Shown here: piece by piece, positions 1 through 64,000 of the stretch
How the letters are laid out: each line of letters starts with the position of its first letter
Position numbering within the stretch: position 1 is the first letter of the stretch
Assembly (NCBI GenBank): GCA_012845835.1
Contig: JABAKD010000028.1
Location: 10,817,741-10,881,740 of the forward strand
DNA: 64,000 bases
Source: Undaria pinnatifida
Lineage: Eukaryota; Sar; Phaeophyceae; Laminariales; Alariaceae
Direction of reading: 5' to 3'
Position numbers and translations under genes: made by a program
The notes under the pieces: model-generated
The model's database searches: none
Seen by the model: the letters and a program-made list of their open reading frames with translations, nothing else
What the model was told of the DNA's origin: nothing

Positions 1-312
1 CCCTTCCATGGTGGATTCTTGTGGCAAAATGGAAACAGCACGAAAACTTGAAATCGAAAAAGGAGCAGGGGGGTGGGTCTCTCGCGTGAGTGACCCCGAG
101 GGCTCGCTCCACTGCAAAAAAAAAAGTAGGTCCCCAAAAGTGACCCCCCCCCACCTCCCCGCGCGCGCCTACCGTAGAGTTTTTGGTCGGGTTGATCGGG
201 TTTCATTTATTCAATTAACCCAAAACAAATTACACTGGGTTTTGGTGTAGAGCTCCTCAATAGGTTACGAGCCTCAGAAACAAAATGGTGCACACCACTG
301 CCGTGGAATGGT
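1..312. other. No gene seen
   Basis: Only short frames are present. Nothing in this stretch resembles a protein domain or a repeat found elsewhere in the window. Confidence 0.5.
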
Positions 313-405
313 CCTGTTAATAAGGCTTGGTTTGGGTAAGCTACAATTGTTTAACATTTTGCAAGTGGTCAAACGGACTGATACCCCACTAATTCCTTAA
401 CAAAA
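313..405 (+). repeat. Copy 1 of a ~93-bp direct repeat
   Basis: The segment starting TGTTAATAAGGCTT recurs at 613-705 with only scattered differences. Both copies contain GTTTGGGTAAGCTA and a GTGGTCAAACGGACT block. The two copies bracket a roughly 200-bp tRNA-like segment, so the whole may be one mobile unit with repeated ends. Confidence 0.7.
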
Positions 406-476
406 TGGCGTCGTCGACACACCATGTTTTTTTAGGGTCGTGGGTTCGAATCCCACCATCCACCACCATAATTTTT
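355..476 (+). repeat. tRNA-like SINE head or tRNA pseudogene
   Basis: A box-A-like element (TTGCAAGTGG, about 359-368) lies about 75 nt upstream of a perfect box B (GGTTCGAATCC, about 444-454). The box B is in a T-arm with a perfect 5-bp stem (GTGGG/CCCAC), followed by CATCCACCACCA. The CCA is one base out of register for a normal acceptor stem, and no matching 5' acceptor strand is visible. A tRNA-derived SINE head or decayed tRNA is therefore more likely than a working tRNA gene. Confidence 0.45.
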
Positions 477-612
477 TTCCGACTTTCCCCATGTCGAACT
501 TGAAAAATACTCGCCCCGGTATCCTCAAGAAATGAAACCGCTTGGATATATTGACAGTCCGCCCGTATATCCGGCCGACCTGAGCACTCTCCCGCCGTTT
601 CAGGGGGGGGGA

Positions 613-705
613 GTGTTAATAAGGCTTAGTTTGGGTAAGCTATAATTGGTTAACCTTTTGCAAGTAAGTGGTCAAACGGACTAATACCCCCACTAATACC
701 TTAGC
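613..705 (+). repeat. Copy 2 of the ~93-bp direct repeat
   Basis: Diverged copy of 313-405. It has a 4-bp expansion within the AAGTAAGTGGTCAAACGG block. Confidence 0.7.
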
Positions 706-711
706 ACTACG

Positions 712-1250
712 ATAGACTCTAGAGGTAGCACTTTCTGCGGGAAACGGTTCAAGGCGGTTTCTGATTGGCTGGCTTCCTTAACCCAATATCGTTGGAATTT
801 TGTTCTTTTTTTTTGCGCGCACGCGCGATTTCCGTTGTACACCTACCTGTTAATAGGCTACAATGGGGTTGTTCATCGGGGACGGAGGAAGTGTGTTTGT
901 TTCCCCTGGACTGATTCTACGAGATGTACCCCCCCCCGAAGAAAAAAAACAGCGATTTTTTTCTTTTACGAAAGTTTCATGGCTACTCGACACGAGGAAG
1001 AATGATGCGACAAAAAATATCCTCACAAGTTTTCTTGCTTGAAAGGGAATATCGAACGATGACGTAGGGGTGGCACGCGGGGCACCGTGTTGCAGGAGAT
1101 ACGGCCGGAAGAAGCTGGTTTCAAAACGGGCGATTTCGATAAATAAAAGTCGGGGGGGGGGGGGTCTACCGCCGTAGAACGACTTCCTGGGCAAATCAAT
1201 TTTTTTGTTTTTCTAAATCTCAAGTGAAAAGCCCCAGAAAAAAAAAAGTG
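712..1250 (+). repeat. Dispersed repeat, copy 1 (paired with 2080-2740)
   Basis: The block contains ACGATAGACTCTAGAGG, CTGATTCTACGA, GACACGAGGAAGA, GAGATACGGCCGG and CCGTAGAACGACTT. All of these recur in the same order at 2080-2740 with substitutions and small indels. Antisense frames of the two copies share short peptide similarity (for example FLVSSxHETF) but are interrupted, so this is annotated as a decayed mobile repeat and not as a gene. A 12-base poly-G tract interrupts this copy near 1150. Confidence 0.7.
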
Positions 1251-1544
1251 TGTCGCACCCTCTACCTACCGTAGCATGCGCCAATTGACTACACACACCC
1301 CCCCCCCCCCGCCGACGAACTTCCCAATTGCATCCCTCTCCCTGGTATGTTTTTGTCCAACAAGAAGATGCCTTCCTCGACAACAACAGGGGGAGAGGGT
1401 TCCAACGCCGAGAGCGATGCGGCCTCTTCGGCAAGATGTATCGGCGAGATACTTCCAAACAGAGCTGCCAGGTACAATGTTGATGTCCATTGTACGTGGT
1501 GCCTCCCGTGTTTTTTGTTGTTGGAAAAATTCAATCTTCCAGAG

Positions 1545-1800
1545 CTTTTCGCGGGTCGGTACGATGCTCGTGGGTCGGGTCGGGTCGGGTCGGGTCGGGT
1601 CGGGTCGGGCTGCCGTGAATCCGTGAGACTTCGAATACCTCTCGACCCGACCGCACTCGACCCGCGAGTTTTTTTGCTTTAATCTCCTGACCCGATGGAT
1701 GGGTCAGGGGTCATGAACCGTGAAATATCTTGATGTTTGCGGGTCAGGGGTCATGAACCGTGAAATATCTTGATTTTTTCCTCCGAAAACATCTTCACGG
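1545..1800 (+). repeat. (GGGTC)n array and duplicated ACCGTGAAATATC end
   Basis: About eight head-to-tail GGGTC units occupy 1572-1610, followed by inverted GACCC-rich sequence. Two copies of a segment ending GAACCGTGAAATATCTTGAT follow (about 1700-1735 and 1741-1775). Similar GGGTC blocks bounded by CACGGGT/ACCCGTG occur at 25105-25620, so this may be a decayed end of the same TIR family. Confidence 0.5.
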
Positions 1801-1909
1801 ACCGGGCATGCATTTTATCTTTGCGCGTTTTTGCGGTATATTAGCTATGCCTGCTTGCGACCAAAACCACAACGTCGGACACAGATCACCGATCCTCACT
1901 TGATGATGA

Positions 1910-2070
1910 TACAGGTCTTGTATGGAAGGTCTGTACGGCCTAGCTCATGCTACCCGGTGGGAGCCGTGCGATCCGTCTGGTATATCTAGCACACACATGT
2001 TTCCAGGATTGGATCTGTACTCTTGCGTAAACAGATCCTGCACAATATCTCATAACCGCAGGATATGTAT
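1910..2070 (+). repeat. Partial copy of the ATCTG-rich MITE family
   Basis: This shares GGGTGGGAGCCG, TATCTAGCACA, GGATCTGTACT and ACAGATCCTGC in order with better copies at 18530-18735, 23933-24469 and 44305-44510. It is truncated at both ends. Confidence 0.55.
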
Positions 2071-2079
2071 GACGCGTGC

Positions 2080-2740
2080 TACGATAGAGGAGTAACTTTT
2101 CGTGTGAAACGGTTTCTGAATGGCGGCGCCCCTTAACCCAACCAACCAAAACAGTCGGAAAAAGATAAAAAAAAATTGCATGAGTCCTCATCGTGTACAA
2201 GTACCCTAGGTAGGCCAGATGGATGGGATTTTTCATCCGGCAGCAATTTCAGTTTTTTTTGTTTTTTTCTAATCTGACAAATCACTTTTTTTTGGCTTTG
2301 GCTCGGCTGATTCTACGATAGATAGCCCCCCCAAAGACCGGCGATTTTTTTCAACGAGAACGTTTCATGACGGCTAGACACGAGGAAGAGTGCTATGAAC
2401 AAAGCATCCTCAAACATTTTCATGTTCGCGAAGGAGTATCGACCGATGACGTCGAGGTGGCAAGGGGCACCGTTTTTCAGGAGATACGGCCGGGAGCTGG
2501 TCTCAGAACCGGCGATTTCGTTAAAGGAAAGTTGGGAGGGCTGCCGTAGAACGACTTGCTCAAGAAGCCACTCCCGTGTGCCCGATTCTTGCTGTGTACC
2601 TAGGCCACGGGATTTTTTCATCCGCTCGTACGAAGCAGTTTTATTCTTCTCCAAAATCGGTCTTTGGGAGAGGTCTTAAGCTCCCAAAATTGAAGAACCT
2701 CAGAAAAAAAAGGGGTGCACCCTCTAACTAACGTGGCAGT
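2080..2740 (+). repeat. Dispersed repeat, copy 2 (paired with 712-1250)
   Basis: This is a diverged direct duplicate of 712-1250. Shared blocks in order include ACGATAGA, CTGATTCTACGA, GACACGAGGAAGA, GAGATACGGCCGG and CCGTAGAACGACTT. No intact reading frame spans both copies. Confidence 0.7.
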
Positions 2741-2837
2741 TTTAGTTGTCTGTCTCTAAATCAGCCTTAACCTCCAAAAAATGTGAGGAACCTAAAAACA
2801 AAATAAATGTGGTAAGCCTTTATCGTAGCACGCGTCT

Positions 2838-3000
2838 TTACATATACACCTGTATCCTTCACGAGGGCATACACACCCCGTGACACACGCGCGACCGAAG
2901 GGTCACATGCATCGCGCAAACCTGGGAAATTTTGACCAAGAAAACTTTTTGGTCGATCTCACAGCTGAAGTGCATTTTTTTCATTTTTTCTAAAATGTAT
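2838..3000 (+). repeat. Family A repeat, partial copy
   Basis: The text TGTATCCTTCACGAGGG, CACCCCGTGA, CGCGCGACCGAAG and GATCTCACAGCTGAAGTG matches fuller copies at 17115-17380, 33430-33690 and 38485-38700. It has an internal substitution where the micro-ORF start would lie. Confidence 0.6.
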
Positions 3001-3128
3001 ATACGAAGTATATACATGCAGGATCTACGGTAGGTAGTAGATGATCGAGAGCATGATCTGTCCAAGATGTGGAACGAAACGCCTTCGCGCAAAATAGAAC
3101 CCGCCCCGCCCCCCCCGAAAAGCAGCAC

Positions 3129-3217
3129 CTTAACACCTTCACAACTGGAAACCCTTTTTGGGGACAAAATTACTGGAAGTTAGTATAGGGAGGGATTTGG
3201 GGGCTCTTAAGGGGTTA
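3129..3217 (+). repeat. Family B repeat copy
   Basis: This segment with AACACCTTCACAACTGG, CCTTTTTGGGGAC and TTGGGGGCTCTTAAGGGGTT recurs at 15590-15682 in the same orientation and at 18425-18520 in the opposite orientation. Both of those copies lie in introns of the LRR gene. No coding potential is visible. Confidence 0.6.
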
Positions 3218-4799
3218 AGTGATAAGCAGAACCTGCAAACACACCGACCGCCGTACATAAGAAATTCTGCTTGCTGATTGATGCACCCAAGTTTACAAAG
3301 CCTATGAACAAGAAAATAAAAGAGTGCGAAAAACAAACAAAACACCAAAAAAATGGCTGTTCCGTTCTTTTCCCACTTTGACTCTTTCCACCAGCGTGCT
3401 TGTTTTTTTTACGCAAGAGATATTACTCTTTAGAATTAACGGTAGTGCGATTTAAACAAAACATACTCTGGTATTATTGTTGTCGCGGCCTTTTTTCAAG
3501 AAAAAAAAAACAGAATATCATTAGAAAAGCGTACTTTTGATTATTTTTCACCACAGCAGTCACCCTTCACCGAACGAACAAGGCAGAAAATAAAAGCAGC
3601 AGCAAATAAATGCTGAATGCACAGCAGCAGTGGCAGCAAGAAAAACGCTTTGGCTACAAAATGAATTTTTCGCTGAAAAAAAGTGTTTGCATCACCAATG
3701 AATGGCATGGGTGTGCCCTCTTTTTGTTGTTTTCTCCTGGAGCACGCAATCCGATTGGCGAATCGCCTAGTCTTTGCATACCCTATCTCGGGGCAACCTC
3801 TCGACCAATCATACGACACTAACGACGGGACGGGGAAACTTTGAACTCCATACATCGAAGACAAAAAAAAAAGAAATAAAAAATAAGACTCACAAAATAT
3901 AACCCCACAAAAAAAAACAAAAAAAAGACTACAAAGAAAAAAATCACGAAAAGTGAACAAATATCAGGGTAAGTACACAACAAAAAGCCCGCTCGCGCTA
4001 GACAGGCCGATAGGTAGGTAAAAAAACAAAGAGGCGAAACAAGCACACACGGGACCCCCCCCCCCCCACCCCCCCCTTCCCTTCCTCCCCCCCCCCCATC
4101 CTTGCGACAAAATTGCGGGCAAAAACCCTCAGAAACAAGGAATAAAATACCATAACAGAAGGAAACAAAAAAAATGCGACCAACAGAAAATAACATAAAA
4201 CGTGAAGAAAAATAAAACTTGACTTTTCGCTCAAGAAACGAAAAAAATGAACATGAAAATAAAAATGAAAGCCAAAGAGAAGATGTTCGAAACGCCAAAA
4301 TACCTGTAGGAAAACCCGCCAAAACTCCACTCGGAACGCCTATCTCGCCGTTTCCCCCCTTGGCTACGTTCAACCACGAGTAAGGACTGGACTTGCACGA
4401 CAGCACGCAAAGCCGACCTGCCCCCAGCCCCCCCTCGAAACAGACATCCCATATTGTTTTTACGTGTGATTGGCTCAGCTTCTCGGGCAAACCGAGCCTT
4501 CGATGTTTTTCTGGTTCACAGCCAGCCCTCCCCCCCCCCCCCCCCCCCGCGCCTCGCCCGGGGACACTACCCTACCACCCCCCCCAACAAACACCGCCCT
4601 CTCACATGAATGTTGATCAAAACAAATGCCTCCAAACTGCGGTTCATTCGCACTGGTCATGATACACCATATACCCTCCCCCACCCGCTGTGTTGTCGTT
4701 CCGACCGTCAAATCTCCCCGCGAACCAGAGACCAGCTCTTCAAGAGGCCAAAGTCAATCCCCACCCAATCTCCACCATACCCCCGGCCATCCGAAGGCA
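3218..4799. other. A-rich and C-rich low-complexity DNA
   Basis: This stretch is A-rich (many AAAAA runs) with poly-C tracts at about 4057-4077, 4082-4097 and 4530-4548. The long minus-strand frames read as homopolymer peptides (F/L/S and G runs) and are compositional artefacts. No gene is seen. Confidence 0.6.
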
Positions 4800-5180
4800 A
4801 GCAAAGTCAAGCCAAGCTATTAAGCTAAGCTACAGCTAACCAGAGCCAACCAAACTAAGCGATAAGCTAAGCAATAAGCTAAGCGATAAGCTATACTCAA
4901 TGGCCTGTCTTCAAAGCTGTAAGCGAGGCGAAGCCAAGCCAAGCCAAGCCAAGCCAAGCCAAGCCAAGCCAAGCCAAGCCAAGCGAAAAGCCAAGCCAAG
5001 CAACCCAGACCAAGCCAAGCTAAGCTAAGCGTAGCCATGCCAAAGCTATGCTAAAGCCAAGCCAAAGCCAAGCAGCTAGCTAAGCTATACGGTATACCTG
5101 GTAAGCTATAAGCTACTCGGTGCAAGCTATTGAGTGATACCTAGTACGCTATAGGCTATACGTTACTCTACAAGCTAGAT
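4800..5180 (+). repeat. AAGCC / AAGCTA satellite-like array
   Basis: About ten perfect AAGCC pentamers occupy 4931-4980, flanked by degenerate AAGCTA, AAGCGATA and CAAGC units. A related array occurs at about 38000-38345. Confidence 0.85.
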
Positions 5181-5399
5181 ATCGAGGCCGTCAACAAGCG
5201 ACTCCAAGCCAAGTGGGTGCCAACAAAAATGTACAAAAAAAAAACACGACAGAATCAAAACTTGAGTGGAGTCGTCGCGAGAACGGATCGGCACGCGTGC
5301 TCAAAACTAATAAAAGGAAGAAAAAAATCATGTTGTCAGTAGTAACAGGAGGGGCGGGGATAATAATGGGTGGGAATCGATCGGTAAACGTATAGCAGG

Positions 5400-5545
5400 A
5401 CATTAGGAACGACGGGGGGAGGGGGGGGGGGGGGGGGTACTCATTTGTTGTTGCCTTAGTCACTTGACCACGCATCCCTTTCGACGAAACGGAGCAAGCA
5501 CCGTTTTATTCCTCTTCCTAACAGAGGGGGGGGGGGGGGGGGGAC
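5400..5545 (+). repeat. Two long poly-G tracts
   Basis: About 17 G residues lie at 5421-5437 and about 18 at 5526-5543. Both could form quadruplexes on the plus strand. No gene is associated with them. Confidence 0.8.
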
Positions 5546-5739
5546 CGGAGACACTCTGGAAAATCCAACCTTCTCTTTTACCGTGTGGCTGTAGTACTAC
5601 TGGCCCCGTCTGCAACCCCATCCCCCACCCCCCATCCCCGCGACCGCCTACCCGGGCCCATCCCCCACCTCCCCTCCCTTCGCACCGTTCACGCGAAACT
5701 ATCCAACAAACAACTCGAGAAGATGCTGGATATGCGTCG

Positions 5740-6540
5740 ATCGAACACATCGATAAGACGTTTCGATCAACCAAGCGATCAACCAATCGGTGGATCGATC
5801 TACTATAGTTAGTAATCGATAGACAATAGATAGATCGTAACCGATATAGATCCATCATTCAATCACCCAATCAATCGATAGATACCGTAGAATGATCGAT
5901 CCACAAACCAACCGTTCGATAAATCGATCAATCATCGTAACAAATCGACGATGGATAGATCGCAACCGATAGACACATCGTATTAGACAAAATATCGTAA
6001 CCGGTAGATAGATCGTAACCGATGGATAGATCGTAACCGATAGATAGATCGTAACCGGTAGATAGATCGCAACCGATACATATATCGTAACCGACAGATA
6101 GGTCGTATCCAAAAGATAAATCGTACCCTATAGATAGATCGTAACTGATAGATCGCAACCGATACAGAGATCATCAATCAACCAACCGATAGATCAATCA
6201 ATCAATCAATCAATCAGCCTATCGATATTTCGATCGATCAACAACCGGTTGATAGATGTAAGCGAAATACAGATCATAACAGATAGAATAGGTCGTAACC
6301 GGCTGATAAATCGTAACCGATGGACATTTCGATCAACTAACCGATACATTCATGCATCATTCAAACAATCGGCCTACTATAGTAACCGATAGACGATTTA
6401 GATCGTAACCGATAGATGGACCAATCTATCAACCAACCGACGGGCAGATCAAATCAAATCCATCAACCCATCGATCGATCGACCAATCAACCAACCGTGC
6501 GATACATGGATCAACCAATGAACCAGTCGATTGGTCGAAT
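5740..6540 (+). repeat. Tandem array of GTAACCGATAGATAGATC-type units
   Basis: Imperfect head-to-tail units of 16-24 bp are built from ATCGTAACCGATAGATAG, interspersed with ATCAATCAACC units. The units are most regular at 5990-6160. The repetitive antisense peptide (SIGYDL repeats) is a consequence of the array. Confidence 0.85.
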
Positions 6541-6887
6541 AGTACACGAATCCAGCAAAGTACCCGTGCACCGCGGTCGAAAAGAGAAACAAACAGGAAC
6601 AAAGAGAAGGAGGGAAAGAGGGGGCAGCGCGAAGGAAGAAGAAACACAATTCGCGTATTCCCTGTCTGCACCACTCCCCAACCCCCGCCCACTCTCTCCC
6701 GTCGAATACCTCACGGCGCTTCACGCTTTGTGCATGCGATCTCTGCCTGGTCGGCGACAACCCAACGCGCTCTTTCCCGGCATTGTAGGTATGCGAAGGT
6801 CCATGGTCATACGATTACGGCCATGCATGATATGAGTGCAACCACCCCCTCAACTCCAGCCCCTACCCCAACCCCTGTCCACCAACA

Positions 6888-7160
6888 TCACAGTTCTTCA
6901 AGAAGAATTTTCTCGATTTCCGCGTTCGTCGGAGCGGCTCTCGGAAAACCCCCCGGCACATTCCTAGGAGGCGTTCGCGCAAAACCCCCCGGAACAGTCC
7001 CAGGCACATTCCTCGGAACAGGAATATTCCTTGGAGACGTTCTAGGAGCGATCCTGGGACTGTTTGTAGACCCACCACCGGCCCCTCTCCCGCCGCCACC
7101 GCCGCCGCACGTGAGCTGGGCGGAAACATCGCCTGCGTGAGAGCTTTGGAGATGCTTGAG
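6888..7160 (-). CDS. LRR gene exon 10 (terminal)
   Basis: The acceptor is GCTTAGGCAG just before 7160, in phase 0. The exon starts LKHLQSSHAGDV and contains imperfect PRNxPGxxPGG repeats. It ends NAEIEKILLEEL before TGA at 6890-6888. An alternative acceptor (CACGCAG) lies 34 nt further in but is out of phase with exon 9. Confidence 0.65.
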   Translation of the reverse strand, partial: LKHLQSSHAGDVSAQLTCGGGGGGRGAGGGSTNSPRIAPRTSPRNIPVPRNVPGTVPGGFARTPPRNVPGGFPRAAPTNAEIEKILLEEL

Positions 7161-10100
7161 CTGCCTAAGCAATGTTAAGACGCCTTTCTCGTCTGGTTTC
7201 GACTTGAGGGCGCGGATTCGAGCCTAGGATGTTGTCGTCGTGGTTGGCGCCGGGGGGAGGGGGGGAAGGGAGAGTGGGCGAACGGCGAGCGGATGGGGCG
7301 GTTAGCGTAACGTGGGAGGCAGTAAGACTCAAGGGTCAACTCAGGAGGCCGCCAAATCAGAAAAAAATATTTCCACCTCTGATACACCAGGCAGGCCACA
7401 TATTGAAAAATAATCCTGTTCGGCTCATGTTATCGGGCGTCACACCCCAAGAGTGCTAATACAAGGTAGCGTTGCACACGTCAGCGCTTGCGTCAAAAAA
7501 AGCGCCGCTGCCGCCGGAAAAGCAACACTCGACATGCAAAAATCGAAAAGCAAGAAAACAAGAACAAAATCGGCCGTGACGACGTCACGCACTAAAACAC
7601 ACGCACACACGAACGAATTAAGAACGAACACACACAAAACCTAAAAAAAGAAGAGAAAAAAAAAAGCCGGGGCAGACTACGCACAAACCCTATTTTTCGC
7701 CCGACAGCCTTACGAGACAATTCCTCCCCGGCAGCGTTGGTGATGACGCACTCCAGCTCAAGTCAAGCCAAGCCAGGCCTACCCACACGACGCGCAAGCA
7801 ACACACCGCACACCACTACACCCCACACCCCACATCGCACCGCCCACACCACCTTACCCCGCGCCGTACACCACACACTGCCACGCCGCCACCCCTCCTA
7901 GTAGAATATACGTCTCCGAGAGATGTGGACAGGATCTTACGACCCAAAAGCAGTGAACACTAACAGGCGGAAACAACGACCCGCAATCACTGCCGGCAGG
8001 ATGCCCCTCTCCCCCCCACACCTCGACCCACCCCATACCTGAATCAAAGGGAAGCAGGCGATCCTAGTCTTGGTGAGGCTGTTACGGTAACGCTTGCTTG
8101 GAGGGCGCGGGCTGTCGAGCTCATCGTCCTCCTCCTCCCCAATCGACGCCGACCTTCGGCACCTCCTAGCCCCCGGCTCAACACCGTCATCCTCATCGAC
8201 AAACCCATACCCTCCGCCCGCCCCCGCTCCTCCTCCTCCTCCTCCTCCCCCTCCTGCTGCTGCTGCACGAGGGGTACCGGCGGTGTCAATATCGCCATCC
8301 TCCCCCCCCTTCCCTTTCCCGCCTCCGTTTACGGAAAACCCGTCAAGCCATCCTGCTCCGCCACCGCCGCCACTGCTCCCAAAACTTCTAGCAGTATCAG
8401 CAGCACCAGAAGTAGCAGCAGGAGAAGCGGTAGCGGCAGCCATAGGAGTTCGAATCGCGGAGGGAGAAGACGAGGTAGGGGATGCCGCCACGGCGCCCCC
8501 CCCCGCGGGGGAGGGGTGGGGATCACCAGGGGGGCTAAAGTAGAATTGGTGGAGACTCCACAGCTCCGCTGCGCTGAATGGTTGCTGTTGGTTTTTGCGG
8601 CGAGATGAACACGATGGTCGGTGTACACGATGAGGCATCGTGGGGGTGGGGGGGGGGGGGGGGGGGGAAAGAGAGGAGGCGCAAGAAGTGAAAAAAAAAG
8701 AATTTTGCGCCGTCACCGAATTACGCAAAAATAACGAGTTCTGTAAGTGTGGGATTGGAATGGAGAAACTCCACTGTTAGCGGCCCGCCGATCGCAGCGA
8801 TCTTGTCCGCGGCTTTGTAAGGAAGCGAGGCGTTGTCCTCTGCGTAGGAGCGTGTATCAGTTAGTGCCCATGTTCGTTTTTTTAAAACGAACTCATCGCC
8901 ACCAAATACGTCACGAGACACTCAAGTCAAGGGAAAACGTCCAGCGGAAAAAGAGCGTAAAACCGATCGTTCCACACTAAAACCTACCGGTAGCAAGTTG
9001 GCACCAGAGTCATGCCACGGTAGGGGTTGCGGTTGTTAGACTTGAGGTTTGGGACCGGTGGAGCTGCTCAAGCGTGTAACTATCGATTAGTAGTGACAAT
9101 TTTCCGAGGAAAGTTGTTGTAGCACGGGCGCATACAGCAAAAGTATGCGCGAATGAACGCCGTCGAAGTTATGTTTCGAGTGAGATTTTGAGCTCCTCGA
9201 ATGACGGAGCTCAAAATTTCTCAACAATCTGGTGCACCCCCCAGCGTGCTAGCGTCGGCTGCCGCCAGTCAAGCTAAATTGTTGGAAAATTGCCGTCGGT
9301 CAAGGGGCCAAAGTGGCGCCTCCTCGCATATTTGATCGCCACAGTCTAGCCCCCCGCGGTCACAAAATAACAGCCTGATAATATATTTGAAAAAAAAAAC
9401 AATTATCAAACGGTATACAAGGTTCCTCTCCAGGAAGTGCCTGGGGGAGTGGCGCAAGACCGAAATCCAAGCATGGACTGCCTGGGCAAACAAGATGTAC
9501 CTGGTGGCAGTGAAAAACTATGCTCTTGTCCAGCGCTCGAGAAGCGGGGGGTGGGAAGGCGCCCTCTCGGGGACGGTTCGCTCTCTCCCCGTCGTCGTGG
9601 AGAACCGTAAATAAGTGGTAATCCTATCAGCACGTGTCCAGCACTAGTACGATGAGGACTTTCGTAAGGGCGACTCCTACACAGTGAAATTTGCGTGGTA
9701 AAAAATGAACAAATGGACGAAAGGTGGATTTTCAACCGAAAAATAGAATAAAAAACGCAGCAGATGTTCCGTGCGCGGTCTTTTTATAGTGGTTTTGATG
9801 TTTTTTTCTTTGTTTCACATGGGAATCAGCCATTTCAGATTAGTACTTTTCTTGTCTTGTTGAGCCAGATTTTAAACTCCACGACGAGTGATCCACGCCA
9901 GGATGGGCAACCACCCCCCTTCATCACTTCGTCGCAGAAGGTGCACGGAATGAGGAACTGTAGGGCTTCTGTTGTCGCTGAGACAAAGCCCTCTCTCATG
10001 GAGCATGAGCGCCTATATCCACTGCTGTTTGCTTTCTAGAGTCAGGAAAAATCACGCTGGGTTGTTTCGATCGTCGTCCGATTCAAAATCGTCCCCTCGA

Positions 10101-13100
10101 GGATACAAATTTACTATAGCGAAGTAGCGAAGGTCGAGTACGAACCAACGCATCGGTTTGCTACTAAACATACTGCTGCACTGCTGTACGTGGCCCATAG
10201 CCACGTCAGCAGTACACCACGTATGGACGTGCCACACGCGCATGATGTTGCCTGCTGCTGCTTGCGCTGCTGGGCACGGTTGTAGCGTTGTCTGTGTTAT
10301 ACGCATTTTCACTGTTGTCTACACATGGCTGGGTGTGCTCGCGGGGAAATAAATACAAATTGATATCGGAAATAAAATGACAAAGAGCCGATGATGCAAC
10401 GGTCTTAACATTTTCGTTCAGACTGGCGAGATGCCGCCCACAGCAGCAGCAAAAGACAGGTCGTCGATTACAGATACGAAGCAGGCCTCGAAAAAACCAA
10501 CTAGCCACCCACACCGGTAGGGGCGTATATGGATGTGACACACACGCACGGTCTTGCCTGCTGGTGCTGCTGGGCGCTAGTTTTTTTAATGTTGTACTCT
10601 CTGCGTGTTGACTGTGCTCATTATGGCTCTGTTCATGAGTGCAAAAAAGCAGCTGCAAAAAACAGACCGAATGTCACCCAGGTGGTACGCGCGCATGATT
10701 TGCACATATATTCTTGGAGTGCATCAAAACCTTACGTACGCGAAGTAACGGGGATAGGGGGTGCGTACACGGGGATAAGGGATGCGTACACGGGGATAGG
10801 GGATGCGGAAACCCGGCGATTGGCTTCAATATGTCTCCAGGCCAAAAGAGTTAAAAGGGCTTGCCACGCGCGACACACTGCACGGATCGCGCCCAAACCT
10901 CGGGCAACATGATCCCAAGGTCCGAATTGTGCCCACCCCCTCAGACAATTTGGATGAAGGTTCGAGCACGAAGAGATATGTCCGAAAAAAAAGCAAAAAT
11001 AATTATTATACGCATATACAAAAGAAGACAGAAAAAACATACAAAAAGAAACGAGAACAAAAAAGACGCAACATCGCAGACATACACACCACACAGCGCA
11101 ACACTCCTCATACCTGAGCGATCTGGTGAAGAGCCTGCACAAGGGGTCCGCGCACTTTTTCAGCCACCGCAATCCCACCACCGCCGCCGCCTCCTTCGCG
11201 ACCAGCTCCCTGCCCAACACCCCTCGGGGCCATCACATGCGCAGGAAGCAGCCGCTCCGGCGCGGCGCTGCCCGACACCCCCGCGACAAGTCGGCACGCC
11301 TTCATTGCGTTAGAGGGGGCCGGGACCTGTCCCTCCTGTCTGGTGTCGCCTACTCTGCGGTTACCGCTCCCCCTATCATTGCCGCCACCTGGAACTAATC
11401 CCCCCTGCCCCACCCCGACCCCTGCTGCCGCCGCTGCTGCCGCCGCGGCTGCTGACGCCGCTGACGCTGCCGCTGCCACCGCTGCTGCCCCCGCCCCCGC
11501 CGAAGGATGCGCGGCACTGCTCGCGTTTGGCGCCACACCGCGTCGCCGCAGCTGCTGCCCCTGCTCCGGGGTAGAGTTAAGGTTTAGAGGTGGCACCGCC
11601 TTACCAGCCGCCACCGCGGTGGAGGTGGAGGGGCTGCCTCCTCTCACCCCCCGCACCCCGTGTGCTCGTGCGGGCACAAGCTTCTGCTTCGGCTGCTTTT
11701 GTGCACCGGTGCTACCGTAATTGACAACCGGCCGTCCCGTCGGCGAAGCTGGTGTCGCCGCCCCCCCGCCCGCTGCCGCTGCCGCCGCCGCAGCGGCAGC
11801 AGCAGCTGCTGCTGCTGCCGCTGTTGCCGCCGCTGCCGCTCCTCCACCTCGGCCGCTCCCGGCGACCAGATTGAAGTGGTTCGCCCAGTACAGCCGGACC
11901 TGCTCCAGCGCTTGTTCGTTCGAGAAATCCGCCACCTGCACGGCACGCATGAAAATTCGACAAGCGAGGGCAGCAGGCCGAAGTCTTATTCAGATCGGCT
12001 GGCGGTCTGTGGCGGGAAAGCCGAACGCGCCTTGAGTCCACCGACCCATCCGCCAGCCCACTAATCCAGCTGAAGGAAGCCTGTGTATAAAAAGCGTGTT
12101 TGCGATACAAATCAACAACCCACAGCGCGTGCCCTGTATCAAATACACAATGCTTCGCATCTCGCGACAAAAACAAAACACCCCGGCAACTCCCAAAGCC
12201 ACCACCACCCTACACCATGTCTCCTACTCGCCCCCGATCCAACATCATGGCATACCCCCCGCACCTCCCCGACACCTACCCCCGCCCACGCGGACAAACT
12301 CACCCCCCCCCCCCCCCCCCTAGCCGCCGGTAGTCAAACCCTCACCCCTCCTCCACCGCCACCCACGACGGCACAGGCCCCGCCCTGCCCCACTCTTCCT
12401 TCCCCTGACTCCTAACCCACCCCCACCTTCTCTCCCGCCTCCATTCCCACCCTCAGCTCCGCCCGCCCTTCCCCCGCCCCCACCCCCACTTCCAATCTCA
12501 CCCCTAAACTCCCCGCCCACTCCACCAATCAATAAGATTCCCCTCCCCACCCCCTGCCCGCGGGAAAACCAAACGTGCTCTGTTCAGCCATTGCAGGGTG
12601 CGAGCGTCAATGATTGAAATTCAGACTACGCCCATGCATGATGTGAATACCTCTCCCCGCCCTGTTCCATCACCAACACAACCCAGCGACTCGCCTGTGG
12701 AGGCATGCCGAGCCTCGCGAAAGAGACGCCGAGGCGGAATCCCCTGAGCGTGACCAGCGCCAGGCAGCGGTTGGTTAACACGCCATTAGAGATGAAATCC
12801 TCGCTGGCCTTCCCTAGGGAGGTGTGCTCCAGGTACAGCCGTCGGAGGGCACATCTGCGGTGTGTGGTGTGGTGTGGTGTGGGGTCGTGCAAAGCAACGC
12901 AAGGCCAGGTGAGGCAAGGCAGTCGGAATACGACATGTACGATACATGGATGCAAGGGCCAACATATGCAAGACAAATGGATACAAGGCAAACGCAAGGA
13001 AAATGCAAGGAAAATGCATGCAGGCAAACGCAAGGCAAATAAATGGAACGTAAAGGCAAGGCAAAAGCATGCAGGCAATTACAAGGAAAGCGCATGCGGG

Positions 13101-16100
13101 ACAGCATACATTAACACCAACGCCAACACCAACACCAACACCAACAGCTGAATGAAGGGGATAAGCAAGCAAGGCACCAAGTAAGTAAGAAAGGAAGAGC
13201 TGTTCTCTCGTGATTAGCGAAACAACACGCGAAACAACACCAACACCTCCAGCCGAACGGAGGGCACAAGCAAGAAACGAAGCAAGGAAGCAGGAAACAA
13301 GGAAACAAAGCAGAAGAAGTAAAATTAAGGAAAAAATGAAGACGTTCTGACCTGGGCTGAGAGAGCGCTGCCTGGATAGCTTTAGCCGCTTCGGCGTCGA
13401 GAGCGTTGCCCGTCAAGGACAAGCTGGTGAGTGCTGGGCTGTTCACCGCCGCCTGCAACACACACATAAATCGCACGAGAAGGCGAACACAGCAAATAAC
13501 AAACAAAGGTCGACACGAACACAAAAAATACAAACAAAATTATAAGCGTTATTTTCCCCGTCCGTCGGAGGATATAAAAAAAAACATCCAAAACTACCGG
13601 GCGAAAACAAACACAAAGCACAATCGCAAACCACGGACAAACACAAATATACAAAAACAAGTAAACAAAGGCATGGGCAAACATAAAATCACACAGCTTG
13701 CTAAGATGAGCATCGGCCTTGAGTATATCGAACTCATAGCTGACGTATTTGGAATAACTTTTGTAAAACATTAACACACAACTACAGATCGTACTGGTAG
13801 GCAAACAGAAACAAGAAAGTCGTCGTCAGACACCAACACAAACCATGGACATTCATACACACACACGAAATTCCATGCTAAAAACACTACTGTAGCACAA
13901 AACACACACGAAACAAACAAAACAACATGTAGACTATCAACAAACAAAACAAAAGAACATGGGGACAAAAAAAAGCACGAGGTTGTGAATGCCGGGATTT
14001 AGTCGCCGGCGCGTCAGCTTTTGCTGCCGTTCGTTGTAGCTCCAATCTCGTTTGCGCCGGGTTCAACACGTTTGTTACCCGCAGCAAACAATGGAGCTCT
14101 AATCAAGACCTCCTAGTAACAGTACGTGACGGTATAAACGTGGCAACGCAACACATCAGCACGACGGAAACACACCTGCATGAGGGCGGCGACGCCTGCT
14201 GTGGCGACGTTATTGAAACCCAAGTCCAGGGTTTCTAGTTTCAAGGTTGGCAGGGCGGACGCCAACGCTTGGGCCCCGCGATCCCCCACCTGACAAACGC
14301 CGTGAGACACCGTGAAACGAGAGATGCGGTGCGACACGAGACACGAGAGACAGGCCGCAAGACACGAGAAACAAAGACATGAGACACGACCACAGGAGAC
14401 AGGAAAACGAGAGACCAGAGAAGCGACGCAAGGCATAAACATGATATGTAAGACAAAACACGATACACAACACGCGAGAGGCAAGGAAGGCATAAAGACG
14501 CGAGAGACAAGAAAGTACAAAAAGACACAGAACACAAGACACACACGAACGGTAATCATTCCTGATATGTTGGACAGCTACTCAATGTCGCGGAGACAGC
14601 CAGAGTACTCTGGACAAAAATAGTGTAACCCGTATCGTGGCACGCGTCGAGACAAGGTGAGGATAATGTACAAGATACAATCTACAAGACTACGCCAACC
14701 TACAACTTAACGAATAAAACGACACACAAAAATCGACGATTAAAAGCCAACCGACCATACACAAGAACCGACAGACACAACCGTTGTTTAAGCGCAGCAC
14801 CCGAAGCGTCGAGCACTCCCAGGCGGACTCCTCTAACCGACTACACCGAACCGATAGACCCGAGACAAGGGCGACTGACAATCCGAGAGGAAATAAACCG
14901 AACTACAAAAATGGACGACTGAAACTAACCGACCATAGATACATGAACCGACCTATCCCAATCGCTGTTCCAGGGCAGCGCCCGAAGCGCCGAGCCCCCC
15001 TCAGAAGGAATCCTCTACCCGGCCGACTAAGCCGACCAAAAAAAGAAGACTCAAACCGACCACAAATCGACGGCTAGAACAGGTCGACCAACCGAGCGAT
15101 GGACCAAACAACCCATCATTCCACGTGACGGACCTGGTCGTTGTGCAAGCGCAGCGCCCGACGCGTCGATCACAACCAGACGGACTCCTCTAACCGACCG
15201 ACAAACTGACGACTAAAAGACCACCATACCAGCCGACAAAAACCGACGATTAACCCGACTCACCACACACCACACTGACCGACCAACCAAACCAACCAAA
15301 CAACCAACCAATCAGCAGGACGGACCTGATTGTTGTTCAAGCGGAGAGCGCGAAGCGTCGAGCATCCCCACACCGACTTCGCGAGGGCCTCCGCTCCCGC
15401 CGCGGAAATCCTGTTGAAGCACAGCTCCACCAGCCTCACCGACTTGTTCCGTCTCAAAGCTTGCGCCAGTCCTTCCACCCCCTTGTCCCCAATTTCGTCG
15501 TCGCTCATGTGCAGGTCGCTGCAAAAAGCAGTGTCGGGTCACGTTGACGGGGGTGTGTGTGTGTGCTCATTTCAACCATGGCCGTAGTCTTAACGCCTGT
15601 GCAACTAGAAAGCCTTTTGGGGGGGGGGGACGAATTACTTGGAACCAGTAGAGGGCGGGTTTTTGGGGCTCAAAAGGGGTGAAGACCATGGACCTTCGCA
15701 TCCCTACGATACCGGGACGGAGCACGTCGGGTTTTCACCGACCAGGCAGACATCGCGTGCACCACGCGCGAAGCGCCATGAGGTGGTCGGCGAGTCGCAC
15801 GAAGGGTGCGTTGCCGGCGGGGGGGGAGGAGTAGAAGGGAGACAGGTGGAGGGGGGAGGTTAGGAGCTAAACATCACCATCACCACAATATAACCACCAC
15901 CTGCCACATATCAATGGCAACAACAGTAGTAACAAAACAGATACAACAAACATCACCAACACTACCATAACAGCCCCCCCACCACCACAACACGTTGCTC
16001 GCCCCCCCATTCTTTCCTCTCAAGGCATAACAGTCTTTCAGCTTTCTATCTCGCCTGAGTACGCTCCTACCCGCGAGAGCGCAGCCGCCATCGCACAAGC

Positions 16101-19100
16101 ACCCCTAACTGTAATCCCCGCCCCATCCACATACAACCGTGTTACAACAACGGCATCACCACCACCACCACCCCCGCCCGCCTTTCCTCCCAACGCACTA
16201 CCAACACCCTCCCCCCCCCCCCCCCAACGTCAGATTTCCATCTTGCCTGAGTACGCTGTTCTCCGCAAGCGCAGTTGCCACCGCACAAGCACCCCTAGCC
16301 TTAATTCCCGCCCCATCTATATACAGTCGCGTGAGGGAGGTGTTAGACTTCAAAGCCTCCGCCAGAGCCGATGCTCCGTCCGGTCCTATGCAGTTACCCT
16401 GGTTAAGTATCGTACGGTGCAGGGAGGGTGGGGGGGGGGGGGTAGGGGGGCAGGAGGTGATGGATCGAGATTCAGGACAAAATAATAAAATCCAGTGGGG
16501 GGGGGGGGGGGCGGGGGGGCGGGGGGGCGGCTTGACAAGGAGGTCCTACAACGATTTATCCAGCCGGATCTTCTAGGGGCCCAGCTGTTGAGTATTGCAC
16601 GATTCTGAAGGGCTAGGAAGCACTTCCTCGAAGGACCAAAGTATAGGCGTAGACCCAACCCAACGCAACCCGTAACCGTAACCGTAACCGTAACGGTAAC
16701 CGTAACCTTAACCGTAACCGTAACCGTAACCCCCAAGCGGAACCATAAATGTGCCAGAAACGCTGCGGACCACGATCATCCTGCTGACAAAACTACCGAG
16801 TCATGAAAAACTTCCGATAATTTTACCCAAAAAGTTTCCGCCAGGCAGAGCGCTCTACCTATATACGGTTTGACCAACCACCGCAGCTCCCGTGGCAAGG
16901 GCTCGGAGATGAGGTTAACCAACCGAGTAGTATACTCGGTAATCGCTGTGCTAAGCAAACAAAACGTGTAAAGATGCTGCGTGTTCTTCGGTTCCAGTAC
17001 GTTGGTTATGGCACTGCTGCTGCAGCGCTGTGTCTGATCCTTCTACGTACTACATTTTGCGACGTGACTTTATTCCGTCTCGCAGCCTGGGATACCGTGC
17101 TCGTATTATATATTCCACAGCTGTCAGATTTTGTCCCCCTCAAAAACGGGTTTTATAGTTTCCGCGCACAGACTGCCTAAAATCACCATGTTGACCCTGA
17201 TAGCTACACTGTAGTTGCAAGGGGAGTCGCCGGCCTATATCCTTAATGAGGACACACAACCCGTAATACGCGCGATCGAAGTATCACTCACAGCTTGCAA
17301 AGATGAGTTTCGACAAAATCTTCGATCTCACAGTTGGAGTATATTTTGATTTTTATAATATATACGAGTATATTGTGGATGTATATATCTCTCTACGATG
17401 AAGAATCAGCGAAGACATCGGACGTGCTGGATACTCGCGGGTAGAAAAAAGAAAGAACAGCGGTGTAATGCGAACAACACGCAACGCTCCAGCCAACCAA
17501 CACATCAAAACCTCCCGCTGATGCTATCGAAGACACATCGTCATGTAATGTATATGTTTGTGTCATGACAACATATCATGTCATGCCATGTCATGACATG
17601 TCATGTCATGTCATGACATGTCATGATAAGTTATGTTTAAGTTATGTTATGTTATCTCATGTCGTGCTCAAGTTACGTAATGTTATGTTACGCGTGACGT
17701 TATGTTTCGTTACAGTATGTTTATGTTGTAATGTTACAATATGATATTCAAACTATACCTGCCCCGACCTTCCTGCCTGGGCTCAACGGAACATCGTTTT
17801 GCATGTTTCGTATCCTTGGTACATCACACCACCTCGTATTCATGACAGACCCAACTGGTGCCGTGCTGTTAAAACGCGTTGCACTCGGAAATAGAAAGGG
17901 TTTCAAGCAAAAATGAGGCCTCCTGCCAAGACGTGTTAGTGTCAATAGGAGGAGAAGGCTCCCAAGCACGGTTACTAAAAAAACAAGTATGTGCATATCA
18001 TATAAAACCCTCGTTTGCACTCGGAAATAGAAAGGGTTTCAGGCAAAAATGAGGCGTCCTGCCAAGACGTGTTAGTGTCAATAGGAGGAGGAGGCTCCCA
18101 AGCACGGTTACTAAAAAAAACAAGGATGTGCATATCATATGGAACCCTCGAGCACGAGTAGCACCTGGTGTACATGAACCTTGTTACGGTACAAACCCTG
18201 CCCAAGCAACACCTGCATAAAGCCCAAAACACAACAACAAAACCAAAACACGCAGGAGCAAAAACCCAAACCCACCCAAACCCCCCCCGCTTCGTCGAAT
18301 CCGCCCAGCACTACCAAACCCACTACGAAAACACAACACAAGACCAGCCCCCCCCCCCCCCTCCCCCTTCTCCCCAACCCCCAAAATCCCCCATGCATCG
18401 GCATTATGTTATCCTTACTGACGGTCTGTCTGTAACCCCTTCAGAGCCCTAAAACCCCTCCTTATACTAATTCCAAGTAATGTTGTCCCCAACACGGGTT
18501 TCCAGCAGTGAAGGCGTTAAGGGACTACCAGGTGCGGGTCCCTGGTGTATATGATCTGCATGGCCCATAGATCATGTTGCCGGGTGGGAGCCGCAAGATC
18601 TGAGTGATCTAGCACATAATTCCACTCTTGGATCTGTACTACACAGATCCTGCGCAACATACCACGACGACAAGTTTAGGATTTATGTGATCTATGTGAT
18701 CTGTGATCTAGATCGTCATCTGTCAGATGTGTGAAATCCACCAACGCCAAAACCCAAACCCACCCAATGAATCCAACAAATCTATGTACCCGTGCAAGGC
18801 CAAATATATATACATAGATGGTTGATTCGACAACGGGGGGGGGCTCACCGACAAGTGCAAGGTAGTCAGGCCTGTGTTGCACGCCAGCGCCTTCGCCAGC
18901 GCCCCCGCCCCTTTGGCGCCTATCGAGTTACCGCTCAGGTACAGCGTGCGGAGTGACCGATTCTGGACCAGGCTCCGCGCCAGGCTAGCGGCCCCCTGGT
19001 CGGCAATACCGTTGAAACCTGCGGGACGGCCAGCAACGAGACTAGGCTTAAACGGAATATCATTATGCTCGCAATATATTCTTAGGCTTTTGCATCCATT

Positions 19101-22100
19101 TATGCCGGCAATTCTTAGGCATGCACGTTCTTAGGCCAACATTACAAATCATGCTCAATTATACCATTTCATCATCCTCGAAGCCACCATATACGTCTCT
19201 CACACTGCGTTCTCAATCTGTCCACGTCAGCCGTGTAGATATTTTTGTAATGCATTGTTCACTGGGTATATCACCGCGTAGGCACTCACTATATTTTGGC
19301 ACGTCGTTTTCTACGTGTTTTCGTTTTGTGACTCTCTCTTCACTCTTCATGTTACCTGGGGGGTCATGTATCGTATTTCAAGCTGTACTGTAATACGCCT
19401 GGGCACCTTCCAGCAGACTCTCTTCATCATCTGTATGTAGCTACAGCGAGCAGCCCGATTTAAGAGCACCCTGGATAAGAGCGTTTGGGACTTGGGAGCA
19501 GTCAAATCGGCATGCCCCGTCTATACGAAAAGCTATGTAGTTCTCACCACAGATAAGAGCAAATGCGTTGTTAACATAGCTTGTTTCGGCTTGTCACGGG
19601 GCGCTCTCAAATCGGAGTACCCAATGGTTAAGTGCATTCTTTTACTTTCTTTCTTTTTCTTTTTTTATCCTCCGGCGGATGGGGAAAAATAAAGCTTTAG
19701 CTCACCACACTTCCACGTATTTTCATACGCGTCGTGTGTCGATTTAACTCAGTTGCTTTCGCAGCCCAACGCTAGCTGGCGCACCCTTCGGATCCCATTG
19801 TAGGTATAGCGTGAGCTGTCCCTATCAGTGGTTTTCATTCTTTTACTTTTATTTTCAATCATCACTTTTACTCTCCAGCCCAATTTGTAAGAGGTTTGTT
19901 CACCCTCTGCAACTTTCTGGACAAGCCGTGGTCACAGGGGTCTTCTCTTCTCTCCCCAGGTACTTGCATTCCTTTTTTATCGCGCATAGGGTTTACCATC
20001 CCAACTTTTCAGCTTTCTACGCTCGTCGATTCTAATCGAACTTTGTCATACGTACCACGTACCAGGTATTATGCTAGGTCTGGATTTCTCCACTACGCAC
20101 ACTACAAAAAGCCACCCTTGTCTTCAGTATTCCAGCCCAAATCGTGAGTATAATCCTATTTCTGTGGTTTTGCACCTTTTCTCAAGCTCCTGCACCCTCT
20201 CTCTACAAAAACCACACCCGCGGTCACATAGAATGTACTCCTTACCCCCCCCCTCCCCCCCCCCCTCTACATCGCACACATTTCTTTTAGATCACGCACA
20301 AAGCTGCGAGTAGGCGCTATCTATATCAGTTTTAGCGCAAGAAAAATAATTATTAATAGAGAAATCGACGTTTTGGGCATTAGTACCAGGTATGTATAAC
20401 AGTTACGAAACCTACCCCACCATGGCAAGAGTCCAATCACCCCTTCCCTTTTCCTATCAACAATAACCACAACAACACTAAAAATGAGTTCTTAGTAAAC
20501 GTTTTCACAAATAATACTGGTATCCCGTGTCTTGTTTTTTTTTTTTTTTTTTTTTTTTTATCCTCCGGCGGATGGGGAAAAATAAAGCTTTAGCTCACCA
20601 CACTTCCGCGTATTTTCATACGCGTCGTGTGTCGATTTAACTCAGTTGCTTTCGCAGCCCAACGCTAGCTGGCGCACCCTTCGAGTCCCATTGTAGGTAT
20701 AGCGTAAGCTGTCCCTATCAGTGGTCTACGTTACAACCCCGGCAGCGCAAGCTGCCGTTGTATACGGGTGCGTGTGTATGTCGACCCGGCCTGTCCCCTG
20801 AGGGCACCTCCCACTCCGGCCTCTTTCCTCTCAGCCCACTCCCGTTGTTTCTCTTCCGTGCCCCCTTCAACCCCCGTGTTGTTGGGGGTACGAAGGGTGC
20901 TCATCTCGAAATTAATGTGCGGTTAACCGTCAAATGACTGAGGCAGGCAACAACTGAGTACGCATCCACCCCCACACTCTCTCTCTCCTCTCTCTCACTC
21001 CCTGTCCCGCCCTCTCACCTAGGTCCATCGTATGCAAAGACGGGTGCCGTTCAATCGCGCCCGATACCGCCTCCGCGCCGCCATCCCTCAAATGATTATA
21101 GCACAGCTTCAAGCACGTCACATCCGTAGCCGCCCACAAAATAGGCCCCAGCAACAAAGCCTCCCTGGCCGTAATCTCGCGTCGCATTAGGTCCACCATC
21201 CCCTCCTCCGTTGTCGCCGCCTCCATCCCGAGGCCCGCCCCCCGGCTCTGCGACACCTTTGCCTTCGCTGGCACGGCATTTCCTTGTGGAGTTCCTACTG
21301 CTGTTGCTGCTGCTTCTGCTGTTGCTGCTGCTTCTGCTGTTGCTGGTGGCGGTGTTCCCCCCGTTACCATCCCTGAACTATCGTTGCCGCTGTCGTTATC
21401 GCCTCCACTGATGGAAGTGTCGCGTCCGTTCGATGGCCCGGCTCGATCTGTTGATGCTGCTGTTTCTTCTTCAGGGGCAACGCGCATGTCATTACTCTGC
21501 GGTTGGTCGTTCTCGCGGCCGTTGTTGTTGTTCCTGTTGTCGTTGTCGCTGTGGTTGGTAGAGGGTGGGGCCGGAATGGACATAGCCACATCACCGCTGC
21601 TGTCACCGCTCGCGCGAGTGCTATTGTTAGCGCTGTCGCCAACAACACCGCCTCCACCCCCATCACAGTAGCCCTCCTTGAAGCCTGGCGCTCTACCTTG
21701 ACCGTTGCCGTTTCCAGCGTTGCTCGTGCTGCCCCCCCACGTACCATCAACGTTTCCATCAACACTGTCTCCAAGCGAGGCAACTCGCTGTCGCTGCTGC
21801 TGCTGCTGCGGCCGCTGCTGCTGTTGCAGCTCCCGTTGGCGAGCGTCATACGAAGCCGACCCTAACCCAACCCCTCCCCCCGCCGCCACCGCCTCCGCCG
21901 CCGCGTGTTGAGACCCATTGCGTGCGTGGGAGCCATTAGTTGGAGCAAGCACGGGAGGAGACGCCTCCGTCCGATGCATCGTGCTGCTGCCTCCGCCGCT
22001 GATATTGCTGCCGTCAGCGTCCCCGTCCCCCCCTCCCACACCGTCTCCCTTCGAAAAAGCGGAAGAGCCAGAAGAGGCGGGGGAAGGGGAAGAAGGGGAG

Positions 22101-22240
22101 AGTGCTAAGCCCAGGCGCTTGAGCAGGGCGAGTAGATCTGCCTCGTCGCAACCGGACTGCGCGGCTGCTGCTGCTGCTGCTGTCGCCGCCGCTGATGTAG
22201 TCCCCGCGGGTCTATTAGCGGTGTCGTCTGGTCTGGACAT
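6888..22240 (-). CDS. Ribonuclease-inhibitor-type LRR protein, 10-exon gene
   Basis: The model joins 22240-21019, 19018-18849, 16398-16247, 15518-15326, 14289-14176, 13452-13352, 12854-12695, 11935-11114, 8584-8039 and 7160-6888. These sum to 3,753 nt, or 1,250 residues plus a TGA stop. Every junction keeps frame (phases 1,0,2,0,0,2,0,0,0) and the LRR register runs across six of them. Residues 1-373 are Ser/Gly/Asn/Gln-rich. Residues 374 to about 700 hold about eleven 28-residue LRRs of the LxxLxLxxNxIxxxGAxxLAxAL type. The remainder is Ala/Gly/Pro-rich and probably disordered. No kinase, NB-ARC/NACHT, signal peptide or membrane segment is visible. Such LRRs bind proteins, and the partner is unknown. 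Introns 3 and 7 appear to be GC-AG. The first exon start, the exon 9 acceptor and any unseen small exon are the weak points. Confidence 0.75.
7161..8038 (-). other. Intron 9 of the LRR gene
   Basis: The donor is CAG|GTATGGGG and the acceptor TTAGGCAG. The sequence is C/A-rich and low in complexity. No repeat shared with the rest of the window was noticed. Confidence 0.6.
8039..8584 (-). CDS. LRR gene exon 9 (low-complexity tail)
   Basis: This exon encodes 182 codons. It begins about QPFSAAELWSLHQFYF and continues with long Gly, Ala, Ser and Pro runs and an acidic block (EEEDDELDS). It closes with KRYRNSLTKTR and CFPLIQ before the donor CAG|GTATGG. The acceptor CCAACAG just before 8584 was chosen because it is the one in phase with exon 8. 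CATTCAG at about 8574 is an alternative in the wrong phase. The upstream polypyrimidine tract is almost pure C (poly-G on plus, 8648-8667). Confidence 0.65.
9005..9250 (+). repeat. MITE-like repeat related to 24104-24369
   Basis: AGTCATGCCACGG, GTTGCGGTTGTTAGACTTGAGGT and GAGCTCAAAATTTCT match in order the element inserted in the MITE at 24104-24369. This copy is diverged, and its right end is not clear. Confidence 0.6.
10742..10805 (+). repeat. Three copies of a ~21-bp tandem repeat
   Basis: The GTACACGGGGATA(A/G)GGGATGC unit occurs about three times within intron 8. Confidence 0.75.
11114..11935 (-). CDS. LRR gene exon 8 (poly-alanine tail exon)
   Basis: The acceptor is GTGCAG before 11935, in phase 0 with exon 7. 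The exon starts VADFSNEQALEQVRLYWANH, a likely capping helix after the last LRR. It then passes into poly-Ala/Gly encoded by mixed GCN codons, a Pro/Thr-rich stretch and a second Ala run. It ends with PLVQALHQIAQ before the donor CAG|GTATGAG. The repetitive region makes length polymorphism likely. Confidence 0.7.
11936..12694 (-). other. Intron 7 of the LRR gene (apparent GC-AG)
   Basis: The donor reads CCACAG|GCGAGT and the acceptor GTGCAG. It is very C-rich on the plus strand, including about 18 C at 12303-12320. No repeat shared with other regions was noticed. Confidence 0.55.
12695..12854 (-). CDS. LRR gene exon 7
   Basis: The exon enters in phase 2 after ACACCGCAG. It encodes the end of LRR 10 and LRR 11 (LRRLYLEHTSLGKASEDF) and a transition segment ending ARLGMPPQ. 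The next bases are GCGAGT. A GC donor gives phase 0 and fits exon 8 exactly, while nearby GT dinucleotides do not improve the join. Confidence 0.65.
12855..13351 (-). other. Intron 6 of the LRR gene
   Basis: It contains CAAGGCAA-rich imperfect repeats (about 12900-13085) and a short CCAACA array (about 13110-13146). Confidence 0.6.
13352..13452 (-). CDS. LRR gene exon 6
   Basis: The acceptor is GTTGCAG and the donor CCCAG|GTCAGA. It encodes AAVNSPALTSLSLTGNALD and the following helix AAKAIQAALSQP, the end of LRR 9 and most of LRR 10. It enters in phase 0 and leaves in phase 2. Confidence 0.8.
13453..14175 (-). other. Intron 5 of the LRR gene
   Basis: It carries a plus-strand copy of the micro-ORF repeat (about 13685-13775). 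It also has a short reverse copy of the CCTCCGGCGGATGGGGAAAA family near 13554-13580. The rest is A-rich. Confidence 0.6.
14176..14289 (-). CDS. LRR gene exon 5
   Basis: Exactly 38 codons, phase 0 at both ends, with acceptor TTGTCAG and donor CAG|GTGTG. It completes LRR 8 (VGDRGAQALASALPTL) and carries most of LRR 9 (LETLDLGFNNVATAGVAALM). Confidence 0.85.
14290..15325 (-). other. Intron 4 of the LRR gene
   Basis: The donor is CAG|GTCCGTCC. The upstream half (14765-15325) is a tandem array derived from the exon 4/intron 4 boundary. The rest has many imperfect GAGACACGAGA units (14310-14530). No independent gene is seen. Confidence 0.65.
14765..15326 (-). repeat. Tandem array of exon-4-end fragments inside intron 4
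   Basis: Three decayed copies (about 14785-14850, 14960-15025 and 15133-15195) of the last ~50 bp of exon 4 plus adjoining intron repeat at 165-195 bp spacing, downstream of the true exon end. The copy at about 14800 still reads ECSTLRVLRLNN, compared with GCSTLRALRLNN in the real exon. They lack the LRR start and intact donors, so they are pseudo-exons. Confidence 0.75.
15326..15518 (-). CDS. LRR gene exon 4
   Basis: The acceptor is TTTTTGCAG, entering in phase 2, and the donor is CAG|GTCCG in phase 0. It encodes two nearly full LRRs (DLHMSDDEIGDKGVEGLAQ, then ELCFNRISAAGAEALAKSV, then LRALRLNNNQ). This is the clearest LRR-coding stretch in the window. Confidence 0.88.
15590..15682 (+). repeat. 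Family B repeat copy
   Basis: AACGCCTGTGCAACTAG, CCTTTTGGGGG and TTTTGGGGCTCAAAAGGGGTG match 3129-3217 in order. Confidence 0.6.
16020..16138 (-). pseudogene. Degenerate copy of exon 3 (3' part) inside intron 3
   Basis: The minus strand encodes LYVDGAGITVRGACAMAAAL, clearly paralogous to LYIDGAGIKARGACAVATAL of exon 3. It then loses frame and reaches a stop. It retains a similar exon end (CTCAGGCGAGA). Confidence 0.75.
16247..16398 (-). CDS. LRR gene exon 3
   Basis: The acceptor is TTAACCAG in phase 0. The exon begins GNCIGPDGASALAEALKSN and continues LTRLYIDGAGIKARGACAV, that is, LRR 4 and LRR 5. A GT donor in frame with exon 4 is not available. Using CTCAG|GCAAGA ends the exon in phase 2, so that ENSVL joins SDLHMSDDE in perfect LRR register. 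Confidence 0.75.
16670..16737 (+). repeat. (CCGTAA)n hexamer array
   Basis: About ten imperfect CCGTAA units occur within intron 2. It resembles a telomere-type hexamer but with a different core from CCCTAA. Confidence 0.85.
17115..17380 (+). repeat. Family A repeat with micro-ORF end
   Basis: Nearly identical over about 250 bp to 33430-33690. Shared blocks are CTGTCAGATTTTGTCCCCCT, GGGTTTTATAGTTTCCGCGC, GTTGACCCTGATAGCTACAC and AGCTTGCAAAGATGAGTTTC. It ends in an AT-rich TTTATAATATA segment. Confidence 0.85.
17545..17730 (+). repeat. Palindromic TCATG/CATGA array
   Basis: Tandem TCATGTCATGACATG units, self-complementary and able to form cruciforms, pass into GTTATGTTATG units. Confidence 0.85.
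17881..18151 (+). repeat. Tandem duplication of a ~136-bp unit
   Basis: The unit starts GCACTCGGAAATAGAAAGGG at 17881 and again at 18017. The copies differ at only a few positions, so this is a recent duplication. It lies in intron 2. Confidence 0.9.
18425..18520 (-). repeat. Family B repeat copy, reverse
   Basis: The reverse complement matches 3129-3217 and 15590-15682 (AACGCCTTCACTGCTGG, then ACATTACTTGGAATTAGTAT). Confidence 0.6.
18530..18735 (+). repeat. ATCTG-rich MITE copy
   Basis: It shares the ordered core TGATCTGCAT, GGGTGGGAGCCG, ATCTAGCACA, GGATCTGTACTAC and ACAGATCCTGCGCA with the copies at 23933-24469 and 44305-44510. It ends with ATCTGTCAGATGTGTGAA. Confidence 0.7.
18849..19018 (-). 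CDS. LRR gene exon 2
   Basis: The acceptor is CCCGCAG and the donor TCG|GTGAGC. It enters in phase 1 and encodes FNGIADQGAASLARSLVQN, then LRTLYLSGNSIGAKGAGALA and a third repeat start ending LTTLHLS. The LRR consensus residues are well kept. Confidence 0.88.
19668..19832 (+). repeat. CCTCCGGCGGATGGGG repeat, copy 1
   Basis: It begins ATCCTCCGGCGGATGGGG and AAAAATAAAGCTTTAGCTCA, continues with ACACTTCCACGTATTTTCAT and ends CTGTCCCTATCAGTGG. Copy 2 at 20563-20730 is almost identical, and a third copy near 42645-43510 is split by an insertion. Confidence 0.9.
20563..20730 (+). repeat. CCTCCGGCGGATGGGG repeat, copy 2
   Basis: Near-identical to 19668-19832. It follows directly on a long poly-T run, as if a T-rich (or A-rich) tail marks one end of the element. 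Confidence 0.9.
21019..22240 (-). CDS. LRR gene exon 1
   Basis: The frame is open through 22486, but the ATG at 22240 (MSRPDDTANRPAGTTSAAAT) is preferred because upstream codons read as proline/leucine translation of a C-rich tract. The exon encodes a Ser/Gly/Asn-rich region with Gln runs. It then encodes a helical REITAREALLLGPILWA segment and the first LRR (VTCLKLCYNHLRDGGAEAV). It ends HTMDL in phase 1 at CTAG|GTGAG. The weak point is the start codon. Confidence 0.75.
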
Positions 22241-22450
22241 GACACCGCATTTTTTTTTGACGCTGGGTGGGTAGGTTAGTGTTTGGGGTGGGGTGGGGAG
22301 GGGAGCGAAGGAGAGGGTAAGGTAAGGTAAGGTAGGGTAACGTAGGGTAGTGGAGGGGAGGGTGGGGAGGGCAGGATTGGGTGGGGTCAGGTAGGGAAGG
22401 GCAAGGTATTGTAGGGTAGGGGGGGGGGGGGAGGGGAGGGTATCAGAACA
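22241..22450 (-). promoter_or_regulatory. Pyrimidine-rich tract upstream of the LRR gene
   Basis: On the gene strand this is a C/T-rich block of TTACCTTACC-type units and a C run (G12 on plus at about 22418-22430), immediately upstream of the chosen ATG. It could be 5' UTR or promoter. No TATA box or start site is assignable. Confidence 0.3.
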
Positions 22451-23040
22451 GGAACAGTGGTATGTGAGCTTAGGCGGTGGTGGCATATATCTGCAGAGGG
22501 AGGTGTTGTTGCTGATGTTGATGCTGTTTTGTTTGGGTTTTTGACCTTGGCTGCTGTGGGCGCCACTTTCACCCGCCAGCTCAACTCGCCGAAGGTGAAA
22601 ACTCCGACATCCCTACCGGTGACCTAACTAACGAAAGAAAACATCAATACCGAGAGAAAGCAAGTCCCGCAGACCACAGGGAGGGGCAGCTTGTCTCCGA
22701 AGGGGGACCCCGCCCGGCCCCGTGTATATGAATACCTGGTACACAGCAGCACAGCAGCAGTGCCATATTGTGAAAGAGGTATGACAACAGCCGTCGACGA
22801 ATCCTCAACCAACTGACATCATGCTCAAAATAACACATACCCTGCGATGAATTCCAAGGCCGGTTTTCTCTATAAACCCAGCGGGGCACAAACAACGAAC
22901 ATGACGACTTTGCGTAGATTTCCTCGAGATATGTTTGCGGGAACGCATAACTCAGCGTTTGTATGACAAGTCTCCCCGCTGTCGAGCCTTTCAGTGTGGG
23001 ATAACTTCGTCCGAGGTGGTGCATCATCTTGCAAACGCAC
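22451..23040. other. No gene seen
   Basis: Unique-looking intergenic sequence with only short interrupted frames. Confidence 0.45.
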
Positions 23041-23450
23041 AGACGTCAGGACGCGCCACTTTTTGATCCCTTGACCGACGGCAATTTCCAATACTTCACC
23101 TTGACTGACGCCAAACTACTAGGTTTTAATGTGGAAGATATCAGGAGACCGCACTTTCACCCCTTGACCGACGGCAATTTTCCAATAATTCACCTTGACT
23201 GACGCCAAATTTCTAGGTTTTAGTATGTACAAACAACATTTGTCAGGAGGCGGCACTTCAACCTCTTGACCGACGGCAATTTTCCAAAAGTGTGCCGTGG
23301 CTGACGTCAAACTATTAGTTTTTATTGTGGGGGACGTCAGGAGACCGCACTTTCACCCCTTGACCGACGGCAATTATCCAATAATTTATCTTGACTGACG
23401 CCAAACTACTAGGTTTTAGTGTAGAACGATCGGTTTGACACCCTTGACCG
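23041..23450 (+). repeat. Four tandem copies of a ~95-bp unit
   Basis: CTTGACCGACGGCAATT starts near 23070, 23163, 23266 and 23359 (spacing about 93-103 bp). Each is followed by CTTGACTGACGCCAAAC, or a variant of it, and GTCAGGAGACCGCAC. Diverged single copies occur at about 28000-28165, 30880-30960 (both reversed) and 9280-9325. Confidence 0.85.
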
Positions 23451-23654
23451 CTGGGCATTTGTTTTCCCTTGACAACCCGTCTCTCGACATCATTGATCTT
23501 GCGCGTTATTTGATATGTACGGAAACTATGGGGTATGACAATACTGGAAAAGGAGATACTTCCAACTACTGTAGGTATCAACTTTTCTCCCCGAACGGTC
23601 CGGTCCGGCTACTGCTGTCAATACTATTCGCGTCGAAAAGTCGCACACACAAAT

Positions 23655-23740
23655 CAGATTATCACGCAGCTTGGAAAGATGAGTACTGACCCCTAATTTG
23701 ATCGAACTCACAGCTGACGTATTTGAAACATGTAAAAAGA
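23655..23740 (+). repeat. Micro-ORF repeat copy (frame broken)
   Basis: The core GCAGCTTGGAAAGATGAGTA and CGAACTCACAGCTGACGT matches the family at 28920, 61857 and elsewhere. A one-base change of frame after GACCCC puts a TAA in the micro-ORF. Confidence 0.7.
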
Positions 23741-23932
23741 ACCTTAGACCAAAACCAGGGATCGGGGGGGGGGGGGGCACCCACACACCGAAAAGGGCGG
23801 CTATGCGAAGATCTCGTCGGCATTTTTCCTTTAACGCATCGCTCGGCGCTTGTAATATTCTCGTTGTCGAGCATTTCAGCTTGGAATTTCAAAAGATTGT
23901 TATGCCTTGCGTGTTACACGGTAATACCTCCC

Positions 23933-24469
23933 CACACATGGGACATATCAGATCACTAATTATCTATAGATGATCTGTGTCTTTTAGGGAAGACAGATCC
24001 CTGGTCTACATGATCTGCATCACCTAAATCAGGTCGCTGTGGGTGGGAGCCGGATTATGTGAATTATCTAGCACAGGTTTGTTCAGCTGGATCTGTACTG
24101 CAGAGTCATCTCACGGTAGGAGTTGCCGTTGTTAGACTAGAGGTTTGTGAGCGGTTGAGTACCTCAAAAGCGTGGAACCATCGGTAAGCACGATAGTTTC
24201 ACGAGTAACTTTGCTTCAGGACTATGATAGCGCACAGAAAGGTTGATCGGATTGCGCGAACGAACGCCTTCGAAGTCACGTTTCGGGTGGGTGGGATATT
24301 GGGCTCCTTGTGTCGGGAGCTCAGAAACTTCTAGGAATCTGCTTCACTCCTACTGCGCGTGGGATGACTGCTGTATGCTCTACACAGATCCTGTGCAGCA
24401 TACCATGACGACAAATACAAGACCTAGATGATCTACATGATCTGCAGCTCGTGATCTGTCCCATGTGTG
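23933..24469 (+). mobile_element. ATCTG-rich MITE with 13-bp perfect TIRs, interrupted
   Basis: CACACATGGGACA (23933-23945) is perfectly inverted at 24457-24469. The interior matches 18530-18735 and 44305-44510, except that it is split by a second element at about 24104-24369. Without the insert it is about 265-270 bp. No transposase is encoded. Confidence 0.75.
24104..24369 (+). mobile_element. Second MITE nested in the first
   Basis: It is absent from the other ATCTG-rich copies, where ATCTGTACT is followed directly by ACACAGATCCTG. It has imperfect TIRs (AGTCATCTCACGGTAGGAG against the reverse complement of CTCCTACTGCGCGTGGGATG plus ACT). A diverged relative lies at 9005-9250. Confidence 0.7.
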
Positions 24470-24589
24470 AATACTTTCAAGCACAAGCACTACTGCTGTG
24501 GTAAATCAGTTTCACCTCGAACGTTCCGGATACATCGATATTCTTCACGCCGAACAGTCGGGCACTGCTCGTACAACCGAGCGGTCGGC

Positions 24590-24680
24590 GTATCACGCAG
24601 CTTGCAAAGATGAGTATCGACCATAAATTTATCGAACTCGCAGCTGACGTGTTTATAGTTATTTCATAAATAAAACACAT
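24590..24680 (+). repeat. Micro-ORF repeat copy
   Basis: Contains GCAGCTTGCAAAGATGAGTA and CGAACTCGCAGCTGACGTGT, with an open 19-codon frame starting MSIDHKFIELAADV. Confidence 0.75.
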
Positions 24681-25100
24681 CGCTGGGATTTCCGACACAA
24701 AAGTACTAGAAGAATGCCAAGATTTACCGCACGTAGTCCATGCCGGGGTAACGAGAGGAATCAGGCGTTTTCCGAGGAAAATCTCTGGGCGCGGTTTTTC
24801 ACACGAGGGGGAACGCGAGGATTTAGCTCAGAACGATCTGAAAATTGTTTATTCAGGCCATCTCTTGAGCGGACACGAATGTGTGAAAAATTTTATCCCA
24901 AACTTCGTTTCCTATTTAAGCGCTTTCAAGTGTGTTAAGACTGGGATTCCGAGCAAATCGGTCTCGCTTTCTCTAAGCGTACCTACGGCTCTTTTGGTGA
25001 GAGGCGCCTCGTGTCTAGAGTACACCAGTGTTGGAGATCGTCTCTGAAAGCGATGGAGATCGATTCTTCGCAAATATCAGCGAAAAAGAAAAGTTGAAAT
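24681..25100. other. No gene seen
   Basis: Short frames only. Nothing recognised. Confidence 0.45.
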
Positions 25101-25104
25101 CTCG

Positions 25105-25620
25105 ATATTTTCACGGGTTTTCACAGGTCATAATCCGACCCGCGGGCCAGGTCAGGGGGTTTCTAAACTCTCACGAGTCGGGTCGGGTCGGATCAGAAGG
25201 ATTTCAAATTGTTTTTGTTAACTCGCATAATCAAGTCCGTGGTCACAGGACAGGCTCTAGTCACTCTGGAGTGGAGGAATACCCCAGGGAAAAAACACGA
25301 ACAAAACCAAAGTGGTACATTCATATATACACTCATATATCATAGCTGACGCAATTCATGTCTCCGCTAGAAAAATATAAAAAAGTGAATCGGGAGTCAG
25401 CCTACGATGTGCCAGGTCCATAATGGTGCATACGTCTTGCTACTCGCGCCTGACAATCCGATTACACCGATTGCTACCAAGAAAAGACTATTGATACCAC
25501 GTATATATTACACGTAGTACCTATCACGCATACATATATCACGGGTCAGGTCAGGTCATATCGGGTCGGGATACACCCTCATCCGACCCAACCCGCGACA
25601 AGTGATCTGACCCGTGAAAT
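25105..25620 (+). mobile_element. Possible TIR element containing an AAC-family retroposon
   Basis: ATTTTCACGGGT (25107-25118) is inverted as ACCCGTGAAAT (25610-25620). Inside each end are GGGTCGG and GACCCG subterminal repeats. The middle (25215-25540) is a copy of the AAC-tailed retroposon family in reverse orientation. No transposase is visible. Confidence 0.45.
25215..25540 (-). mobile_element. AAC-tailed retroposon family copy (reverse)
   Basis: It begins ACTCGCATAATCAAGTCCGT and GGTCACAGGACAGGC and runs to CACGTAGTACCTATCACGCA. It is similar over about 300 bp to 57640-57935 and, in the opposite orientation, to 31495-31699 and 32268-32527. It is non-coding. Confidence 0.8.
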
Positions 25621-26079
25621 GCATGGGTATTTCGGGCGATCTTCGTGAACAAACCGATCTCGATCTCGCAAAACGCGACCAGCCGTGATACCATCTGAAG
25701 TCGATAAACAGACTCGTTCTTTTCTCCAGGGGTGTTGTCACGTCCGGACGGAAAAAATCAGAACGAGATTTCCACATACATATATAGACTTGATGAGATA
25801 TGTTTGCTGAAAGTGTTCGGTTGGTGCATCCCTGGCATCTCCGGGGGTCCCACTTGGACACCGTCTCCGCCCATTACTTGCGGGACGGCCCAGATTTTCT
25901 TTGATTTGTTGCTCCGCCTTATTATTTTCGTTTCTGCTCGTTTTGCCAGTTGTTTCTTGACTTTTGAGCTGATTCCTGCAAACTTGGTTTTTCTGCCAAC
26001 ACGATTTTGAACTTTTTCGCGATATTTTCTTCCTTTTTGTGTACTCGTAGTAAGTTGAACTTCCTACCATTTGCCGCTA

Positions 26080-26490
26080 ATTTGCCGCCTGTATCTCAGC
26101 TCAGCTCCGCCCAGCACCCCACGGCAGTGCTATAGCTCAGCAGCGCAGCGCCGTGCAGTGCCGTGCCCTGCGATGCCCTGCCGTGCCCTGCAGCTCAGCT
26201 CAGCAGCGCAACGCAGCGCTAGCTCAGCAGAACGCAGCGCCGTGCGGTGCCCCGCTTGCCGTGCTTCGCCATTCTTTGCCGTGCTTCGCCATGCTGCGTG
26301 CTTTGCGGTACTTTTACCAGTTCGTACATGCCAGTAACATTCGAAGTATCATACCACGTACCGGTGCTACTAACAAGTTTGTACATATTACGTTGTTGGA
26401 TCACAAACAATGCACCCCCAGCTCAGGTCAGCCCGGCTATAAATAGCTCAGCAGCGCAGCGCTGCATAGTGCGGTGCCGTGCCTTGCCCT
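26080..26490 (+). repeat. GCAGC/GTGC-rich low-complexity DNA
   Basis: Degenerate CAGCTCAGC, GCAGCGC and CCGTGCC units. No gene is seen. Confidence 0.7.
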
Positions 26491-26549
26491 TCGTTTGCGG
26501 TCTTGTGTCGTGCGGCGCTGTACGTTTTTTGAACATACAGTAGTAGTAC

Positions 26550-27262
26550 CAGGTATGATACAGGTACCAGGTACCATTATGTACGTGCTGTGTTCTCGTC
26601 TTTTTGCTTTCTTCAGTTGATCACCCTCTCTCGGTCCCCATGCCTCCCCCCCCGCAAATATAATATGTACTGCCGTTGAGAACGTGACATCAACAAGCAC
26701 CCAGCACAGCGCAGGGCAACTAGCTCTGCACAAGCACCTCTTGGCATTATCACTTCGCTGTTCGCACCAAATAATCACGGGCCTCTTCTTCCTGCCCCCT
26801 TTACATGTTTCAATTGCATTCTTCCTTGCGCGAGCGTAGCGGGCGGCGTCAACCGTCCGCGGAGCGGAGCCCTGTGCTTTCTTTAGAACGAACAGAGTAC
26901 CACCAGGCAGCAGGTATTAGGCGAGGTACCAGGTACCAGGTACCGGTAGAACGAGTGTGTACTGGTCTTTTTGCTTTCGTCGTTGATTTTGTCCTCCATC
27001 TCGGTCCTCTTCCGCGTGTTTTTCTTCGCCAATTACACCCGTACTACTGCTGTACTGTCGATCAAGACGTGACATCGCCAACATACAGCACAGCACAGAC
27101 AGGGCAATCAGCCCCGCACAAGTACCTCTAGGCATCATTACATCGCTAGTTGCACTAATTCGTGGGTCTCCTCTTTCTGCCCCCCTTCATATTTAGTTGG
27201 AATCTTTCTTGCACGAGCGTAGCGGGCGGCGTTAGCCGCCCGCGACGCGGAACCTTTGTGTA
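26550..27262 (+). repeat. Tandem duplication of a ~355-bp unit
   Basis: The segment from CAGGTACCAGGTACC through CTTTTTGCTTTC, CTCTGCACAAGCACCTCT and GAGCGTAGCGGGCGGCGT recurs head-to-tail (first copy about 26550-26885, second about 26925-27262). The copies are clearly diverged. Confidence 0.75.
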
Positions 27263-27459
27263 TACATATACATATGTCACGCCGTTTCCGTTTCATCCGA
27301 ACAAAAAAAATGGTTGAAGTTCGGATAAATTGCGCCCGAAACTGATTTAGAGGAAACTGGAGTGTATCGACATTTTTTTAAACTGCAATTCTGAAGAAAC
27401 GGCAAACAGCGTTGGGTGCCGCCCGAAAAATCGCTTGTGGTACTTCAAGAGAGCACGTG

Positions 27460-27700
27460 GAACCTCTCCCCTCCTCCACCCCTCCTCCTACCTCTGCAAC
27501 TCCCTCCTTATCTCTGCACTTTCCCCCCCTTCCCTCTGCAACTCCCTGTCGCTTTGCAACTCCCCCCCCCCCCCCCCCTTTCTGTGCAACTCCCTTTCCC
27601 TTCCCCCCTCTGCACCCTCCCTTTCTTACACAACTCCATTTCCCACCTGCCCCTTCCTTCCTCTGGAACTCCCTCCTTGGGGCGTTTGGGGGACGGGGGG
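27460..27700 (+). repeat. C/T-rich CAACTCCC repeat tract
   Basis: Imperfect CTGCAACTCCC units with poly-C. Frames here are Pro/Leu/Ser artefacts. Confidence 0.75.
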
Positions 27701-28435
27701 GGGGCATGCGAAACAATACTTCAAAGTGCGTTTTTTTTGCGTACTGTAATCGTTCACTAACTGTTTCGCGCAGCCAACACTAAAGGAACAAAAACGAAAT
27801 GTAATACTGCCTTAGGCTCTATTATAGACTACATGTATACGAGATGGCAGCTACGACGGTACGGTGAGATAGCAGGGACATTCATTACGACGTGTCGCTC
27901 CCAGAAGCCTCCTCCACAGCTAATGGTAATGGTCAATACGTGCGATCAGCCTATATTAGGGGCACGGCCAAAGGCAATCCTAGAACCAAAAGACGTCAGG
28001 AGACCGTCAGTCGCGGGAAAACAAACGTCCAGGGGTCAAGGGTGTAACGCAAATCCTTCCACACCAGAACCCAAAAGTCTGGCGTCAGCCAACGTAAATT
28101 ACTGGAAACTTGACGTCGGTCGTTGCGGTCGGTAAGGGGCTGAAAGTGCCGTCTCCTGACATATTTGCCAAGAACTGCAATATTCTTTGCAAGCTACACG
28201 AGTACGGCATGCTACTTCTGCACAACAACGTGGGCTCAGGGTACCAAATGTGATCAGGATGTGTCTTGACTTATTTCGACCTTGTTGGAACGGTTGGAAT
28301 GGAACGAGGCTGTTCGCATTCGTTCGTTCCATTTCAACCTTCTTGCGTCCGATGTGAACTGGTGAATTCTGGGCAAACGTCCCGAACAAACCCCTCCCAT
28401 TAAGAAGAATTAACCCACATCGAAATGTACCCACA
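27701..28435. other. No gene; one reversed 95-bp-family copy
   Basis: About 28000-28165 carries a diverged reverse copy of the unit tandemly repeated at 23041-23450 (GTCAGGAGACC... and ...CCGTCTCCTGAC pieces). Nothing else is recognised. Confidence 0.5.
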
Positions 28436-28444
28436 GACTATATT

Positions 28445-28545
28445 ACAAGTACTAACAAGCAGCTTGAAAACATGAGCACTGACCCGAAATTCGTCGAACT
28501 CACACCTGACGTCCTGAAAATATCTTTATAAAATGTTAGAGTGAC
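28445..28545 (+). repeat. Micro-ORF repeat copy
   Basis: GAAAACATGAGCACTGACCC opens a 19-codon frame (MSTDPKFVELTPDVLKISL) before TAA. It is preceded by CAAGTACTAACAAGCAGC, as in the copies at 28890 and 61840. Confidence 0.8.
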
Positions 28546-28879
28546 AACGTATCAATTTGGAACCGTGGGTTCGTGTCCCACAGAGATTTTTTGGGGAGTA
28601 GCCGACTTTTATTCTCGAATACTGTATTAGTATTAACATATTAGATAACTAAAAATACTCTGTATTCGTACTCCTCCCAATGTCAAGAGGGGGCGAGAAA
28701 AACAAAATAAATCACCCACCATACATACGATAGAGCAGTATAGTGGAAACTATAGTAATAAATTTATAAAATAGATATGATGTTAGATCTAGCTCGAAAT
28801 TCCTCGCCTAATGTAAAAATACCAACACTAACCATTATAGTGGACAAAAAACAGGACACCTCCCACCAAACATGAAAAA

Positions 28880-29005
28880 AACTCACCCACATAGTATATT
28901 ACAAGTACCAACAACGCAGCTTGCAAAGATGAGTATTGACCCGAAATTCGTCGAAATCACGGCTGGCGTCCTTAAAATATTTTTTATAAAATAAAACTCA
29001 ACTGC
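28880..29005 (+). repeat. Micro-ORF repeat copy
   Basis: CTCACCCACATAGTATATTA and ACAAGTACCAACAACGCAGC precede ATG at about 28930. The frame reads MSIDPKFVEITAGVLKIFF and then ends in AT-rich sequence. Nearly the same 120 bp recur at 61826-61945. Confidence 0.85.
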
Positions 29006-29532
29006 GGTGGGACCGCGTGCAGCTCGACTCTAGGGCAGGGGGCGCCGTCACGTGGGCAGCGATTGCCCCTGAGACAGAGAACAGCTTTACACACAAATAT
29101 ATCGCAAGGCAGGCCTCGCAGAAGACGGCGCTGGTCATCCAAGCGGCACCACCGGGACAATTCTAGAAATGGTGATATCGCCCTTGTGGTTCGACCAAGA
29201 CTACTTGTACTGGAACTTCACAAACATCGGTGCCACGCGTTAGCCAGAAACTATATCGCCAGCCAGAGCCTCGTTCTCGCAACCCAGTACGTTGCCTCGC
29301 GAGCCTCTCGGCCAGGCCACGGCGGTATCGCGCGGCTCCTGCCGCGGGCGAGCCCTACGGCATCCACATGTGCTCCATTCCGTGAGTCCTAAGTCATCCC
29401 ATGTGCAACCATACCTCGTGGGCTCGTGGGCCTCCAGCGTAGGAAGCAATACTCCCAGAGATGAATAACACTCCCAGCACCAATCAGTTGCCGCAAATCC
29501 CGTTCCTAGTGGGTCATTCGGTTTTGCTGCAC
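29006..29532. other. No gene assigned
   Basis: Open frames of about 100 residues exist on both strands but match nothing recognisable. The right border abuts the TRIM element. Confidence 0.45.
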
Positions 29533-29964
29533 TGTGGAAGACAGGGTCGTAGATACCTATCGTAGATCGCGTACACGCATGCGCGAGAGGACACGTCATC
29601 GGTCAGGCAATACACGATCCCGGGTCGCGAACGGCGTCACCCGTCATAGACGGCGTTGACCCGTCCCCGGAAGGTCAGCCACCGAAAGATGATCCCGCCG
29701 CATGACGAAGGGCATATGCCCACCGTCACTCTAGCTCTGGCTTAGCATCTCCTTGCTACATATAAGAAAGAAAGGTTATCAGTCGCGTTCGCTGTTGAGA
29801 ACGATCGTCAAGGGACCTCAGCACCGCGACGCCCTCTCCGCTTCGACTTCAGCTCTGCGACGACCTCTCCGCTCCGACTACCGACCATCCGCGACGAGTA
29901 CCAGACCTCCGGGACCACCCTCACCACTTCGACTCCGGGACCCCGTGAGAGACCAGGTTCCATA
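29533..29964 (+). repeat. TRIM left LTR
   Basis: 432 bp. A TATA-like CTACATATAAG lies near 29756-29766 and may mark the element's promoter. Confidence 0.9.
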
Positions 29965-29965
29965 G

Positions 29966-30050
29966 TGGTGACCACCGTGGGATTCGAACCCACGTCGCTG
30001 GCCCGGTGTTTCACACCCGTGTTTGCTAAACACGTCAGTTATAAGGAGTG
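29966..30050 (-). other. TRIM primer-binding site extended into a tRNA-like sequence
   Basis: Read on the minus strand, the 3' end is a canonical T-arm (GTGGG-TTCGAAT-CCCAC), then seven bases (GGTGGTC), a discriminator A and CCA. Further 5' is a possible anticodon hairpin (CGTGT-TTAGCAA-ACACG) and an extra stem (GGTGT-GAA-ACACC). The 5' acceptor strand is missing. A primer site normally spans about 18 nt, and here tRNA likeness extends roughly 70 nt. Confidence 0.6.
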
Positions 30051-30187
30051 GATGCACGCATATAACAGCTGCTGTGTCTCGATCCGATAAATCGACACCC
30101 CGTTTCCTAAAATTGTCATCCTCCCGATGACCGCTACAAAACCATCCTTAGCTAAGATGGGCTTGCAGCGAATACAGAGGGGGGTGA

Positions 30188-30619
30188 TGTGGAAGACAGG
30201 GTCGTAGATACCTATCGTAGATCGCGTACACGCATGCGCGAGAGGACACGTCATCGGTCAGGCAATACACGATCCCGGGTCGCGAACGGCGTCACCCGTC
30301 ATAGACGGCGTTGACCCGTCCCCGGAAGGTCAGCCACCGAAAGATGATCCCGCCGCATGACGAAGGGCATATGCCCACCGTCACTCTAGCTCTGGCTTAG
30401 CATCTCCTTGCTACATATAAGAAAGAAAGGTTATCAGTCGCGTTCGCTGTTGAGAACGATCGTCAAGGGACCTCAGCACCGCGACGCCCTCTCCGCTTCG
30501 ACTTCAGCTCTGCGACGACCTCTCCGCTCCGACTACCGACCATCCGCGACGAGTACCAGACCTCCGGGACCACCCTCACCACTTCGACTCCGGGACCCCG
30601 TGAGAGACCAGGTTCCATA
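30188..30619 (+). repeat. TRIM right LTR
   Basis: 432 bp, apparently identical to the left LTR, preceded by the polypurine tract at about 30172-30187. Confidence 0.9.
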
Positions 30620-30623
30620 GCAC

Positions 30624-31494
30624 AACGATTTACTATTTAGTTTGGGACATATTCTTCTTCCTCCAAAATTCACGGTCAGGGTGGGAACATTAGGAATCTA
30701 TTCGATTTGACAACCAATCAACGGCAAGCCGAAATCATTTTCCGTTCCAGGTTCCGGGTTCGTTCCAAGCGTTCCAAATTTTTTTGGGGGGGGGGAGTTC
30801 AGACCCCCTCAGGTCCGGGCAAAGACGTCGGTTGACGGTCTCGTCTTGTCCCGTCAAGTCCTCGTAATACGTAATATACTGGTTTTAGTATGAATTGCAG
30901 CGGTCCTTGACGGCTGTCCGTCAAACTTCAAGAGTGCCGTCTACCGACATCTTTGGGTCCGGGTGCTAGGTGGGATCAGAGTAGAAGGTAAACCAAATAA
31001 AACGGACGAGGTGGTGCGGTCTATTGGGGTTGGTCCGACAAAACGAGTCACCCGAGGAGGTCGCTATATCTACGACTACCCTTCGCGCGGCTTCGACGCG
31101 ACTTGGATTCTTCGTAGTCTGGCAAAAATGTGCGGACCACTTGAAAAAAACGTAGCATTATGGGTACTCTGAATCTCATGTGTGTACATCTCCTTCCTCC
31201 CCTCGGCCGCTCTCCGGCCGGGGTGGTGCTCGGGCCTCAGGCTTCCGCAATACGTGCCGGAGCCCCTGAGGGTGTGTGTGGCATCGACGTGTTCGTGCGC
31301 TGAACTAGCGCTCGGGTATGGCCGGGCCGGCGGTGACAGCCAGCGACAAGGCAAAAAAGTTCCTCGCGGAATTTTTAACGCAGCAACAAAAAAAAACACG
31401 CAGCAGCCTTGCCTGCGGACGCAGTATCGCATCACCGCCGCGGAGTGCGTGGGGCTCGTATCGAACAGAGAAGAGAGGATCGAACCAGTATGGA
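30624..31494. other. No gene; one repeat fragment
   Basis: About 30880-30960 is a diverged reversed copy of the 95-bp unit of 23041-23450. The rest has only short frames. Confidence 0.45.
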
Positions 31495-31699
31495 CCTCGC
31501 ACATCGTAGGCTGACTCCCGATTTTACTTTTATACGCTTCTGGTGGAGGCATGAATTGCGTCAGCTGTGATATATGCGTGTACCACCTTTGGTTCGTTTG
31601 TGTTTTTCCCTGGGGTATTCCTCAGCTCCAGAGTGACTGGAGCCTGTCCTGTGACCACGGACTAGATTATGCGAGTTAATGTGAGAACAACAACAACAG
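31495..31699 (+). mobile_element. AAC-tailed retroposon copy
   Basis: GTAGGCTGACTCCCGATTTT through CCTGTCCTGTGACCACGGAC to GCGAGTTAATGTGAGAAC, then AACAACAACA. It is truncated at the 5' side relative to the copies at 25215 and 57640. Confidence 0.8.
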
Positions 31700-32267
31700 G
31701 TGTGGTGGTTTAAGAACACGGTAAAGTCCACTGAAGTTGCAAGCCACACGCTGTAATCACGCTATTATCAGATGCTCACGCTATATCAGGGTTACCGTGT
31801 TTTCAAACCCCCAAAACAAACCAGATACAGCTGTACCAACAATATCACCAGATGCGTTCTTTATTGAGGTGGTCCGCACCAGAGTATTGTCAGATTAACC
31901 CCATCGCGCGGCGAAGCCTAGCGAAGGGTCGTACTGCTGCAGGCTTAGCTTCGGTTACATCCGAATTTAGGGTTAGGGTTGGCTTGGGTCTTACGCCTTC
32001 ATGTGATCTGCCAACAAAAAAAACACACCCAAAAACACAACAAAACCGGCCCAAAAAACTTTGTAAAGCGCACTGTCTTGAGTATTTTATCTGGTATGTT
32101 TGGGGGTATGGAGACCGGTAAAAGTGACCACTGCAATTTAGTGCCACCGCAATTGTAAGATCGAAACGAGGTCTCGTCCTATACCATTAAGCCCAGGGTC
32201 ATGACCGTTGACCAATCTCCTTCCGTGCCCCTCAGTGGTGTGCCACGGAACCGGATGCACATACTGG

Positions 32268-32462
32268 CACGTCGTAGGCCGACTCCCGATTTCACTTTTT
32301 TATATTTTTCTGGCGGAGGCACGAATTGCGCCAGCTATGATATATGCGTGTACTGTACCACTTTTGGTTTGTGTTTTTCTCTGGGGTTTCCTCCACTCCA
32401 GAGTAACTGGAGCCCGTCTTGTGACCACGGACTTGATTATGCGAGTTAATGTGAGAACAACG

Positions 32463-32528
<66 letters not shown>

Positions 32529-32540
32529 GCAGCAGCAGCA
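32268..32540 (+). mobile_element. AAC-tailed retroposon copy with (AAC)n tail
   Basis: Same core as 31495-31699. It ends in GAGTTAATGTGAGAACAACG and about 20 AAC trinucleotides followed by CAGCAGCAG. The tail at a fixed point after the conserved 3' end indicates retroposition with a simple-repeat tail. The poly-Thr, poly-Val and poly-Cys frames here are artefacts. Confidence 0.85.
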
Positions 32541-33220
32541 TGACATACCATTTGCGGACGGAAAAATGAGGAGCGTTTGATATTCACATACTAAACTTAC
32601 GATTCCCATGTTTCCGTCAAGAGTCGGTTACCAGATATAAGCCCTCTGGTGTTGTATCGTGTCATATCTACGAGGGTACGAAAAAGTTTGTAGAAGATCA
32701 CCACCAACTCTGGTCGTTGCCGTAGTTCTATTTCTATTTCAATTTCGAAAACGGGAAACCGGAAATACTCTGGCAAACTCTGGTATAGCCGGCAGCGCGT
32801 CAGCAGTCAGCAGTATGTCAGCAGCCCACGGCAGAAACAACAACAAAATGACAAGCTGCACAGCGCACAGCACCCATCATGCCAATCAGTGCAGCAGCAG
32901 TACCAGTAACCAACAACCAGCACCATAACGTATACTCCGGAGTATATAATAGGCAGCTACATTATGTTATGATAGTAGCATAATAGTTGCCTGCTTTCAG
33001 TTTCCTATGGCATACCTAAAGGTTTTGTGGCGCCGACCTGCCATCACGTCGAAAAACGGGGAACCACAAATTAACATTAAATAGTAGTCCTTTTACACTC
33101 TATCATGCCTGTTTGTGCTACCTGTTTGTGCCACCTGGACATACCGGCACCATACTGGTAACCGGCATGTCTTAGCATGCTGCCACTACTGGTTGTTCCC
33201 ATCTCTGCCATGCGATTACA
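32541..33220. other. No gene seen
   Basis: CAGCAG-rich patches and short frames only. Confidence 0.45.
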
Positions 33221-33223
33221 AAA

Positions 33224-33310
33224 AAAAAACTTCTAAAACACGTCAGCTGTGAGTTCGACAAATTTAGGGTCGATGCTCGTCTTTGCAAACTGCGTGATAA
33301 ACCGGCCACT
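33224..33310 (-). repeat. Micro-ORF repeat copy, reverse
   Basis: The reverse complement gives GTTTGCAAAGACGAGCATCG and CGAACTCACAGCTGACGTGT. The initiating ATG is changed (ACG). Confidence 0.65.
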
Positions 33311-33424
33311 CGATTGTACACGTGTGTTATCCTTTGAAATCGTATATATACCCACGTCCATCAAAAATCCGCCCCGCCCCCCTCACCGGTTATTCGACTT
33401 ACAAGATTCACTTGATAAAAGGAT

Positions 33425-33690
33425 ACATTTCCCTTCACAACTGTCAGATTTTGTCCCCCTCAGAAACGGGTTTTATAGTTTCCGCGCACAGACTGACTTA
33501 AATCACCCTGTTGACCCTGATAGCTACACTGTGTAGTTGTAAGGGGAGTCGCCGACCTACATCCTTAATGAGGACACACAACTCGTAATGCGCGCGATCG
33601 GAGTATCACACACAGCTTGCAAAGATGAGTTTCGACGAAATCTTCGATCTCACAGCTGGAGTGTATTTTCATTTTTTATAATACACATGA
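33425..33690 (+). repeat. Family A repeat with micro-ORF end
   Basis: Near-identical to 17115-17380 through AGCTTGCAAAGATGAGTTTC, CTCACAGCTGGAGTG and the TTTTTTATAATA end. Confidence 0.88.
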
Positions 33691-34915
33691 CTTCTACGGA
33701 TCACTAAAGGGTCGGCACTCATCTTTGCAAAGCTCCGTGATACACTGGCCTCTCGTTTGCACACATGTATTATCCTTTGAATACGTATGGCTACTACGGA
33801 TTCGCAGGCACTAACTATAGCGAGCAACCAACCAGCACTGTAGCGGGGCTTTCACGGCCGTACATGAAATACTCTCACCACTTGTGGGACTTCAGTGCCT
33901 ATTTGATTGGGCTCTGAGTCGGCACGATTTCACAACCCATGTCTAATCGGTGGATGCCGTTAGCCAACTAAACGGTTTTAGTCGGCAAGTAAGTCAGCTC
34001 TCTCCCGCCGATTGGCCCCGCGCAACAAAGAAAAAATTACTCTCGCATTAAACAATCCCATGTTCGAGTATGGAAACCCCATTGAGTCGGATAGTCGGTA
34101 CCTACGAGAAACGGCTAATTGGTAACTATTGAGTCCGACTAATAACTAGTTGGTGACTTAAGCCGTACCGACTATCAGCTTTACTACTTGGGCATGTGTA
34201 TGATATGGCGGTACAATATAAATGTTTAACACCATTTTTTAAATATGTTTAAACACCCCGTCAAAGCATCATGTTACAGCAAATAGTTCATAGCACCAGT
34301 GACGCAGATTGCCTGCAAAAGCAGTGCCGGTGAATCAGTGACAAGACTTGCACGACAAAATATAACCTTGTTTTTTTCAATTTCGGCAATCTTGGCTAAG
34401 GCCAATTCTTATGCACTCGAATATGCGGTCTGTTGAAAAAGCTCCTCTCAAACACGTTCGCACGAAGCTCTTCAGCCCGCGAAAATGAGGGAATTTGTTC
34501 ATTCTCTTCTCAGAATCGGTCGAACTTGTCTCCCAAGACCTGTATCTAAAACAGTCGCCCTCTTCTCCAGGGACACAGAAGTAGTATTAATAGTTGCAGG
34601 AAATCACCGCTAGCACTTTGGTCAATTTCAATCTAACTTTGCGGGTCAAAACGATGTTTTCGATCCGTCCGGGGACCGCAATCGTTTCGACCCCAGTTGA
34701 ATCAGCACAGTGATGAGCGTGATTTTGACAAAAACAAAACTGATTATCATTCTTCATCAGTGAGGTCGAAAAAGTCGTCGAAACTCATCTTTGCACGCTG
34801 TGCGTTGTGCTTCGATCATGAGTGTTGCGGGAGGGGGTGACCGGTGACTCCCCTTGTGCTAGCTAGTGTCAGGGTTAACACGGTGATGCTACTAAGACGT
34901 TTAGTCTTTGATCAT
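33691..34915. other. No gene; one reversed micro-ORF-like fragment
   Basis: About 33700-33790 and 34755-34805 contain reversed pieces of the micro-ORF family (ACTCATCTTTGCAAAG and AACTCATCTTTGCACG). The remainder is unrecognised. Confidence 0.45.
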
Positions 34916-34917
34916 TC

Positions 34918-35145
34918 TGCGCACGGGAACAATGGTAGTAGAGTGGTAAACGAGGCAAGAACGCCTCGTACATGCAGCATAGAGTGGTAAACGAAGCAAG
35001 AGCGCCTCGTACATGCTGTGCGCACGGGAACTATGGTAGTAGAGTGGTAAACGAGGCAAGAATGCCCCGTACCAAGAATGCCTCGTACATGCAGCATAGA
35101 GTGGTAAACGAGGCAAGAGTGCCTCGTACATGCAGCAGAACGTGT
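34918..35145 (+). repeat. Tandem GAGTGGTAAACGAGGCAAGA units
   Basis: Five imperfect units combining AGAGTGGTAAACGAGGCAAG and GCCTCGTACATGCAGCAT, with some units carrying GCGCACGGGAACAATGG. Repeat-encoded frames are artefacts. Confidence 0.85.
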
Positions 35146-35629
35146 GCGTTCGAATCACAAAAACGAAAAAAATCCCGCCGCCGCATAAAAAAATCACAGC
35201 AGCCCCAAGCACTCCAAAACCCACAACATCCCGCCGGTCGCGGCCAACTCGAGATGGATTGCGACGGAACATTTCTCACGAACTAGAGTAAAATCGCCCG
35301 CGCCTGTAGGCCCCGAATTGATGGAAATCGGCCACGTACAGATCTCGCGATCAAAGACACTGCAACATGCTACCAGACACACAAAATATGATGAACGTTG
35401 GGTTTTTAGGTTTTAATATCCACATACCAAAGTCATCATATTTGCGTCCATAGCGGTATACTACAGTGACCATACCGTGGGAGGGGTCCCCATTTCGACT
35501 ACGACGTAAGGCTACGGCATTACACATCAGAAATAAAGACTACCATATCAGATCATGGAAGCCTGTATGCACCCCCTGATGTTTTTTTTTTTTACTCAAG
35601 AGGCAAGCGCGGTGCGGGATAGGACCGTC
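35146..35629. other. No gene seen
   Basis: Short frames and a poly-T run at about 35583-35593. Confidence 0.45.
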
Positions 35630-36262
35630 TCGATCGCCGCATGAGTCTTCCCGAGGGACGGTATGGGAAAAGTTTCCCGTTTGCTTACCGCTGGATGGGA
35701 CTAGGACGGGGAGGTCGGAAGCCATCTGGTTGACGACACGGGATGGGAATACACGATTTCTTGGGGGAAGGGATCAGGGAACGGGTCGAGAAATACCAAG
35801 TCAACCCCATCCCGAAGGGGAGCCGTGTATCACACAAAATATGCGGCAGTCTTCTCTGTTGTTGCGTCCAAAGTACCACACAATGCCATCCCATGCATCC
35901 ATGGTGGTCATAACGATGGGAAAAGGAGAAATCTGGTTGTAAACGGCCTGGAAACAACTGCCCCAGCAACGAGATGCGGGATGGTAAAAAAACCGTGTGC
36001 GAACATAAGGATGGGACGGGAACAACGGGCCAGGCTGTCAAGCGGGAAAAGGACGGGAAGGGAACAGGCAGCGGTGCGGTAAACACTCGGGACGGGAACA
36101 AGACACGTTACGGCGGGATGGTAGACGGTGGGAACAGAAACCAGGGACGGGAACGGTCGGGAAGTCGCGGTCGGGAACGAATGTCAAACGGTTTCCCGTT
36201 CCCGTTCCCGTCCCGCCCCGTCCCGTTCCCGTTCCCGACCACATTTTCCCGTCCCGACCTTT
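35630..36262 (+). repeat. CGGGA/TCCCG-rich region, possible TIR element
   Basis: Numerous direct GGGACGGGAA and GGGATGG units change over to inverted TTCCCGTTCCCGTCCCG units near 36190-36260. The arrangement resembles subterminal repeats of a DNA element, but clear ends were not found. Confidence 0.4.
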
Positions 36263-36845
36263 ACCGCGCGTACCCCTGCTTTTTTGCCGTAGCACAGCGA
36301 AAAACGGCCTCATTACAACCCGCGCTGAGGGAGATGGAATTCGACGGATGTGGAACTAGTAAGCTTTCCCGCAAGTGGGGACCGTGGAGAAGCGGGAGAC
36401 TGTTCTAGATACATAAATCTGATGTATAGATCTTGGAGAAGAGTTCGGGCCATTCTGACAAGAGAGAAATCGAAAACTAGCCACGAGGGAAAAGCTCGCA
36501 AAAAAGTGCAGAGAAGACTACTTTCAAACTGACTGCAAACCCGACTGCATAATAATTGGCATCATAGTACTGGCAACCATCTCAACTCAATCTTAATCTC
36601 CATCTCGCCAAACTTTCCAAACTCAAAAGCAGTTTCACATGTTTCGGTGCTAACGTTGGTCGCTAAATATTCAAAATGGATTATTGCGGCTGAAATTCAG
36701 AAATCTCAGGCGTAGAAACGTAGCAACGGCCCCCCTCAGGCTTCAGGCTTCAGAGCGAAACAGCAACCTGGACAGAAACACGAACGCGTTCAGCTTCGGA
36801 CAGACTAAGCAGTCCGGGCTGGGGGACAGTAACATTCAGCCATGT
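36263..36845. other. No gene seen
   Basis: Nothing recognised. Confidence 0.45.
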
Positions 36846-36849
36846 TTTG

Positions 36850-36985
36850 CTTGGTATACATATGTGTACCACTATTGGTTTGTTTAATTGTTTTCCTTGG
36901 GTATTCTTCAACTCCAGAGTGACTGCAGCCTGTCCTGTGACCACGGACCTGAATATGCGAGTTAATGTGAGAACATAAACAAACG
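36850..36985 (+). mobile_element. AAC-family retroposon fragment
   Basis: CTCCAGAGTGACTGCAGCCT, CCTGTGACCACGGACCTGAA and GAGTTAATGTGAGAACATAA match the 3' part of 32268-32540, with only a vestigial tail. Confidence 0.75.
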
Positions 36986-37500
36986 TTGTTGATAGTGTCC
37001 AATGCCCAAGCTGTACGGTGAAAACAAGGCGGGCAGATGGTGAAACCACCCGTGCTGCTGCCGCTGCTGTGCGCTGACACTACTGATACAGCAGCAACAG
37101 TACAGCAGCAGCAACAAGTAATAAGAGACGGTTGGAAAGACCGCACTTTCTCATTAGTTTCGTCGCTATGCCTGCGTTCTGAAGCAAAAGTGATACCGGA
37201 CACCTGCATCGGTTAACAACAGCGTCGCTGCTGTTGCTGCTGCTGCTGCTGTTGCCACCGCCGTCGTTGTATACATCAGCAAACCCATTGCGCTATGTTT
37301 ACCGTTATATCTAGCAAACCGATGTGTAAGATTGAACGTAAGAAATCTGGGGTTTATGGACCTTGAATGGATCTTGATATTTTGGGAAAGCATGATAAAA
37401 AAACATTCAAGTGTGTGGGACATTAAAGCATAGAAGTGTGATTGGACGTAGGCCAAAGGATCAACATTCAATCAATAATTCCAGATTCATGACGCACAAC

Positions 37501-37622
37501 AAAGGGCTGTGCTTCATGCTTTAACAAAGGGCTGTGCTTCATGCTTTAACAAAGAGCTGTGCTTCATGCTTTAACAAAGAGCTGTGCTTCATGCTTTAAC
37601 AAAGGGCTGTGCTTCATGCTTA
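37501..37622 (+). repeat. Five 25-bp tandem repeats
   Basis: AAAG(G/A)GCTGTGCTTCATGC followed by TTTAAC repeats at exact 25-bp spacing (37501, 37526, 37551, 37576, 37601). The units abut, so this is a minisatellite. Confidence 0.95.
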
Positions 37623-37649
37623 CTACTGTAACATATATAGCCCATTTTC

Positions 37650-37995
37650 AGTGAAATCTTAACCTTCGATCTCATAGCCGGAGTGTCGTTTATTTTTTAT
37701 AATATAGCCCATATACCGATTACCAGTAACACGCCAGATAGCAGACACCCTCGGACCAATTTCGGAGCCGATTTCCTCCAAAACAAGGGGGACACCCAAA
37801 ACAAAAACGACATTCCCCATCCGCCGGAGGATGAAAAAAAAAAAAAGACATGACGAAAACGGCAAAATGGCGGCTTTGGCAAGATATCGTCGAGATTTTT
37901 TCAAGACGCGTCGCTCGGCGGTTATAATCTTCATGCTGTCGAGAAAATCACCTGTGAAAATCTTCCGAGGGGGTGTGGTGCGTTTTCGTGCGTGG
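37650..37995. other. Repeat fragments
   Basis: 37660-37705 is a fragment of the family A end (CTTCGATCTCATAGCCGGAG and TTTTTTATAATA). A short reversed CCTCCGGCGGATGGGGAA piece lies at 37812-37850. Confidence 0.55.
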
Positions 37996-37999
37996 TAAC

Positions 38000-38345
38000 C
38001 GGTACCAAGCTATAAGCTAAGCTATAAGCTAAGCTATATGCTAAGCTATATGCTAAGCTAAGTTTCGTCGCTATACTTGCGTTCTAAAGCAAAAGTGATA
38101 CCAGACGCATGCAACGGTTAACAACACCGTCGCTGCTGCTGCTGTTGTTGCCACCGCCGTCGAGCTACAAGCTAAGCTATAAGCTAAGCTAACTAATATG
38201 CAAAGGCTTGCCTTTCGAGCTATAAGCGAAGCGAAGCAAAGCCAAACGCCAGCCAGGCCTAGCAACCCAGGCCAAGCCAAGCTAAAAGCCAAGCGCAGCT
38301 AAGCCAAAGCCAAGTCAAATCCAAGCCAAAGCCAAGCAGCTAGCT
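38000..38345 (+). repeat. AAGCTA / AAGCCAAGC array
   Basis: Degenerate TAAGCTATAAGC and AAGCCAAGC units, related to 4800-5180 (both contain CAAGCAGCTAGCTAAGCTAT). It is interrupted at about 38060-38160 by sequence also found at 37155-37265 (AAAGCAAAAGTGATACC, then GGTTAACAACA). Confidence 0.75.
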
Positions 38346-38484
38346 AAGCTATACAGTATATCTCGGAAGCTATATATGATACACGGTACGAAGCCCATGG
38401 CACCAAACCCTACGCGCGGGGCTTCGTAATTACGTTAAAAGTTCATTTTAGGTGATGGTTTTACGGGCGATGATGTAAGACGCT

Positions 38485-38705
38485 GGCATTAGCAGGGGAG
38501 TCACCAACCTGTATCCTTCACGAGGGTACATGTGATAAGACTAGGGGCTTACGCCTTGTTAGGCTACCAGGGAAATATCACAACATATACACACCCCGTA
38601 ATACGCGCGATCGAAGTATCACACGCAGCTTGCAAAGCTGAGTTTTGATCAATATCCTTGATTGTTGATCTCACAGCTGAAGAGGATTTTCTCACTTTTC
38701 AAACA
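38485..38705 (+). repeat. Family A repeat, interrupted
   Basis: GGGGAGTCACCAACCTGTAT, CCCCGTAATACGCGCGATCG and AGCTTGCAAAGCTGAGTTTT follow family A. An extra ~55-bp segment with CGCCTTGTTAGGCTACCAGG interrupts it near 38530-38585. A similar piece occurs at about 57550-57590. Confidence 0.7.
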
Positions 38706-38869
38706 CATATTTTGAAGGTAAGGTCATGAGCCCATCAGATTCAAATCCGTTACTCCATGGTTCAAATATACGAAGCCATGTATTACAAGGTTTACAGAGT
38801 GTACCGGTACGTATATACCACGGCGAGTCACCAGTGGCATCCCAGGGTACTAAACCACCAGGTGCTACG

Positions 38870-39645
38870 GCAGTATCCATTCACACTGCATACTGCTGTC
38901 GTCGTGGAACTCGCTGCTGGTCGTGGAACTCGCTGCTGGTCGTGGAACTCGCTGCCGTCAAGGGGTTCAAGCTTTGTACTGAGAACACTGCGAGTACTCG
39001 CACTATGCCCGGGTTCTGTGCTGCAGATGCTTCAGAACTCGCAGTATTTCGAGGTTTGATACTGTGGATACTCTCAGTACTTCCAAGTATTTAGGAGTTC
39101 GATAGTTTGCATTATTTCGAGTGCTTCAAGTATTTCGGGGTTCTATACCTCAAGTACTCAAGGTACTACCTGGTAGCAGTATTTTGGCTGTAAGTACTGG
39201 GTAAGTACTGCAAATACTGCCAATACAGCAGTAGTATTTCATCGTTTCGTACTGGAAGGTGAAGCAATACGTGGAGTATTTCAGGGTTTCATACTGCGAG
39301 GTACTGCAAGTGGCAGTAAAACTCGGAGTACATTACTCGTATACTGCAGTACTTCGGAGTTCAACACTCCTCGTACACTTGAGTACTTGCAGTATTTTAG
39401 ACGTTTGTACTGCAGGTACTGCTTGTACTCGGTGTTTTGACCCTGCTCGTACTCCCTGCACTCGCAGTATTTCCGCCACCAGTACTGCCCATACCCCCAG
39501 TACTCGCAGTATTTCGGCCGTCAGTGCTGCCAATACTCTGCGTACTCGCAATATCAAGTACTTCACAAATATTCTCAAGGATACTCGGTGTATGAAGTGT
39601 ACTGGGAGCATGAATGCATTGTCAAGAACGTCGGTGGTGGAGATG
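38870..39645 (+). repeat. Degenerate GTACTCGCAGTATTTCGGGG array, block 1
   Basis: Many imperfect units of about 20-40 bp are made of GTACTGCGAGTACTCGCAGT-like and TATTTCGGGGTT-like pieces. No gene is seen. Confidence 0.75.
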
Positions 39646-40325
39646 GTGTTTCTTTCACGCTCCTTTTCGCGACAGCGACTGGTGTGACTGTGGTTGAGGA
39701 CGGCTTTTCGGGTAGAGGCGGGTAGAGGTGTACCTAATTGTTTCCGACGATCCGCGGTTGAGGAGCTCCATACCCCACACAGATTTCGACTTTGCCCAAC
39801 ATTGTTTCCATACTGCTATCGATGGACGATCCCGTGGGCATTGGGCGCACAACCAAAAAAATAAAAAATGGAAGCACGAACGTGATTCCGAACATATTCG
39901 GGAGTTCCTCCGTTGAGAAGCAGAAGCAGTTTGGTCCAAGACCTGCCACATACCTTTACCGTGGAAGGCATCTATCTGAGGTTTCTGCTGAGATCCAGCA
40001 TCCGCTTCTGGCTTACGTTCAGGCTGCGGTTTGGTTTGCGGCTGGTTACTGCTGCTGCTGCTGCTGCTGCTGCTCTGGTGGTTCCGCTATAGATGACGCG
40101 CCCCCTCCGCCAATGGCAGGAAGAGTGCTCATGCTGACAAGCTGCGCAGCTGCAACTGCCCACAAGCAGTGTATGTCTCCACTCGACACCAGCAGCGGTG
40201 CAGGTCAATTCTGGTTGGAATTCTGTGATTCTGCCAGTACTGCAGCGTGGGTGTGTCGATGGATAATATAACGACAACGATGTGTGTGGTGGTTGATGCG
40301 CCTTCGAACGTGTGGTACACGTACC
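39646..40325. other. No gene assigned
   Basis: Two overlapping frames over 100 codons are open but show no recognisable domain. There is a CTG-repeat patch at 40050-40073. Confidence 0.4.
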
Positions 40326-40329
40326 GCCA

Positions 40330-40575
40330 GTGGGTTCTAAACACTGGTGTACACGTATTTCAAGTATTTCCGGTTTACTGCGAATACTGTGAGTACTCGC
40401 AGTATTTCGGGGTTCCTACTGCGTGTACTGCGAGTATACTGCGAGTACTCGCCGTATTTCGGGGTTGGATACTGCTGTGGATACTCTCGGTACTTCAAGT
40501 ATTTCGGGGTTCGATACTGGGTATACTCCAAATAAGTCAAGTATTTCGGGGTTCGATACTGCGTGGATATCGGCA
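40330..40575 (+). repeat. Degenerate GTACTCGCAGTATTTCGGGG array, block 2
   Basis: Same unit type as 38870-39645, separated from it by about 700 bp of unrelated sequence. Confidence 0.75.
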
Positions 40576-41093
40576 CGGAAACTGGGGTGTGCTGGATACC
40601 GATGGGTGGGAAGAACACTTCAACGTCAAGTAAACACAGACAGATTGTTCCAAAAGCTTGGGTGCAGCAATGAGCTGTCAGCTGTCATCTAGTATAATAA
40701 AATGGCAGTCAGCAAGTACTGACGTGCGAACAGAGCGACAGAAGTGACAGGGCGCCCACGTCGGGCCTCGTGGCCTCGTGGGTTGTGCTCTCAGCAATTC
40801 CGGTTCGGGGGTGCCCCCCGCCCACCAGAAAAAAAGAATGGTCAACCTTTTGAGTGCAAGTGTTCAGTTTTCAACGGAAACTAAATCAGACCTAACCGAA
40901 AAACGCGTGCCTGGTAATACATGGGAGTCTCAAACAAGACTTAAACTGGCGCTGTTCGGGCTGCAAGGGGTTTACGGTCTATGACGGTCACTGACGGAAA
41001 CAAAAGTTCCGTTGCCTTTCGTCATACGAAGTATACATACTTCGAAGCATGTCATGTATATACCAGGTGCCAGATAGGCCATAGTCCAACCTA

Positions 41094-41127
41094 TATGGGC
41101 TATGACGGCCATCGCGTCATAGCCCAT
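41094..41127. repeat. 12-bp hairpin ATGGGCTATGAC
   Basis: ATGGGCTATGAC and GTCATAGCCCAT form a perfect 12-bp stem around a ~9-base loop. Further GTCATAGCCCAT copies lie at about 41236-41250 and 45067-45078. Confidence 0.7.
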
Positions 41128-41249
41128 TTAGCCCCTATCTACGAGTATGGATTCCAACCCTACCTACATGGATGACAGTCATACACTAGCCCATACAGCC
41201 CCCACTTATGGGTGATGACCGTCATTATATCATAGGTCATAGCCCATAC

Positions 41250-42530
41250 CTGGTACTTGTATAGGGTAGGGTCGTTTCGATAATACAAATCGTATACCAT
41301 ACTTGGTACAAGAATACCTGGTATGCAATTACGCACATTTTTTTCTCATGCTGTCTCCGGCGGCCGTGCGTTTCTTCTCGCGCTTTCGGTTGCGAAGCAA
41401 GCAATGGGTCCGTCGGTACATTACGACGCATGTCTGGATCCCGGCCGACCGCGGTGGCGCGTGCTCTGAGTAATCAACATCGCCGAGCTGGCTCCTTAAT
41501 GAAGGGGTTGCGTTCCGCCTCGATGAGCCGAGTAGGTGCATGGAAAACCCCACATTTCTTCGATTTTGTTTAAAGCCCGCTCCGCTCTTGATATTTTTTT
41601 GTCCGCTTCACTCTCTCGCCCGCTGCGCCACATGAGTCCATTTTTGTGGTCACCCTCTCTGCTGTCTGCTACGACGCAGCTACATACAGCCACCAGCAGC
41701 ACATCTGCCAAATATATACGCGTCTGTTGCGCCTAGCCCTGTGATTTCTGCTGTACACCTCGCCCAACAAGACTGCTTCCCTCCTACCTGGGAGACAGGC
41801 ACCTAGACATGCTATTCTCGAGTTGTTGTGCTCCTCGCACCTGGGAGGTAGTCGCACCGGGCAAGACTCATACGAGTAAGGCCCATTCTGCCACCTGCCT
41901 CGTTTCACCGAGCCGCGCAGGGGCCATCGAAACCCATTAGTTTATTTTTTCTCGCTCTGGTGCTGTGCTACAGCATCACGCATGGTCCTCCAGGTTCTCA
42001 ACTTGTGGCAGGCGCGGTAGAACAGCAGCCGCGCTGTGAGTGGGCTCTCTCTTGTGACAGCCACAGACGGTGCTTCTGTGTGTAATTGTATGTATGTGCG
42101 CTTCTGTATGTACCCGGCATATGTGAATGGAGTGTGTTGTCATAGGCGCACATCGATGAAGAAGAGCAGTAGATCGTGTCTCTTCACAGCCGCTCAGCCT
42201 CGCAGCCACAAAAAAAACAGTATACAGCAGCACAGCGGCAGCAGCAGCACAACGGCAGCCGTGTTTTAAGATCTTGCCTTCGTGCCAGGTACGGTGTGCG
42301 TGGGGTTGGTGCACAACAGGAGATCGAACCACAACAACAACGTGTCCAATGCAAAGATCAGACACACATCGTCGGACCGGATAACAGGTACACTCATACA
42401 GCACAGCAAGAAGAGCAGTAGCGCACACCAGGTACATACCAATGGAACACCTACCGCGTTGACCCTTTTCGGCTTGCGACGCCCCCGGGGTATAAAGTCC
42501 ACCCCATCCCGAGGGGGGACCTTGTATGGA
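41250..42530. other. No gene assigned
   Basis: Frames up to about 150 codons occur in CAG/CTG-rich DNA (for example 41976-42437 minus), with no recognisable domain. Confidence 0.4.
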
Positions 42531-42533
42531 CTA

Positions 42534-42645
42534 CTAAATATTATTAGTATCATCATTATTATTATCATGATTATGAATATGATCATGATTATGATCATGG
42601 TCATTATGATTATGATTATTATTATTATTATTATCATTACTATTT
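42534..42645 (+). repeat. (ATT/ATG/ATC)n low-complexity tract
   Basis: Simple TTATTATTATCATGATTATG-type sequence directly abuts the next repeat, perhaps as its tail. Confidence 0.85.
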
Positions 42646-43510
42646 TTCATCCTCCGGTGGATGGGGAAAAATAAAGCTCAAGGCCACTTCTTACACAGTC
42701 GGATTCCGCCAGTCGAAAACGGCCCTCTTCGACTGGACTTTTTTTCGACTGGATTCTTCTGGTCCTTCTTCTTATCGTCAGTCGAGTCGATTTATAGTTT
42801 TTGTGCTCTTCCTAGAGGCGGTTGGTGTGTGGGAGTTCTGCTGTACAGCAGTCGAAATCGGTTGGCAGCTCTGCGCTTCGCGCTTTCTCCGCGAGCAACG
42901 GCTCGACGAACCCTCGTCCCAGCGAGTTGGTGGCTTTGGGCTTAGCCGAAAGCCGCCAAAGCTACGTTCGTGGAGTTGCACTCAGCCGAGAGCCGCCAAA
43001 GCTACAGCAGCCGCAGCCGTTGTTGGCAGCATGGGATCGATACCGCGCGCTGCTGCGTCGTGTGATACACGCTGCTGGCGAGCGGAACTCGGAATGCGCC
43101 ACGCTGACTTGCTGCAAGAAGCAACAGCAGTGATAGCCACGCCAGCGTCAGCGCCTTGTATGATACTGCAGTGTGGTACCTGGTATGGGTGTGTGGCCGT
43201 GTGGCCGTGTGGGTGTGTGTTTGGTGGTGGGATGAACGATGCGATCGGTTCAAAAAACACGTGTAAAACTTTTTCGACTGAGATTTTTTCGACTGGATCC
43301 GCCAGTCGGAATTCTCAGTCGAAAAAAGTTGAGTCGAAAAAGCCCTTTTTCGACCGTACATAAGAAAGCTCAATTTGGGCTTCAGTCGAAAACGTTCTTT
43401 TTCGACTGACAAATCCGACTGTATAAGAAATGGCCTAAGCTCACCACACTTCCACGTATTTTCATACGTGTTGTGTGTCGATTCATACGCGTCGTGTGTC
43501 GATATTATTT
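42646..43510 (+). repeat. CCTCCGGTGGATGGGG repeat, copy 3, split by an insertion
   Basis: The left piece (to 42680) and right piece (from 43437, CTCACCACACTTCCACGTAT) match contiguous sequence of 19668-19832. A 756-bp element sits between them. Confidence 0.85.
42681..43436 (+). mobile_element. Non-autonomous TIR transposon, 756 bp
   Basis: Left end AGGCCACTTCTTACACAGTC and right end (inverted) AGGCCATTTCTTATACAGTC continue as imperfect TIRs into GGATT and CAGTCGAAAA. AAGCTCA flanks both sides (42674-42680 and 43437-43443) as a 7-bp target duplication inside a known repeat. Subterminal TTCGACTGG/CCAGTCGAA motifs recur many times near both ends, like transposase-binding sites. The interior lacks a transposase domain. 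Its superfamily is not assigned. Confidence 0.88.
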
Positions 43511-44300
43511 ATTAATTATTAGTAGACAAAACTACTTCGCAGGTATTGTAGACATGAAGGACACAGGACTCAGAGACGGCCAGGAAATGAAAAGATAACA
43601 AGGGCCAGCGTCGTAACAACGTGTTCGGCGCAAATACCCGGAACGTTTTTCCTCCTCCTTCAACCTTATTGGCCAGGAAAGCAAATCATTGGCCAGGAAA
43701 GCAAATCATGGTCCGCATTTCGGAAGTTTCTCGCACTTTCGAGACAGACGTCGCAGCGGCGTTTCTGGTTGGTTTCGGCCCGTTTTGGATGCGGATTGGG
43801 GTCAACGGCTAGGGTTAATAGGGTAATAAGCGGCTGGGCTGGGTTTACGCCCGTACCTTGATCCCAATACGTAGGAAGCAGCTGCGATCAGTGTGAGGCG
43901 CTTCTTAGCCCGAGAAGTGAAAATTCGTCGAGTAGTTAACAGCCCGAGGGAAGGTCCACGCGAACGACCACATCGGGGCTCAAGACTCAACAAAGGAAAA
44001 CAACGAAACAACAAGCCGCAGCAGAGCGAAACCAAGCGCGTGCCCCCCCTTCCCTGTACGATACACGAGTTCGGCGTCGTTTCCAATCGTACTCGCGATA
44101 TTTTCCGATATTTCTGTTTTTTATATAGTTTGCCTAATCGTACTACCAGGTACCTGGTATACCTTACTCTCTTCACAACATCAATTTACTGCCGTTGTTC
44201 CCGTTTTGGCTGTAGCCGTTTAATGGAAACCCCTCGTTTTCGTGGATCACGTCGGCATGGGGCGTTGGGCATGGGATCAGAGAGCGAAGTGATCCACAAG
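43511..44300. other. No gene seen
   Basis: Short frames on both strands, nothing recognised. Confidence 0.4.
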
Positions 44301-44304
44301 TAGG

Positions 44305-44510
44305 ACAGATCATCCCGTGTCATGATCTGCGCGATCTGTGTCTCTAAGGGCAGACAGATCTCTGGTCTATATTATCTGTACGATCTGCATGACCTAGCAC
44401 GTGCTTCCTTGGTGAGATCCGTACTACGCAGATCCTGCTCAGCACATCACAACGACCGATACCAGATGTAGATAACCTAGACAGTTATCTGTCCGACGTG
44501 TGAATGTTGC
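44305..44510 (+). repeat. ATCTG-rich MITE copy
   Basis: ATGATCTGCGCGATCTGTGT, AGACAGATCTCTGGTCTATA, AGATCCTGCTCAGCAC and TTATCTGTCCGACGTGTGAA match 23933-24469 without its insertion. Confidence 0.75.
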
Positions 44511-45985
44511 CTGCCGGCGGAAGATCATATACCCAGGGTCAGCGCGGAGAACCCAGGTGCTGGTGGGATCAGGTTGCCAAGCGGGTTGGGAGCATTGGTC
44601 GGAATGGTGTCCACTTGTGAAATTCAACCACGGGCTGGGCACTGGCTCAGTACGTACTGACAGTAGTAATCTACTGGCAGTAGTAATGTACGGATTGACC
44701 CGGCCAGCATATTTGCCACCAGTTTCCAGTTTCTACCTGACGTACGTTCAATGAACACGCCAAATTACAGTACGGAAACCCGCCAAATGCTTTTCGTGAG
44801 ATGATAGGAGAGAGGAGAGTGAGGAGAGGAGAGACAAGGAGCCCACGGCCACGATGGACGAAGGCTCCCCAGCCAACGGTCCGACGGGCTCTGCGGGCGC
44901 TGTTGCTGCTCTTGCTGCTGAGTCTTAGGTGGAAGCTTTGGCGTAAACGCCCTTCGATCGGGCGGCTTGGCCAGTATAAATACTGATCGATTTGTACGAC
45001 AGTACAATCGATACTGACTGAGTCAGCCAGTGCTCAGCCTTGAAAAAACTTTTCTGTGACCAGTATTGTCATAGCCCATATGATGGTAGCCGATCGCTTC
45101 TGTGTGTGTTGTCTCCACATCAACGGTCTGTGTACCCAACACCCAACGACAACAGTACACCCAGTGCCTGTGCTGATTCTACATCCTAGAGAGATGCAAA
45201 TTCTGTGGTCACAGACTGCTGTGAGAGAAAACCAGGAACAACCACAATTACTAAAAAAACAATCAAGGTGAAGCAAGTAAAATGCTAGCGTCCCGGGTCC
45301 GAGAACACAACAAAACAAGCCAGGCCTTGAAAAGAAGAAAAATGAGAACTAAAAAACAAGTTAGGGTTGGGGTTACTGAGGTTGGAATCAGGGGTTCAAA
45401 TTTCGGGATGGAGATTTTTACTTTGTACAGACACCAACGACCGAGAGCGCTATATAAAAATGGAGGCGCGTACCGTAATGGGGAGGGGGGAGAAGAGACT
45501 GCTTAGTGACCCCGGTTCTGAGTTATGTCTAGGGAGGGAGAAAGAGAAAGAAAAAGTGCGAATATAATAGATGGGACGAGCAAAACAAAAAATAGTCCGC
45601 GAATCTGCTGCTGTGTACCAGGTACCAGGTACTTCGAAACCTTAACCCTAACCCTGTTGGCGAGCATATCGGTGTGCGTGCGTTCTTCACATTAAACTGG
45701 TATCTCCACCCATCTACATCCAGTACAACCATTGCCGGCGCTGATGCCTCCTAGAGAGGCGTCTGTGGTCAAAGCGCGAGACAGAGATAAGTACACGTCA
45801 TTGCAAGTACAGAGCAGGTGATTGCGCTATGCAATGAAGCGCACCCGGGCAAAATCGATATTACGGCCATATCGGCATTAAAAAACTAAACGTACCATTA
45901 TTGCTGCGAAACTATCAAGGGTGCCTCTGATTGCGGCATCACCTTGCAAATATACTCGTTGCAGATCGGCCCAGACCCAACCCGA
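44511..45985. other. No gene seen
   Basis: Only short frames. ACCAGGTACCAGGTAC near 45616 is one of many such motifs in the window. Confidence 0.45.
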
Positions 45986-46250
45986 CCCCAATCCTAAACC
46001 GAACCCCAATCGTTGGGGCATTTTTGAGGCCTAAGCCGTATCATAACCCTAACCCTAACACCGGGAGAGAATCCTAGCCCAAAAGATTAACCCCATAACC
46101 CTAACCCCCAGTCTTAACTCTACTAGTGAACCCCAACCCCAACCCCAACCCCACACCTTGGGGGGGGGGACGCTAGCCCTAACCTTGAACCCCAACCCTA
46201 TTGGGGTTTGGGTTCGAGGGGAACCCCAACCCTAACAACAACTGGTTGGG
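45985..46250 (+). repeat. Interstitial telomere-like CCCTAA/CCCCAA tract
   Basis: Degenerate ACCCTAACCCTAAC, AACCCCAACCCC and TTGGGGTTTGGGTT units change strand bias near 46200. The unit is too irregular for a functional telomere. Confidence 0.75.
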
Positions 46251-48945
46251 GTGATCAAGGTCGCGAGGAGCGGTCGCGCGGCTTTGCAGCGTGTTTCGGA
46301 GGCGTTTATCCACAAACACCCTACACTCGACCGAGCGAGAGGCCAGCCTCGACCAATCAAACTGCAATTGTAGTTCTAGTAGTGTTGCACGCGATTTTTT
46401 GCAAGGTGGTGTTGCAATTAAGGCCTGCTCCATCATAAAATGGCGGAGTTGCTTTGGTGATGCATGGCATAGTTTGTTGCGTAGCCTCCATGGGTAGCCT
46501 CTTGCGTCGAACGCGTTTCACTCATCATTCGTACGGGTATACGTACACGTATCACCACACTTGTACTTTTATGTACCGTCCGGCGCTTTTTTCGTCGTTT
46601 TCTGTGTTCTGATAAATTACTGCCGTACCGGGTACATTCTCCGCCTGACTCGTACCACGAACTAGAACTGGTACTGCTGTTAGTACACTGCTGCGAAACG
46701 TGCCTGTACGTGTGATACGTGCTGAATTGACTGACTGCTGTAGTGCCGTAACCGCAACGGCGACTACACAACAACCGCCGTACCAGGTACCGACATGTAG
46801 CTACGATGTGACTTGTGAGTCTCATCAAAGCAACACTTGGTCGTGTCACAAGACTAATGTCAATATTCTGTCGTACCCAAGTAAAAAAGCACAATCAAAA
46901 CCAGATCAGAACACAACGAACAATACGTTTCCAATATCGTGTACCCAGGGTACGTACTGCTGTGTACGCTGCCGTCTGATATGATACATCTGGTGAAATT
47001 CTCGCCTGGTCGTGTGATCTGGAGCGTCAGGTATGGTTCTGCTGCTGCTGTACCTGTGTATACCGCTAAAAAAATGTAAATCGCTCCAAAGTCAATACCT
47101 GGTAGTCTCTTGTGACATTATCGCAACTACCGGTATCGTCTACAGCTTCGCCTACTATTACCAGGTACCTAGCGCAAAGGGGTGGCTTCTCTATTTACAA
47201 TCGACTCCAGGGCGGGGGGTTTTGCTTTGGGCACGCAGCAGCCAGTACCCAGCGGTCTCTGCCTCTCAGACTAAGAGAGCTTTATCCATCCAATGTTCGA
47301 TTTTCGTCGTATTCGACGCGTATAGAGAGGCCAGCAGGCCAACTTCTGTTTTTACCTGGCATTAGAAAACGGAACATTTCAAGCCAACAGCCTCCTGCCT
47401 CTTGTCTGCTTTGGTGTGACTCTTTTGGCGCGTATCATCGTATCATCCAATCATCCCATATACGATTGAGTGTCTGGTGTACACAGCACAACAATAATAA
47501 GAGAAACGACAACGAGCATCCCCCTCTTTAGCGACTACGATACCCACGAACTGTTGCCAAACTGCTGCTACCATGCTGCTGCTATGTCAGATGTTGCTTG
47601 CTGCTGCTACTTCTGAGGAAGATGCTTTTGTAGTGCAGTATTTTCGGGTATGCGGGCCATATACTCGTACACGAAAATTATCGTCCGAGGAGGACTGGAG
47701 GTTGTCATAGGAACGCGAAGCAAGAGCGATGCTTGGCATTCCCCCGACCCTTCGGGCATTCCGAACAACTTCACTTTCCAAGTCATTTTGTACAGCAGGA
47801 TACAGGTCATACATGACTGCTTCTGCTGCTTGTTTCGTAGCGAAAACCAACAGCGAACCAACAGCATGGTGTCGCCCAGACCCTAGACCCAAGTAACTTT
47901 TGAAGGTCTTCATCCGACCCGCCTGTACGTACACATACGATATACACCTATGATACCAACCATAGTATTTTCAAGTAATACAAAATACCTGGTGTATAGT
48001 ACCACCTCGTCCGGCAATATAAGGATTATTTCTTATAAATATAAATATCAATCGATCTTTACATTTCAAACTATGAACATACATTTTTATGTCTGGTATT
48101 ATAAGGACCAGTTAGTTATTCAAATGAAAACCAAACGGACCTTAAATTTTCAGGTATGATGGTAGCAAAATACGTAAGTACAAAAACACGTACAAAAATA
48201 CGTCGCAAAAAAAAAAGAGAAGTGATTGTATTTTAGTATATGGGATTCCATGAAAAGAACGGCGATGCTGCTGCCAGCTGTACGTAGGAGGACACGCCAA
48301 CTACCAATCGATCTCGCGTGCACGCTCACCTGCTAGTGATGCCCGTAGACGCCGTCTGCTGACGCATGGAATACCTCTACCGGCAGCATCTCCTGCTCAT
48401 CCACCAGGCGCCCCAATCCCCCCACCTCTCCCTGCTCCCTGCGTCTGGCGTGTCTTGTGGGAACAAGTTAGTTCGCCTTGCCCTCCTGTCTCTAAAAAGA
48501 GTACTTTTTTTTACAGATATTTTCGTTGGGCCCAATAGAAGGAAGCTACAGGCAACAGTTCACCACCGAGCCTGGGGGGGGTGAGCGGCAGTGCAGCAAA
48601 GAAGGGCAACCGCCGAGCTTCGTGGTGTCACTTGAATAACCTAGCGCTGAGGGTTGGTGTGGCTGGCAAGCGCGAAGCTAGGATACGGCGGACCCCTTAC
48701 TCCTACCGCTGCCGTAGTGAAACTCGACTCGTTTTTTACCCTTGGTTCCAGAGTCAGTCGTGTGGAAAAACTGAACAAAAATTCACCACAGGAAACAGAC
48801 TCGCAAAATGCGGGACCACGCGAGGAGACGAGAAAAACCAAGTGAAAAAAAGGCGTTTCGATGTCAAAATCGTAAAAACAAACATCTCCGTTGATTCTGG
48901 ATTGGGATACAACTTTTTTGTGACGAGTGGGTAGGCACGTCACAC
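46251..48945. other. No gene assigned
   Basis: About 2.7 kb with frames up to about 150 codons but no recognisable domain. Scattered ACCAGGTACC-type motifs are present. Confidence 0.4.
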
Positions 48946-48949
48946 ATGA

Positions 48950-49025
48950 CATCATCATCATCATCATCACAGCGCATCTACGACAGACTTTGCTGCGACA
49001 GACTTTGCTGCGACAGACTTTGCTG
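48950..49025 (+). repeat. (CAT)n and three 15-bp GACAGACTTTGCTGC repeats
   Basis: CATCATCATCATCATCATCA at about 48950-48969, then GACAGACTTTGCTGC three times at 48978-49022. Confidence 0.9.
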
Positions 49026-49128
49026 CTATATCACACCAACAGAAGAAGTACAACAAACACCGACAGCAGCAGTGCCAAACACAACGGCATAACAGACCTC
49101 TGACATATAATACTAGAGCGTTTAGGTG

Positions 49129-49262
49129 TGTGTATGTAGGAGATGGAATGATAAGGTGTATAGTAATTGTAGTTAACACGCGCATTCAATCGTTCTCATT
49201 CATCAGAGTCCGTCGTCCAGTCGTCTTCTTCTCGTTGTGGTCCCTCATTAGATGGTGGTGCC
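49129..49262 (-). repeat. Diverged duplicate of the retrotransposon's 3' coding end
   Basis: GAGATGGAATGA, TCAATCGTTC, AGAGTCCGTCGTC, GTCTTCTT and GTGG(A/T)CCCTCATTA occur in the same order at about 49598-49722, the 3' end of the gypsy pol frame. A second decayed copy or local duplication is implied. Confidence 0.65.
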
Positions 49263-49369
49263 TTGCCATATGGCAATACAGAATACCAGGTAACAACTAC
49301 TACACAACAACAACTGTTACAGCGCTAACAACGTAAAGTGGGACCCGGAAGTATCCCGGGATAGGAGAC

Positions 49370-49575
49370 ATTATTGTCAAGGTTGTTAGTCTATATTATA
49401 TTGTAGTTGGTAGTTGTAGTTGGGGTAGTGGTATAATAGTAGCGGTGTGGTAGTGGTACAGACTACTAGCGGTAGACATTTTGTGTGTAAGTAGTGGTAT
49501 TAGTCTATATTAAATAGTGGTAGTAAGTGGTACTGTGGTAAACTTTTTTAGTGTAGTGTGGTATAGTAGTGGTTC
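49370..49575 (+). repeat. TAGTGGTA/TTGTAGT low-complexity tract
   Basis: Irregular TAGTGGTA and GTAGTTGTAGTT units lie between the two copies of the pol 3' end. Confidence 0.75.
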
Positions 49576-49642
49576 TGTCTTCTGTGTGTATATCTAGGAG
49601 ATGGAATGAGGAGGTAGTTATCACGGGTACTCAATCGTTCAA

Positions 49643-49990
49643 TCATACTACATACAGAGAGTCCGTCGTCATCAAGCCGTCTTCTTGTGGACCCTCATTA
49701 CTACTATTATTATGCCGCTGGAGGGGCGCCGACACGTCGTCTTGGGTCACGTGATATGGGGGGATTTTTTTCGTGAAAGTGTTGAGCACGTACTGCGTCA
49801 ACCCATCCGGAAGGTACTTAGGCATGTCGCCGCGGTCGTGGGGGTTGGTGCAGAGCTTGCAGCGCTCGACAGAGACGCGGCAGTGCGCATCCGCGCCGGG
49901 CATGTCTGTGGGGAGGTCCAAATAGAGGAGTTTATCCCCCAGGGGGGAACCGCCTTATGTGTTGCTAGAGGGGCCGGGGCCAACAGCAAG
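49643..49990 (-). pseudogene. Pol C-terminal tail after the GPY module
   Basis: After WTGPYKILAVGP the frame changes and continues with LLYLDLPTDMPGADAHCRVS, VERCKLCTNPHDRGDMPKYL and PPYHVTQDDVS. The spaced Cys/His residues (RCKLCTNPHD) could bind metal. It stops at about 49643 in simple sequence. Confidence 0.65.
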
Positions 49991-50776
49991 GATCTTGTAC
50001 GGCCCTGTCCAACTTAGCGCGAATTTGATCTTGCGCGCCTTTGCATCCGTGCCGGCTTTCGCGCGTTGGCGAATAGTGGAGGCCGTACTATAAAGCCAAA
50101 CCCAATTACCCACAACGAAGTTGGGGACCTGGCGCAAAGCGTCCGAAACCGCTGAGTTTCGCCGTTCCGAACGCGAAACTGTTAAGGCATGCATCTCGCG
50201 AATAATATCGTTGGCGAGCTGTTGGCGTTCTGACGCCAGGTCGCAGTATGCGAGGTGGTCGCGGGCCAGGCCCTGATGGCCGGCGACCCCGGAGCGGTCG
50301 AAAACAATGAGAGGGAGGCGCCGAAGCCTGCCCATGTGAACCTCGTTGGGGGCCAGGCTAGTGCCGGTGCTGACCGAATTGTTGTAGGCGACGTCCACGT
50401 GCGACAACTGCGCATCCCAATCGTTTGGGCATTCGTTGACGATCATAGACATTTTTGGCCATTGTGTGGTTAACGCGCTCCACACCACCGTTACCGCTTG
50501 GATGGCAGGAGCTGGTGGCGATTTTTCGAACACCAAGAAGCTCATATACGACGTGGGAAAGCTTGGAGCTGAACTGGAGGCCGTTGTCCGATAGGATGCT
50601 ACGTGGACACTCCCAAAGGGGGATGTACCGGTTGATAAGGATGATGGCCGCGCCTTCAGCTGCAAATTCAGCGGCAGTGACGGCGACATGTCCGCACGAC
50701 GGCTAAAGCGGTCGGTATAAAGCAAAATATAGGTGTTACCCCGGGGCGTGACCGGCAATGGCCCAAAATAGTCCAC
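49955..50776 (-). pseudogene. Integrase catalytic core and GPY domain
   Basis: The first catalytic Asp is in MDYFGPLPVTPRGNTYILLY followed by TDRFSR. The second Asp (SDNGLQFSS) and the Glu (GGVERVNHTMA) lie in another frame about 50470-50610 and are exactly 35 residues apart, giving D,D35E. Two single-base indels, near 50690 and in an A run near 50452, account for the frame changes. The last part includes VPNFVVGNWVWLY and LSWTGPYKILAVGP, the GPY/F module typical of Ty3/gypsy integrases. Confidence 0.85.
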
Positions 50777-50829
50777 GCGTACCGCAATGCCCGGCCCCTG
50801 AGGGAGGGGAATCGAAATGACGGGTCATC

Positions 50830-51426
50830 AAACCGTCAGTCGCGGTGCCTTCCGCGCTTGGCACTTCAAGCAATGGCGCAACCACCATCTGGTGCATATG
50901 CTCCTTCCTGTCCACCAATACAAACGAGCATGTGAAGTGTGCGTGCCGTGCCTAGATGGCAGGAAGCAGTCGAATGGCAGGCTTGCATGATCCAAGGGCG
51001 CACGAATAGCGGCAGGTAAATACGGATTGGTTCGTCCCCCAAAAGGCAAGCCGCGCGTCCCGCAGGCCGTAAGGGGTAGTGGGCCGGGGTTGGACTACGG
51101 GCGAGGAGGACATTCTCCTCGTCGGTAGTATGGAGGCGGCCTTTGCCAGCGAGCTCCTGGGTCTCCGAGAAGAAGGGGCGCTGGTGTGAGGGGAAACGCG
51201 CTGAGACTTCGGTGAGCAAGGCCAATGGACGGCCGAGAAGAATGTATTGTATGGCGACGTAACACGTAGGCTCTGCACATTGCTCTCTCTCCCAGTCGGC
51301 GTGCGAATAACGCGCAGCGGAATCACCAAAATGTAGTTCGGCAGCAACGCCGAGGGCATCCAAATCGGCCGTAGGGGCGGAGGGGGACTCCTGAGGTGTC
51401 GAGAGCCCTAAAATCGGGACACCCAA
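50830..51426 (-). pseudogene. Integrase N-terminal H2C2 zinc-binding region
   Basis: This frame includes DWEREQCAEPTCYVAIQYIL, then SCHLGTARTLHML with the histidines. The rest of the finger, YWWTGRSICTRWWLRHCLKC and QARK, is in another frame at 50830-50920, so a frameshift separates the His and Cys pairs. Confidence 0.8.
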
Positions 51427-51434
51427 ACGCTTTC

Positions 51435-51880
51435 GCTAGGTCGCGGTCAGACGGGATCGATACCATCTGGAGAGGCGTTGGCGCTCGAGATGCGCCCAGG
51501 GCGGCAGCCAAAGGCAGCCGTAGGCGCGGAACGCGGCGGAGGGTCGACCCGAGAGGAAGAGGTCCGGGGAACCCTGCCGGGTCCGAAACCATAGTCAACG
51601 GTAGGTTGCGCGGCACCGGCCGCAGCGGTTGTTCTTCGGCGCGTCCGAGTGGAGATGCGACCCGTAGGCGGCAGTGCCACTGAAGCCTCCGATGGGGGCG
51701 TAGGGGCCCGCGGGGGCAAGTCTGGCGGAGTAGCCCCGGAGGGCACCACGGAAACCCGGAAGGAAAGTGGCGTCGGCGGCAGGCCAAAATGGTGCGTGGC
51801 CGAGGCTGTCATCACCGGTACCGCCGAAAGCAGAAACACGGGCGACGAATCTCCCGGTGGGAACAGAAAGGTCGTCAACC
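51435..51880 (-). pseudogene. Pol linker between RNase H and integrase
   Basis: A Pro/Ala/Ser-rich frame (PPDLPPRAPTPPSEASVALP) with no recognisable domain. Its position between RNase H and H2C2 makes it part of the polyprotein. Confidence 0.5.
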
Positions 51881-52378
51881 CTCATATGTAGCCAGTGTGC
51901 GCGAAAATCGCGGAATCAGTGGAGGTAAGGGGGAGAGCCCACCCAAGACAGCGCTATCTGGTTGGGGCACTAGCCCACCCAAGCTAATGCCGGGCACCGA
52001 TACGGAGGGGGTGAGCAGGCCGCAAGCCCTGACGAGGGATATGGCTTCATCGTCGACAGGGGTGAGGCGGCTAGAACCGCTGTGGTCGTGCTCAGTCGCC
52101 GGCTGTGGCAACCGCGAGAGGAAGTCAGCATTACCATTTGCGCTTCCGTTTCGGTAGTCAAGTGTATAGTCAAACGCGGTGAGATACTCGAGCCACCTCT
52201 GGATTTGCACGTTGTGGTCCCCAACTTTTCCGATATTTTCCAGAGCCTTTTGATCCGAGAAAACGCTAAACTTCGTATCCCAAAGATAGCCTCGAAGGCG
52301 CTTGATCGCCCATACGATGCTGCCTGCTTCCAAATCGAGCGGCGTGCAATGTGTTTCCGAGTCGAGGGTAGCGCGAGC
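51875..52378 (-). pseudogene. RNase H domain, N-terminally truncated
   Basis: LEAGSIVWAIKRLRGYLWDT keeps the acidic residue of the second motif. KFSVFSDQKALENIG keeps the third-motif Asp, and NGNADFLSRLPQ is the usual ADxLSR end. The first catalytic Asp is absent because the domain begins abruptly at the deletion junction near 52375. Confidence 0.85.
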
Positions 52379-52605
52379 ATGGCGAAGTCGAGTGTTGGAT
52401 CAGACCCGCAGCGAGGTACTGATTGAGGGTGGCGTCCACCTCTTTGACCAAAATCGTGTTGATGCGATGTGGTCGGCAGGTGACAGGCGCACTGCCCTCC
52501 GGTACCGAGATTTCGAAGGGCATCAGAGAGCAGGAGCCAAAATCCGTTTTGGAGCTGGAAAAAACATCCAGAAATTCGCAGAGAACGTCACCTGTTGCTC
52601 GATGG
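52370..52605 (-). pseudogene. Reverse transcriptase N-terminal remnant, core deleted
   Basis: LCEFLDVFSSSKTDFG, MPFEISVPEGSAPVTCRPHR and VDATLNQYLAAGLIQHSTSP are the classical opening of Ty3/gypsy RT. The sequence then jumps into the RNase H domain with none of the palm: no LDL, no YxDD. From family architecture roughly 250 residues are missing. Confidence 0.88.
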
Positions 52606-53335
52606 CCGCAGGGGTATACTCCGAGCTATGTAAGTCAAAAGTTGTTTCGCGCAGGTTTCTCGGCAGGCGGTGCCAGACGCGCAGGAACGGAACCCTTTGT
52701 TCGGGAGTCAAACCCTCGAGTAGGGCAGGTGAGGGCGAAGCCGTGGCTGCAGCTGCTGCGGGAGAGGGTTCCGAAATGGCCGCCATCTCAGACGCGTTCG
52801 TGGGCGGGGAGACGGCTGGTGCACTGTTCGTAATCGGGAGAACGGCAATGGGTGCGCGCATCAATGGAGCGTGGGCGACTCCCAGAAGGTCGCCGGCTCG
52901 AGGTCGGTCGCGCCACTGATGGGGAGGACCTGTCGCCCTGAAGCGGCAAAATGCTCTTCGGCAAGAAGAAGGTCCAGCTGGGGCAACATTTCGACGAGAT
53001 AGTGGCCTGTACGAGCTGGTAGGGCGTAAGTGCGGACCAAGTTAACAGCGAGCAGCTAAGGCTCGTCTGGCTAAGTGACGCGATCAGTGCCATCGTAACG
53101 GAGGTGGAATCCTGCGCCAGAGGTGAGGGGGTCGGGTACAGAAGCCGATGCACCCGTGGGGGCATGGTGAGACAGCGTCAGCTCCCCGAAAGCTCTCTGG
53201 TCAGAGGGGCGGGAAGGGAAAGAGCGGTAGGACTGCGTATTAAAACGCAACTATCGCGTCCCAGGAGCACCGCGTGTTGCATATCTGAAGGTGGAACAAC
53301 TCAGGCCCACACGGCGAGAGAGCTCGTCGGCTGTT
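52523..53335 (-). pseudogene. Pol region between protease and RT
   Basis: Interrupted frames include TPEQRVPFLRVWHRLPRNLR and Ala/Pro-rich spacer. No separate domain is recognised. Confidence 0.55.
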
Positions 53336-54888
53336 CAGTCCGGAAGAATTGGACGCTCAAGCGAACGCTCGTCGAAGTTCGTAGGGGAGCGGATTTGCCG
53401 AATCTCCCCCAGGAACCGAGGGGCAGAGTCCTGCTGGCAATTAACGGCGGCCGCCAACAGCATGTGCTCCAAGACGTCACGGCAGATGAGAGTCTGGGGG
53501 GAGCCAGTGTCTAGGAGCGCGACACAAACAAAAACCGTAGAGGCGGTGGTTCCACTATGCACGGTAATTTGGGAGGTAAAAAAGGCGTTGTCGAGCGCAA
53601 TCGTGCCACCGACGAGGCCCGGGCCGTGCTTGAGGAGCGAGGGCGTGTCCGCGAGGGTGGACGCGGCACAAGAGGCGACAGCCAGCACATCGGGGCTGTG
53701 GTCCGCTGGCGCGTCGGAAAAATGGGTCGAAAACTCTGAAGGAGGACCGGGGCAAGCACGTGCTGAAACCCGAAGGCGCGTCGGCGTCGCGGGGTTAGTC
53801 GGAGTGCAGAACTGCGGAGAAGAGGAGGGGTGTGCCAACTCGTCCGTATTGTGGCGAAGGAGGTCGCGGACGGTAGAAAGAGCCTGCCCGAGAAAGTTAT
53901 TTCCTCGCCACAAGTGGGGGTCATGGGCGTCGGGGTCGTTCGCCCGGAGGCCAATGCCCCGAACCTGGTCAAAAAGGCTGGGTTCAGGTAAAAGCTTGTT
54001 AGAACCAGTGCCTAACAGGTGGTGTTTCATCTCCGGGTTTTGCGAAAACTTCGCAAAAGCCCCAGCGAGAACGGCGTATCCGCGTTCCCGCTCCCAAATG
54101 GCATTGTCGAAACTCCGGACGCTCCGTCCGACGCGCTTGCGCGATTGGGGTTCCGACGTGCTCAGTATGAGCTCCAGTGCACGGTGGTCGTGGAAGAGGC
54201 GTGCCTTTTCGGCCATCATAAAGTGCTCTGCGCAAGAATAAGACACGTCATCGACGACAAACTCCAACGCTGTCCATTGCGAAAAAATGGAGGGGGGTTG
54301 CCAAAACAACACAACGTTTCCCGTGGAATAGTCGCGTGTATGGTTAAAATTTGAGGGGACCGGGCCATCGGAGGGTATGGTTGAGGCGCGCAGTGCAGCC
54401 CTGTGGGGGCACTGCGTCGCCGACGGGAACCGCGGGGTCGGTGTGACGGTCACCGGCGGTGGGGTGTTATCGCGCGTAGGCGAAACGTCGCCAGAAGTGA
54501 CTCTCTCTGAGCCCATCGATTGGGGGTCAACGGGGGCACGGAAATCGTAGCCAGTTTTGCTTGTCGAGAGGAGCGAGTCATCCGCGCGACGGCGGGCAGA
54601 TACCCCGGTTACGTTGACCGGAGGTTGTGAAGTCACCACGGGTTCGACGGGCAGTGTCGGGATCGCCTGTTCCACTGAGGCCGTGGAAGTCCGGAGGGGG
54701 TGCTCGTAGGCGCGCAAAGACGGAGCGCCTGCAGACTCTCCAGACCAATTTAAAAACGGGTCTCGGACGGGCGCCACTTGAGTGCCCGCCGGAAGATTTT
54801 TTGCCCTGTACCCACGCCTGAGGGTGTGGGCGGGGTAGCTAAGCTCGCTGCATACTCTGCGATAGGGAACAGACCAGAATGCTCACCG
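53335..54888 (-). CDS. NADAR domain fused to retroviral-type aspartic protease
   Basis: The frame is open from about 54888 to a stop at 53335. There is no convincing ATG, as expected inside a polyprotein. Numbering from the GTG at 54777, residues about 150-308 are a NADAR/YbiA (DUF1768) domain: VVLFWQPPSIFSQWTALEF, YSCAEHFMMAEKARLFHD, KRVGRSVRSFDNAIWERERG, FAKFSQNPEMKHHLLGTGSN and WRGNNFLGQALSTVRDLL. The conserved Glu of AEHFMMAEKA is present. The usual DxxWGIGL motif reads DQVRGIGL. Residues 423-426 are DTGS, the protease active site, in FVCVALLDTGSPQTLICRDV. Known NADAR proteins hydrolyse N-glycosidic bonds in ADP-ribose-linked substrates. A role here is inferred. Confidence 0.88.
53854..54330 (-). 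other. NADAR (YbiA-like) domain coding segment
   Basis: About 159 codons, matching the full length of stand-alone YbiA-type proteins, uninterrupted by stops or frameshifts although most of the element is damaged. Motif order runs FxxPPSxFSQW, YxCAEHFMMAEKA, KRxGRxVRxFD, FxKFSQNP, LLGTG, DxxxGIGL and WxGxNFLG. The Trp-to-Arg change in the WGIGL motif may affect activity. Confidence 0.88.
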
Positions 54889-55475
54889 TTCATGCGGGGG
54901 AACGCCGAGTCGAGCGGTAAAGAGGGGCTCGGGATTCCGGCGCCGGTCTTCCCGCACCTCAAACCAATCGTCGCCGTATGGTCGGGGCCTGGAGGACGGG
55001 GTGTGTAGGAGTGAGGCGGGGGGCGACACTCTCGCAAAGGGCCAGTGTGGCGCGGTGGGTCTAAACCCAGGGTGCGTGTTGCGCGATGGGGAGTGTTGCT
55101 CGTGGCGAGAGTTCCCGGCGCGGCAGTGGTGCCATTAACATAATTGTCAGCAGGCGTTGCAACACGCGTGGGCGAGACGCGGGGTTTGGGCGCAGCCGGG
55201 TTTAATCCCGAGCGGCGGCCAGGACATGGTTGTAAAGTCTGTGCTGTAGGCAAAATTCCAGATGCGCGGCTTTTTTCGGTGGCGGTTGGCAGCGAAGGAG
55301 CGCGAGAGCTCGTCGCGGTAGCAGGACGTGCTGTGTCACAATGCCTAGGAAGATTGCCGGTACCTATGATCAACGTCCGGGGCTTGGGGTAAGTGGTCGA
55401 GGCTGGTCGGCGCTGGGCGCTTGACAAGCGTGGCACACGGACATCTTGCGATAGATATATTTGTTCCCCTGGCAA
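54750..55475 (-). pseudogene. Proline-rich Gag-Pol linker
   Basis: About 240 codons rich in Pro, Thr, Ser and Arg with no recognisable fold. It overlaps the NADAR-protease frame by at least 28 nt in another phase, so either a frameshift mutation or a programmed frameshift separates them. Confidence 0.5.
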
Positions 55476-55585
55476 TGCCGGCGGTGGACGCGCGAGGGGT
55501 GCCGCACCACTGCCGGAGAGTTAGTTTCCAGTGTGGAAAGTGCTGGGTTGACGCGCATTTGGATTACTATTGTTCGATGGACCAA
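55370..55585 (-). pseudogene. Gag spacer with Cys/His cluster
   Basis: The frame contains SRVHRRHCQGNKYIYRKMSV followed by CHACQAPS. The spaced His/Cys residues could be a decayed zinc-binding motif. It overlaps the linker frame, so which frame was coding is uncertain. Confidence 0.4.
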
Positions 55586-56363
55586 GGCTCATGTTAGGGG
55601 GGTTAGTCGTCGCGGTGGGCGAGGGCGGGACTGATTGGTGCACCGCTATGGCTGAGCTATTGGTGCTTTTACCGTAGCCGCCGTCAGACCCCTGCTGTGA
55701 ATATCCGGAACGCGCGTCTTGCGAATTGTGACCGAAGTTGTGTGACTGACCCTGGCCGTGTTGGGGGCCTGACCGGTGGCGGCGGCCCTTGCGAGAGCTG
55801 GTTCCGGGTTCTCCTGTTTTGTTGCGGCGGCGGTAGCGCAGCATGCGTTCTTGCCAGCGGCGGGACGCGGCGCCGTTGTCCCCGAGCTGACCAAGCTCGG
55901 GGTTGATGCACCCGCTAGCATTAACAAAGGGGTGCGAGCACTGTGTAAAAGAATGTGACGTGTCGTGGCATTTAAGTCACTGACCTTGGTTATCACGAAG
56001 GGCTGCCGCGCGTGCGGTCGGTGAGAGGAGACTGTTCCATAGAGGAGGGTCATCGGTCGCAAATGTATCACTAACAGTGCAAACTTCATCACAATGCGCA
56101 AGCGGCCAGTGCCAGTACGACGTGGATGAGACCCAGGGGTCGGTGGAATCTTGTGAAACATTCATTACTACTGGGTTGCGTTGCGAACTCGTCGCCCAAG
56201 CAGAAGTCTGCGATGTGGCGCGTCCCTGCCCACGGACTAGGGCGGCAGGCGGGGGACCCGACGGGGTGGAAACACGTTCCCCTGATACCGCAGATATGAA
56301 AATAATTCTGTGGCATTTATGGCAGGCGTCTTTTGAGTCGCAAGGGTACCCAAAGCTAACCAC
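55521..56363 (-). pseudogene. Gag C-terminal part with CCHC knuckle
   Basis: The frame from 56363 runs to a TGA at 55979-55977 and continues immediately as LKCHDTSHSFTQCSHPF, then a basic region (MLRYRRRNKTGEPGTSSRKG). If the TGA codon was originally Cys, the motif is C-x2-C-x4-H-x4-C, the canonical nucleocapsid knuckle. The mutation therefore hits its first cysteine. The basic Gly/Ser/Asn-rich tail is typical of nucleocapsid. Confidence 0.75.
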
Positions 56364-57139
56364 ATTGCATCAATCGCATCAAAAGGCTGAGGACGAATTG
56401 CCAGCTCTCCAGGGTACAAACTAGGCATGAGCTGAGGACACTGCTCGTTTACGCTAAGAAGCACAACCTCCGGTACCAGCCCCAACCCTGGCGCCAACGC
56501 GCGCTCGCTGCCCGTCATCCCCGAAACAACCAACCGAAAAGCGCGGTAGTAAGCCGCGCAAGGGGTGCCGTTGGGCACGCCAAAATTATGGAGCTCGCTG
56601 AGAGCAGACGCCGCGTCTCCGTTGTCAAACTGCCGGCTCGGCACTTGGAGGAGAAGGTCAACAGCCGCCGGACCGGAATCTCCTCGGTTAATTGCTCGCG
56701 AGACCTGGCCAAAAATGTCATCAATGACGGTGTTTAGGGCGGGGGCGGACGGTTTGTCAACTTTGATAGCACGCCCGACAGCTCGGTGGAGGGCGCGTTC
56801 CCACCCGGGGATACAAACCGGGGATTTTAGGCCGTCTCTACTGCAGCGCGAATCGAAAATCACGAGGATCACGGTTTCGGCTCCCTTGACCGAGCGCATC
56901 AGTTGTAGGGCGGCGAGAGCCTGATTGGGGTTCGTGGGGGGCAGGGGTGTGATGCGCGCTACCTTGCGCGTGTCAAGATTGACGTACTTGGACGTGACGG
57001 CCTGTATATGTTCGGCTTCGAACAGGGCGGTGGCCGCGTCTACGGAGGCCTGTCGATCGCGGCCGAGAGCGGATGACAACGGCTTCGTGCGTTTGCCAGA
57101 AATCTTGAAAAAAAGTAACCTCTCTGTAGAGGAGGCCAC
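56237..57139 (-). pseudogene. Gag capsid-like region
   Basis: A 300-codon open frame including LLFFKISGKRTKPLSSALGR, IDDIFGQVSRAINRGDSGPA, SALSELHNFGVPNGTPCAAY and AAYYRAFRLVVSGMTGSERA. It is mostly helical in appearance. The Gag assignment rests on position upstream of the knuckle and on composition, not on a clear family match. The frame changes near 56270 into that of 56363-55977. Confidence 0.6.
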
Positions 57140-57344
57140 ATCGGGCAGAGACGGGACTTGCCTTGTGGGGTTGCACCACCTTGACGTCAGGAGGAGATGG
57201 CCAATGTCCCCCCCCCTTCGAAGGGTCGGAGGGTGAGCCCGCGGTGGAGAAACCTGGCCGTCCTTCCGAGTGGTGGCATCTTTTGCGTCCTGCCGACGAC
57301 GCCATGTGTAATATGATCAAGGGGCTGTTACAGACACAGGCCAC
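57140..57344 (-). pseudogene. Probable Gag N-terminus, frameshifted at a poly-G run
   Basis: MASSAGRKRCHHSEGRPGFS begins at about 57303 and runs to a G10 run (C10 on plus at about 57209-57219). Past that run the frame leading into the capsid-like region is a different one, which suggests a homopolymer indel. Confidence 0.45.
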
Positions 57345-57635
57345 CCTTTGCAGGTTTCTGTATTAGGCAGGTTCCACGTTGGTCACTCACTTGTACTAGA
57401 TAAGCTCTTGTATCAGTTCCACACACGCCACGGACAAACTGAACAGAGTGCAATTCCGCGAGGCAAAAGCATCATCCCCTTGTTCCTATACGCACATGCC
57501 TTCAAAAGGCATGTGAAACCCTTTTATATCCAGCCGTATACCATATCTTACACCTTGTTAGGCTCCCAGGGGAATACCACAACACTATTAATACTACGAC
57601 GTTAACGTATTATACGATGTTGTTGGTCTCACATT
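57345..57635. other. No LTR recognised upstream of the retrotransposon
   Basis: The 5' LTR and primer site would be expected here. No TG...CA-bounded repeat of 49 kb sequence was found. A hairpin ATGCCTTCAAAAGGCAT lies near 57496-57512. A CACCTTGTTAGGCTCCCAGG segment near 57551 also occurs near 38552. Confidence 0.4.
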
Positions 57636-57639
57636 AAAC

Positions 57640-57940
57640 TCGAATAATCAAGTCCTTGGTCACAGGACAGGATCCAGTCACTCGGAGTGGAGGAATGCCC
57701 CAGGAAAAAAACACAAACGAAACCAAAGGTGGTACACACATATGTCATGGCTGACGCAATTCATGCCTCCGCCAGAAACATATAAAAAGTGACATCGGGA
57801 GTCAGCCTATGATGTGCCAGGTCCATACTGGCACATACGTCGCACTACTCGCGCCTGAAAAACCGACTACACCGCTTGCCACCCAGAAAAGACTACCACG
57901 TGTATTACACGTAGTACCTATCACTACGCATACGCACGTA
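57640..57940 (-). mobile_element. AAC-tailed retroposon family copy (reverse)
   Basis: AATCAAGTCCTTGGTCACAG, GGAGTCAGCCTATGATGTGC and CACGTAGTACCTATCAC match 25215-25540 in order over about 300 bp. Confidence 0.82.
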
Positions 57941-57949
57941 AGACTCATG

Positions 57950-58175
57950 TCAATAGGAAAAAAGAAAAAGACAAGACAGAAGAGAAAAGAAAAGAAAAGG
58001 AAAGCGAAACAGAAAACAAAATAAAAGAAGAGGAAGCAAGGAAGTAAAGGAAAAAAAACACCATACTAGCAGACCCTGTGAACTGACTAAAGACGGCATT
58101 GGGCTCATAGAGGGTATCAAGTGCATCAATGGCACTGGGGGGAGAACGCAACAAGGCAATGAAGTCAGGGCGGCG
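57950..58175 (-). other. Probable LINE 3' untranslated region
   Basis: Lies directly after the last LINE codons, ending in a T/C-rich (A/G-rich on plus) tract at 57955-58060. It abuts the AAC-family copy. Confidence 0.45.
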
Positions 58176-59703
58176 TTACGCTAACTTGTGACGGCCATTG
58201 GAAGGCCCACAATCTTCAAGACGATGATGGCCAGACCCAGACCTCAGTTTCTTGGGCATGACTCCCCCCCTCCCTCCCTCTCCCTTCCCCCTCCCCCCTT
58301 CCCCCCTTCCCCCCCGCTTCTCTCCCCCCGGTCGCTTAGAAATGCCGACGGTGGATGGCGCTGCCGCGGCCTTTGCGTGTCGCTCTGCAGCTCTGCATCT
58401 CTCCGTGTCATGCCATTTCCGCATGAATGACCCTGCTCCGTCATCTACCCGTCAAAACCATCTGCCTGCCCTCTGAGCATCTCTCCGCCACCCTTCGAAC
58501 TTCATTCCAAAGACATATCCTCCTTCAGGTGGACCATCCAGTCCTTTTCTTGCCCCCCTGAGTAGCCCTTACCCCCAACAAGCTCCCCAAACATCACCCT
58601 CTGTGGCAGACGCTCCCCCCCCATACGTGCTACGAATCCCGCAAACAACATCCTCCGTTTGCACACTATCGCTTGTATGCTCTCGGAAGCTGTCTTAGCA
58701 AGCGCGTCGGCGTACGATAGGGTGTGGTCGTCGCGCTTCCGTTTCCGTCATCTGAGGCATCGGAGGAGCGTGGAGTGGTGAACCCGTCGTAGCCTGTCAT
58801 AGTCAGGCTTGTTCGGCCTCCACGTCATACAACCGCAGAGTAGTGTCTCGATCACCTCGGCTTTCAGCAACCGCACCTTCAACCGCAAGCGCACACCCGG
58901 GCGATCATAGATTTCCATCTTGTATTGCTGGAAACATGCCCAGGCCCTCTAAAGACGCCGCGTTATCTCGATGTTGAGGTCTCTGTTCGCGCTGAGGTCT
59001 CTGTATGCGCTGCCCACCCAAGTGCACAAACCCGGTCGTTTGTCTGTATACCTGGCCGGCTGCATTGGTGGCGAACGACACCGACACCTTTCCGCCATCT
59101 TTAGTCTGCAGGCACATGATGTCCGTTTTGGCCTCGGAAACCGTAAGCCCGAACGCCGAGCGCGCCGTCACGATCACCGTTATCATCTTCTCCAACCCTT
59201 CTGATGATCGCGACGAGATGCTCGCATCGTCAGGGTGCGGCATACCCCACAACATCTGCGCCTCCTTCTCCTCCTCTCCCACCCGCGCGTCGAATTTGCC
59301 TGTGCGTGGTGTGCCATTCTTCTCACCTTTCTCCTTTCGTAGGAGCTGCACCATGTTGTCCGTGATGGCTGCATCAGAGAGGAAGCGTTTCTCGGCCACA
59401 CGCAGTACCGCCGTGAAAAACATGTTGAACAGCAGTGGCGCGAGCACGACCCCTCGCCTGAGACCTTGCCCCACTTCGAACTTCTCCGAGCACTCTCCAT
59501 AATCCAACTGCATGCATGCTTGCATGCCGTCGTGAAATTGGCGGATGACGACTAGCATTCTCGGTGGCACACCAAAACGAGCAAGGACATCCCACAGAAG
59601 AGTTCGGTCGACGGAGTCATAGTATAGGCTATACGCTTTGGCGAGGTCCATAAAGCACAAGTACATGGGGGTGTCCTTCTTCCGCGCCAGTTCTTGCGGT
59701 CGT
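58176..59703 (-). pseudogene. LINE (non-LTR) reverse transcriptase, 5'-truncated
   Basis: The frame starts in QELARKKDTPMYLCFMDLAK and continues YDSVDRTLLWDVLARFGVPP, FEVGQGLRRGVVLAPLLFNM and FGLTVSEAKTDIMCLQ, all hallmarks of LINE-type RT. The catalytic YADD reads HPDD (GMPHPDDASISS). AKAYDSVDR carries a 4-residue insertion (AYSLYYDSVDR). Later frames carry the C-terminal part (RPNKPDYDRLRRVHHS) and an end near 58176 with RKWHDTERCRAAERHAKAAA and LEDCGPSNGRHKLA. Endonuclease and ORF1 are missing. It is dead by truncation and frameshift. Confidence 0.88.
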
Positions 59704-59800
59704 CGTACTTAAGCACTACTGGTATCCAGTTAGATGCTGCATGGTATAGGGGGGAAAACATGGTCGGATTTTCCCGTCATTGTTTGTATCTTCGATTTTT

Positions 59801-60651
59801 CCAGGGTAGTCCTCGGGAAAATTCCCGAGGTAATTTTCCCGTGCTGTACGTCGGTCCCGGTACTCGGCGGAATACCGTCATATTTGGGCAAACCGTGTAC
59901 CGCCAAAGGCGGTACCGTCAAAAATCGAAAAACCGTCAACCGTTTAAAAAGTACCGTCATTTTGCAGCACCGCCATAAAAGTACCGTCAAATAAGCGAAG
60001 TACCGTTTCCCGTTTAGAAAAACCGTCATATTCAGAACCGTCAAAGATTGTAGGGTGATGGTTTTCATTGAATGTTTTCATGTTTTAGGTTTTATTGTTT
60101 TTTTGTTTACAGTAGTAGTATTGTTTTATTGTCTTAATTTGGTGCTAAATGTCTAAATGTTGTTTCGCGTGAGGCTGGTGAGTTTGTCAGCTTGACGGTT
60201 CGACGATTAGTCTAGCCTCTATTCGTCCGTTCTATATAGGTATGCAGGAACATCAGCGGGGTGGTGCCGGCATGCTTGATCGCCGCCCGGCAGGTACTGT
60301 CAAGTATTTCGTCATTCATTCGTAATTCTGTATTTCTCAGTGGCGGAACCGTCATATTTCAGTACCCTCAAAAAAGTACCGTTAAATTTGGCAGTACCGG
60401 GACCGGTACCGACGTTTTGCAGTACCGCCAAAAACGTACCGTCAAATATCGAAAAACCGTCTACCGTCTAGAAAATACCGTCACTTTTCGATACCGCCGA
60501 AAAAGTACCGTCAAATTCGGCGATACCGTGTACCGCCAAATGTGGTACCGTGAGAAATCGAAATACCGTCAACCGTTTGAAAAGTACCGTCATTTCGCAA
60601 TACCGTCCGATCTGGTACCTTAAAAAAAAACGGTACCGAGGACTACCCTGG
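59801..60651 (+). mobile_element. 851-bp TIR element packed with TACCGTCAAA repeats
   Basis: CCAGGGTAGTCCTCGG (59801-59816) is perfectly inverted at 60636-60651. ATTTTT flanks both sides (59795-59800 and 60652-60657). Two internal blocks (59860-60055 and 60340-60635) consist of imperfect GTACCGTCAAA and ACCGCCAAA units in head-to-tail order. The central ~280 bp is T-rich and unique. No transposase is encoded. Confidence 0.88.
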
Positions 60652-60657
60652 ATTTTT

Positions 60658-61820
60658 CACCATCTTTAAATTTGTATGAAAGTGGCTATCTCGCTCGGGA
60701 TTTGACTTTTTTTTCGATTCGGACTCGAGTTTTGAATGATCCATTTCTTGTCTCTTATTTTCTTGTTGAAAACACATTTCTTGATTTTAGTGCGGAAAAT
60801 TGTCTTTATTTTTGTGTGGTAGTCTTATCTTGAATTGAGTGTGAATGTCTTACCTTGAAATTATAGCGTGGCGCGGAGTTTGTAAAGGCAGGGGCGACCT
60901 CGGATGGGTAGCTAGGGCTCTGAAGATGTTAAGATGTTGTGAACGCCTTGGTTTCCGTGGATCCCCATGCGTCCCGGGGAGAGAATGGTCCGTCCCTGAG
61001 AGGGCAAATTTTCACGCGCCCCGCTCGCCGAGTTGGGCACCGGGGGGCGTTTTTTCGGCGGGGACAGATAGGGTTGCTGTGTGGGGCGTGCTTGGCGCGG
61101 GTGTGCGGTCGGTGGGGACCGGGTGGCGCACGGTGGAGCCGGGTCTTCCGCGGGGCATTCTAAACAGGCATAGCATATTCATCGATATACGTCCGTCTAG
61201 GGTGGCCGATGCGAGCAGCCCAAGCGGACTCGCTTTCACAGGGCCTTTTGGCCCGACTAGCTTCTTGATTTTAACTTCTTGGCCGGACTAGCTTCTTTCA
61301 TGTCTTGCCGCTGTCGCTTTCACAGGCTTCTTGGCCCGACTAGCGACTAGCTTCTTGCTTTTAACTCTTTGGCCCGACTGCGAGCTCCTTTTATTTTTTG
61401 CTGCTGCATGCAGGCCAAAATGTCCCGCTTCTACTTCCCGTAGACGTAGCACCGCCACAACGCCACAAAAGCAACACCAACCCCTTCAGGAACCGCCAAT
61501 AACTCTGCCTGAAGTCATGAGCAAGGAATCCAACATCAACACCAACACCAAACGTTCCCAGGCTAACGCAACGAGGGGCAAGCGGGCTGCTGCCTCAAAC
61601 GCTGCTTGCTGCTGGTAGTAGTGCCGCCGCAAATGTTGCTGCTCTGTGTACAGCTCTACTGCTGTCTATCTGATGCGCTGAAGTGGTCTGCGTGTGGTGC
61701 TTAGTTTGTTGTGGGCTCTTACAATAATTGCGAATAAATGCATTCATCCATCTTTTAAAAACAGAGGATCGGGACGATAGAACACTCTTCTCGCTACGAA
61801 AACAAGCAACGTGCACGTAC
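60658..61820. other. No gene assigned
   Basis: A 148-codon frame at 60845-61291 shows no recognisable domain. About 61240-61380 has four imperfect TTGGCCCGACTAGCTTCTT units. Confidence 0.45.
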
Positions 61821-61825
61821 AAAAA

Positions 61826-61945
61826 CTCACCCACGTAGTATACTACAAGTACCAACAACGCAGCTTGCTTGCAAAGATGAGTATTGACCCTAATTTCGTC
61901 GAACTCACGGCTGACGCCCTTAAAATGTTTGTATAAAATAAAAGG
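61826..61945 (+). repeat. Micro-ORF repeat copy
   Basis: CTCACCCACGTAGTATACTA and CAAGTACCAACAACGCAGCT precede ATG at about 61878. The frame reads MSIDPNFVELTADALKMFV and then TAA. It is very similar to 28880-29005 over 120 bp. Confidence 0.88.
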
Positions 61946-63280
61946 CAGTGCGCGTTGTTTCACCGTTGCGTCACCCTCTTCTGCAACTTAATGTTGATTT
62001 TAATACCTTTCTTCGTGCGCAATTGGATTTGGACGTATTCTCACCGGCACGTATTGTGCGAGAGTTTTTGCTCGTGGCCTACTTTTTTTTTTCCAGTCGC
62101 TACGTACCCTCCTCCAACGAGGACATTTTTGTTGCGCTGTTCTATTGTTTTCCCTCATATCATGCTAACTAGTGCTACTTCCACGACATTTCTAGATTAT
62201 TTTCGTCAGTCTTGAGCCGTCTGCCCTCACTTCACCTCCCCCTACAACATGTTCCTGTTTACTCTTTCTTATACAAATACAACTTTGATTATTAACGATT
62301 TTTGGGGGAGGTTGCCTCAATTGCAGCACATGTAACAACTGCAACAAAATATTGGCGTAGGAGCCCGAAACTACCTAGTCTACTGGTATTAATACATACT
62401 AAAACTATTCGTGTTTGTACAACAATAATACCCGTCCACTTACCACAGTAACTAACTGCTCTCTTCATTTTAGTATCGGCCTGTTGCTCCTACTTATTAA
62501 TAGTTGCTGATGCAACTGCCTCTGTATTGTTGTGCTACTACTAATAATACTACTGCGTCGTATATACATATGATTTCGATCTCTTTTCTTGCATCACCCT
62601 CTTTTGGTCCGCTCGCCTCTCTTATTTCCTCCTTACTTTCTACTTTGCCGTTCCCTGCTATTGCTACGTTTGATTATGTGCAGTAGTTCTTGTGTTCTAC
62701 GCTCACTTTTTATTATGCCTTTGTAGCATTTCTGCCTCCTCAGACTAGACATATTTCACCTCCTCCGACGGGAGAACTTGATTACTTGTTGTACACGTGG
62801 GAGAAGATGTACGGATGCTCTCTTTTAGGAGTTGGATGGAAATACGAAGGCAACACTTGGCGGCAGCAAAAACAACAGCAGCGTCGGGCGCAGCATGATC
62901 CTTACTCGTACCGCTGCATGCTGCTACTCGTAGACGGTTGATTGAGGAGACCAAACGTATCATGTTTTGGTCTCTGGGTCCCAAAAAGCATGTTCAGTGT
63001 CCGCACACAGCTAGCAGCAGCAGCAGCTGCAGTGCTGCCTTAAATCAAGCGGGTCAAAATCCCAAGGTAATATCCGGAGAGAACGCCTCCTTGTAACATT
63101 CCTCTCATGCCGGCGGGAAGCTGGAGGGAAAAACAGCGACGAAAATGGTCACACAATAACACCAGTATAAATAACATTGGCGTACAATATTGATCCTTGA
63201 GATGGGCACCGCGAGTGCGATGAAGGACGCTAACAAGACCCAACGTACCTGTAGTACAGACGAAGGCGTAGTACATGAAG
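61946..63280. other. No gene seen
   Basis: AT-richer sequence with short frames. A GCAGCAGCAGCAG patch lies near 63013-63027. Confidence 0.45.
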
Positions 63281-63284
63281 CCTG

Positions 63285-63830
63285 CTTGGAATATGAAGAT
63301 TGACCTTACTACTTGCCGAAACGGAAAGACTCCCCGTCGACAACAAACAGCGGGTATTCTGCAAGCACTTGAAGAGCACGGCACGACGGGTTTGGAAGAT
63401 CGGAAGGCGAGAAGCGGGCAGTTCATCATGGACGAGGACGGCATGCTGCCACGGAACAAGGGGCACACTCGTGAAAGGTGGGCGGGGATTTGCCACACCC
63501 TCCTGCACGAGAGTTCCCCAAACTCTTGACGCACCGATCACAGCCCTACTCTCACAACAGCCATTCGCACTACCGCTTGGATACGAATCAACGATCGACG
63601 CGGACGAGGCGGCGGGGGTAATTCTGGGTATGCCGAACTGGACTGACTTCCTTCCGGCCGACGTACTGAAATTCGACCACCCCGATTTCATCCGGTGATT
63701 TCGCAACATTGTCAACGTACGTGTGGAGAACATTTGAAGTCTCCCACCAATCAGTGGAAAGATGCGACCATCAAGGCCCTTCATGAACGCGAGTGGGGGG
63801 GTGGGGGGGTATTCACACACCACTGCGAAT
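63285..63830 (+). pseudogene. LINE ORF2 fragment (region before the RT core)
   Basis: FIMDEDGMLPRNKGHTRERW and CHTLLHESS continue in another frame as LDAPITALLSQQPFALPLGY, ADEAAGVILGMPNW and DFLPADVLKFDHPDFIR. A third piece is TNQWKDATIKALHE. The order DEDGxLLxxKxxxxERW, then P-rich spacer, then PAExLK, then VPxxWKDAxIxxLxK is the standard stretch between endonuclease and RT fingers in LINEs. At least two frameshifts are present. The sequence turns into a GGGGTGGGGGGG tract at about 63796-63810. Confidence 0.7.
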
Positions 63831-64000
63831 CGACTTTCACAGCCATATCAACCAGACCCGCATTCACAAATCATCTGCACATGCGCTTTATAACCATAGC
63901 GCAAGGGCGCTTAACACAACACGAAACGTATATGTGTTACCAGGTATGCTACACGCGCGGAGGGCACGGCATATAACCTCCGAAAAAGGTCATAAGCTCC
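63831..64000. other. No gene seen at the right edge
   Basis: Sequence after the LINE fragment shows no recognisable feature. Confidence 0.4.

Follow-up and report, generated by a model that had tools for sequence, protein, structure and literature searches.

The Pol polyprotein of a Ty3/gypsy retrotransposon lineage in Undaria pinnatifida is shown here to begin with a NADAR domain of the YbiA type, which is followed by the protease, reverse transcriptase (RT), RNase H and integrase. A member of this lineage is present in the window, which is the whole stretch of 64,000 nucleotides that was analysed, and many other copies are found in the same genome. That the domain is a NADAR and forms a kept part of the lineage is close to certain. 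Taken as a whole, the findings are best explained by a packaged ADP-ribose (N-)glycosidase that would act on the nucleic acid of the element, a reading drawn from sequence to which a probability of roughly 0.4 is given. Bacteria and phages are known to use ADP-ribosylation of nucleic acids for attack and defence, and the keeping of a NADAR under selection by a selfish eukaryotic element suggests a possible part for such chemistry in eukaryotic genome conflict as well. In 2025, a Gypsy lineage of Ectocarpus was described whose Pol carries a NADAR of the YbiA family N-terminally, for example in Gypsy-12_Ec32 (PMC12477816). This publication lowers the surprise of the combination and has overtaken the remark in a preliminary description of the window that no such domain was known in Ty3/gypsy elements. 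Among the papers listed on NADAR and on retrotransposons, the combination was recognised in PMC12477816 only, the other papers being judged mostly by title or the start of the abstract. Four points go beyond the passages of PMC12477816 considered here: the test for selection, the comparison of several families within another genome, the position ahead of the protease that the domain holds in nearly all sampled relatives, and its relationship to NADARs encoded by standalone algal genes.

The N-terminal region of Pol in the window is an open frame of 515 codons on the minus strand (53338..54882), which holds the NADAR domain and the start of the protease. The domain occupies frame residues 193-343 (53854..54306, minus strand), and the profile search that had been proposed for its recognition gave matches in both Pfam and TIGRFAM models. 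PF08719 is matched with an E value of 1.1e-38 (133.5 bits against a cut-off of 35.1) over profile positions 2-163 of 163, which is the whole domain, and TIGR02464 with an E value of 7e-35 (120.5 against 73.7 bits) over positions 2-152 of 153. In a sequence search, the frame also recovered the solved NADARs 8bau (E 5.8e-12) and 2b3w, the E. coli YbiA (E 7.6e-5). The 8bau entry is titled 'NADAR domain-containing protein', and the protein is presumably from Phytophthora nicotianae. Judged by these matches, the NADAR identity of the domain is far beyond chance. The aspartic protease motif DTGS (53500..53511, minus strand) starts at frame residue 458, which is 114 residues after the end of the NADAR match in the same frame, and it is also located 3' of the NADAR in relatives. 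The preliminary description, which had reported a NADAR in one frame with a DTGS protease about 115 residues further on, was correct in this, and the coordinates and motifs that it quoted are present in the frame.

Residues that matter for NADAR activity have been described in other systems. In the NADAR of E. coli C7, E88, K95 and D171 are reported to be relevant for the hydrolysis of guanine-ADP-ribose and for rescue from DarT1; E88 and K95 are needed for this rescue, and E88A has little effect in vitro (PMC11543638). The YbiA family has a Glu on the last strand in place of the Asp, which is found in the BC4488 type, and a His is found in the phage type (PMC11125620). In the window frame, Glu219 of the CAEHF motif (54226..54228, E45 in the domain row) and Lys226 of AEKA (54205..54207, K52), both on the minus strand, correspond in the alignment to the Glu and Lys that are catalytic in NADARs, whose roles are taken from PMC11543638, and their spacing of 7 is like that of E88 and K95 in the C7 enzyme. 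Glu300 of LLPEPS (53983..53985, minus strand, E126) is assigned, by sequence alone, to the last-strand position that is a Glu in the YbiA family (PMC11125620). In the alignment, these three residues are still present despite alterations at 4 of 47 positions with a conservation of 90% or more across 65 relatives, which were picked from 120 listed of 202 matches. The alterations are Q46H and, after E126, A127P, P129L and W134R. None of these 47 columns is changed in family B, and 3 of them are changed in family C. E. coli YbiA and 8bau belong to the same domain family, and their catalytic Glu, Lys and last-strand Glu align with those of the element NADAR; these proteins are standalone enzymes, whereas the element NADAR is part of a polyprotein.

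The copy in the window is a dead, degraded family-A member of the NADAR-bearing Ty3/gypsy lineage. Counted from the first residue of DTGS, the 515-codon frame runs for 58 residues and then stops, and a change of frame is observed at about 53,410 in alignments of the window to public relatives. A piece of family-B Pol, which begins just after the protease start when mapped on the window, has its residues 1-347 at 53399-52374 in three frames, residues 641-833 at 52378-51799 and residues 990-1575 at 51426-49685 in more than one frame. No counterpart of residues ~348-640 is present in the window, where the gap falls at ~52374-52378, and this missing stretch includes the whole RVT_1 match (353-511) and the YLDD motif (459) of family-B Pol. 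The remnants on the minus strand consist of Gag in two frames (55524..57163, 47% identical to residues 321-856 of the family-B Gag frame), an N-terminal stub of RT (52374..52592), of which the core is gone at ~52374-52378, RNase H (51878..52399, Pfam RT_RNaseH E 7.4e-12) and integrase in several frames (49685..51426, ~60% identical to family-B Pol over the two longest stretches). It had been proposed that RT, RNase H and integrase of the same element follow the protease; this holds for RNase H and integrase, which are found there as remnants in other frames, and fails for RT, since its core is absent. A complete element in the window was considered and is ruled out by the absent RT core and the shifted frames. 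No LTR pair was found in the window, nine other long frames gave no Pfam match at E up to 0.01, and no RNA families or tRNAs were found in it.

The architecture of the element was read from separate pieces of two better-preserved family-B copies. The order in this family is a frame with a CCHC knuckle (CLNCHEDTHSLRNC), a stop codon, and Pol with NADAR, DTGS, RVT_1, RNase H, H2C2 and rve. The CCHC-knuckle frame, which has no Pfam match, is taken for Gag, and the N-terminal extension of Pol also lacks a Pfam match. The family-B NADAR is matched in Pfam with E 4.6e-51, and the protease is represented by the DTGS motif and a weak Ty3 peptidase match (E 0.34). The other Pfam matches are RVT_1 (E 5.5e-27), RNase H (E 2.1e-30), the integrase zinc domain (E 1.6e-12) and rve (E 8.1e-8). 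The order of protease, RT, RNase H and integrase is present in the pieces of the two family-B copies and in the window remnants. The nearest solved structure to the family-B RT is the Ty3 RT 4ol8 (E 1.8e-67, the best of 45 distinct sequences), and by its sequence the lineage is Ty3/gypsy. The Ectocarpus lineage, compared by description only, likewise has the NADAR at the N-terminus of Pol; a putative C-terminal chromodomain is reported for it (PMC12477816), for which Pfam gave no match here, and the copy described here is dead and belongs to a genome of 511 Mb. The searches for a chromodomain covered a family-B copy (L038:2701-5286), with no Pfam match besides the integrase domains at E up to 1, and window positions 49649-49954, with no Pfam match at E up to 10.

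The likeness among four family-B 3' ends ceases after ...TTTAACA or ...TTTCACA, and a 3' end of ~270 bases, TGTTAAG...TTAACA, is common to the copies. The TGTTAAG located ~270 bases before the 3' end suggests a candidate LTR. Comparison of 5' with 3' pieces, made for two family-B copies and for a third, revealed no 5' partner; for the first two it gave one 38-base match, outside the shared part.

Related elements are abundant in the same genome, which was searched as 511 Mb in 68 contigs. The frame as query gave at least 94 matches from 84 scored candidates, a standalone algal NADAR at least 150 matches from 150 scored, and a family-C piece at least 103 matches from 97 scored, with overlap between the three match lists. 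In addition, at least 41 matches from 40 scored candidates, with 95-100% identity, were obtained with the family-B 3' region. The search for related elements that had been suggested earlier thus returned many copies in at least three families, named A (the window copy), B and C, two of which have open frames of about 2,370-2,470 codons. In family B, nine places have a frame that stays open over 2473 codons and shares 52-53% identity with the window frame; in family C, five places have one of 2371 codons. Among the places listed for the frame query, the whole 1-515 span is found without a stop elsewhere only in those nine.

The NADAR domain is also found in nearly all public relatives that have room for it. 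Relatives were collected by a protein search with residues 315-600 of P0007, which represent the protease side without the NADAR. The search gave 89 relatives, of which 71 have 130 residues or more ahead of the protease region; the other 18, with fewer, were left out of the NADAR count. The preliminary description had asked whether the NADAR is always between Gag and protease; a NADAR is present in 69 of the 71, and it is upstream of the protease in 69 of 69, in a sample where many relatives are near copies of each other. No NADAR match was observed in the 160 residues upstream of the protease in P0061 or in the 581 residues upstream of the protease region in P0106. The latter suggests that a relative can do without the domain, which may be dispensable in the wider lineage. 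P0106 also has DSGS in place of DTGS at the protease motif.

Comparison of dN/dS across copies, as had been proposed, indicates purifying selection on the family-B NADAR. Among 19 family-B copies, the pN/pS of the NADAR is 0.22 (bootstrap 0.10-0.47; 29 variable codons), compared with 0.20 for the protease start (0.00-0.69; 9 variable codons), 0.57 for the N-extension (0.30-1.14) and 0.51 for the linker (0.19-1.54), the range of the NADAR overlapping those of the linker and the protease start. These copies are not all intact, with open frames from 1,007 codons up and a stop inside the match in two of them (L016 and L024); none of the 19 has a stop in the NADAR. Between the window and family B, dN/dS is 0.138 for the NADAR (0.07-0.24), 0.51 for the N-extension (0.30-0.76), 0.28 for the protease start, 0.26 for the linker (0.14-0.47), 0.18 for the protease-RT spacer, 0.27 and 0.14 for the Gag parts (0.14 for the C-part), 0.03 for the RT stub, 0.07 for RNase H and 0.09 for the integrase C-part, and these ratios are rough because most dS values between families A and B exceed 1. 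The integrase zinc and core parts were left out, as dS was infinite and overlapping matches from different frames were mixed. The NADAR value is like those of the Gag C-part and the protease-RT spacer and well above those of the RT stub and RNase H. The NADAR is clearly constrained, more strongly than the N-extension and more weakly than RT and RNase H, while its ranges overlap those of the linker and protease start. In 11 family-A copies, the pooled pN/pS is 0.74 for the NADAR and 0.85-0.98 for the other parts, as expected because these are mostly dead copies.

In the preferred reading, the NADAR would be made within Gag-Pol as an active ADP-ribose (N-)glycosidase and packaged in the particle, where it would travel with the RNA and RT and would perhaps be cut free by the adjacent protease. 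The likely substrate would be ADP-ribose on guanine of the RNA or cDNA of the element, or a related ADP-ribose derivative, and template and product would be kept clean despite host (or damage-borne) ADP-ribosylation. Retroviral dUTPase, an accessory enzyme of nucleic-acid housekeeping, can be seen as an analogue. From the residues described above, the NADAR in well-preserved copies is probably catalytically active; an accessory role, in which it would strip ADP-ribose from RNA or cDNA of the element, is put forward tentatively, by analogy. The kept active-site residues would be compatible with the protection of cDNA or RNA from ADP-ribosylation that had been suggested earlier, and the authors of the Ectocarpus study guessed that the NADAR processes RNA intermediates (PMC12477816). 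Replication polyproteins of RNA viruses, whose replication is unrelated to that of the element, can likewise hold an ADP-ribose-related domain, a NADAR or macrodomain (PMC9503650). The copies with open frames make the role testable with the purified domain.

It is also conceivable, though somewhat less likely, that the NADAR acts on free ADP-ribose, NAD-derived metabolites or signals, or damaged riboflavin intermediates and not on nucleic acid, by which it would counter a host signal or help metabolism in the particle-forming cell. Riboflavin intermediates are also acted on by NADAR/YbiA proteins, and the TIGR02464 model that the domain matches above its cut-off is that of the 'riboflavin biosynthesis intermediates N-glycosidase'. 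For viral NADARs, soluble ADP-ribose derivatives, by-products of RNA processing and host-made macromolecular adducts have been argued as substrates, and the first two might be preferred (PMC9503650). However, linkage to Gag-Pol would keep the NADAR with the element RNA, which an enzyme of diffusible metabolites would not need, and guanosine-ADP-ribose was hydrolysed by all NADAR/YbiA proteins tested in PMC11125620. Since constraint on the NADAR alone does not prove catalysis, the domain might instead be kept for nucleic-acid or ADP-ribose binding or for the spacing of Gag and protease, with no need of catalysis. This is rather improbable. Among 70 aligned relatives, with gap rows left out, 31 of 33 keep the catalytic Glu, 50 of 50 keep the Lys and 64 of 68 keep the last-strand Glu, which speaks against it. 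The view that a NADAR gene, from the host or from bacteria, was inserted just once and without function in a single retrotransposon copy would fit the broken state of the window copy and is dismissed on account of the many copies in three families, the public relatives, the Ectocarpus lineage and the purifying selection.

The acquired enzyme domain that the preliminary description proposed is real; it precedes the protease in 69 of the 71 relatives with enough room and shows purifying selection. These results support a working role for it in the element and speak against a one-off insertion. The window copy itself is incomplete.

The origin of the element NADARs was studied in a tree of 78 chosen rows, which included 31 of 80 loci, 22 proteins taken for bacterial (most of them nameless), 18 element rows, 3 standalone algal rows and 4 viral-contig rows, the latter used as the root for drawing. 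Seven of the 18 element rows (P0018, P0022, P0116, P0119, P0135, P0153 and P0161) were labelled by their closeness to protease-bearing rows. All 3 standalone algal rows and 17 of the 18 element rows form one clade with a support of 97/97, among the rows taken for bacterial. The fork of this clade, which has no resolved branching, also holds the Planctomycetota rows P0122, P0143 and P0144, Myxococcota (Nannocystis, Polyangia) and nameless rows. The family-C NADAR is on a long branch outside this clade and has no resolved place. In PMC12477816, blastp matches outside Ectocarpus were nearly all bacterial and horizontal transfer was suggested, with which the bacterial surroundings of the element NADARs in the tree agree. 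An element-only clade without family C that excludes the standalone genes was not rejected (p-AU 0.33), nor was a clade of all element rows with the standalone genes (p-AU 0.063), and both orders of acquisition, element first or host first, would fit these topology tests. A more far-reaching proposal is that the NADAR is a packaged de-ADP-ribosylase that answers host ADP-ribosylation of reverse-transcription intermediates, and that NADARs were exchanged between elements and standalone algal genes, by capture or domestication, after a single acquisition from bacterial relatives of Planctomycetota or Myxococcota; this would be a long shot.

Of the near standalone NADARs, the eukaryotic ones that bear a name come from Pylaiella littoralis (P0124) and Ectocarpus fasciculatus (P0137) only. 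Their proteins are in the same supported clade as the 17 element NADARs and differ from the element in being short, with 248 and 227 residues, respectively, and without protease or RT. Both have a Cys/His-rich N-terminus (PGC...PCY...YC...HA) with no Pfam match, which is perhaps a zinc module. Many places in the genome searched here match residues ~68-228 of P0124 in frames of ~200-480 codons, the match ending before the end of the domain. A further NADAR-like stretch, with one stop and 50% identical to P0124, is located ~1.8 kb left of the window on the minus strand (C35:10815479-10815952). A stress-induced DUF1768 protein of Ectocarpus, Esi0017_0056, has been described as well (PMC7922944). 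Retrotransposon capture of a NADAR has also been reported in the Tx1 LINEs of Crassostrea gigas, which have it in ORF1 and which, unlike the element described here, are non-LTR elements with a divergent domain (PMC12477816). NADAR-like stretches were found in 654 phage records at E up to 1e-5, all of them less than 60% identical. In P0026, P0027, P0028, P0029 and P0031, which are probably bacterial and have 519-576 residues, the NADAR is at the N-terminus; P0029 shows weak sigma-70-like matches beyond the NADAR, an unusual fusion.

Other features were observed in the window. A frame of 267 codons on the minus strand (58908-59708), which adjoins the Gag side of the element, has an RVT_1 match (E 6.5e-12) and is probably part of another, perhaps non-LTR, retroelement. 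A 100-base unit rich in TACCGTCA recurs in diverged form at 59873-60605, where its copies share 61% and 86% identity with the reference copy. A set of short tandem arrays is found twice, at 29814-29915 and 30469-30570, 655 bases apart, which suggests a duplication.
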